Origin: Clostridium pasteurianum
Lineage (GTDB): Bacteria > Bacillota > Clostridia > Clostridiales > Clostridiaceae
Reading direction: 5' to 3'
Length of the DNA: 64,000 nt
Assembly: GCF_001705235.1 (NCBI RefSeq)
Contig: NZ_MCGV01000001.1
Coordinates: 868,001-932,000, forward strand
Shown: positions 1 through 64,000 of the stretch, piece by piece
Position numbering within the stretch: the first letter of the stretch is position 1
How the letters are laid out: each line of letters opens with the position of its first letter
Program-made: the position numbers and the translations under genes
Notes under the pieces: generated by a model
What the model saw: only the letters and a program-made list of their open reading frames with translations
Told to the model about the DNA's origin: nothing
Database searches by the model: none

Positions 1-407
<407 letters not shown>

Positions 408-559
408 ATATATATAAAATAAAAAGGAATATATCACAAAATGTATGCTCCCTTGTAGGTAGACAGGTAAAATAATAAAAAACTTGTCACTTAAAAGAGG
501 GCATATCAATTAATTAAGAAATATTAGTTTGGCAGCCTTTTACTTACTCTAATATTTTA

Positions 560-1426
560 TTACGTATTAAAAGTCTTCAAAAATTTTTTTGCTAAAGGAG
601 ATAAATAGCGTTTTTTGCTCCATATAATAGCTGTTTGTGTTACTAAATATTTTTCATTAATCTCCTTATATTTAAAATCAATATTAGGTACAGCATTAAG
701 CCAATCTTTAGGGACAACAGCTACTCCCATACCTGTATTAGCCCATAGAAGTATTGATCTTGCATCATTAATTCTACAGATTATTCTAGGCTCAAAACCA
801 GCTCTTTTACAAGCATTTATAATATCTTTTTCATATCTAAAATTCACCAATAGTGGCCTATCATAAAGTTCAATAATATCTATAGTCTTCTTATTTTCCT
901 TCCAATCCTCGTCATTACAATATACAGCTACCATAGATTCTTCATGTAAATATGCAGCTTCAACGTCCATGGAATTTAAGGGAGTTCTTACTATCCCTAT
1001 ATCTATCATTCCTTTTTCTAACAATTGTAGTATTTCATTTGTATGCCTTTCCCTTATAGTAAAATTTATATTAGGATATGTTTTATGAAATTCATTAACC
1101 CTCTTAAGTAATAATGTATCTACCTCTGCTGTTATACTTCCAATGGCAAGTGTTCCTATTACGCCTTTATTAATATTTCTAAGTTCTTTAACAGTATCCT
1201 GTGTAAACTCAATAATTTGCTCTCCGCGTTTTTGTAAAGTTTTCCCTGCCTCTGTTATTTGAAACTTTCTAGTAGTTCTGTCTATTAATTTAACATTCAG
1301 CTCTTCTTCGAGCAGTTTTAATTGCAAACTTAAATGAGGTTGAGTTATGTGCAATTTTTCAGATGCCTTTGTAATATTTCCCTCTTTAGCAATCTCAAGA
1401 AAATAACTTAATTGTTTTATATCCAT
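560..1426 (-). CDS. LysR family transcriptional regulator
   Basis: 288 residues, normal LysR length. Residues 1-60 form the winged helix-turn-helix (MDIKQLSYFLEIAKEGNITKA, ...ITQPHLSLQLKLLEEELNVKL), and residues about 90-285 are the periplasmic-binding-like effector domain (GTLAIGSI..., ...GMIDIGIV). Preceded by a good Shine-Dalgarno (GGTGGGAG). It is divergent from the AEC transporter at 1574 across a 147-bp AT-rich gap, the classic arrangement in which a LysR protein controls both itself and the neighbouring transporter. Effector unknown; an organic acid is a reasonable inference from the transporter family. Confidence 0.92.
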   Translation of the reverse strand: MDIKQLSYFLEIAKEGNITKASEKLHITQPHLSLQLKLLEEELNVKLIDRTTRKFQITEAGKTLQKRGEQIIEFTQDTVKELRNINKGVIGTLAIGSITAEVDTLLLKRVNEFHKTYPNINFTIRERHTNEILQLLEKGMIDIGIVRTPLNSMDVEAAYLHEESMVAVYCNDEDWKENKKTIDIIELYDRPLLVNFRYEKDIINACKRAGFEPRIICRINDARSILLWANTGMGVAVVPKDWLNAVPNIDFKYKEINEKYLVTQTAIIWSKKRYLSPLAKKFLKTFNT

Positions 1427-1573
1427 AATACTCCCACCTATATTTATATATTAAATATATATATATCATAATAACTAACTATTTTTTGTATAAATACTTT
1501 TTTGTTATTATTGTATTGAAATAATATTTCATCATACATTCAAAAAAAGTTGAAACAGAAAGGGTGAACAGAC
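1427..1573. promoter_or_regulatory. Divergent LysR/AEC promoter region
   Basis: 147 bp between two divergent genes, very AT-rich. It must hold both promoters and, by analogy with other LysR/transporter pairs, the LysR operator (T-N11-A type). I did not single out one convincing box, so the operator position is inference. Confidence 0.4.
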
Positions 1574-2518
1574 ATGGTTATTTTAAATTCTCTACAAAGT
1601 GTATTAAGTATTATATTAATGTTGTCAATAGGCTATTTTTTTAGCCATAAAGGATGGTTTAACAATGAAACTTCAAAACTTTTTTCTAAAGTTGTAATAA
1701 ATATAGCAGTACCCTGTTATATGGTATCAAATCTATTAACAACATATACAAAAGATAAACTTATTCAATTTGCTTCCGGCGTATTTGTACCTTTTGCTTC
1801 AATAATTATATGCTACATTTTAGGAATTATATTAGCAAAAATATTTAATATTCCATCTAACAAAAGAGGAATTTTTGTTTCAACTTTATCAATAGCTAAT
1901 ACCCTCTTTGTAGGCTTACCCGTTAATACATCACTCTTTGGAAATAAAAGCCTTCCTTTCGTCTTTATTTATTTTTTAGGTAACATAAGCTTATTCTGGA
2001 CTATAGGGGCTTTCTGTTTAGCCAAAGATGGTGGAGATAAAAAAGTACATCTTTTTTCAAGTGAAAATCTTAAAAATCTTTTTTCTCCACCTTTATGCGG
2101 ATTCATTGCTGCTATAATTCTCATTCTCCTTCAAATAACCTTGCCAAAATGTGTAATGGATACCTGCAAGTACATGGGGAATTTAGTTACCCCATTATCA
2201 ATGTTATACATAGGTATAATTATATATAACATTGATATTAAAGAAATAAAATGGGACAAATCCTTGACACTGATTACAATTGGACGTTTTATAGTTTCCC
2301 CTCTAATAGTTTTCTTAATGTGTTCTTTCCTGCATCTACCCATACTAATGGAAAAAGTTTTTATTATACAATCTGGTATGCCTGCAATGTCAATCACTTC
2401 TGTTTTATCTGAAGCCAGCGGAGGAGACTATAAATATGCTGCTGTAGTCACAACTATGACAACTCTTGCAACATTAATTTTTATTCCTATTTATATAGTA
2501 CTTTTAAGTAACCTTTAG
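1574..2518 (+). CDS. AEC family transporter (malate/auxin-efflux permease type)
   Basis: 314 residues with about ten hydrophobic segments and the family pattern of two five-helix halves, e.g. GYFFSHKGWFNNETSKLFSKV near the N-terminus and GMPAMSITSVLSEASGGD near the C-terminus. Members of the auxin efflux carrier (Mem_trans) family include malate and malonate permeases. The ATG at 1574 follows AGGGTG at a good distance. It is probably regulated by the divergent LysR gene. The substrate cannot be read from sequence; an organic acid is the usual answer for bacterial members. Confidence 0.9.
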   Translation: MVILNSLQSVLSIILMLSIGYFFSHKGWFNNETSKLFSKVVINIAVPCYMVSNLLTTYTKDKLIQFASGVFVPFASIIICYILGIILAKIFNIPSNKRGIFVSTLSIANTLFVGLPVNTSLFGNKSLPFVFIYFLGNISLFWTIGAFCLAKDGGDKKVHLFSSENLKNLFSPPLCGFIAAIILILLQITLPKCVMDTCKYMGNLVTPLSMLYIGIIIYNIDIKEIKWDKSLTLITIGRFIVSPLIVFLMCSFLHLPILMEKVFIIQSGMPAMSITSVLSEASGGDYKYAAVVTTMTTLATLIFIPIYIVLLSNL

Positions 2519-2550
2519 ATAATTCATGTTCTTTCTCATATATTGAAAAG

Positions 2551-2602
2551 CTGCGAAGCTTAAACTATATATGCATATTAACATATAGTTTAAGTTTCGC
2601 AG
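2551..2602. terminator. Bidirectional terminator hairpin between convergent genes
   Basis: About 20-bp inverted repeat (CTGCGAAGCTTAAACTATAT against ATATAGTTTAAGTTTCGCAG, one mismatch) between the AEC gene and the convergent membrane-protein gene, followed by T-rich DNA on both sides. Confidence 0.8.
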
Positions 2603-2607
2603 TAATT

Positions 2608-3261
2608 TCATTTTATATGCTTCATAAATACATTAGTTAAAGTCCCAAGCAAAAGTGTGTATATAACAGTTCCTTCACGAACAGATGTATTAGGTATTTT
2701 ATAAGCAAATATTATGGCCAATGAAAGAATTACAAAAGTAATATCAACGTACCTTCTTATTGTTCCAAAGGGTACATTTAATTTTAAAGCAATCACATTG
2801 CATAATCCTTCATATGGCATGAAAACTAAATTTGCTAATACCATTAAACTTACTCCATACGCCATGAATATAATACCAATTAGCAAAACAACTAATTTTA
2901 CTAGATAATTATTTAACTGCATATTTGTAATAAACGGTATACCATATAAAAACACATTCAATACACTTCCAAATACTGTAGTAACAACTAATTGTAATAC
3001 TTGAATAAGTTTAAATTCCTTCTTAAGTAAAATAATTTGTCCAATAAAGCATACATAATTAACTAACGTTAGTACCGTACCTGTTTTCATTTGTGTAACA
3101 ATGCCTATATTATAGCTAATTGCAGTTACTGTGCTCTGCCCCAAACTTGATTTTACAAGCAGCGTCATGCCAAATGCAGAAATAATTATGCCTAAAGCTA
3201 ACATTAAACTTCTTTTAATGTTAGCTTTATTAAGCTCAATATAATTATATTGTTTCATCAT
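2608..3261 (-). CDS. YczE/YitT-like integral membrane protein
   Basis: 217 residues, five to six transmembrane segments (e.g. SLMLALGIIISAFGMTLLVKS, VLLIGIIFMAYGVSLMVLANL). The pattern LGxxIxAFGMxLxVKSxLGQS near the N-terminus and the repeated ...GVSLMVLANLVFMPYEGL... in the second half match the YczE/YyaS group of uncharacterised bacterial membrane proteins. ATG codons at 3261 and 3258 are both possible; the ribosome binding site is weak. It starts 8 bp after the DJ-1 gene stop, so the two are probably co-transcribed. Function unknown. Confidence 0.75.
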   Translation of the reverse strand: MMKQYNYIELNKANIKRSLMLALGIIISAFGMTLLVKSSLGQSTVTAISYNIGIVTQMKTGTVLTLVNYVCFIGQIILLKKEFKLIQVLQLVVTTVFGSVLNVFLYGIPFITNMQLNNYLVKLVVLLIGIIFMAYGVSLMVLANLVFMPYEGLCNVIALKLNVPFGTIRRYVDITFVILSLAIIFAYKIPNTSVREGTVIYTLLLGTLTNVFMKHIK

Positions 3262-3269
3262 TTTATTAA

Positions 3270-3836
3270 TTAGAAATTACTTTCTCTTAACATATTGTAC
3301 AACATTCCCTGTTTTAGCTTACTGCTGTCTCCTCCCAAAGCATCAATTAATGCATAAGCAAAAGGTAATGTTGTAGCTGGACCTCTACTTGTTATTAAAT
3401 GGTCATCTATAACAACAATATCATCTACATAATTTGCTTCTTTAAGTAATTCAATATATTTATCACCAGGATATGAGGTTAGTTTGCGTCCCTTTACGAT
3501 TCCCGCTCTTTCTAAAATCATTGGTGCTGCACAAATAGCTGCTACAAACTTTTCTGGTACTTTATCAAAATATTTAACTAGTTCAATTACTCTTTCATCA
3601 TCCCTTAAATTTGTTGCTCCAGGTAATCCACCAGGGAAAACAATCATATCATATTCCTTAATTTCATCACCTATAATTTTATCTGCTTTAACTACAATAT
3701 CGTGAGAACCTCTAACCATTTCTCCAGCAATACTTACAGAATCACAATGAATGCCTGCCCTTCTTAAAACATCAATTACAAATAATGATTCGCCTTCTTC
3801 AAAGCCATCTGCTAAAAAGACTGCAACTTTCTTCAT
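3270..3836 (-). CDS. DJ-1/PfpI family protein
   Basis: 188 residues, the usual length for DJ-1/ThiJ/PfpI single-domain proteins. The nucleophile elbow AAICAAPMIL (Cys about 102) and the acidic residue in ADGFEEGE (about 14-15) that acidifies this cysteine are both present, as is the C-terminal SRGPATTLPFAYALIDALGG. Members act as glyoxalase III/deglycase-like or chaperone proteins; the exact activity is not inferable. Good Shine-Dalgarno (AGAGGAG). Likely first gene of a two-gene unit with the downstream membrane protein. Confidence 0.9.
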   Translation of the reverse strand: MKKVAVFLADGFEEGESLFVIDVLRRAGIHCDSVSIAGEMVRGSHDIVVKADKIIGDEIKEYDMIVFPGGLPGATNLRDDERVIELVKYFDKVPEKFVAAICAAPMILERAGIVKGRKLTSYPGDKYIELLKEANYVDDIVVIDDHLITSRGPATTLPFAYALIDALGGDSSKLKQGMLYNMLRESNF

Positions 3837-3995
3837 TAAAATCTCCTCTTTTCTTTTTATTTTGTGTCTTAATTATACTAATTTCAGTTCTCTTATTCTA
3901 TTGATTTCCCAATTTAGGAAATGCTCTATTTATATCAAAATAAAAAACAGCCTAAGTCAAGATTCTCTTAGGTTGCTATATGAATTAACATTTCT

Positions 3996-4778
3996 TCATT
4001 TATTCTTTTTATTTAAATAATATGCATAATTCTGAGCGATCAAACTTCCAACTAATTGCAATTGAAAGGGATGCGAAGCATAATCCTGCAAAGATTTAAA
4101 GCAAATCACCTCATCAAAATATTTATTTAACTTAGAATTATAATCACTTGTAACAAAATATACCTTAGGTTTTGCTTTACTTTCAGGTATATTTCTAGGG
4201 AAAGTATGTTCAAAATAAATTCCAGTATAACTAAAAATAATTATTAAATTTTTATCCGTTGCATTTTTTATATATTCAAGCTGCTGCTTAAATGGCACCT
4301 TTGTAAAAGCACCTTTTCCTAGAAGCAATAGGTCACTCTGTAAATTCATTGCTACCGTTTCTGCTTTCAGTAAGCCAAAAATCGCTATTTTTTCATAATT
4401 GTAAATATCTATTGATAAACGATTAAGTACTTCATAATTCAAAGACTCTGAGGCCAAATTGAGGCTATCCTTAACCCTATTAATAAAATCTAATGAGCGT
4501 ACATTAATATTGGGATGATTTGAATACATATCAAATTGAAATGATGTTGTGGTAATTAATTCTTTAAGTTCCGTAAAATCATTTAATCCAATTTCTCTAC
4601 AAAACCTACTGATTGAACTATTAGATACATGACATTTTTTAGCCAGCTCACTTATGTTATACTTCTTAACTTCATCAATATGCTTTAAAATATAAGAAGC
4701 AATTTCGCAATTTGTGGATCCATCATCGCTGCTAACTAATTCTGATAAAAATACAATTTTTAATTTATCCCAATACAT
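3996..4778 (-). CDS. MurR/RpiR family transcriptional regulator
   Basis: 260 residues. The N-terminal third is an RpiR-type helix-turn-helix (ISELAKKCHVSNSSISRFCREIGLNDFTELKE). The rest is a SIS (sugar isomerase) fold, normally binding a phosphosugar, with NLQSDLLLLGKGAFTKV and LIIIFSYTG marking the binding segments. Such regulators control sugar catabolism. It stands alone, flanked by a DJ-1 operon and a HAD gene, so its target is not evident from context. Confidence 0.85.
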   Translation of the reverse strand: MYWDKLKIVFLSELVSSDDGSTNCEIASYILKHIDEVKKYNISELAKKCHVSNSSISRFCREIGLNDFTELKELITTTSFQFDMYSNHPNINVRSLDFINRVKDSLNLASESLNYEVLNRLSIDIYNYEKIAIFGLLKAETVAMNLQSDLLLLGKGAFTKVPFKQQLEYIKNATDKNLIIIFSYTGIYFEHTFPRNIPESKAKPKVYFVTSDYNSKLNKYFDEVICFKSLQDYASHPFQLQLVGSLIAQNYAYYLNKKNK

Positions 4779-4935
4779 AATTTCACCTCACTATTCATTC
4801 TACTAATCCAATAAAATTATATCATACTACCTCAATTTTATTTGCAACAACTTAAACACATTTTTCATAATTGCACCTTAACAGAAAAAAGCACCTATAT
4901 CTTTATAAGATTAGTATGCTTTCATCTTAATTTTT

Positions 4936-5565
4936 CTATATACTAAGCAATTCCTCTATATCATTTATAGTCAAATAAGGCTTTTCCACATCACCAAACC
5001 CATATTTAGCAAATATAAAAGGGACTTCAGCTATTACAGTTGCTTCGTAGTCACCATAAGTGTCGCCAACATACACAGCATTTTCTAATTTATTTCTTTT
5101 AACGAGAATTTTTATATTTTCTCCTTTTGTCCTACCTGTATTTCCAAAGCACTCAATATCGGTAATATATTTTTTAGTATCTGTCTTTTCCATAAACAAT
5201 TCAATATAACCTTTCTGACAGTTACTAACAATAAAGAGATTACTTTTCTCTGAAAGTTTTTGAAGTGTTTCTTTAACATGCGGGAATAATAGATTCTCTG
5301 TACACTCCTCTAAATCTTCATGCTCATATTCAACACACTTTTTTAGTATAAGTTCCTTTTTATCATCACTGGCATCATAAAATAAATCATTTGCTATTAT
5401 GTCCATTGTTTTACCGAATTCTTTTTTCAATATATCTGAGGTTATAACTGCTTTTGTACCTCCAACTTCTTTAATTGCTTTATTCCATGCCTTAGCTGAA
5501 ACCCCTGTTGTATCCCATAAAGTACCATCAACATCAAATATTATATTTTTAATGATAAAAACCAC
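4936..5565 (-). CDS. HAD family hydrolase (phosphoglycolate phosphatase-like)
   Basis: About 209 residues with all four HAD motifs: FDVDGTLWDTT (Asp nucleophile and second Asp), SNCQKGY (Ser), KGENI (Lys) and GDTYGDYEA (acidic pair). The helical cap between motif I and II makes it subclass I, hence a small phosphometabolite phosphatase. The start is ambiguous: GTG at 5565 lies almost on top of the AGGAAGGTGG ribosome binding site, while homologues usually begin at IKNIIFDVDGT, which here would need an ATC/ATT start. It is divergent from the DeoR-type regulator at 5687. Confidence 0.85.
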   Translation of the reverse strand: MVFIIKNIIFDVDGTLWDTTGVSAKAWNKAIKEVGGTKAVITSDILKKEFGKTMDIIANDLFYDASDDKKELILKKCVEYEHEDLEECTENLLFPHVKETLQKLSEKSNLFIVSNCQKGYIELFMEKTDTKKYITDIECFGNTGRTKGENIKILVKRNKLENAVYVGDTYGDYEATVIAEVPFIFAKYGFGDVEKPYLTINDIEELLSI

Positions 5566-5686
5566 CTTCCTAATTCTTATTTATGAGAGTATAATATAAA
5601 ATAATGCTCATATGGTCAATACCTGGCGGCAATTATGAAATTCGGTCATAAATGAGCACAATTTTATATTGAAAGGAGCACTCTAT
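5566..5686. promoter_or_regulatory. Divergent HAD/DeoR intergenic region
   Basis: About 120 bp between divergent genes. It contains an inverted repeat GCTCAT...ATGAGC (about 5607-5657) that encloses two similar GGTCA-containing stretches. This is a candidate operator for the adjacent DeoR-family protein; assignment is inference. Confidence 0.35.
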
Positions 5687-6439
5687 ATGAGCAACCTTCA
5701 AAGAGAAAAAGAAATCATGAAATTACTCAAAGAAACAACCTATGCTACAGTAGAGCATTTATCTCAAAAACTTTTTACCAGTCCTTCTAGCATACGCAGA
5801 GACTTGACGGATTTAGAAAATCGCGGACTTGTAAAAAGAACTCATGGTGGAGCATCTTTACTTTCAGCCAAGCCAGGCATGGCGCCATTTTCCATAAGAA
5901 TTCAAGAAAACAAACGTGAAAAAATGACTATCGTAAAAACAGCATCAAAACTCATAAAACACGAGGCTACTATTTTTATTGACAGTTCGTCAACCACTTT
6001 TAATCTTGGAACATTTTTAACATCCGATATGGATTTAACTGTATTTACAAATAACATTGGCTTGGCACATTTTTTAGCTTCTAAGCACGTGCGCACATAC
6101 TGCATAGGTGGCTTAATTTCAGACTGCAATAATGTCATTACAATAGGTCCCTTCGCCGCCGAAATGTTAAACAATATATATGTAGATATGTTCTTCTTCG
6201 CTTCTGCTGCATTATCAAAAGCTGGCATTATTACCGATACTAATGAAAATGAGACAGCTATCCGTAAAATAATGCTGTCCCATTCAAGCGAAAAAGTATT
6301 CCTATGTCCTTATAATCGTTTTGATTCAATTGCTCCATACAAAGTAACAAGTATTTCAAATTTAAATTATATAATTTCAGAAAAAGAACTTCCTGAATCG
6401 TTTATGAATAAATTTAGTAATATAACCTATTTATATTAA
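5687..6439 (+). CDS. DeoR/GlpR family transcriptional regulator
   Basis: 250 residues from ATG 5687. This start is preferred over the in-frame TTG at 5669 because GAAAGGAG (5671-5678) is spaced correctly only for 5687. N-terminal DeoR helix-turn-helix (TVEHLSQKLFTSPSSIRRDLTDLENRGLVKRTHGGA) and C-terminal sugar-phosphate sensor domain (IFIDSSSTTFNLG, ...DMFFFASAALS...). It probably regulates the divergent HAD phosphatase or a sugar-phosphate pathway elsewhere. Confidence 0.9.
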   Translation: MSNLQREKEIMKLLKETTYATVEHLSQKLFTSPSSIRRDLTDLENRGLVKRTHGGASLLSAKPGMAPFSIRIQENKREKMTIVKTASKLIKHEATIFIDSSSTTFNLGTFLTSDMDLTVFTNNIGLAHFLASKHVRTYCIGGLISDCNNVITIGPFAAEMLNNIYVDMFFFASAALSKAGIITDTNENETAIRKIMLSHSSEKVFLCPYNRFDSIAPYKVTSISNLNYIISEKELPESFMNKFSNITYLY

Positions 6440-6483
6440 TTAAAGCATGCTATATTCATAATGAGTAACTAAACTCCCATGTA

Positions 6484-6888
6484 CTACTTCTGTAGTATAT
6501 AACGTGGAGGTGCACCCTCTAATTGTTCTGACTCAAAATAAGCCAATTTATTTGGCACGCAAACCACTAGTGATGGCATTCCATATCCAACAACGTTTTT
6601 TAATGCTTCATCTAATTTCACACACATTCCATCAACAATTTTATTATATGAAATTACATAACATGTTTTAAGCGCTCCATAATATTTCATTTCTTTTAGT
6701 ACATCTTTATAATCCAAACATTCAATTTTTATCATATAATTAAGTTTTAAAACTTCTTGAAAATCATGACACAACCTACCTATTGCATTATAACGCTTAT
6801 TTTTGCTAGCTAGTTCATATGATATTCTTTCTTGACAGTGCTTATTAAAAAATGCTCTCACTATATCTATTTCATATTCTTTATCCAT
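6484..6888 (-). CDS. Hypothetical protein (134 aa)
   Basis: A clean ORF with a good ribosome binding site (AAGGAGACTTTT-ATG). No signal peptide or membrane segment. I do not recognise a family; the composition (small, soluble, acidic/aromatic, ending PPRYILQK) resembles the small immunity-like proteins of the island it borders. It is the last of a long minus-strand series running from the RHS fragment at 16337. Function not assigned. Confidence 0.6.
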   Translation of the reverse strand: MDKEYEIDIVRAFFNKHCQERISYELASKNKRYNAIGRLCHDFQEVLKLNYMIKIECLDYKDVLKEMKYYGALKTCYVISYNKIVDGMCVKLDEALKNVVGYGMPSLVVCVPNKLAYFESEQLEGAPPRYILQK

Positions 6889-6931
6889 AAAAGTCTCCTT
6901 ATATTACAAAAGCCCAATTTAATTTTTACTT

Positions 6932-7386
6932 TTATTTTTCTATAATTTGTAGTTTTTCATTCAAATATAATTCAATTTCAGGAAGAATTTTATTGATAAA
7001 CTCTCCCTTATTCTTCTCTCTAATACTTAAACTATTGAAGTCTATTTCTTCATTGAAATCTAATACATATGATGCATCTTCTAATTTCTTACCTCTTTTT
7101 AATATGACACAATTAAAACAGTACAAATCATCTCTTAATGCTTCAATAATTTCTTCAACACCTTCAACCTTATACCAAATAATGCAAGGACATTCTTTTC
7201 TATTTAATGGAATATTATATGTCCAGTATTTCTTTACAAATTGAATCCTATCTTTTAAAGCATCTTAAACGATATTCCGCCCCTTTTATCAAACTCAATT
7301 TTCTGAGATTGTTGTAATAATGGTTGCTTTCTTATATACATATTAAAACCTACAGACCAAAAGCTTATTTCACCTTCACCAAGCAA
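6932..7386 (-). pseudogene. Frameshifted small soluble protein gene
   Basis: Two overlapping frames make one protein of about 150 residues. A 5' frame begins at a TTG at 7386 (overlapping the end of the upstream gene by 11 bp) and reads LLGEGEISFWSVGFNMYIR...RGGISFKML-stop. The 3' frame continues DRIQFVKKYWTYNIPLNRKE... to IIEK at 6932. Restoring one T in the run near 7260 joins them as ...SFKMLLKDRIQF. The product family is not recognised; its position beside two DUF2691 genes suggests an immunity-type protein. Confidence 0.6.
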
Positions 7387-7834
7387 TTAAATTTCTTTTT
7401 AGTGCATCTTCGGCATCTATATATTTAATATCTTCAAAATTATTATTTATACAATTACTATATACTTTATCCAATGCAACTTCATCTTTACTATAAAATT
7501 GAATAAATGTTGAGTCCGTACAAAGAAAAACCATTTGGCAATTGCTTTTCATAAAATCTTCAAATGTCTTAATTTCATCAAACTTACTATCTATAGGATA
7601 TATTTTTATATCAGAAAATATTATATAATACTCATCTTTTGGTATACATTTCAAAAAAACATCCCCATTTAAAATATTGGTTTTAAAAATGTCTTGTCCT
7701 ATTTTACCATTTTGTAAATATAAAGAGTCATCAAAATTTATCTGACACATATAATTAGATAAATCAATACCATCAAAAATTTTATGTATATAATTGTTAT
7801 ATTCATTTTTAACTTTAATATCTAATCCAATCAT
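7376..7834 (-). CDS. DUF2691 family protein, copy 1
   Basis: 152 residues from ATG 7834. A TTG at 7858 is in frame, but GGGGAG and alignment with the neighbouring paralogue place the start at MIGLDIKVKNEYNN. The two proteins share MxGxxxKxKxxY at the start, a central FxxIKxYPxxxK/D, FxxFxKSxCxxVxLCxD, and a final IKYIDxEDA/IEYITxEND-R. This matches what I recall of DUF2691 in Bacillus and Clostridium. Function unknown; these are often found in clusters with toxin/immunity genes. Confidence 0.7.
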   Translation of the reverse strand: MIGLDIKVKNEYNNYIHKIFDGIDLSNYMCQINFDDSLYLQNGKIGQDIFKTNILNGDVFLKCIPKDEYYIIFSDIKIYPIDSKFDEIKTFEDFMKSNCQMVFLCTDSTFIQFYSKDEVALDKVYSNCINNNFEDIKYIDAEDALKRNLIAW

Positions 7835-7911
7835 CCTGAATTTTCTCCCCAAATACAATAATATGTTTGATTTTCAAACACCTCTTTTTTAAACTTATGT
7901 TCTACCACCAA

Positions 7912-8358
7912 TTATAAAACACTAAAAACAGTTCTTCCATCATTCTCTTTAGTAATATATTCTATATCATACATACCATTTTTTATTGCATTATTTTTAA
8001 TAGTCTCAATCATTAAAGTATCCTTTGCATATATTTCATAATAATATAGGTCTGAACATAGAATTACTAATTCACATTTACTTTTTACAAATTCATCATA
8101 ATTCTTAACATCAATAGGTTTGCACCCTGAAGGATATGCTTTTATATTAGCAAACATAACCATATAACTTTTTTCCTGTATTTTTCTCAAAAAAGTTGCC
8201 CCATCAACATAACCTTTTTCAAATATTGGTTTATCTTTTTCATCATATATCTCATCTTCTGAAATATACCAGCAAAATTTATTAGCATCAATTCCAAATA
8301 GAATCCCACATAATATGTTTCCATAGCTTTCTTTGGTTTTAAAACTAATCCCTCGCAT
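7912..8358 (-). CDS. DUF2691 family protein, copy 2
   Basis: 148 residues, starting MRGISFKTKESYGNILCGIL, typical of the DUF2691 N-terminus, and ending ENDGRTVFSVL. GGGGA lies 8-9 bases before the ATG. It diverges from copy 1 in about two thirds of positions, so the duplication is old. It follows rtcB by 46 bp on the same strand and may be co-transcribed with it. No catalytic motif seen. Confidence 0.75.
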   Translation of the reverse strand: MRGISFKTKESYGNILCGILFGIDANKFCWYISEDEIYDEKDKPIFEKGYVDGATFLRKIQEKSYMVMFANIKAYPSGCKPIDVKNYDEFVKSKCELVILCSDLYYYEIYAKDTLMIETIKNNAIKNGMYDIEYITKENDGRTVFSVL

Positions 8359-8404
8359 AATTGAGCTTCCCCTTCTATTCTTGCACCGGCAAAAACAGCC
8401 ACTC

Positions 8405-9607
8405 CTAGTCGCAAGCCTTAAAATTATATATTGGTTTCATTACATCAATAACTGTTACAGCATCACTAATAACACTAATAATATCATTCAAAGATTTGTA
8501 TGCCATTGGTGCTTCATCTAGAGTTGCCTCATTTACAGAAGTTGTATAAATTCCTTCCATCACATGTTTGTACTCTTCTAGTTTCAAGCTTTCCTTTGCT
8601 TTTCTTCTGGACATAATACGCCCTGCTCCATGTGGTGCAGAATTATTCCACTCTGGATTCCCCTTTCCTACAGCAAGCACACTTCCATCTCTCATATTGA
8701 TAGGAATCAATACCTTTTCACCTTCATGTGCTGCAATTGCACCCTTACGTAAAATCATTTCCTTTATATCAATATAATTATGAATAGTATGAAAAGCTTC
8801 ACTTCCAATCATTCCAGTTCTTTGTAGTAATACCTCCGCTATTTTTTCACGATTACGTTTTGCGAATCTCTGGCAGATTTCCACATCATGCAAATAATCC
8901 TCAAAATACCTTCCATACAAGAAACATAAATCCTCAGGCATTGTAGGCTCTTTCTTACTCCACCAAATATCTTCTAACGCTGACTGTATTTCTTTTCGTC
9001 TTCCTGCTGCCTCATATTCTGCTATAATGGCATCTCTTTTCTTAAAATATGTTTCTTTGCCTTTATTCAAATCAATCGCTAGCTGCTGATAAATCTCAGC
9101 TACCTGTTTTCCAAGATTTCTACTGCCAGTATGTATTACAAGATATTTTGTGCCATCCTGTGCCTCATCAACCTCAATAAAATGATTGCCACCACCTAAA
9201 GTTCCAATGCTTCGTTCCAATCGTTTAGTGTTTTTTAAACTTCTATAACAGCAAAGTTCTGTCAGATCAAATCTCTCCTGCCTTCCTTCCCATACATTCA
9301 TGCCTGATGGTACAAAATGTGCTGCTTCATCAAGTTTTTGAAAATCAATATCTGCTTTTCCTAGATTAATAGTATACATACCACATCCAATATCTACACC
9401 TACAATATTGGGAACTGCCTTATCATTAACTGTCATAGTTGTACCAATTGTGCAGCCTTTACCCGCATGAACATCTGGCATAATTCGAATTTTACTTCCT
9501 GCTGTAAATTCATAATCACACATTCTTCTAATCTGCTCTATTGCCTCATCCTCTACTACTTTTGCATAACATAATGCTGTATTTATCTTTCCTTTAATTT
9601 CAAACAT
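8405..9607 (-). CDS. rtcB: RtcB family RNA ligase
   Basis: 400 residues, in the range of the shorter bacterial RtcB proteins. Signature segments in order: DVHAGKGCTIGTT (about 45-57), GVDIGCGM with the metal-binding Cys (about 70), GGGNHFIEV (about 140), HTGSRNLGK (about 160) and APHGAGRIMSR with the histidine that is guanylated (about 330). RtcB joins 3'-phosphate or 2',3'-cyclic-phosphate RNA ends to 5'-OH ends using GTP and Mn2+, in RNA repair. Strong ribosome binding site (AAGGAGG). No archease or prfH gene beside it; the flanking genes belong to the toxin/immunity island. Confidence 0.92.
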   Translation of the reverse strand: MFEIKGKINTALCYAKVVEDEAIEQIRRMCDYEFTAGSKIRIMPDVHAGKGCTIGTTMTVNDKAVPNIVGVDIGCGMYTINLGKADIDFQKLDEAAHFVPSGMNVWEGRQERFDLTELCCYRSLKNTKRLERSIGTLGGGNHFIEVDEAQDGTKYLVIHTGSRNLGKQVAEIYQQLAIDLNKGKETYFKKRDAIIAEYEAAGRRKEIQSALEDIWWSKKEPTMPEDLCFLYGRYFEDYLHDVEICQRFAKRNREKIAEVLLQRTGMIGSEAFHTIHNYIDIKEMILRKGAIAAHEGEKVLIPINMRDGSVLAVGKGNPEWNNSAPHGAGRIMSRRKAKESLKLEEYKHVMEGIYTTSVNEATLDEAPMAYKSLNDIISVISDAVTVIDVMKPIYNFKACD

Positions 9608-9707
9608 TTTAATATCCTCCTTATTACTTCTGCTAGTAGAATGACTCTATGAGATTTTAACTTACAAAACCTAAGTTAACCTGATTTAACTAATTAAACA
9701 TAAAAAT

Positions 9708-9737
9708 ACCGCCTACCCTTTATTCAAGGTAAGCGGT
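9708..9737 (-). terminator. Rho-independent terminator upstream of rtcB
   Basis: On the minus strand ACCGCTTACC and GGTAGGCGGT form a 10-bp stem (one G-T pair) followed by ATTTTTA. It ends transcription coming from the small ORF at 9782-9916, insulating rtcB. Confidence 0.65.
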
Positions 9738-9781
9738 TTATAAAAATCCAATATATATGCAATGATACAATAGTATTCAGG

Positions 9782-9916
9782 CTAACAAACATACAGACAA
9801 TTATTTTTTCTTACCTTATATGAGCATATTAAATTCAGACCCTGTTGACTTCCCAGTGTCTCATCATAACGTTCGCTATTAAGGTAATCTTTTATATTAA
9901 TTGCTGTAATCATCAT
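9782..9916 (-). pseudogene. 44-aa ORF, possible N-terminal remnant of a GNAT acetyltransferase
   Basis: ATG at 9916 with AAAGGAA upstream, reading MMITAINIKDYLNSERYDET LGSQQGLNLICSYK and then KVRKNNCLYVC-stop. The first 33 residues resemble, from memory, the N-terminus of a family of Firmicute GNAT proteins (I-DYL--RY-E-LG---LNLICS-K), which continue well beyond this point. A genuine small protein cannot be excluded, since it has its own ribosome binding site and terminator. Confidence 0.35.
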
Positions 9917-9929
9917 TCATGTTTCCTTT

Positions 9930-10154
9930 CTGAACCTATGCGTCCTATCTTTTCTTACTATTATAAATATATCACAGATTTCTGAGGTTGTCATTATACT
10001 TGTGGCATAAATATGTACCAGTTCTAAAACTTTCATTATTTAATGCTTATATGGATTTTTTCTCTTTTTTATACCTATATCCCCTGATTTTTCATCTCCT
10101 ATATACGATGTTATATTCATTGAAATTAATGTCATTATAAACGCACATCCAGCA
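9930..10154. other. Intergenic region without an identified gene
   Basis: 225 bp. Only a short minus-strand ORF (MNITSYIGDEKSGD...KNPYKH, 26 codons) lies just downstream of the HEAT gene; it may be the tail of a lost gene. No hairpin or operator recognised. Confidence 0.3.
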
Positions 10155-10838
10155 CTACTCTAATTTAGTAACTATATCTTCTATAGAAGATTTTACAGCC
10201 TCAGACTTCTCTACTTGAAACTTATTTTCAAGTGCACTTGTAATTACATTAAAGTTTTCTTTACAAATTAATGCTCCTAATATATTAACAACTGAACATC
10301 TATTTCTATAATTTCTATCATTTAGAATATTTATTAGTTTATTTAAGTACCTTTCATCCCCCAACATATATAGCCCTCTATAAACATCAATTTTTACCCA
10401 ATTATCTTTCTCTCTAAGAAGTACATTTATAAAAAACATTTTCATATCTTCAATTTTATAATCCATTGCAATAACAATATCAACTAATGATGCTACAGCA
10501 TATCCTCTAACTAAATTACTTTTATCTCTTAAAATCTTATTTTTTAATAATTTAATAACATTCTCTGATTTACTGATACAAAGCGAATCACATGCATTTG
10601 TTCGTACTAATTCGTCCTTATCATCTAATAAATCGATTAATATTTCTTCTCCTTGCTTATTATCTGTAAATATTAAAACCTCTGCTACCTTAGATCGTAC
10701 TTCGTCATTGATATCATGAGAAAATTTTTCTAAAACTTCAAAATCAATTTTATTAAATTTACTTCTATTTTCAATTTCGTCTATTTTATTTAATTTTTCA
10801 TCTAGATTCATATCTTCAATATTTACTCTACTACTCAT
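10155..10838 (-). CDS. HEAT-repeat protein
   Basis: 227 residues made almost wholly of paired helices of about 31-33 residues with the HEAT/PBS-lyase pattern (DINDEVRSKVAEVLIFTDN, DDKDELVRTNACDSLCISKS, DKSNLVRGYAVASLVDI, EKDNWVKIDVYRGLYML). Such alpha-solenoids bind proteins. GAGGTG precedes the ATG, and the ATG overlaps by ATGA the stop of the broken propeller gene upstream, so the two were once an operon. Its location suggests an immunity or adaptor role, which is inference. Confidence 0.75.
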   Translation of the reverse strand: MSSRVNIEDMNLDEKLNKIDEIENRSKFNKIDFEVLEKFSHDINDEVRSKVAEVLIFTDNKQGEEILIDLLDDKDELVRTNACDSLCISKSENVIKLLKNKILRDKSNLVRGYAVASLVDIVIAMDYKIEDMKMFFINVLLREKDNWVKIDVYRGLYMLGDERYLNKLINILNDRNYRNRCSVVNILGALICKENFNVITSALENKFQVEKSEAVKSSIEDIVTKLE

Positions 10839-11062
10839 ATTAACACCTCATTACATAAAAGCTTTAATTCATGGTCCGTGATTTTAAACAAGTACACCGC
10901 AATACCTGAGCTAATATACATATTATTTCCACTCACTATAAACCTATAATATAGCAACTGATCCATATCAGGAATGTCTTCCACATAAAATACATTAAAA
11001 TATTTTTTCCTTTCTTATCTATACAGAATATATCCATATTTTGTTCATTAGTTACTGAAAAG
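10835..11062 (-). pseudogene. C-terminal remnant of a beta-propeller (DUF5050-like) gene
   Basis: Two frames: GDIYFSVTNEQNMDIFCIDKKGKN, then after a frameshift near 11005 YFNVFYVEDIPDMDQLLYYRF...VSGNNMYISSGIAVYLF...ELKLLCNEV-stop. The latter part matches the segment NNIYFDDSMSVYLFDMSSGKLKLLNDDV of the gene at 12715, showing common descent. It ends on the start codon of the HEAT gene. No intact start is present. Confidence 0.6.
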
Positions 11063-11072
11063 TATATATCCC

Positions 11073-11556
11073 CTATTTATTTTTGGCATGTATCTTCTTT
11101 AAAAATTTATTTGCTTTACTATTTAGAGAATCACTCTTCAATACCTCATTAAAATGACTCTCAGCATCACTCAAGTTACCAAGTCTATAATAACATTCCC
11201 CAATATTTAATAGGTTTTCAATATCCTTAGGATTAATTTTATATAAATCTAACGATGTATATAATGATTCAATGTATCGTCCCATACAAAGTAATGCTAT
11301 GGCTTTATTAAACAGCGAATCTTGATACATATTATCTTGAGCATAACAAATATCAAACTCTGCAATTGCCTCTTTGTATTTATTTACTCGGCTAAAACAT
11401 ACACCAAGATTCATAACAACATCCAATGTAATTTAAAAAATCCTCATGTTCGCTCATATCATAACCTTTTTTAAAATATTTCAATGCTTTATTATAATCC
11501 TGATTTAAATAGTATTTTTCACCTTTTTCATAATATTTATCTATATCTAATTTCAT
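11073..11556 (-). pseudogene. Frameshifted TPR-repeat protein
   Basis: A 5' frame from ATG 11556 (MKLDIDKYYEKGEKYYLNQD YNKALKYFKKGYD...FLNYIGCCYE) runs into a stop. A second frame from about 11420 continues NLGVCFSRVNKYKEAIAEFD...LLNIGECYYRLGNLSDAESHFNEVLKSDS to 11073. A 1-2 base loss near 11412 separates them. Together they make about 160 residues, four TPR units, protein-binding and cytoplasmic. The 117-aa ORF starting at 11426 could still be translated but lacks its first repeat. Confidence 0.65.
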
Positions 11557-11682
11557 CAAACTTTTTATTTTTTAACCCCTTCAATTCATAGTTTTTATCA
11601 TTTTGCTTCCCCAGTTATCACAGCAATTCCATCTGCATTTATAATGCTTCTTATATTTTTTTAATTAATTATATACTTTTTA

Positions 11683-12153
11683 CTAATTAGTATCTTCTAC
11701 AACATTCTCAAAAACAGTTATACACAAAACTTCGTCTTCATATAATTCAACAACAATATTTCTATTTGGGAACTGCTGCTTAAAACTTAATGACCAGAAA
11801 AACTTCAACATTTCACCAAGTGCTTCAATTTGTTCTTCTATGTTATCATCATCATAATCAGTATTTATGTGGAAAAAGTCTCTAACCTCATAGGTATTCA
11901 TAACTCTTTCGATTGAATTTTTATCATTTTTACAAAACTTTTTCCAGCCTAAGTACCTATCAAAATCAAAATTATCTTTCAGTAAAATATATCCATCTAT
12001 CTCCATTAATTCCGCATAAAAAAACTTGCTAAAAGCCAAAGCAGTCTTTATGTCAGCTTTCATATTAACATAACTCCACCAAGTAAAATTATTAGGATTT
12101 GCTTTTTGCCAATCTACATATTCTTCTATCAAATCATCACTAAATATTTGCAT
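11683..12153 (-). CDS. Hypothetical protein, immunity-like (156 aa)
   Basis: Soluble, acidic, rich in Trp/Phe/Tyr (WQKANPNNFTWWSYVNMKAD near the N-terminus; FFHINTDYDDDNIEEQ in the middle; ends VEDTN). No family recognised with certainty. It starts just after the stop of a toxin-like remnant (12157-12247), the place where immunity genes sit relative to RHS/Wap toxins. The role as immunity protein is inference from size, composition and place. Confidence 0.55.
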   Translation of the reverse strand: MQIFSDDLIEEYVDWQKANPNNFTWWSYVNMKADIKTALAFSKFFYAELMEIDGYILLKDNFDFDRYLGWKKFCKNDKNSIERVMNTYEVRDFFHINTDYDDDNIEEQIEALGEMLKFFWSLSFKQQFPNRNIVVELYEDEVLCITVFENVVEDTN

Positions 12154-12156
12154 ACT

Positions 12157-12247
12157 CTATTTCACATCCCATTCAATATTTATTTCATCCGGCGTTACCT
12201 CTCCTACAATCATTCCTTATGATCCAAATGGCACGCCTGCTTCTATT
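12157..12247 (-). pseudogene. Short remnant of an unidentified coding sequence
   Basis: The minus strand reads GIEAGVPFGS-stop-GMIVGEVTPDEINIEWDVK-stop, ending 4 bp before the start of the 156-aa gene. The coding character and an in-frame TAA (one change from CAA) suggest the tail of an inactivated gene. Family unknown. Confidence 0.35.
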
Positions 12248-12251
12248 CCAA

Positions 12252-12647
12252 TTAGCGTAAGATATTTTTCATCCATTCATCAATAATATTATCTTTTTTA
12301 CATATATTCTTTTCTCTATAAATAAACTCAATTAGCCAATTAAGATTAAAGTTCATATCATCTATATAAAATTTAATAAATGATATCATACAATCAAATA
12401 CTTCTACACTAGTAAGCATTATTTCTCCACTATTATTGGATTCAATTTTATTAACACACGATATCCAATCCTCCCAGGCAGCAGGATCAGCAGACATACT
12501 TCCTTTAAATAAAAATGGATTTATACCACCCATGAAAGCACCAAAATCATCTATATTATATATAGTTTTATCATCCTTTACTTTATCCCATATCCTATTA
12601 AGATAATAAAACATTGACATATATGCTTGTTCTAAAGTTAGCTTCAT
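12252..12647 (-). CDS. Immunity-like protein with PADPAAWEDW motif, intact copy
   Basis: 131 residues from ATG 12647 (MKLTLEQAYMSMFYYLNRIW); the in-frame ATG at 12659 has no ribosome binding site. Contains KGSMSADPAAWEDWISCVNK, a motif I associate with small immunity proteins in Firmicute polymorphic-toxin loci. The first 104 residues are nearly identical to the truncated copy at 13916-14212, a recent duplication. No membrane segment. The toxin it would counter is not intact in this window. Confidence 0.65.
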   Translation of the reverse strand: MKLTLEQAYMSMFYYLNRIWDKVKDDKTIYNIDDFGAFMGGINPFLFKGSMSADPAAWEDWISCVNKIESNNSGEIMLTSVEVFDCMISFIKFYIDDMNFNLNWLIEFIYREKNICKKDNIIDEWMKNILR

Positions 12648-12714
12648 ATTCCACACCATACATAAAAAATTTATTATGTTTTCCTTTCATTTAAAATACT
12701 TATGAATTTTCTCA

Positions 12715-13440
12715 CTAGTTTAATTTGACACACCTAAGTTTATAATTCTTTGTGTAATAATATAAATATCCATTTACTATTTTTACTGTATTCCAGATAA
12801 AATAACTATATAGCTTAGACGACTCTAGGCAAGCTACTTTAGACATAGTATTATCCTTATTAGAATATTTCCAAAGCGTAGTTTTGTTACTAGAATCATC
12901 TGTTGCAAAATATAATTCTTTTTTATATACCACCATTTCCTCATCTATGCCCTCATTATTATTTTTTCTCATAAGTATTTCATTTCCATTCTTATAGGCA
13001 TATAGTGCATTAGCACAATGCTCGTAAGTACTATCCGGTATACGTTTAAGAAAATATAAATCACTGCCTATAAAATCAAAACCGTAATATATACCTTTAT
13101 TTGGTTTTGATACTCCTTTACCTAGAATAATTTGAGATTTCATATCATTTATATTTTCCTTGTATATAGTAAATGTTTTTTGAGCATGATCTATATAAAA
13201 CATGTATCCATTATTTATCTTAAACTGTTCAACATCATCATTCAAAAGCTTTAATTTTCCAGATGACATATCAAACAAGTACACCGACATAGAATCATCA
13301 AAATATATATTATTATCTTGTACCATAAAATAGCCAAATAGATTAGAATCTTTTACATTTTTTCCATCTACTATTTTTAAACACTTATTCCCACTTTTAT
13401 CAACAGAAAATATTGCAAAACTTTTTTCATCTAATGCTCT
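12715..13440 (-). pseudogene. N-terminally truncated beta-propeller (DUF5050-like) gene
   Basis: The frame is open from a stop at 13441 to 12715 (241 codons) but has no start codon before an internal ATG at 13326, so the 5' part has been lost. The repeats have the form NNIYFDDSMSVYLFDMSSGK, NNGYMFYIDHAQKTFTIYK, GSDLYFLKRIPD, KKELYFATDDSSNKTTLWKY and NGYLYYYTKNYKLRCVKLN, four to five blades of the extracytoplasmic/sensor propeller type. Two further remnants of the same family lie at 10835 and 13744. No signal peptide remains. Confidence 0.6.
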
Positions 13441-13538
13441 TTAAATATACCATTTCATTCCTTAATATACAATAATGCATTAAAGTTTTTACATTATATT
13501 ACATTTATAAATAGGCATAAATAGATGTTGCTAAAAAA

Positions 13539-13572
13539 GAATAGCAGCGACTAAAATTGTCTCTGCTATCCT
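13539..13572 (-). terminator. Rho-independent terminator
   Basis: Minus strand GGATAGCAGAGAC pairs with GTCGCTGCTATTC (two mismatches), followed by TTTTTT. It ends transcription coming from the remnants at 13597-13917. Confidence 0.6.
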
Positions 13573-13596
13573 TAATTTCAAAAACTCATATTATTA

Positions 13597-13734
13597 TAAT
13601 TAATTTTTCACTTTTTTAATTGAAATCTTTTCAAAATAAATTAGAATTGTGGCCCCCGATGCAAAAAGTATTTCATGTGATAATGTCTTTTCATCTACTT
13701 GAAAAAATTCATCATATCCATAACCTTAAATTTT
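13597..13734 (-). pseudogene. Short C-terminal gene remnant
   Basis: Minus-strand frame GYGYDEFFQVDEKTLSHEIL FASGATILIYFEKISIKKVK N-stop with no start codon. It looks coding but the family is not recognised. It lies between the propeller remnant at 13744 and a terminator. Confidence 0.35.
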
Positions 13735-13743
13735 ATCTATTTC

Positions 13744-13917
13744 GCCAGTTTAACGCATCTAATTTTATTGTCCTTTGTATTATAGTACCAATAACCATTA
13801 ACTATTTTTATTGTATCTATAATATAGCCAGCATCAGATATGCAGTCTGCTTGAGATATAGTTCCATCCTTAAGACAATATCTCATAAGTTTACTTTTAT
13901 CATCGCTCCCTGAAGCT
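13744..13917 (-). pseudogene. C-terminal remnant of a second beta-propeller gene
   Basis: Reads VASGSDDKSKLMRYCLKDGT...YIIDTIKIVNGYWYYNTKDNKIRCVKLAK-stop, alignable with the end of the gene at 12715 (ATDDSSNKTTLWKYSNKDNT...VKIVNGYLYYYTKNYKLRCVKLN). It is joined at about 13918 directly to the truncated immunity copy, so a deletion or recombination fused two unrelated genes. Confidence 0.6.
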
Positions 13918-14212
13918 ACAAATCATCTATATAAAATTTAACAAATGATATCATACAATCAAATGCTTCTACGCTCGTAAGCATTATTTCTTCACTATTA
14001 TTGGATTCAATTTTATTAACACATGATATCCAATCCTCCCAGGCAGCAGGATCAGCAGACATACTTCCTTTAAATAAAAATGGATTTATACCACCCATGA
14101 AAGCACTAAAATCATCTATATTATATATAGTTTTATCATCCTTTACTTTATTCCATATGCTACAAAGATAATAAAACATTGACATATATGCTTGTTTTAA
14201 AGTTAGCTTCAT
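13916..14212 (-). pseudogene. Truncated copy of the PADPAAWEDW immunity-like gene
   Basis: From ATG 14212 (MKLTLKQAYMSMFYYLCSIW) it matches the intact gene at 12252 through KFYIDD and then stops after one more residue, where the sequence changes abruptly into a propeller remnant. It lacks the last 27-30 residues of the intact copy (NFNLNWLIEFIYREKN...). GGTGG lies upstream of the ATG, so a shortened protein may still be made. Confidence 0.65.
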
Positions 14213-14272
14213 AATATTCCACCATCTTCTCGTATAATTATTCAATTATAAAAAATAGCAAAAACTAAAACT

Positions 14273-15367
14273 CTATAATTTTAAGTTATAATCTTTCAAG
14301 ATGTCTTCTTCCTTTGCATATACTATGTATTGCCTATCAATTTTTATTGCTACTTTAAGGTAATCCATTGATGCTTTGAAGTCATCCAGCTTTGCATATG
14401 TCAGGGCTAAATTATAATAGGCATCTGCATAATTAGAATTAATAGAAATAGCTTTTAAAAATATTCTTTTCGCCTCATTAAATCTTTTGGTAACATATAG
14501 AAATTGTCCTTTCATATTATACGCTATATCATAATTTAAATCTAAATTTAAAGCTTCATCACAACAATTTATAGCCTCCATAAATTGTTTTAACCTTCCT
14601 TCTGAATCGGCTTTAAATACATAAGCCTCTTTACTAGGCATAATTTCAATTGATTTATCAAAATTTTCTATTGCTTCTCTATGCCTTTCAAGTGACTGAA
14701 GTGCAAATCCTTTATTAATGTATATTGTACTATCTTTACTATTCAATTTTAATGCCATATCATAATATTTTAATGCTTCAGTATAATCTCCTATACAATC
14801 ATAGCAATATGCAACAGAATTATATATACCTCCATTATCATAACAACCAATTTTCATAACTTGATTATAAATTGAAATCGCTTCATCAAATTTTCCTTTT
14901 TCACATCTTTTATCAGCTAATTCCAATAATTTTTTTACTTTATGGGTTATTGTCAAATCATAAAATCTTTCTTTTATAAATAATTGTACTAATTTTTCAG
15001 ATTTATATTCCGCCTCCTTTTCACAAAAATCCACTTTTTTTATCCACTGCATATAATGAATTATTTCATGAGCTATAGATATTAATATATATTTCCTAAA
15101 TTCATTAGTATCATCTACATCATCTCTATGATTTTTAACTTCTACTCTAATATGAGGATTATATTTTTCACTATCTGGTTCAAGAAATGAAGCTAAAAAC
15201 TTGTCGCTATTATTTGCCTTACTTTTATATTCATACCTAATATATATAGTAAGTCGTATTGGAAAGATGTATTTTTTCCTAAGCCATCGTGCAAATTCAA
15301 TAATTATATCTTTTAATTGCAAATCCATATGACTTTCATATCTAATTCTTAATCCACCACGAATCAT
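14273..15367 (-). CDS. Protein with HExxH metallopeptidase-like N-domain and TPR repeats
   Basis: 364 residues. Residues 1-135 are a compact domain with IAHEIIHYMQW (HExxH at about 100-104), preceded by beta-rich segments (RLTIYIRYEYKSKAN; PHIRVEVKNH), as in small zincin/SprT-like domains; a third zinc ligand is not obvious. Residues about 140-355 hold six TPR units (e.g. GGIYNSVAYCYDCIGDYTEALKYYD; SNYADAYYNLALTYAKLDDF). It directly follows the RHS fragment (16 bp) on the same strand, the usual position for an immunity or accessory gene. Whether it is a protease, for example a toxin-processing one, is open. Confidence 0.7.
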   Translation of the reverse strand: MIRGGLRIRYESHMDLQLKDIIIEFARWLRKKYIFPIRLTIYIRYEYKSKANNSDKFLASFLEPDSEKYNPHIRVEVKNHRDDVDDTNEFRKYILISIAHEIIHYMQWIKKVDFCEKEAEYKSEKLVQLFIKERFYDLTITHKVKKLLELADKRCEKGKFDEAISIYNQVMKIGCYDNGGIYNSVAYCYDCIGDYTEALKYYDMALKLNSKDSTIYINKGFALQSLERHREAIENFDKSIEIMPSKEAYVFKADSEGRLKQFMEAINCCDEALNLDLNYDIAYNMKGQFLYVTKRFNEAKRIFLKAISINSNYADAYYNLALTYAKLDDFKASMDYLKVAIKIDRQYIVYAKEEDILKDYNLKL

Positions 15368-15383
15368 ACAATACCCTTCTTCC

Positions 15384-16337
15384 TTAAAAATATTTACTAT
15401 GCCCTTTCCTTGATGGAGTATGCTTTTTCATAGGTCTATTTGGATTTTTATTACTTCTTGTTTTAAAATTTTTGTTTTTTCTCTTTCTTTCATTTACTTC
15501 TCGTCCCTGTTTTTTTCTATTAGCTCTTCCTATAGGTATATTTTGAACGCTTTTACGTTTAGCATACATAATTCTATGTTTTGCCCAAGATGATGTTTTA
15601 TAGGTTCCATATGCTAAAAACGCCGTTACTGTTACTCCAAATGCAATCTGACCAATTCCAGGCACAAAATATATTAATGCCCACGCAAAATGTCCATTAT
15701 CATCAATTTTATTTACTGGATTGTTACTACAATAAGCAAATCTATTATAATCTAGTAAATCTGAATCTTCATTTTTCAGTTCTTCTATATCATCTGCATT
15801 TATAAATCTCCCCATCTCAGGATTATAGTATCTACTCTGCAAATAATAGAGTCCCGTCTCGCTATCATATCTGTATCCTCTATATCTATAAGGATTTAAC
15901 TTTCCTACTGAGTCCTTTAAGCTTCCATCTATAGATATTAATTTTCCCCAAGCATCATAGGTATAACTTACTACCTGAGTACCTGCCTTGTCAATTAATC
16001 CTATTACATCTCCCTGAACATTTCTAATGTAGTAATATTCCGTTCCATTTAAGTTCATACTTAATAGTTTGCCTGCACTATCATAGGTGTAATATATCTT
16101 ATTTGTTCCATCTGTTTCGTAGATTACATTGCTTCCATCCAGTATATATTTTGTTGCAACTCCATTTACAGTTTTTTCTGTTCTTATGCCACTGTCATTA
16201 TATTTATATGTTATATTCTGTCCATTTCCCGACATTCCTGCAAGCTGTCTTCCCATTTCCCAGGTGTAGCTGTATACTCCATCGTTTAACGGATTTCCTA
16301 TAGCATCGTATCGTGAAACTAGTTCAACTAAATTCAT
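15384..16337 (-). CDS. Orphan RHS-core C-terminal fragment with toxin tip
   Basis: 317 residues. Residues about 5-130 are YD/RHS repeats (YNDSGIRTEKTVNGVATKYI, YTYDSAGKLLSMNLNG, GTQVVSYTYDAWGKLIS). About 150-200 is the RHS-associated core with its autoproteolytic boundary motif (YRGYRYDSETGLYYLQSRYY; GRFINADD; NRFAYCSNNPVNKIDDNG). Then comes a hydrophobic pre-toxin (ALIYFVPGIGQIAFGVTVTA FLAYG) and a very basic tail ending KKHTPSRKGHSKYF. Full RHS/WapA proteins exceed 1000 residues with a signal peptide; here the ATG has no ribosome binding site and upstream repeats are missing. It is a displaced C-terminal cassette, probably silent unless recombined into a full-length gene. Confidence 0.85.
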   Translation of the reverse strand: MNLVELVSRYDAIGNPLNDGVYSYTWEMGRQLAGMSGNGQNITYKYNDSGIRTEKTVNGVATKYILDGSNVIYETDGTNKIYYTYDSAGKLLSMNLNGTEYYYIRNVQGDVIGLIDKAGTQVVSYTYDAWGKLISIDGSLKDSVGKLNPYRYRGYRYDSETGLYYLQSRYYNPEMGRFINADDIEELKNEDSDLLDYNRFAYCSNNPVNKIDDNGHFAWALIYFVPGIGQIAFGVTVTAFLAYGTYKTSSWAKHRIMYAKRKSVQNIPIGRANRKKQGREVNERKRKNKNFKTRSNKNPNRPMKKHTPSRKGHSKYF

Positions 16338-16541
16338 AAATGCACAATAATCACTTGAAAATTGTGATTTTTGTACATTTATAAATTAAATTTCACAATA
16401 GTTTCACTGATATCATACTTCTGTCATTGTAATTAGTAAGTTTATCCTTCCGGTTTGCATTGCGTATCCACAATTTACTACCTACATACCTAGTTCACGG
16501 CCTGTTTTCTCTACTATTACTTCATTAATTGCAAAACCAAG

Positions 16542-16573
16542 AAAACCCTCGTCCATAATTAGACGGGGGTTTA
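16542..16573 (-). terminator. Terminator of the GH5 cellulase gene
   Basis: Minus strand AACCCCCGTC and GACGAGGGTT form a 10-bp stem with an 8-base loop followed by TTTTC, 32 bp after the cellulase stop codon. Confidence 0.8.
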
Positions 16574-16604
16574 ATAGTAAACGCTATAAATTTTGTATTA
16601 AATA

Positions 16605-19600
16605 CTATTTTGCAGATGCTGGAAATGAGGTTATCTTTCCTGACAAATACTTCTTCATAAGTATTACATCAAGAACATTAACAGTGCCATCTCCATTTAA
16701 ATCTGCTGCTGTCATATCAATATTTACACTTGCACCTTTGAGATATCTTTTAAGCAAAATTAAATCATTTACGTTTATTACTCCATCGTTATTTACATCG
16801 CCTAAAAGAGTTATATTAGAATTTTTCACTATTACTCTTGTTTCGAAAGATGCTTTTGATTCTCCTGCTGTTACTGCTGTTGTAATTGTTGCTTTTCCAT
16901 CTCCTACTGCTGTTATCTTTCCATCTTGAGATACTTTTGCAACTGTCTCATCACTGCTCTTATAACTCATTGTAGAAGTTGAAATTCCAGCATCTACTAC
17001 TTTCTGTAAATCTGTAGGTAGAGTTACAGAAATGTCTTCTGTTTTATCTGATGAATTATTAGTATATGAAATAGTTGAGTCACTTACTTTTTGTTCTAAC
17101 TTCTGTACATATATTTTGTAAACTTTTGTTACTGTTAAATCCGCACCCTGATCTCCAACTATGATGCTTTGAATTCCTGGTAGAACCTTACCATAAGTAT
17201 CATAGTTCGAAAGAGCTTTTTTATATGCACTTATCATATCATTTAAAGTAAAATATGCAGTACTTGTAGTTCCATTGGTTTTAGTTATTGAAGGGCTTAC
17301 TCTTACCCAGTTTGTAGCTGTTTGATCTCCTCTTAAAACTAATTGAGGTGCATTTGTGCTTTTGTAATCTACAGCTATTGCTAATTTATTTGAAAAGTCA
17401 TCATCCACAAAATCCAAACCATAATTAAATGAAACTGCTTGTCCCCAACTTGAAGAAGTTGCTGTACCACTAAACATTAAATTGTCATCATAATTACTAA
17501 TATTCTTTGGATTACTGTAACCATCTAACAATGCTTGTGCAATTTCTGGATATACCCATTTAAGAGTTTTCCTATCGAAAATTCCCATTACATCAGTTCC
17601 ACTATCCGTGGACTTAGCCACAGCAACATTATTATCCCACCAACAGCATGGTATTCCATAACTAGCTGCTGTCTGTGCATAATATTTTGCATAGTTAACT
17701 CTATCCTGTAAATTATTTTTGTTTGTAGCAGCAAATTCGCCTAAAACTACGGGAATTCCCTTCTGTACAAATGTTTTATCTAATAATCTAAAAGTTTTAT
17801 CAATAAATGCTTTATCAGTATCACCAAAGGTAGAATAAGCTCCTTTAGTAGTATCTACATTCATAGCAAAATTGTATGGTATATAAGCATGAATAGATAC
17901 TGCAACATTAGGATCATTTGGTACTACCATAGCGGAAACCTTAGCATAATCTGATGATGCACAGTAAGTAGGCATCATTACAAGTCTCTTAGCATTATTC
18001 TCACCAGTTGCACGAATTACAGAAAGCATTTTTGCATTATAGTCATTTACAACCTTATAATATTCTTCCTTACCTGTCCAATCTTCATCATTTCTTGGTT
18101 CATTTATTGTTTCAAATATTAATTTATCGCTATAGTCTTTAAAATGATCTGCAATTTGCTTCCATACAAGGCTTCCTTCATTAATAACAGCATCTTCATC
18201 AGCTGCATTCATTTCACCCTGTATTTTATTGTGGTGAATATTAATAATTGCATACATATCATTAGCTAAAGCATAATTTACAACTGTTTCAACACGCTTC
18301 ATATAATCTGAATTAATAGTATCGTTAGCATCAGTATAATTTTCATCCCATCTTACTGGAATACGAACTGTATTAAATCCAGCTTTCTTTATTTCATCAA
18401 TCATTTTCATTGACGTTTTAGGGTTACCCCATCCTGTTTCTCCACCTTTAGAATCTAAAGTATTTCCTAAATTCCAACCAACCTTCATATCTTTTACTAA
18501 ATCCATAGAAGAAAGACCTCTCATTGTTGTTGGATGCTTATAGCCAGCAGGAAATTCTGATTCTTGTGATGGTGCTTTAATATACTGATAATCTGACAAT
18601 GTAATATCAGCAGAAACACTAGTAACCTTCTTTAAATAATTTACCTTTGCTGTTGCATCCTTTGGTAAATAATCATTTAATAGAATTTGTGTGTTATTTC
18701 CATTAATTCCCCAAGAAACTTTTGATGCAGAATTCTGTTCTGAATAATCCTTATTCAAATTAACAACAATATCATCATATCCATTGGCCTTAACTGTAAC
18801 AGTACCAACATGGAACTTTAATATATTCGAATCTCCATCGCCAAGATTGTTATCAACAACATTTATACCGAAATTTGCAGTACTATTTACTTTGTCAAAT
18901 GCAGAAGTACCAGTAGATTGCATGTTTAAAACATCTTTATATAAAAGAGCTTCTGCATCTCCTAAGCCCATCCATGTCCAATCATCACTAGTATTTTGAG
19001 CAAAGGCATCAGCATAAATATCAGTTTTCTGCCCTTTTGTTGTATATATATCTTTTCCATTAGTTGGTGTAACTGGTGCTGCTTTTGTATATTGATAATC
19101 GGACAAAGTAATATCAGCTTTAACACTAGTAATCTTTTGAAGATAAGCTGCTTTGGCTGTCGTATCCTTTGGAATATAGTCATTTAATAAAACCTGCGTA
19201 GTATTTCCAGTAGTTCCCCAACTAGCTTTCTCCGCAGTATATGATTCTGAGTAATCTTTATTTAGATTAACTACAACATCATCATAACCTGTAGCTTTAA
19301 TTGTAACTGTACCAATATGGAATTTTAACGTACTTGAATCCCCTACCGCTAGATTTCCATCAGAAATATTTATACCAAAATTTGCATTACCATTTACCTT
19401 TGCAAGAGCGTTAGTAGAGTTGACACCACTAAGATTAGTCACATCTTGATACGCTAAGGTAGCAGTATCTCCTATATCCATCCATGCCCAGTCATCGCTA
19501 GTATTTTGTGCAAAAGCACTTGCATAAATTTTTGTTGCCTCACCCTTTGTTGTGTAGATAGATTCCCCTGTTGTATCCGCTTTTAATGAAGTATTAGAAA

Positions 19601-19664
19601 TGGCACATGTGAATAACATTGCTAAAGACGTCAATAGTGCTGTTATTCGTTTTTTCTTTCTCAT
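16605..19664 (-). CDS. Cellulosomal endoglucanase: two N-terminal repeat modules, GH5, CBM-like, Big2, dockerin
   Basis: 1019 residues. Signal peptide at 1-30 (KKKRITALLTSLAMLFTCAISN). Two tandem modules of about 165 residues (about 35-197 and 205-367, each opening IYTTKG...YAxAFAQNTSDDW). GH5 catalytic domain about 375-710 with NLGNTLD, GFNTVRIPVRW, FETINEP (acid/base Glu), SIHAYIPYNF and VVLGEF (nucleophile Glu). A carbohydrate-binding-like module about 725-860, a bacterial Ig-like Big2 domain about 865-945, and a type I dockerin about 950-1010 with two Ca-binding repeats (DVNNDGVINVNDLILLKRYL; DLNGDGTVNVLDVILMKKYL). The enzyme is secreted and docked on a cohesin scaffoldin to cut beta-1,4-glucans. 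Monocistronic, with its own terminator. Confidence 0.92.
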   Translation of the reverse strand: MRKKKRITALLTSLAMLFTCAISNTSLKADTTGESIYTTKGEATKIYASAFAQNTSDDWAWMDIGDTATLAYQDVTNLSGVNSTNALAKVNGNANFGINISDGNLAVGDSSTLKFHIGTVTIKATGYDDVVVNLNKDYSESYTAEKASWGTTGNTTQVLLNDYIPKDTTAKAAYLQKITSVKADITLSDYQYTKAAPVTPTNGKDIYTTKGQKTDIYADAFAQNTSDDWTWMGLGDAEALLYKDVLNMQSTGTSAFDKVNSTANFGINVVDNNLGDGDSNILKFHVGTVTVKANGYDDIVVNLNKDYSEQNSASKVSWGINGNNTQILLNDYLPKDATAKVNYLKKVTSVSADITLSDYQYIKAPSQESEFPAGYKHPTTMRGLSSMDLVKDMKVGWNLGNTLDSKGGETGWGNPKTSMKMIDEIKKAGFNTVRIPVRWDENYTDANDTINSDYMKRVETVVNYALANDMYAIINIHHNKIQGEMNAADEDAVINEGSLVWKQIADHFKDYSDKLIFETINEPRNDEDWTGKEEYYKVVNDYNAKMLSVIRATGENNAKRLVMMPTYCASSDYAKVSAMVVPNDPNVAVSIHAYIPYNFAMNVDTTKGAYSTFGDTDKAFIDKTFRLLDKTFVQKGIPVVLGEFAATNKNNLQDRVNYAKYYAQTAASYGIPCCWWDNNVAVAKSTDSGTDVMGIFDRKTLKWVYPEIAQALLDGYSNPKNISNYDDNLMFSGTATSSSWGQAVSFNYGLDFVDDDFSNKLAIAVDYKSTNAPQLVLRGDQTATNWVRVSPSITKTNGTTSTAYFTLNDMISAYKKALSNYDTYGKVLPGIQSIIVGDQGADLTVTKVYKIYVQKLEQKVSDSTISYTNNSSDKTEDISVTLPTDLQKVVDAGISTSTMSYKSSDETVAKVSQDGKITAVGDGKATITTAVTAGESKASFETRVIVKNSNITLLGDVNNDGVINVNDLILLKRYLKGASVNIDMTAADLNGDGTVNVLDVILMKKYLSGKITSFPASAK

Positions 19665-19952
19665 AATAAATCATCCCTTCGTATATTTTATAGTAATTGT
19701 AAAAAAACGCATTTACTCATACTACAATTATATACTATATTACCATAACATCCCTGTAAGGTAAAACTTCCCATTATTCTCGTATTACTCGATAATCACT
19801 ATACTTCATTGATTATCAAAACATTATTTATAACACTATATCTTACAGCTTTATTCACTTAAAAGTTCGTTTTTACTTAAAATAAGTATAAAAAAAATGT
19901 ATTACATTAAAAAATATAAATTTCATTACAAAAATATTTAATTTAAAAGTAT
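19665..19952. other. Upstream region of the cellulase gene
   Basis: About 290 bp, very AT-rich, holding the cellulase promoter and AGGGATG ribosome binding site. No operator or catabolite-response box was identified with confidence. Confidence 0.3.
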
Positions 19953-19999
19953 AAAAACTACTAACGATCATTTAAATATATTGATCATTAGCAGTTTTT
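19953..19999 (-). terminator. Terminator of the LytTR/LiaF-like operon
   Basis: Inverted repeat AAAACTRCTAAYGATCA against its complement (about 17 bp, two mismatches), followed on the minus strand by TTTTTA. Confidence 0.7.
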
Positions 20000-20029
20000 A
20001 CGCTTGCTTATATTTAGCTTATTATATTC

Positions 20030-20734
20030 TTAAATATAAATTATTTCTACTCCTGCAAAACTAACATCACCAACTAATGTTAAAGTGTTTGTTGTAGTAT
20101 CACTACTTCTATTCTTTTCAGTAATGGCACCTAAAAATACTTTAGTTTTATTTACAACTCTCCAGCTTTTAGGTATATATAATTCCATTCCTGAAAAAGA
20201 AACATTGATTCTAACCACTGCATTATTATTGCTCATAACTGCATTATCAAAATACACATTCATAGAACCAAAAGAGCACTCAAGATCTGCCTCTTCAAAA
20301 TCATTTGTATTTATATATTTCATACTACTGCCAAATGAAGTTTTAAATCTAACACATTTTCCATCATTTACATCAACTTTTTCAAATTTATAATCTCCAT
20401 AATTGCATCTACTATGAAAATTAAACCATTCTACATGTTTATGAAAAATCATAGATAACCCAATACTTCCAAGTAATGCTGCAATCAATACCGTCCATGG
20501 CGTAATACTTGTAATTCCCAATTGCTTATCATATATAATACATATAAATGCTATAGGGAATAAAATACCTGCAAAGTTAAGATGAGGCACACTTTTCACA
20601 ATAATTATCACTAAAAAAATCGTTAATATCAAGCTAACTACATTCACATTATGAAAATATCCGAGTTTACTTATAATTAAGAAAATACCTATTAATATAA
20701 ATAAGACTCCCCAAAAAATTCTTTCTTTTTTCAT
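20030..20734 (-). CDS. LiaF-like membrane protein
   Basis: 234 residues. The N-terminal half has four transmembrane segments (IFWGVLFILIGIFLIISKL, VVSLILTIFLVIIIVKSVPH and two more to about residue 105). The C-terminal half is a beta-rich domain like the LiaF/DUF2154 'cell wall-active antibiotics response' domain (VRFKTSFGSSMKYINTNDFE, LECSFGSMNVYFDNA, NVSFSGMELYIPKSW). Such proteins modulate envelope-stress signalling. It begins 1 bp after the LytTR gene ends, so the two are translationally coupled and likely work together. Confidence 0.8.
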   Translation of the reverse strand: MKKERIFWGVLFILIGIFLIISKLGYFHNVNVVSLILTIFLVIIIVKSVPHLNFAGILFPIAFICIIYDKQLGITSITPWTVLIAALLGSIGLSMIFHKHVEWFNFHSRCNYGDYKFEKVDVNDGKCVRFKTSFGSSMKYINTNDFEEADLECSFGSMNVYFDNAVMSNNNAVVRINVSFSGMELYIPKSWRVVNKTKVFLGAITEKNRSSDTTTNTLTLVGDVSFAGVEIIYI

Positions 20735-20735
20735 A

Positions 20736-21191
20736 TCATTTCCTCTTTTCCAATAATTTTATTTTGAGTGGTTTATAATAATATCTCGAAACATATACCT
20801 GTTTGTGCGTATTTTGAAATTCAACTACACTAGAAGATGTTATACTATGCTTTATGGAGTAAATATGATTTGTATTTAGGATTGTTGATTTTGAAACTCT
20901 CATAAAATATCCTGGTAAAAATTCTTCAAGTTCATAAAGCTTATATTTCACATTATATATATTGTCAATGGTATGTGCACAAATACCATTTCCTTCAGTT
21001 TGAAAAAATAGTATCTTTTCAAAAGAAATATAATATTCAGTATCACCTTTATAAAAAGTTATACGTTTCTTGTAAGACAGCATATCATCCAGCATAATTT
21101 GAATATTTTTAATCTCTTCTGTAAGTTCACTACATCTTATAATAACTTCGTCTTCCCTTATTTTATTATCTAATTCAATCCGTAATTTCAT
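20736..21191 (-). CDS. LytTR-domain DNA-binding protein
   Basis: 151 residues. ATG 21191 follows GGGGAGTG correctly; the in-frame GTG at 21206 overlaps that site. Residues 1-45 are a helical N-terminal region and 45-150 the LytTR domain (KRITFYKGDTEYYISFEKIL FFQTEGNGICAHT... FMRVSKSTILNTNHIYSI). There is no response-regulator receiver domain, so it is a stand-alone LytTR regulator of the kind commonly paired with a membrane partner. It probably autoregulates this two-gene operon. Confidence 0.88.
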   Translation of the reverse strand: MKLRIELDNKIREDEVIIRCSELTEEIKNIQIMLDDMLSYKKRITFYKGDTEYYISFEKILFFQTEGNGICAHTIDNIYNVKYKLYELEEFLPGYFMRVSKSTILNTNHIYSIKHSITSSSVVEFQNTHKQVYVSRYYYKPLKIKLLEKRK

Positions 21192-21353
21192 ATTTTCACT
21201 CCCCACATTTTTATTATATTAACTATCTTTTCTATTGTAAATATAACAACGGTAAGTGGTTATTTATTGCTTTTAAGTGGTATATTTTTATAATGATGTT
21301 ACATTAAACACATATAATAAAAAACTCTTCATTATGAATATAAAATTCAAAGA

Positions 21354-21383
21354 AAAAAAGTGCTTAATTCTGCACTTTTTTCA
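21354..21383 (-). terminator. Terminator hairpin upstream of the LytTR operon
   Basis: AAAAAGTGC-loop-GCACTTTTT, symmetrical with poly-A and poly-T flanks. It follows the AI-2E-family gene on the minus strand. Confidence 0.75.
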
Positions 21384-21489
21384 CACCACTAAAATTTTTT
21401 TATATTCTATTTCTTAACTCTCTATATTTCCACTTTAGATTTCAGTTAACCTTACATGTATTTTTTCCGTATTCCAATCTCACCACAAT

Positions 21490-22641
21490 CTATTCCACTT
21501 CTAAATGCTTCTTGTTTAGCCTCATATAAACCTCCTTACGGAGCAAGACATAAACTACTGAAAATAATGGAACAAATATAAGCATACCTATAACACCTAA
21601 TACTTTATCTCCTAGCGTTATAGCAGCTAGTACCCATATAGATGGAAGTCCCACTGAGTCACCAACAATTTTCGGATAAATGAAATTATCCTCTAATTGT
21701 TTAATTACTGCATAAATAATTACAAAAACAATCACTTTTGCGGGATTAGCCATTAAAATAAATAACATACCTAAAGCAAATCCAATAACTGAACCTAACA
21801 CAGGTATAATAGAAAAACAACCAATTAATATACTTATAACCATAGCATATGGCAGATTAAAAATGCTCATTACAACAAAGAACAGAAATCCTAAAATCGC
21901 AGCTACAGTGAACTGACCTGTAATAAAACTTGAAAATGTTTTACTTGTAAGCTTTAATATGTCTATCATTGAGTCTACTTTTTCTTTTTTCATAAAGGCA
22001 TATAATATTTTTTTAAACTGAGTACCTAATTTCTCCTTTTGTGCTAGTATGTATATAGAAAATATAAATGCTAATATAAATTCTACAGTAGCACTTGCAA
22101 AAGTCGTTGCTGCTCCTAAGGTTGATAGTACAACTGAACTAGCACCTTTAAGAACACCTGATTTTATGCCATTAAAAATTTTATTCCAGTCTATGCCAAT
22201 ATTGTTAATTAAATTCATGGCATTGTTAGCTAACCATGTATTACTGTCAAGCCATTTCTCAAATGCTTTTGATGAGCTATTGAAGGCATTTGGCAAAATT
22301 TTAATTGTTTCAATAATATTAGGTATAATAATGTAAGAAATCAAAGTTATAATACCTACTATAAAAATACATGAAGCTACTATGCTAATACCTCTATTAC
22401 ATTTTCTAATTAATTTTCCTATACCTTTTTCTTTACACTTTGATAGCTGTTTAGATAAAAATGTAACTGGTATATTAAGAATAAATGCAATACATCCTCC
22501 TAAAATAAATGGAAACAATAACTTGTACACATAATTTAATATACCAGTAACATTATTACCATAATTAAAAACAATATATAGTATAAATGCCATAACTATT
22601 AAAACAGCAGTTTTATCCCTAATTTTCTTTTCTAGATCCAT
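21490..22641 (-). CDS. AI-2E family transporter (PF01594 type permease)
   Basis: 383 residues from ATG 22641, chosen because GAAAGGAAG lies 9 bases before it. About eight membrane segments, and the family segments FSSFITGQFTVAAILGFLFF and SIIPVLGSVIGFALGMLFIL followed by KQLEDNFIYPKIVGDSVGLP S. Members export small molecules or ions (autoinducer-2 release, Na+/H+ exchange, others); function in this organism is unknown. Monocistronic. Confidence 0.9.
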   Translation of the reverse strand: MDLEKKIRDKTAVLIVMAFILYIVFNYGNNVTGILNYVYKLLFPFILGGCIAFILNIPVTFLSKQLSKCKEKGIGKLIRKCNRGISIVASCIFIVGIITLISYIIIPNIIETIKILPNAFNSSSKAFEKWLDSNTWLANNAMNLINNIGIDWNKIFNGIKSGVLKGASSVVLSTLGAATTFASATVEFILAFIFSIYILAQKEKLGTQFKKILYAFMKKEKVDSMIDILKLTSKTFSSFITGQFTVAAILGFLFFVVMSIFNLPYAMVISILIGCFSIIPVLGSVIGFALGMLFILMANPAKVIVFVIIYAVIKQLEDNFIYPKIVGDSVGLPSIWVLAAITLGDKVLGVIGMLIFVPLFSVVYVLLRKEVYMRLNKKHLEVE

Positions 22642-22747
22642 AATACTATCACTTCCTTTCATAAACTGATACTTTATATCATATAATAAATTTAAAATAA
22701 TAACAATTAAAATAAATATCATTTGGTCGAAATTACTGTATTGCGAT

Positions 22748-23215
22748 TTATTTTAGCTTTTTTCCTTCTGATAATAAAGTAACTGCCTTAGCAATACGTT
22801 CATTTCTGGTTGCTTCACGTTTAGCTGAAGTAATCCAAACTACATATCGCTTCTTATCTGTATACGAAAAGGATTGAAAGGTGTTTGAAGCTATTTCATT
22901 TTTATTTATAGCCGCTACAAAATCTTCAGGAACTTCTACTACACGTTTCTCCTCATCCTTTTCCAAAGTTATAAATATTTCTTCACCAAATCTCTTTCCA
23001 ATTTTATTTCGAATTTCCTTTGTTATGCCAAGCATATAGCAGCCACTCATTCTTACAATTGAGCCACGATATTCTACACCATTAAATGTTGCTTTTACTT
23101 TAACACGTTTTGAGCCAAACACATCATTAACATCAAAAGGTATTTCAACATAAGCCGCATCTTTATCCCCATGTTGTTTTATAATTGCTTTAAATTCCTG
23201 CTTCAATAAATTCAC
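22748..23215 (-). CDS. YdeI/OmdA-like protein with DUF1905 domain
   Basis: 155 residues. The N-terminal 90 residues fit DUF1905 (AYVEIPFDVNDVFGSKRVKVKA, FNGVEYRGSIVRMSGCYML), and the C-terminal part fits the YdeI/OmdA region (VPEDFVAAIN... FQSFSYTDKKRYVVWITSAKREATRNERIAKAV). Cytoplasmic. Members have been loosely linked to bacteriocin or envelope-stress protection; biochemical function is unknown. Stands alone, with 600 bp of non-coding DNA upstream. Confidence 0.8.
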   Translation of the reverse strand: MNLLKQEFKAIIKQHGDKDAAYVEIPFDVNDVFGSKRVKVKATFNGVEYRGSIVRMSGCYMLGITKEIRNKIGKRFGEEIFITLEKDEEKRVVEVPEDFVAAINKNEIASNTFQSFSYTDKKRYVVWITSAKREATRNERIAKAVTLLSEGKKLK

Positions 23216-23816
23216 TCCCTAACATTGTTTTTTAATTATTTTGCTCAATAAAAATTATATTACTCTTCTAATTATCCACTACTTATCTGAATAACCTCCT
23301 CCTTGAAGCTAAAATTCTATTTAAAAAACACAAGAGGGCTAAGTACTATGTATACCTTTACGCTCTATTTTTTTACATTATAATTGTTATCATAAGTACT
23401 TTTGATAATTGACTATTGTCTCAAATTATATTATATTAAAATTAACAGGTTCATATTGCGACGTTATTAAGAAATATTAATAAATGTTGCCGGTTTTCAA
23501 TTAATTGGGGCTCTTATCGAAAAAAATGAAAATAAAAATATGGACAAGGTATCACAGCGGAAAAATATAGCCTGGTTTTAATTTTTAAAATTGGTTCTGC
23601 TTTGCTTAAAAAGGCAAAATTATCTTGGTCAAATCATTGAAATAGTCCCTAAAAATCACTTATAATAATATAAATAGCAATTTTACAGTAAACCTTATGT
23701 GCCATAGAGCAATTAAGCTTCCACGGTTTCAGCAGGTATAATATTGCACGTACTTAAAATTAATTTTATAAATTAAGTAGCTGCGTAATACAGTTATGGA
23801 AGGGAAGTAAAAAATT
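23216..23816. other. Long intergenic region upstream of the aminotransferase gene
   Basis: 600 bp with no ORF of note. It must hold the promoter of the + strand aminotransferase and of the - strand YdeI-like gene. The T-box signature (GGTACCGCG-like) is absent. Nothing else was recognised; a leader RNA remains possible. Confidence 0.3.
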
Positions 23817-24842
23817 ATGGAAAAGAAAAATTTAGATTGGGCAAATCTTGGCTTTGGATATCAGCCAACAGATAAAAGGTTTGTATCAAATTATAAGGAT
23901 GGAAAATGGGATGAAGGTGCATTAACTTCAGATGCAAATGTTGTAATTAATGAATGTGCAGGTGTATTACAATATTCTCAATCATGCTTTGAAGGTATGA
24001 AAGCTTACACAACTAAGGATGGTCATATTGTTACATTCAGACCTGATTTAAACGGAGAACGTATGGAAAACTCTTGTAAAAGACTAGAAATGCCTGTTTT
24101 TCCAAAAGAAAAATTTGTAGATGCTATAGTAAAAACCATAGAGGCAAATGAAGCATGGGTACCTCCATATGGAAGTGGAGCTACTTTCTATGTTCGTCCA
24201 TATATGTTCGCATCTGGATCAGTTATTGGTGTAAAACCAGCAGATGAATATCAATTTAGAGTATTTGGGACACCAGTTGGACCATATTTCAAAGGCGGTG
24301 TTAAGCCATTAACTATACGTGTTAGTGATTTTGACCGTGCTGCACCACATGGTACTGGACATATCAAAGCCGGACTTAACTACGCAATGAGTCTTCATGC
24401 AATTGTTACTGCACATGCAGATGGCTTTGATGAAAATATGTACTTAGATGCTGCTACTAGAACAAAAGTTGAAGAAACTGGAGGAGCTAATTTCTTATTT
24501 GTAACAAAGGATAATAAAGTTGTTACACCAAAATCAAGCACTATTCTTCCTTCAATAACACGTCGTTCTTTACTTACAGTTGCAAAGGACTACCTTGGAC
24601 TTGAAGTAGAAGAAAGAGTTGTTTATTTTGATGAAGTAAAGGATTTTGCAGAATGTGGACTTTGCGGAACAGCAGCCGTTATTTCTCCAGTAGGAAAAGT
24701 AGTAGATCATGGCAAAGAAATTTGTTTCCCAAGCGGAATGACAAATGTAGGTCCTGTTATCAAAAAGTTACGTGAAACATTAACAGGAATACAAATGGGA
24801 AGCATAAAAGCACCAGATGGTTGGATAAAAGTAATTAAGTAA
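23817..24842 (+). CDS. ilvE: Branched-chain amino acid aminotransferase
   Basis: 341 residues, class IV PLP aminotransferase of the longer BCAT2-like type. Visible: QYSQSCFEGMKAYTTKDG (substrate loop), FYVRPYMFASG, GTGHIKAGLNYA with the PLP lysine, and TKVEETGGANFLFV (cofactor contact). It transfers the amino group between glutamate and the 2-oxo acids of Leu, Ile and Val. The ATG follows AAGGGAAG. Monocistronic, followed immediately by a nested palindromic repeat that may act as its terminator. Confidence 0.95.
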   Translation: MEKKNLDWANLGFGYQPTDKRFVSNYKDGKWDEGALTSDANVVINECAGVLQYSQSCFEGMKAYTTKDGHIVTFRPDLNGERMENSCKRLEMPVFPKEKFVDAIVKTIEANEAWVPPYGSGATFYVRPYMFASGSVIGVKPADEYQFRVFGTPVGPYFKGGVKPLTIRVSDFDRAAPHGTGHIKAGLNYAMSLHAIVTAHADGFDENMYLDAATRTKVEETGGANFLFVTKDNKVVTPKSSTILPSITRRSLLTVAKDYLGLEVEERVVYFDEVKDFAECGLCGTAAVISPVGKVVDHGKEICFPSGMTNVGPVIKKLRETLTGIQMGSIKAPDGWIKVIK

Positions 24843-24843
24843 A

Positions 24844-25021
24844 TTAACAATGTTGAATTAACATTAAAAAAATTCTATAAATCTAAAATAAAAAAATCAT
24901 AAAATACTAAGATATTTCAATAACTCCCTAACGGTCAGACAATTGAAACATCTAAGCATTTTATGATTTTTTTATTAAGATTTATTAGAATTTTTTTAAA
25001 TCGTTCCTTCAACATTGTTAA
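24844..25021 (+). repeat. Nested palindromic repeat, copy A (3' of ilvE)
   Basis: Begins 1 bp after the stop codon. The outermost arms are a perfect 14-bp inverted repeat (24844-24857 and 25008-25021). The inner arms are 32 bp (24890-24921 and 24942-24973) with three mismatches, including CTAAG opposite CTAAG. The 20-base loop starts AACTC and ends CAGACA. The whole can fold into one hairpin of about 175 nt. The same layout recurs at 46996, 51661 and 56940. Confidence 0.85.
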
Positions 25022-25029
25022 TTTGCTTT

Positions 25030-25080
25030 GAAAGTGAAACAAGGAAGAAATTCCTCCGTACCTACGGAATTTAATAAAGA
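25030..25080 (+). repeat. GGAA/TTCC small palindrome following copy A
   Basis: AAGGAAGAAATTCC followed by CCGTACCTACGG, a short palindromic module like the one that trails the other repeat copies (near 46690, 46940, 51760, 57140, 57340). Confidence 0.45.
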
Positions 25081-25082
25081 TA

Positions 25083-25145
25083 TATTATATCTGGTAAAGA
25101 AGGATAACAATCATATACGGGGTTTGGGTCAAAAACCCATTATTC
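25083..25145. repeat. AAGAAGGATAA...TTATTCTTCTT palindrome, copy 1
   Basis: Inverted repeat with ends AAGAAGGATAA / TTATTCTTCTT and a conserved core CGGGGTTTGGGT...ACCC. Related elements lie at 25252 and 57536, the latter in opposite orientation. Confidence 0.7.
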
Positions 25146-25251
25146 TTCTTAATTATCAATAGGCATTTTCTATATTATCACTAACAACTTCATATTAGCA
25201 CTTTCTAAATTGTCCAAACCTCACGTAATTTAAAGAGTGCTTGTATTAGGT

Positions 25252-25304
25252 TAAGAAGGATAATGGGCTAAAGCCCAAACCTCGCATATGATAATACTCA
25301 GACA
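25252..25304. repeat. AAGAAGGATAATGGG palindrome, copy 2 (partial)
   Basis: AAGAAGGATAATGGGCTAAAGCCC with AAACCTCGCATATGATAAT. It shares sequence with copies at 25083 (inverted) and 57536 but lacks the closing TATCCTTCTT. Confidence 0.6.
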
Positions 25305-25395
25305 AATCGAAATATCTAAGCATTTTACGATTTTTTTCATCAAGATTTATTAGGATTTTTTTAATCGTTCCAACTCATTGTTAATTTACTTTAAG
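25305..25395 (+). repeat. Partial copy of the nested palindrome (A')
   Basis: CAGACAAATCGAAATATCTAAGCATTTTACGATTTTTTT followed by AAGATTTATTAGGATTTTTTT and CATTGTTAATTTACTTT. This equals the 3' half of copy A; the 5' half is missing, so it cannot fold the long stem. Confidence 0.65.
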
Positions 25396-25589
25396 AGTGA
25401 AGCGTTAGCTGACATCGCTTTGCACGTCAGCAGGTGAGATATTTCATCTGTGACCACATGTTAGCGGAAGAAAATCGTCCATAACCTTTATCGCGGGCAA
25501 AGCCTCATAAAATACAGGTTATCTTAATATTTACGACGGACAACCTTGATTTAAAGACTTGTCTAAACCCACTTTAATAAATTTATCCT
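25396..25589. other. Non-coding region with degenerate repeat pieces
   Basis: Contains GCGGAAGAAAATCGTCC, similar to the GGAAGAAAATC module near 46740 and 46970, and several short inverted repeats (e.g. GCTGACATCG...CACGTCAGC). No ORF. Confidence 0.35.
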
Positions 25590-25771
25590 CTATTTTTTCA
25601 TTTCTTCTATATTTCCACTTCGAATATAATGTAATTTTTTAGATATCTTTTCAGTATCCCAATTCCACCACTTAATTTTTAGTAAATCTTCTATAACCGG
25701 ATTTTCAAATCTCTTTCTTATAAGTTTTGCAGGCACACCTCCGACTATGGAATGTGGGGGTAAATCTTTTC
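25590..25771 (-). pseudogene. C-terminal remnant of a CatB/Vat-type O-acetyltransferase
   Basis: The minus strand reads DLPPHSIVGGVPAKLIRKRF ENPVIEDLLKIKWWNWDTEK...EEMKK-stop, the typical end of the last beta-helix turn plus C-terminal helix of hexapeptide xenobiotic acetyltransferases. An in-frame stop lies just upstream and the following gene overlaps the space, so about 60 of about 210 residues remain. Confidence 0.65.
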
Positions 25772-25794
25772 AGTGTTCAGTCCTTCATTCATCA

Positions 25795-26595
25795 TTATAT
25801 TAGCCCTCCATAAAATTTCAGGTATTTTTCAATGTTAGATTTTATATACTCAGCACTGTGATTACCAGAAAATATATGATTTTGAGCTTTTACACCCTTT
25901 TCTTTTAATATTTTATATAAAACTCCACATCCCTCATAAAATCCACCTTCATCCTTGTCTCCAGCATCAAGATATACTTCAATATCGGGAGAAATATTAT
26001 TGTTTTTTGCAATACATATCGGATCATATTTTTCCCATACATCCATATCCTTAAAATATGGTTTATCTTCATCTTCAAGTTTCAATTCTAAAGCAGGCAT
26101 ATGCCCTCCTACTTTTGAAAACATCTGCTGGTGCCTTAATGCATTATGAAGAGCTGCATACCCGCCAGCAGATACTCCCCCTATATATCTTCCTTTTCTG
26201 TCTTTTATGGTATTAAAAGTTCTATCTGTTAACACTACTACCTCTTTTATAAAATAATCCTCATACATTCCTAAATTTATAGTTCTATTATTACTATTTT
26301 CAGTAACAGCTACATCTTTACATATTAATGATGAATTTATTCCACGACTGTTTTCAATTCTTGGACATACAATTATCATTGGTCTAATTTCTCTATTTTT
26401 TATCATTCGATCGGCTTTAGTCTTTATATCCGTTTCAAGCATTATATTTTCATTACCGCTTCTTCCATGTAAAAAATATAATACCGGTAAAGAATCCAAA
26501 CAATTATAGTCTTCTGGTATATACACAAGCATGGACATTTCTTTGCCTAGAACATTACTATAAATGCTTACTTTTTTTATTTTTGATTCATTCAT
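25795..26595 (-). CDS. Esterase (esterase D / feruloyl-esterase-like alpha/beta hydrolase)
   Basis: 266 residues, no signal peptide. N-terminal strands KKVSIYSNVLGKEMSMLVYI PEDY; PVLYFLHGRSG (oxyanion region); nucleophile GVSAGGYAAL (Ser about 142); acid in EVYLDAGDKDEGG; histidine in FSGNHSAEYI. It fits the putative-esterase (PF00756) family that includes S-formylglutathione hydrolase, enterochelin esterase and XynZ-type feruloyl esterases. Natural ester unknown; cytoplasmic as drawn. Monocistronic. Confidence 0.88.
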   Translation of the reverse strand: MNESKIKKVSIYSNVLGKEMSMLVYIPEDYNCLDSLPVLYFLHGRSGNENIMLETDIKTKADRMIKNREIRPMIIVCPRIENSRGINSSLICKDVAVTENSNNRTINLGMYEDYFIKEVVVLTDRTFNTIKDRKGRYIGGVSAGGYAALHNALRHQQMFSKVGGHMPALELKLEDEDKPYFKDMDVWEKYDPICIAKNNNISPDIEVYLDAGDKDEGGFYEGCGVLYKILKEKGVKAQNHIFSGNHSAEYIKSNIEKYLKFYGGLI

Positions 26596-26702
26596 AATAT
26601 CACCTCAAATGATATTATACTGCGCACTATGCAGCTTACCTAGTTCATAAATATTTCTGTAGCAAAACTGCACATTTCATAATTCCTTGATTGTCTCTTA
26701 AA

Positions 26703-26750
26703 AAATAACAGCGTAGTTCTAATTAGAACTGCGCTGTTATTTTTAAGAAA
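26703..26750. terminator. Bidirectional terminator hairpin
   Basis: AAAAATAACAGCGTAGTTCT against AGAACTGCGCTGTTATTTTT, near-perfect 20-bp stem. It lies after the membrane-protein gene on the minus strand, upstream of the esterase gene. Confidence 0.85.
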
Positions 26751-26761
26751 CACTTTAACTT

Positions 26762-27259
26762 TTAAATTTGCTTTTTAGTTTCCTTTGTCAAAAATGTATA
26801 GTTTGAATGCATGGATATTATTAGCATAATTAATCCAAAGATATTTGGAACTATTAAGTTAGTGTTATGAAACACACTCTGATAGTGTTGTAAAACTGTT
26901 AATGATATGGCAATAACTACAGATGCTACCATGCCAACAATAGGTATTATTACATCTAATTTTCGTGTTTTTGCTATTAATATAGTTATATAATAAAACA
27001 TAACACCATATATCCAAAAATTAACTACGAACCACGCATGTGATAGTCTAATATAAGCTTTTGATTTAAAATATGCAACAATAAAAATAACTATTATACC
27101 TAAAGCTATTATAGGTGCAAAATAAATTATTTTTAACATTTTATCTAATCTCTTTTTTATTTTCAAATTGATTTTATCATAATATTTATAAAAAATACCT
27201 CTCGAAACTATTAATAAAATTGCCATTAATAAACTAAATCCTAAACATAAATATGTCAT
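26762..27259 (-). CDS. Five-helix membrane protein, unknown
   Basis: 165 residues with five clear membrane segments (LGFSLLMAILLIVSRGIFY, IIYFAPIIALGIIVIFIVAYF, FVVNFWIYGVMFYYITILIA, IPIVGMVASVVIAISLTVL, VPNIFGLIMLIISMH). A ribosome binding site GAAAGGAG precedes the ATG. It resembles the generic small five-helix membrane proteins of Firmicutes, but no family is claimed. Possibly linked to the following membrane-protein cluster. Confidence 0.6.
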   Translation of the reverse strand: MTYLCLGFSLLMAILLIVSRGIFYKYYDKINLKIKKRLDKMLKIIYFAPIIALGIIVIFIVAYFKSKAYIRLSHAWFVVNFWIYGVMFYYITILIAKTRKLDVIIPIVGMVASVVIAISLTVLQHYQSVFHNTNLIVPNIFGLIMLIISMHSNYTFLTKETKKQI

Positions 27260-27392
27260 ATATGTTTTAGCTCCTTTCTAAAATACTGTGAAATGTGGCA
27301 TTTTTTATTATATTATAATTAAGCTAAAACAATCAAGCATATTCATGCAAGAAATTAAGTATATTTTGTAAACCTATGCAAGAACTAATTTT

Positions 27393-28286
27393 CTATCTTT
27401 GCGAATTTCCTGCCTTATCTTCTTTGTTTGTACCTAAAATATGTTTACTAAAATACCTTTTACCATACCATTCAATTTGACTTTTACCTTCCCTTTTACG
27501 ATATTCTTCAGCATATTTACGTTTGTAATATCCTTGAACTTGATATGGAAATTCAATATATATTTCTATTGCTATAAGTGCCAAATTAAAAATAACCCAC
27601 ATTGTAACTATTTGAATCAATCCATCTGTTCCACTACCAAAATCCTCAATGTGTGGATATCTCCATTTTAAAATTAAATAACATGTGCAAGCTATTCCTC
27701 CCAATGTCAAAGCAATGTTAATTATCTTATTTTTTAAAGCATTGTGTCTAGTGCGAATATCTTGCGATGAAAACAATGTTCTTTGAATAGACTTTATTTG
27801 TCTGCGAAATAGTAAAAAAGCGAATAACCCAAATGCACAGTATATAATTATAATTCCCCACGCCGTGAAAATTTTTAATAACATTGTAACAAACATCAAA
27901 TTAAATTCAAGTGCCAGCCAAATTAAATAATTATTTGCATTTACATGCGCCCAAAATATTCGGTTACGTTTTATTCGTATGAAGCGAGTATAGATCCAAA
28001 ATAAAACAAATATCAAAAAGCACAGCCAAAATAACCAAACCGGTGAAAAATTTATATCAGCCTTTGGAAGTGAACTGTCAGCAGTTTGCTCAATTGTAAG
28101 ACTTACTGTGAGCCGATGCACCCCATATAACATTAAAATGCAAATACAAGCAATGATGAAAAATAAAACAGGTCTTTCCTTTTTATTTGGTTTCTCTACA
28201 TCCTTATTTTGCCTTTTTAATATAGGATCGTCTTCAAAGTTTAGACTTTCTTCAAATGTTGCAGTAAAAATTTTAGGTTTTCTCAT
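27393..28286 (-). CDS. Membrane protein, paralogue of the next gene
   Basis: 297 residues from ATG 28286 (in-frame ATG 28298 lacks a ribosome binding site). N-terminal soluble stretch KIFTATFEESLNFEDDPILKRQN, six hydrophobic segments, and a basic C-terminal tail with EEYRKREGKSQIEWYGKRYF. The gene at 28492 shares KIFSASFQQSLAYVNNP at the start and ESYREIWEITDEQWYGKRRA near the end, so the two are diverged paralogues. No known family assigned. Its place downstream of a WXG100 remnant suggests an accessory role in type VII secretion; this is inference. Confidence 0.6.
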   Translation of the reverse strand: MRKPKIFTATFEESLNFEDDPILKRQNKDVEKPNKKERPVLFFIIACICILMLYGVHRLTVSLTIEQTADSSLPKADINFSPVWLFWLCFLIFVLFWIYTRFIRIKRNRIFWAHVNANNYLIWLALEFNLMFVTMLLKIFTAWGIIIIYCAFGLFAFLLFRRQIKSIQRTLFSSQDIRTRHNALKNKIINIALTLGGIACTCYLILKWRYPHIEDFGSGTDGLIQIVTMWVIFNLALIAIEIYIEFPYQVQGYYKRKYAEEYRKREGKSQIEWYGKRYFSKHILGTNKEDKAGNSQR

Positions 28287-28491
28287 AAAAATCACCATCC
28301 AAATTCTATTTAATATACTTGTGGAACCTTAGGAGTATACTTTAGTACCTTCCTTAATCGGATCTTATAAAGTTGCTAGCTGCTTTTTTGATAGTATTCA
28401 GCCTCTACCCAGCATAATCATATAATTTATAAGCATCATCTTTTAAGTCATCATACGCATGAGACCATTTATATTGAACTGCTTTAATTTT

Positions 28492-29427
28492 TTATCTTGA
28501 TCTCATCCTAGCATTGATCTTCTCTCTTATTTTTTTTCTTCTTGCTATACGTTTTGCTCTTCGCTTGCCGTACCATTGTTCATCTGTAATTTCCCAAATT
28601 TCCCTATACGATTCTGAATATTTTATTATATAATAATGAGCTAATAGTGTTGGGGTTACTATTCTTCCTAAAAATATGCTTACAATCGAAATTATTAGAA
28701 AAAGCCATCCATAAAGAATTTGATAACTATCAACTGGAGTTATCATTCCTATTCTTGGAAAGTAGCTATTTATTATCAAAAGAACAAATACTACAAAAAT
28801 ATTAAAAAATTTTTTTAAACTACCTCCCTTCTTCATTTCCACCTTAGTTTTATATAGTTCAAATAATATTCTATTCCTAGTATGTATAATAGATTTTATC
28901 AAAAAGTATATAACAAAAAGTACCTGTACTACCATTCCCAGTATCCCAGAACCAGAAATAGCAAATCCAACTAACATAGGAAAACCGGTAAAAAACAGTA
29001 TATTAGTAAGTAACACCATTTGTAAAATTGCAATTTTCATTGCATTTTTCATGGAATATCCTGGAAGCATTCTTCTTAAAGGAAAATAAATCCAAGTAAT
29101 TACCCAAAAAAGTTCAAAGACCTGTGGAACGGCAATTAAGTAACTGCCAATCTTGCCTGCCATCACAGCCGAATAATAGTTGATATCATTAATGCTTCCA
29201 ATCTGTGCCTTGGCTAATTCTTGTGGAAGAAAAGCTCCTAAAATATATGGAAGTACCCCAAAAAGTAGTAGTGATAAAAATGAACAAAACAATACTCTTA
29301 TCACCGAGTGTTCATGAAAATAGTTTTTTATAAACTCTTTTTCCATTGAAGCTAATTGCTTAGGATTATTGACATACGCTAATGATTGTTGAAAACTAGC
29401 TGAAAATATTTTGTTTTTAGTATCCAT
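28492..29427 (-). CDS. Membrane protein, paralogue of the previous gene
   Basis: 311 residues from ATG 29427, which follows GAGGAAAG; a longer frame from 29481 has no such site. Six to seven membrane segments (e.g. VLFCSFLSLLLFGVLPYILG, ILGMVVQVLFVIYFLIKS), with the FSASFQQSL start and QWYGKRRAKRIARRKK end shared with the gene at 27393. Preceded by a lipoprotein gene 60 bp upstream on the same strand. Function unknown. Confidence 0.6.
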   Translation of the reverse strand: MDTKNKIFSASFQQSLAYVNNPKQLASMEKEFIKNYFHEHSVIRVLFCSFLSLLLFGVLPYILGAFLPQELAKAQIGSINDINYYSAVMAGKIGSYLIAVPQVFELFWVITWIYFPLRRMLPGYSMKNAMKIAILQMVLLTNILFFTGFPMLVGFAISGSGILGMVVQVLFVIYFLIKSIIHTRNRILFELYKTKVEMKKGGSLKKFFNIFVVFVLLIINSYFPRIGMITPVDSYQILYGWLFLIISIVSIFLGRIVTPTLLAHYYIIKYSESYREIWEITDEQWYGKRRAKRIARRKKIREKINARMRSR

Positions 29428-29487
29428 ATAACGTGCTTTCCTCCTCCAAAAACTGCGCAGCTTCGTTAAGTACGGAATCATGCAAAT

Positions 29488-29889
29488 TTACTTCAGATAT
29501 TTTTTTGCATATTTTTTATAATTGGGCTGTGTTATTTTATTCATTGCATATAGCATTTTCCCTCGGAGATAATTATCAGTCGAATCTGGTTCAATCATTA
29601 TGGCAATTTTTTTATCTTTGTCAGGGAAAACAATAGTATAATTTTTATTATCTTGCTTTATCACACAATAGTTAATTCCATTTTTAATGCCGACTGCATT
29701 TTGTGTATAAGCGAAAGTTTTTCCATCTACAGTTACTTTCTTATCTTTAAACACCATTGTAGAATTTTCTCCACTACCATCCTGCACTTTCCATGTCCCT
29801 TGAATACTTTTGGAACCGCTGCATCCACCGAGAATTAAAAGCGACAGGACTAATACTAGTACCAATAAAGTAGTTTTATTTGTTTTCAT
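29488..29889 (-). CDS. Small lipoprotein
   Basis: 133 residues. Lipoprotein signal peptide with lipobox LILGGC (Cys about 23), then a beta-rich domain (GTWKVQDGSGENSTMVFKDK KVTVDGKTFAYTQN...) and a basic C-terminus (NYKKYAKKYLK). Anchored to the outer face of the membrane. The GTW-(x)-DGS...F opening resembles small lipocalin-like stress lipoproteins, but I claim no family. Likely co-transcribed with the membrane proteins downstream. Confidence 0.7.
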   Translation of the reverse strand: MKTNKTTLLVLVLVLSLLILGGCSGSKSIQGTWKVQDGSGENSTMVFKDKKVTVDGKTFAYTQNAVGIKNGINYCVIKQDNKNYTIVFPDKDKKIAIMIEPDSTDNYLRGKMLYAMNKITQPNYKKYAKKYLK

Positions 29890-29996
29890 TTATCTTTACA
29901 CTCCTAAGTATTTTTTGAATTTCCGTATAGTTCTCGTTTTTTTCTTCTTCACAAATCTTAGTCGTTCCTGTGAAACTGATCATAATTTTAGCATTA

Positions 29997-30420
29997 TTAG
30001 ATTTTTAATTCTTTCGTGAATAGTGTTGGCATCCAAATTACCTTGTAAATATTCACAAAGTGTATTACGCTCATATCTGTATGATTTTTAGAGTTATCAC
30101 GATAATAAGGATTCCCTTGTGCTTTATCAAATTGACATCCATATTTTTGAGCAAACAATTCATATTGTTTATTAGCTTTAATAGCATGTCCAATAGAAAA
30201 ATAAGCTATAGCACCTGTCCTTGCAAGCATGGCTAGAATAAACAGGATATCCAGCAGTACCCTTGTCTTTGATCAGGTTCGAACCAATAAAGCCAGTTAC
30301 TTAGGAATCAACTAGAAAACATCGGGCGCTCGCCAAAAATAATATTCCCCCAAATACACAGATGAATATTAATAGTACATTTTTTATAGTTTTTTTAACA
30401 AAAGATGCCACAAAAGTAGC
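29997..30420 (-). pseudogene. Frameshifted membrane protein remnant
   Basis: The minus strand reads NVLLIFICVFGGILFLASA (membrane segment), then a stop, then VTGFIGSNLIKDKGTAGYPV, then in another frame LDILFILAMLARTGAIAYFS IGHAIKANKQYELFAQKYGC QFDKA. At least two lesions break it. The 77-codon ORF starting at 30230 is only its tail. Family not recognised; it is fused at its 5' end to the WXG100 remnant. Confidence 0.5.
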
Positions 30421-30564
30421 ATCTTAATTTCTTTCCATTCCTCAGCAATTGTTCTATTCGTTGAATTCACTTTTTGAATCACTTGATCAATTTTTTTCTT
30501 TAAATTGAATACAAGCCTGAACCTGAGATTTTAACTCTTCAGGTGTCACAGAGATTTAAGCCAT
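30421..30564 (-). pseudogene. WXG100 (ESAT-6-like) gene remnant
   Basis: ATG 30564 with AGGAG upstream. It reads MA-stop-ISVTPEELKSQVQACIQFKEK, then in the next frame IDQVIQKVNSTNRTIAEEWKEIKML. The N-terminal helix, the spacing and the final EEW(K) equal a WXG100 protein up to its W-x-G turn. Lesions: TAA at codon 3 (CAA expected), a one-base insertion in an A-run near 30497, and loss of the second helix by fusion to another remnant. WXG100 proteins are substrates and core parts of type VII secretion. Confidence 0.65.
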
Positions 30565-31095
30565 AATAACTCCTAGTTTTATATATTTTCAGTATTGTTA
30601 TCTTAAGTTAAGTGTGAAGTTTAATATTATTACTATTTCATTTCAAAATTTTTTCCATTTCATGTTTATTATATTACTCTTATTTTTGACTGTCAATGAT
30701 TTATTTCCACGGTTTTCAACAGTTTCTAACTTAATAATTATTATAAAATCTCTGTCATTACATTTTTATGTCGAATTATTAAAAAGTTGTTGTATATATT
30801 GTGTTTTATGTTATGTTAACCTTGTAAAATTATATAAGATTATAAAAGCTTAGATAAAGAACTTAGAAACCTACTATATCAATCATATCCTAAAATTTAT
30901 ATTCTTAAAAAATATTATACTAATTTAAGTTTAATTTAAAAATATATTTAATATAATTTAAAATTCTATAATATTATACAAATTAATGAGGTATTATGAG
31001 TTTTAGCCATCTATTTTGCCATAAAAACTGTAAATTTTTGTTGCAATTTTCCAGGCAAATGTTAAAATTGAAAATAAAAAAAGGGAGGATAAAAA
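30565..31095. other. AT-rich region without a convincing gene
   Basis: About 530 bp, extremely AT-rich. An ORF of 79 codons (30614-30853 +) has no ribosome binding site and a Phe/Leu/Ile-only composition, and I reject it. The end of the region holds the promoter of the next gene. Confidence 0.4.
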
Positions 31096-31476
31096 ATGAT
31101 TTTTATCTATAAAAGGAAAGGGAAATTGGTTGTTTTCTCTTTAATTCTTTCTGTACTCATTTATTTTATTAATTTCAAAAAGTTTCCAAACACTAATCAA
31201 TGCTTTCTCACAGCTATTTTACTTATGGCTGCAATATTAAATTTTTTATTTACAGTTTTGTTTGTCAGAAATGAAGTAGAACTAACAAACGATGAGTTTG
31301 AAATGATTTTAGAACATCAAAAAGAAAAATTTCCTAAAAAGAATTTCAGTGACGTTACAATTAAACTCCTGCGTATTAATTGTAGCCATTACAGTTCATT
31401 GTTCTTTATTCGTAACAAGAATTGGACATATATTTTTCTTGTAATAGCGGTAATTAACTTCGTATTGTACTTATAG
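31096..31476 (+). CDS. Small membrane protein, unknown (126 aa)
   Basis: Strong ribosome binding site (AAGGGAGG) before the ATG. Three membrane segments: LVVFSLILSVLIYFINF, FLTAILLMAAILNFLFTVLFV and a C-terminal WTYIFLVIAVINFVLYL. A soluble loop lies between the second and third (EVELTNDEFEMILEHQKEKFPKKNF). No family recognised. Stands alone on the plus strand. Confidence 0.65.
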   Translation: MIFIYKRKGKLVVFSLILSVLIYFINFKKFPNTNQCFLTAILLMAAILNFLFTVLFVRNEVELTNDEFEMILEHQKEKFPKKNFSDVTIKLLRINCSHYSSLFFIRNKNWTYIFLVIAVINFVLYL

Positions 31477-31527
31477 AAAGCTCAATAAAGATAATATTAG
31501 GCATAGCAGAATGATTCTTAAAATAAA

Positions 31528-31570
31528 ATAAGGAGAACCACCTCCATCTTTTGAATTTGGTTCTCCCCTA
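31528..31570. terminator. Bidirectional terminator between convergent genes
   Basis: GGAGAACCACCTCCAT...AATTTGGTTCTCC stem, 9-11 bp, followed by AT-rich DNA, between the small membrane protein and the QueG-like gene. Confidence 0.65.
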
Positions 31571-31594
31571 ATATTTAGATTCATTATTAAATTA

Positions 31595-32293
31595 TCATTT
31601 TTTGATTTTTTTCCTCATTCCTAAAGAATTAGGACATTCTAATCTGCATTTACAGCAATTATAAAACCAATAACCTTTGCTTGACTGCTTAACTACATTA
31701 CTCCTACATAAAGCTTGGTTAACACTAACTCCATTAAGAGCTTTTTGAGGACAATTTTCAATACATTTCCTGCATTTATCATAGCAATAATTTTCTTTTA
31801 TCATAGGATCATAATCTACAACTTTATCTATAAGTAAAGCCCCTAAATACATCATATTTCCCAAATCTTTATTTACTAAAAGAGTATTTTTACCTATAAC
31901 CCCAATACCTGCGAGCTCTCCTGCATGTTTTAAGGACAATATTCCTCTACCATGTTTTTTCTCTTCATCCCAATACTCATAAGGTTCATCACATGGTATC
32001 ATAACTGCTCCTGTATGTAACTTGTCTAAATAGCAGCAAGCATTAGCACTTATTCTATCAATTTCTTCAAAAATCAAAGCAGTCATATGAGTATATACTA
32101 CTCTCGTACTTTTAAGCATATTTGCTGCGGCTGGAAGTCTTTTAGCGAAAACTACTACAGATTTACAATCAGAATAAATATCTTTAGGATGAAAGCCTTC
32201 AGGTGCATTTTTAAATCTTTCTACTGGCGCTATACCACACACATCAGCTCCTAGATCATATAAAAGTTTTTTTACCTCATTAGAATCAATCAT
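31595..32293 (-). CDS. QueG-like double 4Fe-4S protein
   Basis: 232 residues. C-terminal ferredoxin-like clusters CYDKCRKCIENCPQKA and CCKCRLECPNS give eight cysteines for two 4Fe-4S clusters. The middle has HAGELAGIGVIGKNTLLVN, the conserved segment of epoxyqueuosine reductase and its relatives, and the N-terminus LLYDLGADVCGIAPVERF. True QueG proteins are about 380 residues with a cobalamin site and a HEAT tail. This short clostridial form lacks the tail, so the reductase role is uncertain. Confidence 0.8.
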   Translation of the reverse strand: MIDSNEVKKLLYDLGADVCGIAPVERFKNAPEGFHPKDIYSDCKSVVVFAKRLPAAANMLKSTRVVYTHMTALIFEEIDRISANACCYLDKLHTGAVMIPCDEPYEYWDEEKKHGRGILSLKHAGELAGIGVIGKNTLLVNKDLGNMMYLGALLIDKVVDYDPMIKENYCYDKCRKCIENCPQKALNGVSVNQALCRSNVVKQSSKGYWFYNCCKCRLECPNSLGMRKKIKK

Positions 32294-32457
32294 TAAAACA
32301 CCTCCACAAATTTTATATTGAAACTATAACTCATGTTAAATAAAATTTGCTATTAAACTAATATATAATAATTAAATTATTTAATCGTGTCAATATGAAT
32401 AAATAGTGTTAAAATGAATTTAAAATGTAGTATATTTTAAAAAATCGAGGTAAAACC

Positions 32458-33045
32458 ATGAAATTAGTTTGTATTGGCGATAGTTTAACCTATGGATATG
32501 GAGTTCCATCAAATTCCTCCTGGGTAGAACTTTTAAAATCGCATTTAAATTTAGAAATAATAAATAAGGGAATGAATGGAGATACCACCTCTGGAATTCT
32601 TTCAAGATCTTATAGAGATATTACCCAGGAAAAACCATCTCATGTAATCATTATGGCTGGAACAAATGATATGCTTATGAATTATCCATTAAAACTAATT
32701 AAGGATAATATTAAGTTTTTGATAACTGAAGCTAAAGAGAATAACATAGAACCTATAGTAGCTCTACAACCGCCGGTAATAGCTTCACTTGCAAAAATTT
32801 ATTGGGATGCTGAAATTAATTATAAAGAGGTTAATACTAATTTACTAAATTACATTAATTGGGCTAAAACCTTCTGCTCAAATAATAATATTACTCTTAT
32901 CGATTTTTACGACCTGTTTATAAATAAAAAAGATATTAAAAATTTATACAGTGATGGAATACATCCAAATGTCCATGGGCACAAACTAATGTTTGAAGAA
33001 ACAGCTAAACTATTAAAAAATAAGGATGGAAAAGTTAACTTATGA
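32458..33045 (+). CDS. SGNH/GDSL hydrolase (TesA-like)
   Basis: 195 residues, no signal peptide. Block I CIGDSLTYGYG with the nucleophile Ser (about 9), block II GMNGDTTSG, block III MAGTNDM with the oxyanion Asn, and block V SDGIHPNVHGH with the catalytic Asp and His. Esterase, thioesterase or lysophospholipase activity is typical. Overlaps the TPR gene by ATGA, so the two are translationally coupled. Confidence 0.9.
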   Translation: MKLVCIGDSLTYGYGVPSNSSWVELLKSHLNLEIINKGMNGDTTSGILSRSYRDITQEKPSHVIIMAGTNDMLMNYPLKLIKDNIKFLITEAKENNIEPIVALQPPVIASLAKIYWDAEINYKEVNTNLLNYINWAKTFCSNNNITLIDFYDLFINKKDIKNLYSDGIHPNVHGHKLMFEETAKLLKNKDGKVNL

Positions 33046-33962
33046 AAAATGATCTACAAATTGATGAATACCTAAAAAATGCAGAACAGGCTTCTCAGGA
33101 GAAAAAATTAATTAAAGCCATAGATCTGTATAACAAAGTTTATGAACTTTCTAATGGTAAAAATATAGAAGCAATAATTAATTTAGCTGTAATATATGAT
33201 TCTTTAGGAAAATCTGACATGGCTAAAAAGTATTATTTAGAAGCCTTGGCAATAGATGACTATGAAGATAGAGCTTATTACGGTCTAGCTGTAATATATG
33301 ATAATGATAAGAATTACAAAAAAGCTATAGAATTATATAAAAAAGCTATTTTCATAAATCCAAATTATCATAAAGCCTATTTTTTCCTAGCAAATGCCTA
33401 TGATGTATCAGGAGCAAAAAGGCTGGCAGTAGCTACCTATAAAAAGTTGCTAACATTAAATCCTATGAATTTCTGGGCAAACTTAAATTTAGGTGCTATA
33501 TATGAGGAAGAAAATCAAAACAACCTTGCATATAAAATGTTCTCAAATGCTTTAGAAATAGATTCAGAAAATTACTTAGCACTTTTTAACATGGGGGTAA
33601 TTTGTAATAAATTTAATATGCTAGAGAGAGCAATTAATTTCTACCAAAAATCAATTAAACAGAATAAAACTTATGAATACAGCTATTTAAACTTAGCCGT
33701 AATTTACAAATATAAAAATACTAAAAAAGGTATAAAAGTCCTATCAGATGGAATCAATAATTGCATTGAAGTACATTTTTTGTATTACAATAGAAGCTGT
33801 TTTTATGCTTTAATTGATGAAAAGGACAGGGCATGTGAGGATATAATTACAGCATTAAAATTATACCCTGAATTTTTAGAATATGCCCTTGAAGATGAGG
33901 AATTAGAAGAAATACGAAAACTCAATTCTTTTAAAAAATTCATAGCTTCATATAACGTATAA
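33042..33962 (+). CDS. TPR-repeat protein
   Basis: 306 residues, seven to eight tetratricopeptide units (IEAIINLAVIYDSLGKSDMA KKYYLEALAID; YHKAYFFLANAYDVSGAKRL AVATYKKLLTLNP; YLALFNMGVICNKFNMLERA INFYQKSI). Cytoplasmic, no other domain. The start overlaps the SGNH hydrolase stop (ATGA), which implies they form a functional pair; the role is unknown. Confidence 0.85.
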   Translation: MKNDLQIDEYLKNAEQASQEKKLIKAIDLYNKVYELSNGKNIEAIINLAVIYDSLGKSDMAKKYYLEALAIDDYEDRAYYGLAVIYDNDKNYKKAIELYKKAIFINPNYHKAYFFLANAYDVSGAKRLAVATYKKLLTLNPMNFWANLNLGAIYEEENQNNLAYKMFSNALEIDSENYLALFNMGVICNKFNMLERAINFYQKSIKQNKTYEYSYLNLAVIYKYKNTKKGIKVLSDGINNCIEVHFLYYNRSCFYALIDEKDRACEDIITALKLYPEFLEYALEDEELEEIRKLNSFKKFIASYNV

Positions 33963-33984
33963 CGCATTTATCTTTAAATTATAA

Positions 33985-34827
33985 CTATCTTCTCTTAACT
34001 GGAACTTGAATTTCTGTGAGCCAATCCTCTTCAACCTTTTTATTCCACACACCATCAATGTATGATTCCCGTGGATTGTCTACCATTTGAAATTCATTTT
34101 CTTCTATCCATTTCAAAACAGCAGCGTAGGCTTTAGGTAATTCCTTGTAACTTCCTTTGTGCAGTACGCATGCTGCAGTTTCAACCTTCTCCATGGTTTT
34201 AAACTTAATTATATCAGAATCTTTCTTCTTTTCAGTAACAACATCACAAATTTCCACATCTATATCATGTTCCTTGTATTCTCCGTCATGGTAAATATCA
34301 AAACAATATTGAGGAACTGTATATGAGCATCCGAGTCTCTTCATTTCTGCATCCTTAATTGAAGCAACATCAAATAAAACACTATAATCTGGTATAACTG
34401 TCCTCATTGATGCAACAATTATTTCAGGCAGTTCTTTTAATATAATATGATACTCGCCTTCATTATTCTTTTGGATTAAATAAGACTCCACCTCTGATAA
34501 TTTCATAGTATCATCCGCAATTTTTCTAATAAGTTCACTCTTCTTTTTCAAAAGCATTTTTTCTTCTGACATGCCATCTTGAACTTCCTTGATCTCTTCT
34601 AAGGTAAACCCCATCTGCCTCAGTGCCAGTATATGATGAAGAACAGGAAGCTGGGCAGAAGTATAATAGCGATATCCATTATGCTCATCAACATGTGCAG
34701 GCTTTAGTAATCCAACATTATCATAATATCTTAGTGTTTTTATAGTAACTTGATTTATCTTAGAAAACAATCCAATTTTATATAATATAGTATCATCTTT
34801 TTTTTCGCACTTATATTGTTCTTTCAT
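33985..34827 (-). CDS. MerR family regulator with GyrI-like effector domain (BmrR type)
   Basis: 280 residues from ATG 34827. MerR helix-turn-helix at about 10-80 (YKIGLFSKINQVTIKTLRYY DNVGLLKPAHVDEHNGYRYY), a coiled-coil dimer helix at about 85-125, and a C-terminal GyrI/AraC-effector-like ligand domain (ELPEIIVASMRTVIPDYSVL ... CVLHKGSYKELPKAYAAVLK WIEENEF). Such proteins sense lipophilic drugs. It is the last gene of the ABC transporter operon and probably activates the 19-bp-spacer promoter at 36369-36399. Confidence 0.9.
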   Translation of the reverse strand: MKEQYKCEKKDDTILYKIGLFSKINQVTIKTLRYYDNVGLLKPAHVDEHNGYRYYTSAQLPVLHHILALRQMGFTLEEIKEVQDGMSEEKMLLKKKSELIRKIADDTMKLSEVESYLIQKNNEGEYHIILKELPEIIVASMRTVIPDYSVLFDVASIKDAEMKRLGCSYTVPQYCFDIYHDGEYKEHDIDVEICDVVTEKKKDSDIIKFKTMEKVETAACVLHKGSYKELPKAYAAVLKWIEENEFQMVDNPRESYIDGVWNKKVEEDWLTEIQVPVKRR

Positions 34828-34857
34828 AATCAACCCCACTTATACAATCTCTAAAAT

Positions 34858-35601
34858 TTATTCCCATCTAAAGGTTTTAACTGCTGCAATAGCACTAACT
34901 AATCCCCATACTAACATAATCACAATAGGTGTTAAAAGACTTTGTTCTTGTAATCCTAAAGAATATCCTTTTAATAATTTAATCCCCTGAGTAAGAGGCA
35001 AAACATTTGAAACATATTGAAGCGTTTTGGGGAATATTTCGTATGGTACAGTAGCACCTGATAAAAGCAGCATTGGGAAATATACAATACTACAGACTAC
35101 ATTTGTTATTTTCATATTCTTACAAATACTTGCCATAAGCATTCCAATACTGTACATAGAAAACATAACTAAAAAATAGGATAAAATGAACCCAATTTTT
35201 GAACCCCTCATTTCATAATTAAAAAACAGCTTAACTACTGCATATACACATATTGCAGATATTATAGAAAGTACCATATCTATTACAACCTGTACTAATA
35301 GTAACACAGCAGGGCTTACAGGTGTTACAAAAAAATGTTTCAAAATCTTCTTATCTCTGTAATCCGCAATTGTTATAGGAATCCCCATAAAAGCAGTAGC
35401 ACAAATACCAACCGTTATAAGTGCTCCAAAGGAACTTTCTAAAAGTGTGTAGCTCGCCCCATGAAAAGCAGGTTTTGACTTGCAAATAGCACCTATTAAT
35501 ACAATAATACCTACTGGCATACAAACTCCAAAAAATATGCTATCCGGACACCTAAATCCAAGCAGTCCCTCTATCTTTAATAACTTTAAAAACCTCTTCA
35601 T
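34858..35601 (-). CDS. ABC-2 type transporter permease
   Basis: 247 residues with six membrane segments (e.g. CMPVGIIVLIGAICKSKPAF, ALITVGICATAFMGIPITIA DYRDKKILKHFFVTPVSP, VVCSIVYFPMLLLSGATVPY EIFPKTLQYVSNVLPLTQGI). This is the ABC-2 drug/antibiotic export pattern with the PxxxLP-type segment. Its start overlaps the ATPase stop by 4 bp. With the ATPase it should form a drug or lipid exporter. Confidence 0.9.
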   Translation of the reverse strand: MKRFLKLLKIEGLLGFRCPDSIFFGVCMPVGIIVLIGAICKSKPAFHGASYTLLESSFGALITVGICATAFMGIPITIADYRDKKILKHFFVTPVSPAVLLLVQVVIDMVLSIISAICVYAVVKLFFNYEMRGSKIGFILSYFLVMFSMYSIGMLMASICKNMKITNVVCSIVYFPMLLLSGATVPYEIFPKTLQYVSNVLPLTQGIKLLKGYSLGLQEQSLLTPIVIMLVWGLVSAIAAVKTFRWE

Positions 35602-36320
35602 TCTGCGTCCTCCTCACCCATATACCATAAATATGCTTCTTCCATTCTCTTGTATGGGCTCCCCGTTATTACTTCATCAAGAGTACCACTTACTACTTCT
35701 TTTCCGTTTTTAATAATGCACACTTTATCGCAAAGTGCTTCTACTTCATCCATATAATGCGAGGTTAAAAAAATTGTAGTTTGTTTTTCTTTTAAAGAAA
35801 GCAGCTGTTTCCAGACTTCCCTCCTGGCAGCAGAATCTAAGCCAGTTGTAAGCTCATCTAAAAAAATAACCTCTGGATTAGGAATTAACGCAAGCAAAAC
35901 CGATAGTTTCTGTTTTTCTCCACCAGATAAGCTGGATACTTGTTTCTTTTCAAATTTAGATAGCTTAAATTCCTTTAAAAGCTTTTTATAATTTGCAGGA
36001 TTTTTATAAAGTGCATAAGTTTCTTCACATAACTCTCCAACCTTAATATTCCCTTGGTAGCATGACTCCTGAAGCTGTACTCCAACTCTTTCAAATAGCT
36101 TTTTCCTTTCTTTTATTGGATTCATCCCAAGTATACTTACGCATCCACTTTCAAACTTCTTAAGTCCTAAAGTACAGTCAATAGTTGTAGATTTTCCTGC
36201 TCCATTATGCCCGAGCAAACCAAATATTTCTCCCTTTTTTACCTTGATAGATAAATTGTCAACAGCCACTTTGTCCTTATAACATTTTTTCAAATGACTG
36301 ATAATAATACTATCTTCCAT
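35598..36320 (-). CDS. ABC transporter ATP-binding protein
   Basis: 240 residues from ATG 36320, placed by GAAAGGAG. Walker A GLLGHNGAGKST (about 36-47), Q-loop GVQLQESCYQG, signature SSLSGGEKQK, Walker B PEVIFLDELTTGLD and H-loop TSHYMDE. DrrA/CcmA-like ATPase of ABC-2 exporters. First gene of the operon ATPase-permease-MerR. Confidence 0.93.
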   Translation of the reverse strand: MEDSIIISHLKKCYKDKVAVDNLSIKVKKGEIFGLLGHNGAGKSTTIDCTLGLKKFESGCVSILGMNPIKERKKLFERVGVQLQESCYQGNIKVGELCEETYALYKNPANYKKLLKEFKLSKFEKKQVSSLSGGEKQKLSVLLALIPNPEVIFLDELTTGLDSAARREVWKQLLSLKEKQTTIFLTSHYMDEVEALCDKVCIIKNGKEVVSGTLDEVITGSPYKRMEEAYLWYMGEEDAE

Positions 36321-36368
36321 TACATTATCTCCTTTCGAATATATACTCATTTTTCAATTGCATTATTG

Positions 36369-36399
36369 AGTATATATTCTCCTGTAAGGGAAGAGTCAA
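36369..36399 (-). promoter_or_regulatory. MerR-type promoter with 19-bp spacer and dyad operator
   Basis: On the minus strand TTGACT (-35) and TATACT (-10) are 19 bp apart. The spacer holds the imperfect dyad CTCTTCCCTTACAGGAGA. Over-long 19-bp spacers with a central CCTTANGG-like dyad are the mark of promoters that MerR proteins activate by DNA distortion. It sits about 50 bp upstream of the ATPase start. Confidence 0.8.
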
Positions 36400-36498
36400 G
36401 AATATATTTTATATTACTTCAATTCATAATTCACAAAAATCAAGAAAAAAGTAGATTATAATATAGATAGAATAGTGTTTGAGAGGAGAAAAATAGTA

Positions 36499-36963
36499 AT
36501 GAACAGAATTGAGATTTTAAGACAATATATTGATAATATACTTTTAAATATGTCAGATGTTAAAGAACGAAGATGTGCTTATGTACATTTATATGGTGTT
36601 GCTCAATCTTGCGCATTAATTGCATTGAAACGTGGGGAGAATGCTGAACTTGCAACTATGGCAGGTATGCTTCATGACATATATTCATATTCTAAAATGG
36701 ATGCTAAAGACCATGCACATAAAGGTGCTGTCTTGGCAAAGGAAATACTAGCATCATTAAAGATAACAAACGAGGATGAAACTAAAATTATTTGTGATGC
36801 TATTTATACACACAGCGAAAAAGAATTTGTACATTCTGATTTTAATGAAGTTTTAATAGATGCAGACGTACTTCAGCATTGCTTTTATAATCCTACCTTT
36901 GAAATAATGCCACATGAAAAAACAAGGTATGAAAAGCTCAAAATTGAGTTTGGTATTGCATGA
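36499..36963 (+). CDS. HD-domain protein (predicted phosphohydrolase)
   Basis: 154 residues from ATG 36499, placed by GAGAGGAG. HD signature: H in RRCAYVHLYGVA, the HD pair in AGMLHDIYSY, and later H in DAIYTHSEKEF and the Asp in LIDADVLQH. A small HD phosphohydrolase of the YfbR/YqeK-like group; nucleotide substrates are usual, the exact one unknown. Divergent from the ABC operon. Confidence 0.8.
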   Translation: MNRIEILRQYIDNILLNMSDVKERRCAYVHLYGVAQSCALIALKRGENAELATMAGMLHDIYSYSKMDAKDHAHKGAVLAKEILASLKITNEDETKIICDAIYTHSEKEFVHSDFNEVLIDADVLQHCFYNPTFEIMPHEKTRYEKLKIEFGIA

Positions 36964-37094
36964 GATTAAGTCATAAATCTTACTTCAAAATTTTATGATA
37001 TTGAACATTACAGGTGGACAATCTCACCTATAATGTCCATAAATCTACATTTCAGCACTGCATTAAACATAGACTTATACTAAAATGTATCTTT

Positions 37095-37877
37095 TTAACG
37101 TGCATTATTAATTATTTCAAGCATTTCATCATGTAAAAAACCATTAGAACATACAATACTTGAAGGACGAATAATCTGCGGTGCTTCTCCTTCCCAATCT
37201 GTAGTCTTTCCTCCCGCTTCACTTAAAATTATAAATCCAGCAGCATAATCCCACGGCTGAAGGCACATTTCAAAGAATGAATCCATACGTCCGCAGGCAA
37301 CGTATGACATATCTAAAGCTGCCGAGCCTGACCTTCTCACATCTCTGCATTTTTTGAAAAGTGATGTTACTATTTCAAAAGTTTCATCTACATTGCTTCT
37401 ATCATAGGGATTAGTGCCAAAGCCTGCAAGACATTCTTCCAAAACCTTGTTTTTAGTAACACTAATCTTTGCTCCATTTAAGAACGCACCTTTGCCTACT
37501 TCTGCAAAAAACATCTCTTCCAAATAAGGATTATACACAAAACCCATACAAGGTTTATTTTCCTTATAAAGTCCTACTGAAATTGCTGAATGTTTATACC
37601 CATACATCAAATTTGTAGTACCGTCTACAGGGTCAACAATCCAAGTAGACTTTTTTATATCATACAGATTATTCTTAGCCTCTTCACCTATAACATTGCT
37701 CCCCGGGATAATCTCCTTAAGCTTTGCTGTAAGTAACTTTTGAACCTTGTAATCAATCTCTGTAACATAATTAGCAAAACCTTTTTCTTCCACCATATTA
37801 CCATGTATAGTTGAAGCAGCAATTATTTCTCCAGCTTCTCTTAAAGCTTTCTCAACATTTTCTCTTACATCTTGCAT
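37095..37877 (-). CDS. Inositol monophosphatase family protein
   Basis: 260 residues with the Mg/Li-binding motifs in order: VIGEEA (about 62), WIVDPVDGTTNLMYGY (about 79-94), RRSGSAALDMSYVACGRMD and MCLQPWDYAAGFIILSEAGG (about 205-225). Related enzymes remove phosphate from inositol-1-P, fructose-1,6-bisP or 3'-phosphoadenosine nucleotides. Starts 15 bp after the gene at 37893, so the two are likely co-transcribed. Confidence 0.92.
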   Translation of the reverse strand: MQDVRENVEKALREAGEIIAASTIHGNMVEEKGFANYVTEIDYKVQKLLTAKLKEIIPGSNVIGEEAKNNLYDIKKSTWIVDPVDGTTNLMYGYKHSAISVGLYKENKPCMGFVYNPYLEEMFFAEVGKGAFLNGAKISVTKNKVLEECLAGFGTNPYDRSNVDETFEIVTSLFKKCRDVRRSGSAALDMSYVACGRMDSFFEMCLQPWDYAAGFIILSEAGGKTTDWEGEAPQIIRPSSIVCSNGFLHDEMLEIINNAR

Positions 37878-37892
37878 TTTTACATCCCTCCA

Positions 37893-39395
37893 CTATTTTT
37901 TAGAAACTTCTTTTACATAACCCCATGTTTTACCATTATCCTTTGACTCATATAAAGCTTTAGAGTTCCCATTATAATCTCCGTCAGAGCCCTGTCCAAC
38001 CAAAGCATTAAGGATTCCATTTTTCTTATAAGGCATTCCAGGTAAATCAAAAGGATTATAAGTTTGACCGGCAGATGTTACTTTTACTTCTGGAAAACTT
38101 ACCTTTGCATAAGATTTACCTCCATCTTCCGTACGATATAAGTCTCCCCTACTTCCTCCACTTTTAGCTAAACATAAAAATCCAAGTTTGTCATTTAAAA
38201 AAGTTACTCCTGAAGCAGTGCCAATATCCCCTGCAAATGGATCATCATTTATAGTCTCCCAGGTAGTTCCTCCATCAGTTGTACCTTCTAAAGAATACGA
38301 TCTACTTCCTGCCGCTGCTGCCGTTACCTGCAAGCGATATCCAACTTTCTTTGACAAATAAAATTGACCTGAGGCTTTGTCTGGCTCATCAAAAGAAGGC
38401 TTTTTATTCTCATTTGCATTCGAAAACTCTGGCATTTTTGCGTTAGCCGAACCTTCTAGCAAATTATATCTAACAGGCACATACTCATTTTCTTTTCCCG
38501 GCACATATATTGAAACAGTATATCCAGATATTTGCGAAAATGCCATACCAGGAGAGCTTATATTCCCCTTTGAATCAATATACATAATACCAGTTGTATT
38601 ATATCCAAAACTTCTCTTTCCATAATAAAGAATGCCAAATTGCTTTTCATTCCACTTACTTACGGTTTTCTTAAGTGGAATTACCTTCATTGTATCAAGC
38701 AGCGGTTTTAAAAGCTTATCTTTGCTGTACGTTGGATTAGCATTTCCATTTAAACGCACTGTTATATCATCTGACTTACTGCCATCATAGCTAATTAAAT
38801 AGGTCTTGAGCTTGCCATCACTATCTTTACCATAGAGAAATGTATCAAAAGCTGTGATTTTACCATCAGAATCAAATTTAAGACTGAAACTGGTTGCTAC
38901 ATAAAGCTTTTCAGGCATATGTATCTTTGCATTAATATCCGAAAAAAGTCCTTTTACGCCATCCTTATATATGTTATCATGCTGAAGCTTTACAGTTTTC
39001 TTGTTTCTCAAATCCTCTAAAAGCCAAGCCAGCTTTCCATTATATTTTACTGCATCATGGTATATTTTAGCTCCATAAAAACACGTTATAAGCACTAATA
39101 TTACCAATACTACACAGTTCCACTTAGTTTTAAGCTTTGAATAATTTTCATATTCATTTTCACTTTGTCCATCTAAAACTGCCGATTTTCTTAACTTTCT
39201 GATTATCAAAATTATAAACCATACTACGAAGAAAGTGAGACACCCAATCAATATTGGTACATTGTTTTTGAATCTTCCAAATTTGCACAATATGTATAGT
39301 TCATAAAATGCCAGCCAGTATACTAAAATAAATACAGTACATGCTGCCACTGATAAAATTAATTCTTTTTTTGTGATTTGCTTGTGTATTTTCAT
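37893..39395 (-). CDS. Membrane protein with C-terminal BNR/Asp-box repeats
   Basis: 500 residues. Three hydrophobic segments near the N-terminus (LILSVAACTVFILVYWLAFY, ILIGCLTFFVVWFIILII, CVVLVILVLITCFYGAKIY), then an extracytoplasmic part. The C-terminal 150 residues carry Asp-box repeats (SLEGTTDGGTTWETI, YRTEDGGKSYAKV, YESKDNGKTWGYV), the beta-propeller motif of sialidase-like/sortilin proteins. No catalytic sialidase residues recognised. A surface-exposed sensor or binding protein is plausible. Confidence 0.75.
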   Translation of the reverse strand: MKIHKQITKKELILSVAACTVFILVYWLAFYELYILCKFGRFKNNVPILIGCLTFFVVWFIILIIRKLRKSAVLDGQSENEYENYSKLKTKWNCVVLVILVLITCFYGAKIYHDAVKYNGKLAWLLEDLRNKKTVKLQHDNIYKDGVKGLFSDINAKIHMPEKLYVATSFSLKFDSDGKITAFDTFLYGKDSDGKLKTYLISYDGSKSDDITVRLNGNANPTYSKDKLLKPLLDTMKVIPLKKTVSKWNEKQFGILYYGKRSFGYNTTGIMYIDSKGNISSPGMAFSQISGYTVSIYVPGKENEYVPVRYNLLEGSANAKMPEFSNANENKKPSFDEPDKASGQFYLSKKVGYRLQVTAAAAGSRSYSLEGTTDGGTTWETINDDPFAGDIGTASGVTFLNDKLGFLCLAKSGGSRGDLYRTEDGGKSYAKVSFPEVKVTSAGQTYNPFDLPGMPYKKNGILNALVGQGSDGDYNGNSKALYESKDNGKTWGYVKEVSKK

Positions 39396-39762
39396 TTATT
39401 CACTCCATTCTACCTTTATTTCAAAGCTTGAGAATAGTTTAAATTTCATGCTCTTTTAAAACTAAAGTTTATTAAATTATACAACAAATTTTTGAATATT
39501 AATACATGTGAATCTAACAAAAAAGGCATTAATTCAACAGTTTATAATGCCTTTTATCCTAAATTCAAATATAAATTTCAATTTAAATTGCCAAATTTAA
39601 TATAAAAAATTTTGTACCTCTTTATATTATTAGATTAGTTTTAAAACATAATCTTTTTATTTCTAAGTTAGTTATTGAGATAAAATTTCTAAAAAAAGCA
39701 AACATAATTTTTTGATTTCTCTGTTTCAACAAAATTTTTTCTAACTCATCCATCTTAACCTA
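39396..39762. other. Intergenic region with terminator
   Basis: About 370 bp without a gene. AAAAAGGCATTAA...TTATAATGCCTTTT at 39520-39556 is a good hairpin ending in T-rich DNA (on either strand), probably terminating the Uma2 remnant side. The remainder is AT-rich and featureless to my eye. Confidence 0.5.
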
Positions 39763-39925
39763 CAATCTCAACAATTTAAAATTGATTTCCAAATTATCAT
39801 ATATCCCAACTTTTATTTTATCTTTGAAAGAATAACTTTCAGGAGCTGCATACTGGTTTGTATCAGTATCAGGTCTATAAACTAATATAGTTTTCTTCAT
39901 AGGGTTTACTATCCAATACTCACAC
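39763..39925 (-). pseudogene. C-terminal remnant of a Uma2-family endonuclease gene
   Basis: Minus strand VCEYWIVNPMKKTILVYRPD TDTNQYAAPESYSFKDKIKV GIYDNLEINFKLLRL-stop. EYWIVNP...Y.....Y.....E.Y...D.I.VGI.D.LEI.F is the end of Uma2/DUF820 proteins (restriction-endonuclease fold, about 190 residues). The N-terminal two thirds, with the catalytic residues, are absent. Confidence 0.65.
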
Positions 39926-39998
39926 ACTTTATGTTTATAATTTCATGTCAAACTATACTTGTCAAAGTGAACTTTTAATATTCTATTTCAAGCATAAA

Positions 39999-41675
39999 TT
40001 AATGATACGAAATCTTATTTTCCTCACTAATCTCTAACACACATTTATTATTAACCGCAACCCTTGGAATTTTTATTTGATTTTTAGATATTCCCTTTCT
40101 AAACAGAGCTTCTTTTATCAAATTAAAAGTATTAGGTTTTAAAAGTACTACTTTAATCCTACCAAGCCTTCTATTATCCCTTGCCCTATCGTAAGCTAAA
40201 TTTGATTTTCTAAGCTCACTATCCAGAGTTCGTTCTAATAGTTGAAGTATGCAGCTTGACATATTATTTTTAAGCTCAAAATAAAAAATGTATCTCCCTG
40301 GTGTAATTGAATTATCCGGCATTGTAGTATAATCTACTAAATTCAATTTTAGTTTTTTGATTGCAGCCTGTATGGCACTTGTTAATTGTTCCTCATTAGT
40401 CTTTTCAGCTGCCATGTTCAAAACCTGATTCTTTCTATACAAAAACTCAACCTCAGGACAGTTATTATAAAATCCAACTACCTTAACAACATCTCCAATT
40501 TTATATCTATAAAGTCCTGCATAATTAGTAACTACTATTTCATATTTTTCTCCAAGCTTCAGTTCATGTAAAAGAAATGTGTCTCTGCTGGTTCCATCTA
40601 CACGGATAAATTCATAAAAAACAGTGCTTGGTATAATTACATATCTTATTTTATCTGCATAAGGATTAATGCCAATCATAGCCTCAGTTGAACCATAAGC
40701 AGCAGAATAAATCGGCAGTGAATCTGTGTAATACTTAACTTTGTCATCGTATATAGAAAAATTTGCTCCAGTTACTGTTGCAATGTACAATAAATTAGGC
40801 CATATTCTAGAACTTATACCTTTAAAACCTTTTTTAAATTCTAACTCCAGTTTATCTGCTCTCACATTATCCGGTGAAAGAAACTTATTTAATTCCTTTC
40901 TTACACCTTCGTCAAGATTTAATTTACTATTTATACATCCTCTCCTTATATCATTTACAAGCTCCTTATGCCATTTTTCCATAACTCTAAATAAATCTAA
41001 TACACTTGAAATAAAAACGCCGCCTATATATAATAGTTCTTTTTCTTTTAAACCAAATAATAAGTGAAGGTATAAAGCTGTTTCCTTGTCCTTTATTTTC
41101 ATAACCTCAAGTGGCGATGTAAACAAATATGGCAATACACTTTTTATGCCTTTCATACCACCGGACGTGGCTGAACATATTGGAATTCCACCCTCTGTAT
41201 AAGTTGTCATAACTATGTCTGCTATCATTAAACCTCTTCCATAATTCCAGCCTTTTTTAAAATTATCATAACAGAATTTATTAACAAGCAGTGCCATATA
41301 TCTTGAGGATATTCTTCTGCTATTTCGTGTGCATGGAATAAGTTTCTGCTTCCCTGTAGTTCCTGATGTATGCCCAAAATATTCAATATCATCCTTCATT
41401 AAAATATTTTTTTCTCCTCTTGCCATCCTATTTATATATCCTTCATAATCCTTATATTCTGTAATAGGTACTCTTCTTTTAAACTGCTCTATAGATTTAA
41501 TACTATTAAAATCAAATTTCATTCCTATTTCACTATTGCAGTTTGCTCTCAATATATTAAATAGGACTTTTTCATTTACCTCTCTGCACCTTTTAGTTTC
41601 ACGCTTAAATCTTACTTTTACTATACCTCCAGCATTTATAGAAATTTTATAAAGTAGTTTACTGATAACACTCAT
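39999..41675 (-). CDS. GH3-family (auxin-responsive GH3-like) adenylating protein
   Basis: 558 residues, normal for the family. ATP-binding motif FGHTSGTTGKQKLIPCT (about 103-119), AAYGSTEAMIGIN (about 310), and the hinge region YKIGDVVKVVGF about residue 405. GH3 proteins belong to the ANL superfamily and join carboxylic acids to amino acids via acyl-adenylates in plants; bacterial members are mostly uncharacterised. No signal peptide. Monocistronic, divergent from the stay-green gene at 41840. Confidence 0.85.
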   Translation of the reverse strand: MSVISKLLYKISINAGGIVKVRFKRETKRCREVNEKVLFNILRANCNSEIGMKFDFNSIKSIEQFKRRVPITEYKDYEGYINRMARGEKNILMKDDIEYFGHTSGTTGKQKLIPCTRNSRRISSRYMALLVNKFCYDNFKKGWNYGRGLMIADIVMTTYTEGGIPICSATSGGMKGIKSVLPYLFTSPLEVMKIKDKETALYLHLLFGLKEKELLYIGGVFISSVLDLFRVMEKWHKELVNDIRRGCINSKLNLDEGVRKELNKFLSPDNVRADKLELEFKKGFKGISSRIWPNLLYIATVTGANFSIYDDKVKYYTDSLPIYSAAYGSTEAMIGINPYADKIRYVIIPSTVFYEFIRVDGTSRDTFLLHELKLGEKYEIVVTNYAGLYRYKIGDVVKVVGFYNNCPEVEFLYRKNQVLNMAAEKTNEEQLTSAIQAAIKKLKLNLVDYTTMPDNSITPGRYIFYFELKNNMSSCILQLLERTLDSELRKSNLAYDRARDNRRLGRIKVVLLKPNTFNLIKEALFRKGISKNQIKIPRVAVNNKCVLEISEENKISYH

Positions 41676-41839
41676 AATAATTCACTTCCCAATTATTTTC
41701 TCATAACAATATATGAAAAATCTAATTACATTTATGTGAATTAATAAAAATGAACTACATCATGCAATTAAAAAATAACACAATTTTTCTATAGTTCATA
41801 TAATACTTATATTAGAACTATTTTGCAGGAGTATATAAA

Positions 41840-43024
41840 ATGAATAAATTCAATCCTGAAAAACTTTCTGTAGAATACCGGAATGGAGTTACTCCTACAG
41901 AGCCTATTATTCCACGCCGGTATACACTTACACATTCAGACATAACTGCTGAACTTTTTTTAACAATTGGATTAAATTATGCTTATGACAAGACTAATGC
42001 TACTAGAGATGAAGTACTTGGACAGTGGATTAAAAGAGGAAATAACTATGCTTATCATGTATACCTATATGTAGATGGAAAACTTAATCCAGCATCAGCT
42101 GCAGTGCGAAATTATATATTTAGACGTGAATTACCACTTGCTTTAAAAGCTATTAGATATGGTGATAGATTATTTTTTTTATCTCACAAAGAGTTAAATA
42201 CTTCTCCAATAATAGTATTCTTTATATCCTCTAATCCATATTTTAATAAAGTAGAAAATTGGGGTACTTTGGGGAATTATGATGTTTCAAATTCTTATAG
42301 ACATGACAATCCAAATGAATACTTAATTGACGTAAAAATAGGCGATGTTACTGGTGATGGTATACCTGATAAAGTGTCTTTATATGGAAACAAGAACGGT
42401 TCTTCAGAAATTTTTTCTGACAATATCACTATTGTAGTTGAAGATGGGCATACACATAAGCTTCAAACTATTAAACCTAAATTCAATTCTGGATATAACG
42501 CGTCAATCTTCCTAGGTGATTTTACACGGGACAAAATTGATGACATAAAATTAAGCATAGATTCTGGCGGCAGCGGCGGATACGGCTTTTTCTACATTTA
42601 CACTTTTAATGGCAGCAGCTTTGTAGAAATCTTCAATTTTGATAAATATAATGCAGAATATAAATATAGAGTAGATTATGCTGACTTCTACAAGGTTAAT
42701 GTTAGCAGCACCACCTTAGATAAGCTTTTCATATTGGATATAAGCTATAAAGGATATGATTATCTATCTCAATATTACTATGAAAATGGGAAATTGAAAA
42801 AGCCAGTTCAAGGAGAGGTTCTAGCATTAAGTACCTTACTTCCTACTGTTATGAACGAAAAGCTTACTTATTATGATTTAATTGCTTTTCAACGTATTAT
42901 TGGTACATTTAACAGTGACACTCTGGGATATATTCAAAATTTTCTCATGTGGAACGAAAAAAAATTTGTACCTTCAAGAACTTTTTTAGCTCTACCAGGT
43001 ACAAACTTAATTACTCCATATTAG
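41840..43024 (+). CDS. Stay-green-domain protein with FG-GAP/VCBS-like C-terminal repeats
   Basis: 394 residues, ATG after GCAGGAG. Residues about 1-150 match the stay-green (SGR) domain: FNPEKLSVEYRNGVTPTEPI IPRRYTLTHSDITAELFLTI and RDEVLGQW, the same pattern as plant RxYTLTHxDxTxxLxL...DEVLAEW. Plant SGR is a Mg-dechelatase acting on chlorophyll; bacterial homologues lack a known natural substrate. Residues about 165-330 hold Asp-rich repeats (IGDVTGDGIPDKVSLYG; FLGDFTRDKIDDIKLSIDSG GSGGYGFFYIYTF) of the FG-GAP/VCBS kind. No signal peptide seen. The role is unknown. Confidence 0.75.
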   Translation: MNKFNPEKLSVEYRNGVTPTEPIIPRRYTLTHSDITAELFLTIGLNYAYDKTNATRDEVLGQWIKRGNNYAYHVYLYVDGKLNPASAAVRNYIFRRELPLALKAIRYGDRLFFLSHKELNTSPIIVFFISSNPYFNKVENWGTLGNYDVSNSYRHDNPNEYLIDVKIGDVTGDGIPDKVSLYGNKNGSSEIFSDNITIVVEDGHTHKLQTIKPKFNSGYNASIFLGDFTRDKIDDIKLSIDSGGSGGYGFFYIYTFNGSSFVEIFNFDKYNAEYKYRVDYADFYKVNVSSTTLDKLFILDISYKGYDYLSQYYYENGKLKKPVQGEVLALSTLLPTVMNEKLTYYDLIAFQRIIGTFNSDTLGYIQNFLMWNEKKFVPSRTFLALPGTNLITPY

Positions 43025-43164
43025 TATTCTTACCTTTGCATAATCATTAATTATGTGGTACTATAATAATATCCATTTAGATTAGACCTCTTTTGATTAT
43101 AAATTTGATTGACGGGATCATTTTTATTTTATCAAAAGTAGGTTCTTTTTATTTTGTTTAGTTA

Positions 43165-43203
43165 TTAGAAGTGATAAGTTTTTAGAGCTTATCACTTTTT
43201 TAA
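43165..43203. terminator. Bidirectional terminator between convergent genes
   Basis: AAGTGATAAG...CTTATCACTT, 10-bp perfect stem followed by TTTTTT, between the stay-green gene and the UxaA-like gene. Confidence 0.8.
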
Positions 43204-43233
43204 TAGCTACTCATATATAATAAGAATTTTATA

Positions 43234-44721
43234 TTAAAGAGTTACGCCATTTTTAAATATTGAAATTTCGCGTATTCCGTTCTTTTCATTATTAGCCAAT
43301 TTACCACTGGCTACTTCAATTATATATTTTACAAAATTCTGTACTAAATCATCCATTGTAACATCATTAATTAATTCACCTGCGTTAAAATCAATCCAGT
43401 TACTTTTTTTATTATATAATTCTGTGTTTGTAGACAATTTTACAGTAGGCACAAAACTTCCAAAAGGTGTACCTCTACCTGTAGTGAATAAAACTAATTG
43501 ACATCCAGCAGCTGCAAGTGCAGTAGATGCTACTAAGTCATTACCAGGTGCACTTAACAGATTTAAACCATTATTTTTTAATGTGTCTGCATATTCAAGA
43601 ACATCTATAACTGTTTCACTGCCAGCCTTTTGAACGCAGCCTAAAGATTTATCTTCAAGAGTTGTGATTCCACCTGCTTTATTTCCTGGTGAAGGATTAT
43701 CATATACAGGTTGATTATAGCTCATAAAATACTTTTTAAAATTATTTATGAGAGCTACTTCTTTATCAAAAGTTTCTTTATCTTTTGCTCTATTCATAAG
43801 TAAATGCTCTGCGCCAAACATTTCTGGTACTTCAGTTAATACTGTAGTTCCTCCCTGAGCTATAAGAAAATCAGAAAACTTTCCTACAAGTGGATTTGCT
43901 GTAATTCCTGATAATCCATCAGAGCCACCGCATTTAAGTCCAACCTTAAGTTCTGATAAACTAATAGGTTCTCTTTTATCCTTCTTCATATTTTCATTTA
44001 ATTCAAGAAGTAAATTAGCACCTGTTTCAATTTCATCTTCTACTTTTTGAGCTACTAAAAATCTAACTCTTTTTTCGTTAAAATCACCCAAAAAAGCTTT
44101 AAAATCCTCAGGTATATTATTTTCACAACCGAGTGATAATACAAGAACTCCACCTGCATTTGGATGTTTAACCATATCTCTTAATACTTTTTTAGTATTC
44201 TCATGGTCATCACCTAATTGGGAGCATCCAAAATTATGTTTAAATATAGTTACAGAATCCGCAGAAATAACATCTGCTTTCTCTTTAAATCTTTCTATGA
44301 TTTTATCTCCGATTCCGTTTATGCAGCCAACTGTAGGTACAACCCACAATTCATTACGTATTCCAACTTTTCCGTCTTCTCTTTTATATCCATCAAAAGT
44401 CAAATTTTTATTATGAAATGGGTTTTCATTCAAACTTTGATTGAACTTGTACTCTTTTAATCCTGATAAATTAGTTTTAATATTATGAGTATGAACCCAT
44501 TCTCCCTGAGAAATTTCCTCTACAGCTCTACCTATAGGGAAACCATATTTAATGATATTCTCATTTTCACTAATTTTATTTATAGCAATTTTATGACCCT
44601 TTTTCACATCCTGCTTTACAGATATGTTCATGCCATCAACTGTAATGGATTCACCTTTCGCAATATCTGTAAGCGCTATAACTACATTATCTTTTTCATT
44701 TATCTTAAAGAACTTTTTCAT
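43234..44721 (-). CDS. uxaA: Altronate dehydratase family protein (UxaA)
   Basis: 495 residues from ATG 44721, with AAAGGTGAG upstream. SAF domain at the N-terminus (about 1-95, NVVIALTDIAKGESITVDGM), then the large D-galactarate/altronate dehydratase domain with GYKREDGKVGIRNELWVVPT VGC, HNFGCSQLGDD, LSLGCENN, GLKCGGSDGLSGITANPL and FTTGRGTPFG. The enzyme converts altronate to 2-keto-3-deoxygluconate in hexuronate breakdown, in line with the KDPG aldolase upstream. Galactarate dehydratase activity cannot be excluded. Confidence 0.9.
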   Translation of the reverse strand: MKKFFKINEKDNVVIALTDIAKGESITVDGMNISVKQDVKKGHKIAINKISENENIIKYGFPIGRAVEEISQGEWVHTHNIKTNLSGLKEYKFNQSLNENPFHNKNLTFDGYKREDGKVGIRNELWVVPTVGCINGIGDKIIERFKEKADVISADSVTIFKHNFGCSQLGDDHENTKKVLRDMVKHPNAGGVLVLSLGCENNIPEDFKAFLGDFNEKRVRFLVAQKVEDEIETGANLLLELNENMKKDKREPISLSELKVGLKCGGSDGLSGITANPLVGKFSDFLIAQGGTTVLTEVPEMFGAEHLLMNRAKDKETFDKEVALINNFKKYFMSYNQPVYDNPSPGNKAGGITTLEDKSLGCVQKAGSETVIDVLEYADTLKNNGLNLLSAPGNDLVASTALAAAGCQLVLFTTGRGTPFGSFVPTVKLSTNTELYNKKSNWIDFNAGELINDVTMDDLVQNFVKYIIEVASGKLANNEKNGIREISIFKNGVTL

Positions 44722-44776
44722 ACAATTCACTCACCTTTTACAAGTAATCGCATCTTATATTATTTCCAATTATTAT

Positions 44777-44839
44777 AGCAAATTAACGAAACTCCCACGC
44801 AATTTTCCGCACTGTGGAACTAAGTTTCGTTAATTTGCT
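44777..44839. repeat. 63-bp palindrome between kdgA-like and uxaA genes
   Basis: Perfect 17-bp arms (AGCAAATTAACGAAACT and its complement at 44823-44839) enclose CCCAC...GTGG, with TTCCGCACTGTGGAA in the middle. No T-run follows on the minus strand, so it is not a standard terminator. It may be an operator pair or an RNA-processing stem between two co-directional genes. Confidence 0.75.
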
Positions 44840-44890
44840 GCACTTTTAGTATTTTACAATATAAATTAATATATCTTATTGCTACTAAAA

Positions 44891-45538
44891 CTATCTTTCT
44901 GCTCTAGCTTCTTTAACTTTGCTTACAAATTCTTTAGCATTTTCAGTTACTTTTGCATAATTTCCTTCTTTAGCAGGTCCAGTTAATTTTCCACCAACAC
45001 CTACAGCAACACATCCATTTTTAATCCAGTCTTTAACATTGTCCAAACTAACACCACCAGTAGGCATTATTTGAGCCTGTGGAAGAGGTCCTTTAATTTC
45101 ATTTATGATTGATGGACCATATGCACTTCCAGGGAATAATTTAATTATATCCTGTCCAGCTTCCATAGCTGTAACAATTTCATTTATAGTCATGCATCCA
45201 CCTATATATGGTACTCCATATCTATTACATAATTTAGCTGCTTCTAAATTAAAGCATGGGCTTACAATAAATTTAGCTCCAGCTAAAATTGCTACTCTTG
45301 CAGTTTCGCTGTCAAGTACAGTACCAGCACCTACCAATAATTCATCCTTAAATTTATTGTTTAAAGTCTTTATAACATTGTCTGCTCCAGGAACAGTAAA
45401 TGTTAATTCTATAATATTTACTCCACCGTCAGCACAAGCCTTTGATATTTTTACAGCCTCATCTTCGCTATTAGCTCTTACAACAGCTACTACTCCAACG
45501 TCACTAATTCTCTTTAATATTTCAAATTTTGAAGTCAT
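44891..45538 (-). CDS. eda: 2-dehydro-3-deoxy-phosphogluconate (KDPG/KHG) aldolase
   Basis: 215 residues from ATG 45538. Class I aldolase: GVVAVVRANSEDEA at the start, the Glu in IELTFTVPGAD, GAGTVLDSETARVAILAGAK FIVSPCFN with the Schiff-base Lys, and IKLFPGSAYGPSIINEIKGP LPQAQIMPTGGVSLDN. It splits 2-keto-3-deoxy-6-phosphogluconate to pyruvate and glyceraldehyde-3-P, completing the path fed by UxaA and a KDG kinase not present here. Lies between uxaA and the IclR regulator. Confidence 0.93.
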   Translation of the reverse strand: MTSKFEILKRISDVGVVAVVRANSEDEAVKISKACADGGVNIIELTFTVPGADNVIKTLNNKFKDELLVGAGTVLDSETARVAILAGAKFIVSPCFNLEAAKLCNRYGVPYIGGCMTINEIVTAMEAGQDIIKLFPGSAYGPSIINEIKGPLPQAQIMPTGGVSLDNVKDWIKNGCVAVGVGGKLTGPAKEGNYAKVTENAKEFVSKVKEARAER

Positions 45539-45703
45539 CTTTTTACCTTCTTTCACATATCTATTACTGTTTTCATTATACGAAATATCGTTCCGTAATG
45601 CAAAACTTATTTTCCCGCAATTTTTTAGATAAATGCTTATTAAATATAATATTCTCTTAAATACTTAATAAAATTAATTCTTTAATATCAGTTTAATTTA
45701 ATA

Positions 45704-46465
45704 TTAATTTCTATATCCCAATTCCTTCGATATACTACTTGCACATTCCAGCATCCATTTTGAGAAATCGCCTATCTTATCTTCTGTAAAGCTCAAAATT
45801 GAACCTGATACACTTGCAGCTCCACATATATTTCCCTTATAATCCCTTATAATTGTTCCAATGCATCTTATTCCTATTTCATTTTCCTGCTCATCTATAG
45901 CGTATCCTTTTTCTTTCACTTTTTTTAGCTCTTTTTTCATAGTCTCTAAATCAGTTATGGTTCTATCTGTAAGCTTTTTAATATCGCTTTTCTCCCAAAT
46001 TTCCTCAACTTCATTATCCAGCATTTGTGACATCATTGCCTTTCCAACTGCTGTACAGTACAAAGGAATCCTTTTACCTATGCTTGAATACATTCTTATA
46101 GTCTTTTGGGGTTCTACCTTGGATATATACACCATATCTGTTCCATCTCTCACAACTAAATGAACAACTTCATTAGTTTTTTCCATTAATTTTTTTATAT
46201 ATGGAAGCGCCACTGTAACTAAACTCATGTTTTCTACTTTCTTATTTCCCAATTCAAAAAGTTTTAAAGTCAATCCATATCGACTGCTGTTTTTATCCTG
46301 CTGCACATATCCTTTATATATTAACGTAGACAACAATCTAAATACTGTACTTTTATGTAATCCTACTTTTTCACTTATTTCAGTAATTCCTAATCCATTT
46401 TCATAATCCGAAAGTACCTCTATAATAGAAAGTGATCTATCCACAGATTGAACTATTTCCTGCAT
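45704..46465 (-). CDS. IclR family transcriptional regulator (KdgR-like)
   Basis: 253 residues from ATG 46465 with GAGAGGATGG upstream. IclR winged HTH at about 8-70 (SVDRSLSIIEVLSDYENGLG ITEISEKVGLHKSTVFRLLS TL) and the effector domain after residue 85 (VHLVVRDGTDMVYISKVEPQ KTIRMYSSIGKRIPLYCTAV GKAM). IclR proteins beside KDPG aldolase/UxaA genes usually repress hexuronate or pectin breakdown and sense KDG. Probably controls this three-gene cluster. Confidence 0.9.
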   Translation of the reverse strand: MQEIVQSVDRSLSIIEVLSDYENGLGITEISEKVGLHKSTVFRLLSTLIYKGYVQQDKNSSRYGLTLKLFELGNKKVENMSLVTVALPYIKKLMEKTNEVVHLVVRDGTDMVYISKVEPQKTIRMYSSIGKRIPLYCTAVGKAMMSQMLDNEVEEIWEKSDIKKLTDRTITDLETMKKELKKVKEKGYAIDEQENEIGIRCIGTIIRDYKGNICGAASVSGSILSFTEDKIGDFSKWMLECASSISKELGYRN

Positions 46466-46619
46466 TAAAACCATCCTCTCTTCAAATATATAAATATTCC
46501 ACTTGAGACTATGCCATTTGCAATAATCTTATAAACTCATATTATAATATCACAATTTTTAAAGAAATGCGAAGCCAAAACTCTCCGTAACATTAAATGA
46601 ATTCCATAATAAATATAAA

Positions 46620-46790
46620 ACTTCCCCCTTATTAACGGGCGAAGCAAAGTTAATACCCCTCAGCTTAGCCCCCCCATGTATAAGAGCTATTAGAAGTTTA
46701 TTCCTGTATAAACTTTTAATTCCGATTTTCCGCAGCGGACCGGAAGAAAATCATCCCTGCTTTTCCCCATAAAGTGAAGGAATAGAATTT
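46620..46790 (-). repeat. Degenerate repeat modules (GGAAGAAAATC type)
   Basis: Contains GATTTTCCGCAGCGGACCGGAAG, a palindromic module also seen at 46930-46990, 57140-57190 and 57340-57385, followed by GTTTATTCCTGTATAAAC-like pieces shared with the other copies. Non-coding. Confidence 0.5.
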
Positions 46791-46925
46791 TGGGAACAAT
46801 TTAAATAAAGCTCAATAAGTCTTGCTGCAAATTATAAAAAGACTTAGTAATTTTAATTTGTTTGAGCTTTTTCTCAGCGAGTTATTAAAATTTCTTAGTA
46901 TTTTTATAATTAAAATCTTAACCTT
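46775..46925 (-). repeat. Nested palindromic repeat, copy C1
   Basis: Read on the minus strand, the inner stem ACTAAGAAATTTTAAT...ATTAAAATTACTAAG encloses a loop AACTCGCTGAGAAAAAGCTC. One outer arm (ending CTTATTGAGCTTTATTTAAA) is present, the other is lost. It follows copy C2 in tandem, separated by the GGAAGATTTTC-type module. Confidence 0.75.
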
Positions 46926-46995
46926 ATATAAGCCTTCATTTCAGATTTTCCGTAGCGCAGTGGAAGAAAATCCTCCTTGCATCTACCTTCTGTGC

Positions 46996-47177
46996 GAAGT
47001 AACAGTATTTTGGAAACAATTTAAATAAAATTGTATAAATCTTAGGGTGATATTTTGAAAAGACTTAGAAATTTCAATCTGTCTGAACGTTAGTGAGTTA
47101 TTGAAATTTCTTAGGATTTTTAAAATATCACCCTTAGATTTATTAATTTTATTTAATGTTTCAAAATACTGTTACTT
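46996..47177 (-). repeat. Nested palindromic repeat, copy C2 (3' of the gene at 47182)
   Basis: Starts 4 bp after the stop codon of the upstream minus-strand gene. Outer arms AAGTAACAGTATTTTGRAAC and complement; middle arms around AAATCTAAGGGTGATATTTT / AAAATATCACCCTAAGATTT; inner arms CCTAAGAAATTTCAAT / ATTGAAATTTCTAAG; loop AACTCACTAACGTTCAGACAG. CTAAG faces CTAAG twice, giving the same internal A-A mismatch each time. Confidence 0.85.
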
Positions 47178-47181
47178 CACA

Positions 47182-47538
47182 CTACTTCTTCTTAGCTCTT
47201 TTAGGTTTAGCCTTTGGTTTTATAACTATCTTTTTATTCTTTTTACCGCTGTCTCTTGGGCCACCCCATCCTAAAACATCAAAGAAGGCATTAAGTGAAA
47301 ATAAAAATACTGCCATTAGGATGTAATATAGTACTTCATTCACTGTTATTTTTCCGCTGCCTAATTTAAAAGTACCTCCAAGTACAAGAGTTGCCAAAAG
47401 TAAGATTACTGTAAATACTAACACAACCCATTTGTTTAACTTTGTAATAAATAAATCTTTAACCCTGTTGTATAAAATTGTCATAGCAAACATTATTACA
47501 AGTAATATCAACATAAACGTAAAATTAAATCCCTTCAC
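47182..47538 (-). CDS. Small membrane protein co-transcribed with argS
   Basis: 118 residues from GTG 47538, which is preceded by AAGGGGGA; 12 bp after the argS stop. Three membrane segments (FTFMLILLVIMFAMTILY, WVVLVFTVILLLATLVLGG, EVLYYILMAVFLFSLNAFFD) and a strongly basic tail (KKNKKIVIKPKAKPKRAKKK), so the C-terminus probably faces the cytoplasm. Family not recognised. Being downstream of the T-box it should respond to arginine-tRNA charging. Confidence 0.75.
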   Translation of the reverse strand: MKGFNFTFMLILLVIMFAMTILYNRVKDLFITKLNKWVVLVFTVILLLATLVLGGTFKLGSGKITVNEVLYYILMAVFLFSLNAFFDVLGWGGPRDSGKKNKKIVIKPKAKPKRAKKK

Positions 47539-47550
47539 GACGATTCCCCC

Positions 47551-49242
47551 TTACATTTCTTCAACAACATCTATTCCTATGAGTTTAAGTGCACTTTTTA
47601 TAACTATTGAGACTGCCTCAACTAATGCAAGTCTTGCATTCTTTAGCTCCTCATCCTCTGTATTTGAAATATTATACATATTATAAAATTTATTAAAGGA
47701 TTTTGCAACCTCAATTACATATCTAGTTATTACAGAAGGCTCTAACCTATCTATTGAATTTAATATAACTTCTTTAAAGTTTTCTAAGTGTTTTACTATG
47801 TCAAATTCTTCATCTGAAACAAGCTTATCATACTTTATATCTCCCTTGGCAGTACCAAGTTTTCTAAGTATACTTTTAGCTCTTGCATAAGTATATTGTA
47901 CATAAGGACCTGTTTCTCCTTCAAAACTTAACATTTCCTTCCAATCAAATATTATATCTCTTTCTCTTCCATTCTTAAGATAAGTAAATATAACAGCTCC
48001 TATACCAACTTTTTTAGAAACATCTTCTTTATTTTTAAGATCAGGATTCTTCTTTTCTATTATTTCACTTGTCTTTAAAACAGACTCTTTTAATAAATCT
48101 TCAAGGAAAATTACATCTCCATTTCTGGTAGAAAGTTTTCCCTCTGCAAATCGTACAAGACCATATCCAACATGAACACAATCCTTTGCCCATTCATGTC
48201 CTGCAAGTTCTAGTACTTTTAAAAATTGTTTAAAATGAAGTGACTGCTCAAGTCCTACAACATATATACATTTATCAAAATCATAAGTTTTCTTTCTATA
48301 TTCAGCTGCTGCTAAATCCCTTGTTGCATATATACTTGCACCATCTGCTTTTTTTATTATACATGGAGGCATATTATAATCGTCTAACATTACAACCTTA
48401 GCTCCATTACTTTCAACTAAAAGTCCTTTTGACGTAAGTTCTTCTTCTATTGCATCCATCTTATCACTGTAAAAACTTTCCCCAGTATAATGATCGAATC
48501 CAACACCAAGTTCATCATAAACCCTTTTAAACTCTCTTAAACTTAAATCTTTAAATTTTGTCCAAAGCTCTACTTCTTCTTTCTCACCATCTTCAAGCTT
48601 TTTGAAATACATTCTTGCTTCATCTTCTAGTTCTGGAGCTTTTTCAGCTTCTTTATGAAACTTAACATATATCCTAAGAAGCTCTTTTATTGGATCCTTA
48701 TAAAGTGCTTCTTCATCACACCATCTTTTATATGCAGATATTAATTTACCAAACTGTGTTCCCCAATCGCCTAAATGATTTATTCTTATTCCTGTATATC
48801 CTGCTGCTGAAAATATTTTATATAACGAACTTCCAAGAACCGTACCGAATAAATGTCCTACATGAAAAGGTTTTGCTATATTAGGTGAAGAATACTCTAT
48901 GATTATTTTTTTGCCTTCCCCTACTTTTGAATGTCCATAGTTATCTCTTTCATTTAAAACCTTTTCTATGGTTTCTTTTGCAAAATCAGCTTTATCTACG
49001 AAAAAATTAAGATATGGTCCCATACTTTCTATCTTTCCAAAACCATCCTTATCTATTTTATCTTTAAGTTCTCCAGCTATCATATTAGGAGCTTTTCTTA
49101 GAATTTTAGCAAATTGAAAACATGGAAGTGCATAATCACCCATATCCTTCTTTGGTGGTATTTCTATAACATTATATAGAGCATCAATATCCACATCAAT
49201 AATTTTACCAACTTTTTCAGCTATTATTTTTTTGTAGTCCAC
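47551..49242 (-). CDS. argS: Arginyl-tRNA synthetase
   Basis: 563 residues. N-terminal Add1 domain (about 1-85), class I signature [20 protein letters not shown] (HVGH = HIGH, about 125), the middle [31 protein letters not shown] in place of KMSKS, and the DALR anticodon-binding domain ([18 protein letters not shown] to the end). Charges tRNA-Arg in the cytoplasm. Expression is under a T-box riboswitch. First gene of a two-gene operon. Confidence 0.97.
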
Positions 49243-49265
49243 AACTTTACCTCCTCAAAATTAAT

Positions 49266-49515
49266 ATAAAAAAAACGCCATCTACATAAAATGCAGAGAC
49301 GATTATATTTCGCGGTACCACTCTGATTGACTCATAGATATAACTCACAAATTTTAATGCGTTATATATAAATAAGTCCACTCTAAAATTTTAACGCTTT
49401 AAGCGGATAACTCATCTCCATGGTTCTATTTCACATATTTGAATTACTGACCTTCCATCATCATCAGCTCGCTTTAAATCTTAATATGCTACTTTCCACT
49501 TCATAGACTTTAACA
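49266..49515 (-). promoter_or_regulatory. T-box riboswitch leader of argS
   Basis: On the minus strand the leader carries the T-box core AGAGTGGTACCGCG (complement at 49311-49324), which forms the antiterminator with uncharged tRNA. It is followed by a terminator, CGTCTCTGCAT pairing with ATGTAGATGGCG and then eight T (49268-49301). Upstream, about 180 nt of stem I-III structure is present. The gene regulated implies tRNA-Arg; I did not identify the specifier codon with confidence. Confidence 0.93.
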
Positions 49516-49568
49516 TTACTTATTATGTTATATATTACTACTTATTATACTTTACAATTAGATATTAA

Positions 49569-50732
49569 TCAATATCCTTCGCATTTATAAACAATATTTC
49601 CATCTATTATAGTATATATTGTTTTGGTGAAAGTATCCATAGGATTATCATTAAATATAGCAATATCTGCATCTTTCCCCTTTTCAATACTTCCAACTCT
49701 ATTATCTACACCACAAATCTCAGCTGCATTTATAGTTATTGCCTTAAAAGCTTCTTCCATTTTCATGCCCTCTCTAACAGAAAGTCCTGCGCATAATGAA
49801 AGATACTGTATTGGAACAACAGGATGATCCGTTATTATTGCAGTTTTTATGCCTTCAGATGATAATATGCCTGGAGTTTTAAGTGTTTTATTTAAAAGCT
49901 CACTTTTTGATCTTGAACTCATTAGTGGACCCACAAGAACTGGAAAACCTGAATTTTTAATTTCATCACTTATTAGATGCCCTTCTGTACAGTGATCCAG
50001 TGTTATTTTCAAGTTAAATTCCTTTCCTATTCTTATTGCCGTTAATATATCATCAGCCCTATGTGCATGTATCTTAAGTGGTATCTTCCCATCAATAACT
50101 GGAATTAAAGCTTCCATTTTTAAATTCTTATCAAAATTTTCCCCTTTAGCTTCTGCTGATATTTTTTTATATCTGTAATTTTGTGCATTTGTAAGAACTT
50201 CTCTTAAAAGACCTGCAATTGCCATTCTTGTAACTGGAGACTTTCCCTTTCTTCCATAAACTCTTTTAGGATTTTCTCCAAATGCTGCCTTAACTGCAGC
50301 AGGTTCAAGTACAACCATATTATCAATGCATTTACCAAAAGTTTTCATAAAAACGAACTGCCCGCCAATTACATTTGCACTTCCAGGGCCTGTCATAACT
50401 CCTGTAACCCCTGCCATAACCGCATCCTTAAATGCTGAATCCATTGGATTTACCGCATCTATCGCCTTAAGATCTGGAGTCACAGGATTTGCTATTTCAT
50501 TAATATCAAGTCCCACATTTCCAATATCCTGCTCATCAATTCCTATATGACAATGCGCATCAATTATCCCCGGCATTACTGTAAGATTAGAAGCATCAAT
50601 TACCTCCATGTTTTCACTTTCTTTTATATTTTCAGCTACTTCAACTATTTTACCCTTTTCTATAAGAATGCATCCTTTTTCATAATTGTCATTTGCCATA
50701 GTCATTATTTTACCATTTTTTATAAGAAGCAT
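49569..50732 (-). CDS. Amidohydrolase family protein (imidazolonepropionase/dihydroorotase-like)
   Basis: 387 residues from ATG 50732, preceded by AGGGAGGG. Metal ligands: GIIDAHCHIGIDEQ (HxH, about 60), KIHAHRADD (His), TLDHCTEGH (His) and AIITDHPVVP (Asp). C-terminal ICGVDNRVGSIEKGKDADIA IFNDNPMD, the returning beta-sandwich of amidohydrolases. Substrate unknown; the TxMPGIIDAHxHIG pattern is shared with a widespread clostridial group. Divergent from the TerC gene. Confidence 0.88.
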   Translation of the reverse strand: MLLIKNGKIMTMANDNYEKGCILIEKGKIVEVAENIKESENMEVIDASNLTVMPGIIDAHCHIGIDEQDIGNVGLDINEIANPVTPDLKAIDAVNPMDSAFKDAVMAGVTGVMTGPGSANVIGGQFVFMKTFGKCIDNMVVLEPAAVKAAFGENPKRVYGRKGKSPVTRMAIAGLLREVLTNAQNYRYKKISAEAKGENFDKNLKMEALIPVIDGKIPLKIHAHRADDILTAIRIGKEFNLKITLDHCTEGHLISDEIKNSGFPVLVGPLMSSRSKSELLNKTLKTPGILSSEGIKTAIITDHPVVPIQYLSLCAGLSVREGMKMEEAFKAITINAAEICGVDNRVGSIEKGKDADIAIFNDNPMDTFTKTIYTIIDGNIVYKCEGY

Positions 50733-50936
50733 ATAATTCCCTCCCTGTACTAATATAATTAATATTAACACACACTAATTAAATTACCTAGTTTAAATGC
50801 AGTATTGAATTATTATGTGGATAATATTATAATTATTGTTATATGTGGTGTTATAAACCACTTTAAGAGTTTACCTGTTTACTATTATAGGTTTTATAAT
50901 ACAAATATTTATTTTTACATATATAAGGAGGAAAAA

Positions 50937-51659
50937 ATGGATCATTTAATAACTCTTTTTATGGGGGCTCTGCAAATAACTCTCCTTGATATGGTTTTAA
51001 GCGGCGATAATATCGGTGTTATTGCCCTTGCTACAAAAGATTTACCTAAAAATCTAGCCAAAAAAGCTTCTTTTATTGGAGTCATTGCTGCTGTCTCATT
51101 GAGAATAATCTTTGCATGCCTAATTACTTATATACTAATGATTCAATGGCTTCCAATTAAATTAGTTGGTGGCATAATTTTAGTTAAAATAACCTGGGAT
51201 TTTATAAAACCAGAAGACGAGAGTTTTAATCCTACTCAAATACATAATTCAAAAAAAATGCTAGCAGCCGTTGAAAGCATAGTAATTGCTGATTTTACAA
51301 TGAGCCTTGACAATGTACTAGCTATTGCTGCCGCTGCAAAGGGCCATGTAGGCTTAATTGTATTTGGTTTGATTTTAAATATCCCAATAATATTTTGGGG
51401 AAGTCAGTATGTAGCAAACTTAATGCAAAAATACAAAATAGTAATATACATAGGCGGTGCAGTACTTGCTCATACATCTTTTTCAATGATATTTCAAGAT
51501 AATCTCATTGCCTCAGTTGTTCCATATTTTGTAGGAAATTTTATATCATATAGCGCTGCATTATTAACAATAGTATACGGCATTTACAGAATTGTAACTG
51601 AACCTAAAAAAGGACGCTCTACTAGAAGTCAGGATGAATCAGCTATAACAAAGAAGTGA
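50937..51659 (+). CDS. TerC family membrane protein
   Basis: 240 residues from ATG 50937, placed by AAGGAGGAAAAA; the longer frame from 50805 has no ribosome binding site. Seven membrane segments. The internal repeat carrying conserved acidic residues, DMVLSGDNIGVIALATKDLP and ADFTMSLDNVLAIAAAAKGH, is the TerC signature. TerC/YjbE-type proteins export Mn2+ and related metals, sometimes metallating exported enzymes. Its 3' end is followed by a minimal copy of the palindromic repeat. Confidence 0.9.
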   Translation: MDHLITLFMGALQITLLDMVLSGDNIGVIALATKDLPKNLAKKASFIGVIAAVSLRIIFACLITYILMIQWLPIKLVGGIILVKITWDFIKPEDESFNPTQIHNSKKMLAAVESIVIADFTMSLDNVLAIAAAAKGHVGLIVFGLILNIPIIFWGSQYVANLMQKYKIVIYIGGAVLAHTSFSMIFQDNLIASVVPYFVGNFISYSAALLTIVYGIYRIVTEPKKGRSTRSQDESAITKK

Positions 51660-51660
51660 A

Positions 51661-51743
51661 GTAAAGAAACAATATTTTAGAACATTAAATAAAGCTCATA
51701 AGTCTAAGCTTTATTTAAATCGTTCCAAAATATTGTTTTTTTA
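51661..51743 (+). repeat. Minimal palindromic repeat, copy D (3' of terC gene)
   Basis: Starts 1 bp after the stop. Arms GTAAAGAAACAATATTTTAGAAC... and ...GTTCCAAAATATTGTTTTTTTAC, and inside them AAATAAAGCT / AGCTTTATTT around CATAAGTCTA. It equals the outer arms of copies C2 and E with the inner stem-loop deleted. Followed by an AAGGAAAATTTT-type module at 51758-51795. Confidence 0.8.
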
Positions 51744-52001
51744 CTTAAAAATAAAAACAAGGAAAATTTTTCTCTGCTTCGCTGTAAAAATGGGTATGCT
51801 AATTCAATTACACCCAATAAAAATTTTCTATTTTTCTTAATAACTTCCATTTCCTTTTTTATTTTGACAAAGCCCTTTATTTTTTTGCATAAAGATTCTA
51901 TAATTTATATATAATATCTTTGTTAATTAGAAGTTATTGTGTTTTAATGTAAAAACATCTTAAAACGCTTTATTTTATAACTCTAAAGGGGGAACTACTC
52001 A
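51744..52001. other. Intergenic region upstream of the deacetylase-like gene
   Basis: 260 bp: a degenerate GGAAAATTTT...GCTTCGCTG module from the repeat family, then AT-rich promoter DNA. GGGGGA before the ATG at 52002. Confidence 0.4.
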
Positions 52002-52766
52002 ATGAAAAAGACTAGAAATTCTTTAATATTAAAAAGATCCATTGCAATTTTATCCATAGCAGTAATAATTTTGGGGCTTATATACATTGTTAAAGTGAAT
52101 TTTTTAAGTTCATCTAAGAAAGTACAGAAAAATGTTCCCACAAAAATGGCAGCATCAAATAAAGTAAAAAATAAAAAAGTTCAAAAAGTAGTTTATCTTA
52201 CATTTGATGATGGTCCATCAGCTAACGTAACCCTACAAATACTTGATACCCTAAAAAAATATAATATAAATGCCACATTTTTTGTAACAGGTAAAAATTC
52301 CATAATAAATAAACTAACTCTTATAAGAGAAAGTCGTGATGGCAACGAAATAGCTTTAAAAAGTTTTAACAATGATACTAAAAAAATATATTCCTCACCA
52401 GAAGCATATATAAATGACCTTAACGAATGCTCTGATATTTTAGGCACTGTACTGCAAAATAATAAATTCAACAATAAACTGATACGATTTCCAGGAGGTT
52501 CTAATGTTGTAAATAAAAAATTCACAAATTCAATAAAAAAGGCTGGCTATACGTTTGTTGATTGGAATCTAGATTCTAAAGATTCAGTCATAAATAAGCA
52601 AAACTCCTCATCCGAAATCATAAACCACATTAAAGCTTCTTATGGGAATAACGATAAATTAATAATACTAATGCATGACTCAGCTTCTAACGGATCTACT
52701 TCGGTAGCTCTACCTGAGATAATAGAATTCTTAAAATCGCAAAATTATATTTTTAAAACTTTATAA
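52002..52766 (+). CDS. Polysaccharide deacetylase (NodB) homologue lacking metal-binding histidines
   Basis: 254 residues. Membrane anchor at about 10-32, then a NodB domain: motif 1 YLTFDDGPSANV (catalytic and metal Asp), motif 2 position DGNEIALKSFNND, motif 3 RFPGGS and motif 5 LMHDS. In active CE4 enzymes motif 2 is HxxxH (usually ALHSFTHD); here both histidines are Lys and Asn. The metal site is thus incomplete, so the protein is probably inactive as a deacetylase or uses another mechanism. Faces the cell wall. Confidence 0.88.
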   Translation: MKKTRNSLILKRSIAILSIAVIILGLIYIVKVNFLSSSKKVQKNVPTKMAASNKVKNKKVQKVVYLTFDDGPSANVTLQILDTLKKYNINATFFVTGKNSIINKLTLIRESRDGNEIALKSFNNDTKKIYSSPEAYINDLNECSDILGTVLQNNKFNNKLIRFPGGSNVVNKKFTNSIKKAGYTFVDWNLDSKDSVINKQNSSSEIINHIKASYGNNDKLIILMHDSASNGSTSVALPEIIEFLKSQNYIFKTL

Positions 52767-52846
52767 TAGCTTTGAAGCAATTACAACATATAATAATTTT
52801 ATGTGTTATAATTGCTTTATTAATAGATTTTTTAGGAGGATTTATT

Positions 52847-54265
52847 ATGCAAAAAACAAAAATGATTTTTACAATAGGCCCCTCTAGTGATACAGAGGAA
52901 AAGCTAAGAGAACTAATTAATGTTGGAATGAACGCTGCAAGATTAAATTTTTCACATGGCACACATGAAAGTCACAAGGAAAAAATGGATATCATAAGAA
53001 AACTCAGAAAAGAGTTAAATAAGAATGTTGCCATTGTAGTTGACATTAAAGGACCAAAAATCAGAACCCATAATTTTGAAAATGATAAGGCTGAAATTAA
53101 AAAAGGTCAAAAGTTCACAATAATATGTGGCGAAGAAATTTTAGGTAACTCAGAAAAATGTTCAGTTTCATATGAAAATCTTTATAATGATGTAAAAAAA
53201 GGTGGTCTACTTCTCGTTGATGATGGTCTTTTAGAATTTAGAATAGACGACATAGTAGATAAAAGCATAATATGTTCAGCTATAAACAGCGGGGTTATCT
53301 CAAATCATAAAGGGGTAAATGCACCTGGTGTTTCAATAAGTCTGCCTGCTGTAACTGAGAAAGATGTATTAGATTTAAAATTTGCCTGCGAAACAAAGGC
53401 TGATTTAGTTGCTGCTTCATTTATAAGAAAGCCTGAAGATGTAACTGTAGTAAGAAATATACTAAATGAAAACGGCGGAAAAAATATAAAAGTAATTCCT
53501 AAAATAGAAACTCAAGAGGGTGTTGATAACATAGACAAAATCATAGAGCTCTCTGATGGAATCATGGTTGCAAGAGGAGATATGGGAGTTGAAATCCCTA
53601 TAGAAGATGTTCCTGGAATACAAAAAATGATAATAAAAAAATGTAATGATGCGGGTAAAATAGTTATAACTGCAACTCAAATGCTTGATTCTATGATAAG
53701 AAACCCAAGACCAACAAGAGCAGAAGCTTCCGATGTAGCAAATGCAATATACGATGGAACTGATGCTATAATGTTAAGTGGTGAAAGTGCTAGCGGATTA
53801 TATCCAATCGAAGCTGCTGAGACTATGTCAAAGATAGCTCAAAAAACAGAATCACAAATAGATTACACAAAAGCTCTTAATGAAAGAAAAGACGAGGCTA
53901 TAACAAAAATTTCAGATGCTATAAGTCTTGCTGCATGTTCAACTGCTGCTGAGCTTAAAGCTGCTGCTATAATAACAGCAACTCAAAGTGGTATAACTGC
54001 AAGAATGGTATCTAAATTCAGACCTACTTGTCCTATAATTGCTGTTACACCTCATGACTGGGTTGCAAGAAGTCTTGCTCTCAATTTCGGTATAACACCT
54101 ATTACATCAAAACAAGTACTCTCTACAGATGAACTTATATCAGAATCAATAACAAGAGCACTAAGTGAAGGCCTAATTAAGAAAGGTGATTTAGTGGTTG
54201 TTGTTGCAGGAGTTCCTGTAGGTAAATCTGGAACTACAAATATGTTAAAGCTTCAATACGCTTAA
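52847..54265 (+). CDS. pyk: Pyruvate kinase
   Basis: 472 residues from ATG 52847, placed by TTAGGAGGA; the longer frame from 52772 reads through the leader. KMIFTIGPSS, NAARLNFSHG, VDIKGPKIRT, the active-site VIPKIETQEGVDN and MVARGDMGVEIP, and ITATQMLDSM; C-terminal allosteric domain from about 355. It lacks the extra PEP-utiliser-like C-domain of the Bacillus enzyme (585 aa). Converts PEP and ADP to pyruvate and ATP. Monocistronic with its own terminator. Confidence 0.97.
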   Translation: MQKTKMIFTIGPSSDTEEKLRELINVGMNAARLNFSHGTHESHKEKMDIIRKLRKELNKNVAIVVDIKGPKIRTHNFENDKAEIKKGQKFTIICGEEILGNSEKCSVSYENLYNDVKKGGLLLVDDGLLEFRIDDIVDKSIICSAINSGVISNHKGVNAPGVSISLPAVTEKDVLDLKFACETKADLVAASFIRKPEDVTVVRNILNENGGKNIKVIPKIETQEGVDNIDKIIELSDGIMVARGDMGVEIPIEDVPGIQKMIIKKCNDAGKIVITATQMLDSMIRNPRPTRAEASDVANAIYDGTDAIMLSGESASGLYPIEAAETMSKIAQKTESQIDYTKALNERKDEAITKISDAISLAACSTAAELKAAAIITATQSGITARMVSKFRPTCPIIAVTPHDWVARSLALNFGITPITSKQVLSTDELISESITRALSEGLIKKGDLVVVVAGVPVGKSGTTNMLKLQYA

Positions 54266-54270
54266 AGTTC

Positions 54271-54306
54271 AAAATAGCAGATAAAAGTACTTTTATCTGC
54301 TATTTT
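54271..54306. terminator. Terminator of pyk
   Basis: AAAATAGCAGATAAAAGT and its exact complement ACTTTTATCTGCTATTTT, an 18-bp perfect palindrome. It also overlaps the stop codon of the convergent small gene at 54300. Confidence 0.88.
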
Positions 54307-54461
54307 AATTCATCTAAAATTTTTCTAACTCTATCACATCTATCATTTACATTCTTATTTCCTTTAATTTTCTCATTCAATAAAAAATTATTGTAATTAA
54401 TAAGTCCCAATTTTATTATCCAAATTTCCTCATCATCACATAACATAATATTCTTTTTCAA
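54300..54461 (-). CDS. Small protein, 53 aa, TTG start
   Basis: Minus-strand ORF MKKNIMLCDDEEIWIIKLGL INYNNFLLNEK...DRVRKILDELK with AGAGGTGAT seven bases before a TTG start (54461). It fills the gap between pyk and the next gene, and its stop lies inside the shared bidirectional terminator. Soluble, amphipathic helices likely. No family recognised. The coding-like composition and ribosome binding site support a real gene. Confidence 0.55.
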   Translation of the reverse strand: MKKNIMLCDDEEIWIIKLGLINYNNFLLNEKIKGNKNVNDRCDRVRKILDELK

Positions 54462-54617
54462 AACAATCACCTCTATGAATGATTATTTCCACTACTGCAC
54501 TTTTTAAACTCACACAAAATGAATGTTGAAAATTTATCGCTTATTTTGTATAATGAAAAGTAAATACATTTTTTATTAATGTATTTTATTTATACTATAA
54601 ATTAGGGAGGCATTATT

Positions 54618-54800
54618 GTGGAAAAGACTATAAACGGATATCTCTTTAAAGGCAAAAGTGATTCTATAAGTATATATAAAGACGGAAAGCTCATAAAATC
54701 TAACGTCATGAACGGTATATTATTTCAAGAAACCTTTGATAAAATCACTGAAAAATTAGCTAAAGAATTATCATCTTCTGAAAATAATATGGAACTATAA
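54618..54800 (+). CDS. Small protein, 60 aa
   Basis: GTG start preceded by AGGGAGG. Sequence MEKTINGYLFKGKSDSISIY KDGKLIKSNVMNG... then an amphipathic helix FDKITEKLAKELSSSE. A short beta-hairpin plus helix; no membrane segment. Followed 20 bp later by a strong terminator, so it is a complete single-gene unit. Family not recognised. Confidence 0.65.
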   Translation: MEKTINGYLFKGKSDSISIYKDGKLIKSNVMNGILFQETFDKITEKLAKELSSSENNMEL

Positions 54801-54809
54801 ATTATAATA

Positions 54810-54860
54810 AATAAAAAATGTAGAGAGCTTAAGCTCTCTACATTTTTTATTTATTATAAT
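54810..54860. terminator. Bidirectional terminator between convergent genes
   Basis: AAAAAATGTAGAGAGCTTAA palindrome: AAAAATGTAGAGAGCTT pairs with AAGCTCTCTACATTTTT perfectly, and the flanking TTATAATAAATAA / TTATTTATTATAA extends the symmetry. Confidence 0.9.
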
Positions 54861-54861
54861 T

Positions 54862-55284
54862 TTATTTAACTCTCTCTTCTAACAACTTATATAAGGATTC
54901 ATCATAATAATCATTAAGCATATCTTCATAATAAAATGAACCACCCATAATTCGCTTTATTACATCTCTTGTTTTGTAGCCTTCTTTATATAACTTAAAA
55001 TTTTTAGTCATACTTTTAGCTTGTCTTTGATTGATTTGAAGCAATTTTATTAAGTCCTTAAGCTTATAATATTCATTTGGCAAAAGTTCTTCAATCTTTT
55101 TCTGCATAGCTAATTTGTACTTTAAATCAATTTTTCTATTTTTGTGAGGTCCGTTAATCCCCCTGTGGTGTTCGTCACATAAATAAACATAATTAAGAGG
55201 AAAATCAAGTCCACCTTGACTTTTATACACTATATGATGTCTTTCACCATCTTTTCCGCATACAACACATTTTTCTCCCCTCAA
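54862..55284 (-). CDS. HNH-endonuclease-like protein
   Basis: 140 residues from TTG 55284. Zinc/HNH-type residues at the N-terminus: CVVCGKDGERHHIVYKSQGG (CxxC, HH) and YVYLCDEHHRGINGPH (CxxHH), i.e. C-x2-C...HH...C-x2-H as in small HNH proteins. The C-terminal 80 residues are helical and basic (QINQRQAKSMTKNFKLYKEG YKTRDVIKRIMGG). A stand-alone gene; DNA cleavage or nick-processing is the family expectation, not shown here. Confidence 0.75.
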   Translation of the reverse strand: MRGEKCVVCGKDGERHHIVYKSQGGLDFPLNYVYLCDEHHRGINGPHKNRKIDLKYKLAMQKKIEELLPNEYYKLKDLIKLLQINQRQAKSMTKNFKLYKEGYKTRDVIKRIMGGSFYYEDMLNDYYDESLYKLLEERVK

Positions 55285-55489
55285 TAAATCACCGCTTCCT
55301 AATTAAGTATTATATTATTTACACTTATATTTTACACCAAATATGTTCTAAGAAAAAGTGTTTAAACAAATTTTCAAACACTTTTTCAAACCATTTATAA
55401 TAATATAGTGCATAATCTGCATTTTAAATGTAATTTATGTTATATTATTATTTGATTACATTAATTATAAACAAAGGATGATTTTATTT

Positions 55490-56935
55490 ATGATAGAACT
55501 TATATTAGCTTTTACCTTACCTATATTTTTAATTATTGTTGCAGTGCTATATAATCAAAGAAAAATATCCTTTCTGAATAAAAGCTTCACAGGTATTTAT
55601 TTAGTTTTTGCTCCCCACATTATTTTATTCTATTATCTTTTTAGTAACTACACTAAAATCGGACAAACTCACATTGTATGCAAATGGATTATTTTAATTG
55701 AAATATTTATTTTTATTTTTTATACTTGGATAAAAGTAAATATACTTCCAACCATTAAATTGGAAAATGTAAATACACGTTTAAAGCTAATGATAGCAGG
55801 AAGACAAATTGTACTACTAGGCTTATATACACTCTTTCTTCAAATACCACTGTACATAATTTATTTTACAGAATCATGGCATTTAATCATTCCTAAACAT
55901 ATTTTTATAATAGATCTTATTATTGCAATATTATTTATACTTACCTTGCTTGCTAACGGAATGCTGCGAATATTATGTACTTCAAAAAGATTAAATATAG
56001 TTAAAAGATTTATAACAGCTTTTATGTCTCTAATTCCAATTATAAATATTTTTGCAATGCTATATGCATGTCACGTTGCAGCAATGGAATACGATCATGA
56101 ATGTTATAAAGTAAATATTAATAAAGAGCGTGTTCATTCAGAAATTTGTAAAACAAAATATCCACTTGTTTTAGTTCACGGGGTTGGCTTTAGAGATTTA
56201 AAATATATTAATTACTGGGGAAGAATTCCTAGAGAATTAATTCGTAATGGAGCCACCATTTATTATGGAAATCAAGAGGCTTGGGGAACAGTCCAATATA
56301 ATGCACACGATATAAAAAATAAAATTCTTCAAATTATTAAAGAAACAGGCTGCGAAAAAGTAAATATTATCGCTCACTCAAAGGGTGGATTAGATGCACG
56401 TTACATGGTTAGCAAACTAGGCATGGGCAAATATGTTGCATCTTTAACAATGATGTCATCACCACATAGAGGTTGCAAATTTGTTGATACAGCTTGCAAA
56501 ATTCCTGATAAAATCTATAAGACTGTTGCCAAATTTTTTGATAAGTATTATAAAATCTTAGGCGATAAAAATCCAGATTTTTATACAGCTAGTAGACAAT
56601 TCTCAACTTATCACAGTATGAATTTTAATAAAGAAGTAACAGATGTACCTGATGTTTATTATCAAAGTTATGCATCTGCAGTAAAAAATATATTTAGCGA
56701 CTATGTGGTATCTATTCCTTATATTTTTTCAAAATTAACCGCAGGTGAAAATGATGGACTAGTATCCATTGACTCTGCAAAATGGGGGGATTTCAGAGGA
56801 GTCTTAAGAAATAATCATAGACGTGGTATTTCCCATGGAGATATCATAGATTTAAGAAGAGAAGATTACAAAGGTTTCGATATATTAGAAAAATACGTTG
56901 AGATTGTATCTGAACTAAAAAATAAAGGATTTTAA
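55490..56935 (+). CDS. Membrane-anchored lipase-like alpha/beta hydrolase
   Basis: 481 residues from ATG 55490 (an ATG 12 bp upstream overlaps the AAAGG site). Residues 1-205 have five to six membrane segments (e.g. LILAFTLPIFLIIVAVLY, LIIAILFILTLLANGMLRIL). Residues about 220-480 are a triacylglycerol-lipase domain: PLVLVHGVGFRD (oxyanion), NIIAHSKGGLDARYM (nucleophile Ser in AHSKG), the Asp in AGENDGLVS and the His of NNHRRGISHGDIID. LipA/esterase-like lipases normally are secreted without such a membrane domain. The nearby 3' repeat array may terminate it. Confidence 0.85.
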   Translation: MIELILAFTLPIFLIIVAVLYNQRKISFLNKSFTGIYLVFAPHIILFYYLFSNYTKIGQTHIVCKWIILIEIFIFIFYTWIKVNILPTIKLENVNTRLKLMIAGRQIVLLGLYTLFLQIPLYIIYFTESWHLIIPKHIFIIDLIIAILFILTLLANGMLRILCTSKRLNIVKRFITAFMSLIPIINIFAMLYACHVAAMEYDHECYKVNINKERVHSEICKTKYPLVLVHGVGFRDLKYINYWGRIPRELIRNGATIYYGNQEAWGTVQYNAHDIKNKILQIIKETGCEKVNIIAHSKGGLDARYMVSKLGMGKYVASLTMMSSPHRGCKFVDTACKIPDKIYKTVAKFFDKYYKILGDKNPDFYTASRQFSTYHSMNFNKEVTDVPDVYYQSYASAVKNIFSDYVVSIPYIFSKLTAGENDGLVSIDSAKWGDFRGVLRNNHRRGISHGDIIDLRREDYKGFDILEKYVEIVSELKNKGF

Positions 56936-56939
56936 TGGG

Positions 56940-57125
56940 AAGTAACAGTATTTTAGAACATTAAATAAAACTCATAAGACTAAGCTTCAAATAATGAAAA
57001 TACTAAGAAATTTTAATAACTCGCTGAAAAAAAGCTCAAACAAATTAAAATTTCTAAGTCTTTTCATTATTTGGAGCAAAGTCTTATTGAGTTTTATTTA
57101 AATCGTTCTCAAAATACTGTTACTT
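56940..57125 (+). repeat. Nested palindromic repeat, copy E (3' of the lipase gene)
   Basis: Starts 5 bp after the stop. Outer arms AAGTAACAGTATTTTAGAAC (56940-56959) and complement at 57105-57125; inner arms of 29 bp (56989-57017 and 57044-57072) with CTAAG facing CTAAG as the main mismatch; 26-base loop beginning AACTCGCTGA. It shares its outer arms almost word for word with copy C2 10 kb away, although the inner arms differ. Confidence 0.88.
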
Positions 57126-57200
57126 CTCATAGAAGGTAGAGGCAAGGAAAATTTTCTTCCGCTCTGCTGCGGAAAATCCGAATCAAAAGTTTATACAGAG
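57126..57200 (+). repeat. GGAAAATTTTCTTCCGC module 1
   Basis: AGAAGGTAGAGGCAAGGAAAATTTTC followed by TTCCGCTCTGCTGCGGAA and AAAAGTTTATAC. A palindromic spacer unit repeated at 57325 and, in reverse, at 46930-46990. No coding potential. Confidence 0.7.
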
Positions 57201-57320
57201 TTAAACTTTTAATAACTCGCTGAAAAAAAGCTCAGACAAATTAAAATTTCTAAGTCTTTTCATTATTGGGAGCAAAGTCTTATTGAATTTTATTTAAATC
57301 GTTCTCAAAATACTGCTACT
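57200..57320 (+). repeat. Nested palindromic repeat, copy F (left arm lost)
   Basis: AACTTTTAATAACTCGCTGAA...CAGACAAATTAAAATTTCTAAG followed by outer arm TATTTAAATCGTTCTCAAAATACTG. It matches copy E from the loop rightwards; the left half is replaced by the preceding module. Confidence 0.8.
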
Positions 57321-57324
57321 TCCC

Positions 57325-57485
57325 ATAGAAGGTAGAGGCAAGGAAGATTTTCTTCCGCTCCGCTGCTGAAAATCTGAATTAAAAGTTTATACAAAGTTAA
57401 ACTTTTAATAACTCTATGAAAAAAATCTAATTAAAAATCATAAAATTTCTAAGTCTTTTTATGATTTTTAATTAGATTTTTTTAT
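57325..57485 (+). repeat. Module 2 and copy G of the nested palindrome
   Basis: A second GGAAGATTTTCTTCCGC module, then AACTTTTAATAACTCTATGAA and a separate stem AAAAATCTAATTAAAAATCATAAA...TTTATGATTTTTAATTAGATTTTT. It completes a tandem of three units with period about 190 bp (56940, 57200, 57390). Confidence 0.7.
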
Positions 57486-57531
57486 TAAGAAATTGAATTT
57501 ATTAATCGTAAAAATTAAAATAGCCTGTATT

Positions 57532-57600
57532 TTATAAAGAAGGATAATGGGTCTTTAACCCAAACCCCGGATATGATAATTATCCTTCTTTACCAAAATA
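57532..57600. repeat. AAGAAGGATAATGGGT palindrome, copy 3
   Basis: AAGAAGGATAATGGGTCTTTAACCC with CCCGGATATGATAATTATCCTTCTT. Ends are complementary (AAGAAGGATAAT/ATTATCCTTCTT) and a short GGGT/ACCC stem lies inside. Same family as 25083 and 25252. Confidence 0.75.
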
Positions 57601-57753
57601 TAATATATTTTTGTATTTATAATAATATATTATATTTTATTGGTAACCCAATATAACCTGAACCCCAGTTAGGATAAGATTTATAGAATTTTTTTAATGT
57701 TACAAATCAATGTTAATTCACTTTATTTTTATTTAGTACAACAACATTAAATT
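57601..57753. other. AT-rich intergenic tail with repeat remnant
   Basis: Contains GATTTATAGAATTTTTTTAATGTTACAAATCAATGTTAATTCACTTTA at about 57675-57725, which resembles the right end of copy A (25000-25027). Otherwise featureless. Confidence 0.4.
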
Positions 57754-58932
57754 TTATAACAAGCTTACAAACTTATCTATAAATGCATCTGCTTCCTTAA
57801 ATTCTTTGTCACTAGGTACAAACTTAAATCTAAATCCTGCATCAGGTATTTTAAATTTTAAAGACTTTAATCTATCCATCATCATTGGAACACCTTCGCC
57901 GCTCCATCCATAAGAACCAAAAGCAGCTGCTGCCTTTCCCCTGTTTATTATTGGACAAACTGAAGAAAGTAAATCCCACACAGGTTTTACAGCATCCTGA
58001 TTTATTGTAGGAGATCCAACTAATATACCATCTGCATTATCTACTAAGCTCACTATATTACCCATTTCCATCTCAGTTATTTCATGCACATCTGCTTTAA
58101 TGCCTTTTTTGTTTATGCCTTCACATAAATATTTTGCAACTTTACCTGTATTTCCATATGCTGTAATATAAAATATTTGCACATTTTTTTCATCATTTAC
58201 TTTTGGTTTTGCCCAGCTCCTATAAAGTTCCATGCTTTTTTCTATATTCTTCACATGAACCGGTCCGTGACTTGGAGCTATCATATTGAGCTTTAAATCC
58301 TTTATTTTATCAAGACCCATATTTACGAATCTCTTAAATGGTGACATTATTACATCAAAATAATATTTCATTTCTGGAAGATAATCTTCTTTAACCGCAT
58401 CCGTTATTTTACCTTCAGGGCAATAGTGGCAGCCCATAACATCACATGTAAATAATATTTTATTTTCTTCATTATAAGTGAACATAGTGTCTGGCCAGTG
58501 CAAATTAGGTGCTGATATGAATTTCAAAGTATTTTTTCCTAAATTTAATTCTTTAACAGCCACAGCATCCAAGCTTTCAAAATCATCATTCACTATTTCC
58601 TTTAAATACATGTTAGCTGCTTTAGTTGACACAACCTTAGCTTCTGGGTACTCCTTTATTAATCTATACATTGAACCACTGTGATCTAATTCTGTATGTT
58701 GTACTATTATATAATCTACTTTTTTATCTCCTATTACACTTCTTATATTAGCTAAAAACTCATCAAAAAATCCATCTTTTACACTATCAATTATTGCGAT
58801 TTTATCATCATTAATTAAGTAAGAATTATAAGTTGAACCTTTTTTAGTATCCATTATTATGTCGAAAACCTTTAGTTCCTTATCTTTTACACCAACCCAG
58901 TATACATCATTTTGAAGCTTTTCAATACTCAT
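57754..58932 (-). CDS. fprA: FprA-type flavodiiron protein (A-type flavoprotein)
   Basis: 392 residues. N-terminal metallo-beta-lactamase-like diiron domain with HTELDHSG (H-x-E-x-D-H ligands, about 80-85) and [12 protein letters not shown] (Asp ligand), then a flavodoxin domain from about 255 ([33 protein letters not shown] loop). It reduces O2 to water (or NO to N2O) with electrons from rubredoxin/NADH, protecting anaerobes from oxygen. GGAGGAATT before the ATG. Monocistronic. Confidence 0.95.
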
Positions 58933-59040
58933 TTTAATTCCTCCTCAATACTATATTGTTACTTTTATAACATTTACTATACATATAGTATAACATATTT
59001 TGGAGAAAAATCAATAATAATTATTAAATAGTATTAATTA

Positions 59041-61332
59041 TTATTTAATAAGCTTAGATTTCTTTCCCTTAAAGAAAATATACTCATAATGAAGTGCTCT
59101 AGTTAAAGCAACGTACAATATTTTTTTATCAAGCTCAGTATCCTTATAATTTTCTTCATTGCAATTATAAAGGATGCTACAATCAAATTCTAAGCCCTTA
59201 GTAATATATGATGGTATTATTATTTTACTAACTTCAAAGCTCTTGTCATTTTCCCTTATTAGCTTCCATTGATTCTTACTATATTTTCTTAAAGTATCAT
59301 TGATTTTTTTGCACTCATCGTAAGTTTTACCTATAATAGCTATGTTTCTCTTACCTAGTTTATCTAATTTTTCTACTATACTGTCAACCTTTTCTGCAAA
59401 TTCCTTGTTAGCCATAAATTCTATTACTTTTGGACTATCACCATGCCTTAATACTGGTTTTGCCGGTTCTAAATTTATATTTTGTTTTTTCAAAACTTTA
59501 TTTGCAAACTTTATTATTTCAACAGTAGAACGATAACTCTGACTTAATGCTGTATAATTAAAATTATCCTTAAACACATTATTTTTTAAAGTATTCCAAT
59601 CATTTATACCCTTATAGTAATATATACCCTGTCCTAAATCTCCTACTATTGTAAATGAACTGCTACTACAAAGATTTTTCAAAGCTGCAAATTGAAATAC
59701 ACTATAATCCTGTGCTTCATCAATTATTATATGTTTAAAATTAAATTTATCATTTCCCTCTATATTAAACTTTATATAAAGCATTGCTGCCAGATCATCA
59801 CTATCTATTGTCTTCTTTTCCCTATTTTTATTAAAATCTTTTTTCATATAACTCCAAAGTTTTTTTGTCACTTTGTCATTAACTATTTCATCATATATAC
59901 TCTGATCATTAAAAAATCTATCTAAAATCACACCTGTATCAGTATGCTTCCAATTCTCAAAGTATTCGTCCATGACATTCTTTACATTTTTAACTATATA
60001 ATTTTTCTCACTATCTCTTTCATCATATATTTTTATTAACTGTTTTCTTCTTTCTGCGCCATCTATCATATTCCTTTTTAATCTTGCAATATTATATTCA
60101 TACCTAAATGATACCTTATCTAAAATACTTTTAACTTTATCTTTTAGCTTAAGATTAAAATATTTTTTTATTTCTTCTTTTCTGTTATCAATTGGTAAAT
60201 GCTTCATATCCTCTACAAAAAGCCTTTTAATTTCAGCTTTTTCAAAAAGAACATAACCTGATATTTTAATATCATCTACATCACAATCTTTTTCTTCTAT
60301 GTTTTTAAGATATTCATCTATCATACTTTTAAACAAAAGAGAGCCTTTAAACTCACTTGCCTTAACAACAAGCTTCTTTTCCTCATCTTTTTTATCTTCA
60401 AATATATATGCAAGTTTTTTGTCCTTAGTATAAACTCTTGATTTCACTCCTAAAACTTTACGAGCTATATCTTCAAAAGTTTCCTGCTTAACTGTATTTG
60501 CACCAAGACTAGGTAGAACGTCTGAAATATAGTCCAAGAAAAGCTTGTTAGGAGCCACTACAAGGACATCTTTACCGCTTAGAGACTTATTATACTTATA
60601 AAGAAGATATGCCAATCTATGGAGCGCTATGGTGGTTTTTCCAGAGCCGGCAGATCCCTGAACTACCAGTGCAGAATTCTTTTCACTTCTTATAATATCA
60701 TTTTGCTCCTTTTGAATAGTTGCAACTACATCCTTAAGTTTGCTGCTAACATTTTTCTCTAAGTTTATTTTGAGAAATTCATCAACTAAATTATTTTCTT
60801 CATTATCATCAGATCTTAAAATGATTTCATTTATTCCCTCATCAAAGGCATCTTTTAGTTTTTTATCCTCAACAATAAATTTTCTCTTTAAATAAAGCTC
60901 TCCATCCACGTACCCTGATGAAACTCTATAAGACACCTTACCTGCTGTACCACTATAATACAAATCAGCAATAGGTGCCCTCCAATCTATTATTTTTTCC
61001 TCTCCGTTTTTACTATCACCAAGTCCAAACTTACCAATATAGTAACTTTCAATCTCGGTGCTTCTTTTTTCCCTGAAATCAATCCTCGAAAAATAAGGCA
61101 CTATTTTTGCTTCATTATATCTCTGAAGACTTTTATGAGTTATATTGTAAAGTTTCTCGGTTATTTCAAGTTCTTCACTGTATTTACCCTTTGACTGCTT
61201 CTTTAGTACTCCTATTTTATTTTCAAATTCCTCATTATCCTTCTCTATAGTAGATATCTGACCATCTATCCATTTTTCAGTATCTTCTAATTTATTTTTT
61301 TCATATTCAAATTCTTTCTTTTCTATAGACAA
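59041..61332 (-). CDS. helD: UvrD/Rep-like helicase, HelD type
   Basis: 763 residues, TTG start with AAGGTGG. N-terminal coiled coil (about 1-80, EYEKNKLEDTEKWIDGQIST IEKDNEEFENK), UvrD-like ATPase 1A with VVQGSAGSGKTTIALHRLAYLL, IIIDEAQDYSVFQ, GDLGQGIYYYKG, LSQSYRS, YITKGLEFD and YVALTRALH. The long N-terminal coil and missing DNA-binding 2B tower fit HelD, which frees stalled RNA polymerase, rather than repair UvrD. ATP-dependent, cytoplasmic. Confidence 0.9.
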   Translation of the reverse strand: MSIEKKEFEYEKNKLEDTEKWIDGQISTIEKDNEEFENKIGVLKKQSKGKYSEELEITEKLYNITHKSLQRYNEAKIVPYFSRIDFREKRSTEIESYYIGKFGLGDSKNGEEKIIDWRAPIADLYYSGTAGKVSYRVSSGYVDGELYLKRKFIVEDKKLKDAFDEGINEIILRSDDNEENNLVDEFLKINLEKNVSSKLKDVVATIQKEQNDIIRSEKNSALVVQGSAGSGKTTIALHRLAYLLYKYNKSLSGKDVLVVAPNKLFLDYISDVLPSLGANTVKQETFEDIARKVLGVKSRVYTKDKKLAYIFEDKKDEEKKLVVKASEFKGSLLFKSMIDEYLKNIEEKDCDVDDIKISGYVLFEKAEIKRLFVEDMKHLPIDNRKEEIKKYFNLKLKDKVKSILDKVSFRYEYNIARLKRNMIDGAERRKQLIKIYDERDSEKNYIVKNVKNVMDEYFENWKHTDTGVILDRFFNDQSIYDEIVNDKVTKKLWSYMKKDFNKNREKKTIDSDDLAAMLYIKFNIEGNDKFNFKHIIIDEAQDYSVFQFAALKNLCSSSSFTIVGDLGQGIYYYKGINDWNTLKNNVFKDNFNYTALSQSYRSTVEIIKFANKVLKKQNINLEPAKPVLRHGDSPKVIEFMANKEFAEKVDSIVEKLDKLGKRNIAIIGKTYDECKKINDTLRKYSKNQWKLIRENDKSFEVSKIIIPSYITKGLEFDCSILYNCNEENYKDTELDKKILYVALTRALHYEYIFFKGKKSKLIK

Positions 61333-61439
61333 AATCGCACACCACCTTAGAAATCCTATAGTTAAATATATATTTATTATATTAATAAGTCAATATTAGC
61401 AAGTTATTTTGTATTGATAAATAATCAACAAAGTTGTAT

Positions 61440-61480
61440 ATTATATTTAATGTATATACACCTGTATACACCAAAATAAT
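61440..61480 (+). promoter_or_regulatory. Candidate regulatory site upstream of nadA
   Basis: TGTATATACACCTGTATACACC at 61451-61472 holds a GTATATACACC/TGTATACACC direct repeat and partial dyad symmetry, about 50 bp before the nadA start. In other Firmicutes NiaR, a nicotinate-sensing repressor, binds ACACCTGT-like sites at nad genes. Identification is inference from position and similarity. Confidence 0.45.
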
Positions 61481-61522
61481 TTACTGTATCTTGCTTACAA
61501 TAAAAAAGGAGTGTACTTATTA

Positions 61523-62434
61523 ATGGATCAAAATTTAAAAGAAAAAATTCTAGAACTAAAACGCAAAAAAAACGCTGTAATTCTAGCTCACTATTATCAA
61601 AGACCCGAAGTACAAGAAATAGCTGATTTCATTGGTGATTCATATTACCTAAGTAAGATTGCTAAAGAAAACACAGCTGATACAATTGTATTTTGCGGCG
61701 TTAAATTCATGGCTGAAAGCGCTAAAGTTCTATCACCCCAAAAGAAAGTTCTACTTCCACAACCTAAAGCTGGATGTCCAATGGCAGACATGGCAACTGC
61801 AGATGAACTTAAGAAATTAAAAAATCAGCATCCTAATGCAAAGGTAGTATGTTATATAAATTCTTCAGTTGAAGTTAAAGCTCTTTCAGACACCTGCTGT
61901 ACTTCATCAAACGCAGTAAAGATAGTAAAAACAATAGATTCTGATGAAATAATATTTTTGCCAGACAAGAATTTAGGTTCATACGTTCAAGAAAAGGTTC
62001 CAGAAAAGAAAATAATACTATGGAATGGTTTTTGCAGAGTTCACAATATGATAATCCCTCCAGATATAGATGAAATTAAAAATAAATATGGTGATATGAA
62101 AATTTTAGCTCACCCAGAATGCTGGAAACCAGTAAGGGATATGGCAGATTTTATAGGCAGCACAGGTGCAATGATAGACTATGCCGAAAAAGATACAGCC
62201 TCAAATAAATATCTGGTTGTAACTGAAACAGGAATAATGTACAAAATGCAGGAAAGAGTACCTAATAAACAATTTTATACTCTAAATAATATGGTATGCG
62301 TAAACATGAAAGCAACACATTTAGAAGATGTTTATAACAGTCTTTTAAATTCTACTTTTGAAATAAATATAGAAGAAAATTTGAGAGAAAAAGCACTTAC
62401 TTCCCTTGAAAATATGTTGATACTTGGAAGGTGA
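61523..62434 (+). CDS. nadA: Quinolinate synthase
   Basis: 303 residues from ATG 61523, after AAAAAGGAG. Substrate loop AVILAHYYQRPEVQEIADFI GDS; cluster cysteines in VFCGVKFMAESAKVL, in HPECWKPV and in VCVNMKATH. The 4Fe-4S enzyme condenses iminoaspartate with dihydroxyacetone phosphate to quinolinate. First gene of nadABC; the nadB ribosome binding site lies inside its end. Confidence 0.96.
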   Translation: MDQNLKEKILELKRKKNAVILAHYYQRPEVQEIADFIGDSYYLSKIAKENTADTIVFCGVKFMAESAKVLSPQKKVLLPQPKAGCPMADMATADELKKLKNQHPNAKVVCYINSSVEVKALSDTCCTSSNAVKIVKTIDSDEIIFLPDKNLGSYVQEKVPEKKIILWNGFCRVHNMIIPPDIDEIKNKYGDMKILAHPECWKPVRDMADFIGSTGAMIDYAEKDTASNKYLVVTETGIMYKMQERVPNKQFYTLNNMVCVNMKATHLEDVYNSLLNSTFEINIEENLREKALTSLENMLILGR

Positions 62435-62441
62435 TTTATTT

Positions 62442-63746
62442 ATGGATTTATACACTGACGTATTAGTGATAGGCACAGGTGTTGCAGGTTTATATTCTTC
62501 TTTATCCTTAAATAGGGATATAAAAGTAACTTTGCTCACAAAATCAACAGTCTCTGAATGTAATACTTATCTTGCTCAAGGTGGCATATCAACTGCATTG
62601 AATACAGAAGACGAGCCTCTTTTTGTAGAAGATACTTTAAAAGCTGGACAATATAGAAACATAAAAGAATCTGTTGAAATACTTGCTTCAGAATCCCGAG
62701 AAAACATAAGAGAATTAATAAATATAGGAATGAATTTTGATAAAAATAAAGATGGCAGCTTAAATTACACAAGGGAAGGAGCCCACAGTGTAAACAGAAT
62801 AGTACACAGCACAGATGAAACAGGTAAAGTTGTTTTTGAAACATTACTAAATGAGGTAAAAAAAAGAGACAACATAAAAATCATAGAAAATATAGCTGTA
62901 TTTGATTTAATCTCTCAAAATAATGTGTGTTTTGGAGCAACAGCTATAAAAGATAATACTGTCTATGACATTCATTCAAAAGCTACTATTTTAGCCTGTG
63001 GGGGCATAGGTGGAATATTTAAGAACTCTACTAATCAAAGAACCCTTACAGCAGACGGAATTGCTATGGCATTAAAAAACGATATTGAGGTACGTGATTT
63101 AAATTATATTCAATTTCATCCTACAGCACTTTATGATGGAGGAAAAAATGAAAAGAAATTTTTAATATCAGAATCCGTACGAGGAGAGGGCGGTAAGCTC
63201 CTAAACATAGAAAATGAAAGATTTATAAACGAACTTCTGCCACGAGATGTAGTTGCAAATGCAATATATAAAGAAGAAGAAAAAGACAATAGTAACTATG
63301 TATATCTTGATATAACCTTTATGGATGACGACTTCATAAAAAACAGATTTCCTGGCATATATAACGAATGCCTAGATAGAGGACTTGATATAACAAAGAA
63401 CAAAATTCCAGTAAGCCCAGTACAACATTACTTCATGGGTGGAATAAAAGTTAACTTTAATAGCTTAACTTCAATGAAAAACTTATATGCCTGCGGAGAA
63501 GTTAGTAGTACTGGCGTACATGGTGCCAATAGACTTGCAAGTAACTCCCTTCTTGAAGGATTAGTTTTTTCAAGACGTGCTGCTAAAAATATAAATAGCA
63601 ACATTTCTGAAATTACTACAAAAGATATAAAAACAGCCTTTACAGTAAATGATGCATTAAATGCTATAGAAAATAACAGAAATATTGTAATAGAAAAATT
63701 CAAATCCATTTTAGGAGAAAAGAAAAATGAACTTATCAATATATGA
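62442..63746 (+). CDS. nadB: L-aspartate oxidase
   Basis: 434 residues from ATG 62442, after GGAAGGTGA. FAD site DVLVIGTGVAGLYSSL, flavin contact AQGGISTAL, TREGAHSVNRIVHSTDETGK and NRLASNSLLEGLVFSRRAAK N. It is about 100 residues shorter than the E. coli enzyme, lacking most of the C-terminal helical domain, as is usual in clostridia. Under anaerobiosis it uses fumarate to oxidise aspartate to iminoaspartate. It overlaps nadC by 20 bp. Confidence 0.95.
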   Translation: MDLYTDVLVIGTGVAGLYSSLSLNRDIKVTLLTKSTVSECNTYLAQGGISTALNTEDEPLFVEDTLKAGQYRNIKESVEILASESRENIRELINIGMNFDKNKDGSLNYTREGAHSVNRIVHSTDETGKVVFETLLNEVKKRDNIKIIENIAVFDLISQNNVCFGATAIKDNTVYDIHSKATILACGGIGGIFKNSTNQRTLTADGIAMALKNDIEVRDLNYIQFHPTALYDGGKNEKKFLISESVRGEGGKLLNIENERFINELLPRDVVANAIYKEEEKDNSNYVYLDITFMDDDFIKNRFPGIYNECLDRGLDITKNKIPVSPVQHYFMGGIKVNFNSLTSMKNLYACGEVSSTGVHGANRLASNSLLEGLVFSRRAAKNINSNISEITTKDIKTAFTVNDALNAIENNRNIVIEKFKSILGEKKNELINI

Positions 63747-64000
63747 TGATTTTATAAAGAGAGAATTAAATGATGACGGCGCTTACAATGACATAACTAC
63801 AAATTCAATTATAGCTAAAAATTCTAAAAGTACTGCAGAAATAATTTCAAAGGACAATGGCATTATAGCAGGAACAGGCATATTTAACAGAACTTTTGAG
63901 CTATTAGAAGATGCTTCTTCAGAATTTAATGTTAGCGATGGTGATTTAGTAACTAAGGGACAGGTAATAGGAAACGTTCATGGCAATACACGTTCTCTTT
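63727..64000 (+). CDS. nadC: Quinolinate phosphoribosyltransferase, 5' part
   Basis: The first 91 codons are inside the window: MNLSIYDDFIKRELNDDGAY NDITTNSI...TAEIISKDNGIIAGTGIFNR. The DITT motif and the K-x-x-GIIAG segment identify the N-terminal domain of NadC. AGGAG precedes the ATG; it overlaps the 3' end of nadB, so translation is coupled. Completes the de novo NAD path. The 3' end lies outside. Confidence 0.95.
   Translation, partial: MNLSIYDDFIKRELNDDGAYNDITTNSIIAKNSKSTAEIISKDNGIIAGTGIFNRTFELLEDASSEFNVSDGDLVTKGQVIGNVHGNTRSL

Follow-up and report, generated by a model that had tools for sequence, protein, structure and literature searches.

Hairpin repeats at gene 3' ends in clostridia keep a constant tip on arms that change together

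In the clostridial DNA considered here, an ORF of 485 aa, which we take to be a lipase gene as it was named when the sequence was first read, is followed by a run of nested hairpins, the arms of which differ between copies while remaining complementary to each other. The question raised by this locus is what keeps such arms complementary. The sequence-only reading proposed a selected RNA or DNA structure rather than a passive terminator, based on compensatory arm changes around a constant loop start and a constant internal mismatch. The window, by which we mean the whole stretch of 64,000 nt that was analyzed (G000:C1:868001-932000), belongs to a clostridial genome of 4.68 Mb in two contigs.

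The first unit of the array, copy E, starts directly after the TAA (56933-56935) of this ORF and is a near-perfect hairpin of 195 nt that folds as one hairpin with an MFE of -91.2 kcal/mol (z -16.9; 0 of 200 shuffled sequences folded as well). The inner and distal arms of the copies at 24846, 46993, and 56936 match the letters given in the sequence-only reading. The features of the window that are used below are as follows:

24846-25036, plus strand: copy A, a full hairpin, arms of type A, shortly behind the gene that ends at 24842
46755-46928, minus strand: partial unit in tandem after copy C2 (HMM match)
46993-47183, minus strand: copy C2, a full hairpin behind the minus-strand gene 47182-47538
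56936-57130, plus strand: copy E, a complete hairpin with left arm, tip, and right arm (fold and inverted repeats)
57003-57007, plus strand: left CTAAG, which faces the right CTAAG with a constant A.A mismatch (aligned copies)
57018-57042, plus strand: tip of copy E, AACTC, a variable mini-stem, and TCARACA, with invariant framing letters (alignment and pattern search)
57054-57058, plus strand: right CTAAG, the partner of 57003-57007 (aligned copies)
57131-57190, plus strand: tail T, which contains a small hairpin (GGAAAATTTTCTTCCGC...GCGGAAAATCC)
57191-57326, plus strand: copy F, a partial unit with tip and right arm and without a left arm (94% identity to the unit from 57008)
57327-57399, plus strand: tail of F (repeat D1)
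57400-57485, plus strand: copy G, the last partial unit, diverged and without a left arm
57530-57600, plus strand: module M (AAGAAGGATAATGGG...CCCAAACC...ATTATCCTTCTT), another repeat, found beside hairpins or breaking into them (by eye)
57675-57732, minus strand: piece of the left arm of a hairpin in the opposite orientation, which faces the gene ending at 57754 (weak HMM match, 26 bits)

The tandem behind the lipase gene is real, because 57008-57203 and 57204-57399 are 94% identical at a spacing of 196 nt and a third, diverged partial unit follows from 57400. The earlier description of E, F, and G as units of about 190 bp holds for this tandem, but not for the hairpin itself: only E is complete, and the 196-nt units comprise the tip, right arm, and tail without the left arm. 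Copy G contains a separate perfect hairpin (57419-57445/57457-57483, 27 of 27 bp, 11-nt loop) with TTTTTTT at its end. No T-run follows the right foot of the complete hairpin. No plus-strand intrinsic terminator was called in 56850-57800 by a scan that allowed loops of 3-8 nt and thus could not reach the T-ending unit G, and a minus-strand terminator was called at 57176-57155, within tail T. Tails resembling tail T were seen by eye behind many of the printed copies. Across the copies, the foot of the hairpin has the consensus G-N-GAAGTAAC on the left and GTTACTTC-N-C on the right (182 left and 183 right ends).

Several arrangements accompany these hairpins in the window and at other loci. Tandem arrays of up to four full or partial units, spaced at approximately 196-260 nt, are present at L126, L140, and 57191-57485 of the window, and hairpins that face each other with their left feet outward at L036, L040, L047, L052, L090, and 56936-57732 of the window. 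The facing hairpins often lie between convergent genes and turn the space between these into a nested inverted repeat several hundred bp long. Module M, which may also be written AAGAAGGATAATGGGC...CCCAAACC.CG..TATGATAA, breaks hairpins at or near the tip, as judged by eye, and looks like another palindromic element nesting in them; it was noted at 57530-57600 and 25100-25300 of the window and at L024, L038, L041, and L107.

The view of a local array has been replaced by that of a repeat that is genome-wide and clostridia-wide. A first look at the genome gave 398 candidates, 40 of which were scored, with 128 matching pieces, and the exact tip pattern matched the genome 120 times against 0 for a reversed control. 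A profile search of the window and the fetched stretches L001-L148 identified 146 distinct full hairpins in this genome (345 non-overlapping hits per locus, in which overlapping loci are counted more than once), and two congeners contributed 38 further copies from 32 loci. In the nested insertions at L011, L023, L024, and L033, partial left arms are followed by a new full copy, with no clean right junction.

These copies have a preferred place and direction. The left foot lies within -30 to +40 nt of a same-strand stop codon in 106 of the 146 copies, and the right foot, by the mirrored measure, in none within the same range and in 13 within -150 to +60 nt. When ORFs of at least 90 codons were considered (at least 70 for those running off the stretch), 113 of the 146 copies followed a same-strand ORF with its stop at -150 to +60 nt from the left foot, as did 23 of the 38 congener copies, and the TAA inside GAAGTAAC serves as the stop codon for 36 copies. 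The 40 copies of this genome without a close same-strand stop comprise 16 at small ORFs, 11 that face divergent gene starts, seven beside repeats, three with far stops, and three with none.

The sites occupied by the repeat were compared with those of a relative (G001, chromosome of 3,940,880 bp), which we take to be C. acetobutylicum ATCC 824. In this relative, 47 bp separate the matches to the two genes that flank the array, compared with 818 bp here, and the 47-bp stretch is, by eye, one symmetrical hairpin. Among 17 further gene ends, 12 gave usable sites and five did not, and the hairpin repeat was absent at all 13 sites compared (the array site and 12 other gene ends), the boundaries of which are accurate to within several nt (the left anchor of L084 is spurious, with the native sequence TTAACAAG, and L136 is uncertain). 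In nine of the 12 stretches, each comprising the 75 nt around and beyond the matching point, the fold has -14.5 kcal/mol or less, and it is weak in the other three; a terminator-like simple hairpin is present at 10 of the 13 sites. In the whole genome of this relative, the tip pattern had 0 matches, and the covariance model one marginal match (E 9e-4) and none at 1e-4. The proposal of something other than a passive terminator is half right, in that the repeat itself lacks a T-run but occupies sites where the relative mostly has terminator-like hairpins. From these sequences, terminator sites look like recurrent targets, unless old copies have been overwritten. Two genes carry the hairpin both in this genome and in a congener, and in neither case are the two copies nearest neighbors; repeated arrival would produce such non-neighbor copies at shared genes, but replacement by gene conversion would look alike.

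Regarding the arms, pairing of 80% or more was found in 169 copies (136 from this genome and 33 from congeners). These were the source of an alignment, for which 100 were drawn (70 of our own at random and the first 30 congener copies) and 17, mostly of odd length, were dropped by eye beforehand. The resulting alignment comprised 83 distinct copies of three species; of its 80 pairs, 49 changed on both sides, and the 870 double-changed cells compare with 298.5 +/- 17.6 in shuffles (0 of 500 reached 870) and only 87-144 in slid registers. The compensatory arm changes of the sequence-only reading are thus real and large, and the covariation did not vanish in a larger alignment. The A.A mismatch of CTAAG opposite CTAAG was non-pairing in 83 of 83 copies, as was a second column pair (A.A/G.A), and a third was unpaired in 81 of 83. 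The constancy claimed for this mismatch and for the loop start AACTC is, therefore, confirmed, the latter in a sample of 35 sequences described below, and suggests that the tip and mismatches are under selection. Among changes private to subfamilies, 10 paired doubles were found against 36 singles and eight unpaired doubles (50 copies). The element did not turn out to be a described family in Rfam 15 either: no gathering score was reached in the array, the best sub-threshold hits of which were to miRNA families and far under their thresholds, and five distant loci gave 0 matches. The only match above the gathering threshold in the window was a T-box leader at 49292-49513 (minus strand), upstream of the gene 47551-49242.

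Base pairs that are selected in an RNA are expected to tolerate G-U more than A-C. Five sets of counts were compared with this expectation, which rests on established knowledge of RNA: the G-U:A-C ratio was 52:55 in 46 usable copies out of 48, 191:271 in the 169 copies (G-U in 191 of 13,201 pairs), 123:137 for single changes between nearest neighbors, 52:67 in 20 loci of the distant genomes G132 and G097, and 41:42 in 22 loci from a further nine genomes (including one false positive). The share of G-U was 0.41-0.49, and no set had an excess of G-U over A-C. Only the set of 191:271 departs from equality, and it does so towards A-C (binomial, p 0.0002; the copies are not independent), a surplus that a weak RNA signal from the other strand could explain. 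Alternatively, G-U may lack an excess because inserted copies decay neutrally while the master from which they derive is under selection.

The way in which pairs are exchanged was followed in 68 disjoint nearest-neighbor pairs, in which 223 double changes from one Watson-Crick pair to another and 401 single changes were counted, with approximately 19 doubles expected by chance (222 doubles and 406 singles when ties were broken differently). Among the 223 doubles, 103 were transversions, which no G-U intermediate can yield in one pair of steps. The 24 closest pairs had 38 doubles against 1.7 expected, together with 106 singles; 21 of these doubles were transversions and 17 lay within 2 nt of another. 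The copying of one arm onto the other in DNA would give no G-U excess and many transversion doubles, as counted, but the overall surplus of singles over doubles is a point against it. We infer from these sequence comparisons that short tracts are copied from arm to arm at the DNA level; a complete renewal of the arms is unlikely because unpaired positions survive. In passages of Monttinen and Loytynoja (2022; PMC8794818), template switching is described as a process that makes and keeps hairpins, and instant compensatory changes of several bases are explained by one arm being copied from the other. Of the selected structure proposed for this locus, the large covariation and the constant tip and mismatch remain, whereas the lack of a G-U excess in five sets and the frequency of transversions do not support the reading of this covariation as selection for a base-paired RNA.

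The exact tip pattern, when searched in 84,980 species, gave 32 stretches that all belong to C. guangxiense or C. hydrogenum (the window's genome may not be included). R1, a covariance model built on the upper hairpin from 46 sequences with 29 pairs, gives rough E-values. At E 1e-3, it had matches in 50 of 206 Clostridiaceae genomes (13 of 46 genera), and at E 1e-4 in 49 of 225 genomes of the order (19 of 56 genera); 50 loci (8 + 20 + 22) were read individually. CTAAG was present on both sides in all 20 loci of G132 and G097, with a same-strand stop near the left end in 16 and an opposite-strand stop near the right end in three, these ends being derived from an over-extended alignment. In the 22 loci of nine other genomes, the tip was found in 21 and an upstream stop in 15; locus L264 of G040 was rejected as a hairpin because it is coding sequence, a false positive of R1. 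The tip was seen in 11 genera beyond that of the window on largely different arms; by eye, the arms outside the constant boxes are largely unrelated between genera, and distant genomes share the tip and not the ends. When 35 sequences chosen from 12 genera were aligned, the AACTC and TCA-R-ACA columns were invariant, and 304 of 315 positions beside the tip were Watson-Crick and three were G-U; there were 26 different 9-nt stems beside the tip, with all 35 sequences pairing at seven or more of nine positions in the best of twelve registers. A description of this repeat was not found in the literature searched, which consisted mostly of open-access papers. A clostridial genome of 2.8 Mb (G122) is dense in hairpin repeats, with 89 matches, the strand of which flips about halfway, by eye, as expected if the copies track gene orientation.

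From these results, the repeat appears to belong to a family of spreading DNA hairpins that has not been described. With moderate confidence, we regard the repeat as a large family of interspersed DNA hairpins at gene 3' ends that is mobile, uses terminator sites, has a constant tip, in which the internal loop AACTC...TCARACA encloses a variable mini-stem, as well as constant A.A mismatches, and has long arms that evolve in concert. We infer mobility, recognition of a folded strand, and the copying mechanism from sequence comparisons. The repeat would spread as a non-autonomous element that settles at a terminator just behind a stop codon, and the tip and mismatches may be read by a protein of the host or of a transposon on the folded single strand. 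The arms would be kept complementary by the copying of short tracts of one onto the other, through template switching in the hairpin, and not by pairwise RNA selection, while the tandem units of tip and right arm may result from slippage in the same structure. A parent transposon was not found in the four loci read for it; the ORFs beside or between their hairpins were a Zn-finger-like fragment (L037) and an IS200-type gene (L023). The fragment, CPICGS...NGKQRY, lies directly behind a hairpin tail at 1178-1312 of L037 and is presumably a transposase-like N-terminus, and the gene at 1543-2016 (minus strand) of L023 is a complete-looking IS200-type (Y1) transposase gene inside a hairpin array. 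The Y1 transposase domain (PF01797) does not track the repeat, with three matches in this genome, four in G001, which has no repeat, two in G002, and none in G003, which has it; a Y1/REP route was rejected on the grounds of its absence from this carrier and presence in this non-carrier.

The strongest rival is a selected 3'-UTR RNA that is transcribed with the upstream gene, the tip of which is bound by an RNA-binding protein or an RNase, and which terminates, protects, or marks the mRNA, with compensatory mutations keeping the stem. The position and conserved tip would fit this explanation too, as would the sense orientation directly behind stop codons where the relative mostly has terminator-like hairpins, the very stable fold, and the constant internal mismatches; however, we consider it unlikely in view of the rarity of G-U and its lack of excess over A-C, the transversions among double changes, and the 11 copies that face divergent gene starts. 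An ordinary MITE or a palindrome of the REP/ERIC type, for which the transposase recognizes the ends, the folded form has no role, and the orientation towards stop codons reflects the tolerance of the site, would account for the many interspersed copies and for the terminal inverted repeats G-N-GAAGTAAC and GTTACTTC-N-C, and clustering at 3' ends is known for other repeats (REPs of E. coli and P. putida, Ype, and Efa, in passages of PMC1590033). We judge this to be distinctly unlikely since the conserved letters are located at the tip and internal mismatches and not at the ends, and tolerance alone leaves the 106 left against 0 right ends at stop codons unexplained.

Two further explanations concern known enzymes. 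Integron attC sites immediately follow stop codons and differ in sequence, and their structure with extrahelical bases is preserved; their core is RYYYAAC...GTTRRRY. A folded recombination site of this type, used by a tyrosine recombinase, would resemble the hairpin in its place, variable stems, and extrahelical bases; it is nevertheless very improbable because the ends GTTACTTC do not fit GTTRRRY and the copies are scattered singly behind genes with repeat-less C. acetobutylicum orthologues instead of forming a cassette array. Class C group II introns favor terminators and insert in the sense orientation, which would suit an insertion borne by a reverse transcriptase of the group II intron or retron type. 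This route is barely credible and was rejected for the carriers of the window's genus examined, as PF00078 was absent from this genome, G002, and G003 and its single match was in the non-carrier G001.

The spreading DNA hairpin, which we prefer to these rivals, has partial counterparts. Based on passages of PMC1590033, REP/BIME and the Bor repeats of Bordetella are likewise palindromic, extragenic, and in high copy number, with Bor close to coding regions, and the REPs of E. coli and P. putida are stem-loops clustered at 3' ends like the clostridial hairpins. REPs measure 20-40 bp (passages of PMC3733652), whereas the hairpins here reach 195 nt or more, have a constant tip and free arms, and are not tracked by Y1 transposases. 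ERIC and NEMIS are larger intergenic repeats that are cotranscribed and fold, and Ype and Efa prefer 3' ends (passages of PMC1590033); in the clostridial family, the stems are swapped freely between genera while the tip stays. The cases covered in the passages of PMC8794818 are RNA genes, while a dispersed repeat of many copies makes rates and direction measurable. Intrinsic terminators have the same position, nine of the 12 orthologous C. acetobutylicum stretches being stable folds as described above, but they consist of a G+C-rich stem and a T-run, and the clostridial hairpin is several times larger without a T-run after its right foot. The attC sites share variable stems, conserved unpaired bases, and the place behind stop codons, and differ in their core ends, arrays, and motif layout.

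Should one arm indeed be copied onto the other, a selected RNA could not be proven by covariation alone, and the hundreds of replicas represent a natural experiment in which template switching could be measured. Should the tip be recognized in folded DNA, a structure-specific mobile system would be widespread in clostridia, with its enzyme to be found. In either case, hairpin repeats without an Rfam match in the loci searched reshape gene 3' ends in many genera, the carriers of which probably include gas-fermenting clostridial species.

The tip motif also occurs outside clostridia. The pattern AACTCGCN{2,4}GCTCARACA was found in at least 120 viral-contig stretches. A global arm score, by which three of 123 contexts among the matches listed were hairpin-like, was replaced by a local stem test, by which 17 of 82 distinct tip contexts among the matches listed reached a stem score of at least 7 and 65 did not, the rate for shuffled arms being 0.27%; the stems of these 17 mostly differ from one another. 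The window's hairpin had no match in phage and plasmid records, nor did two distant clostridial hairpins in plasmid records, the viral-contig hairpin of L286 in phages and plasmids, or that of L402 in plasmids; the stretch around the contig-2 copy matched five plasmid records, all outside the hairpin. We tentatively raise the possibility, which on balance we doubt, of a mobile class that crosses phyla, in which a folded tip AACTCGCNNNGCTCARACA, the only defining feature and free to sit on any stem, would be read on single-stranded DNA by a putative enzyme and inserted at terminators; the arms would be informative only by their complementarity, renewed through hairpin-templated copying, and the clostridial hairpins would form one branch. 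In viral contigs including L284, L298, L303, L344, and L386, the tip is carried on unrelated stems, some of which lie beside a TTAACG box.
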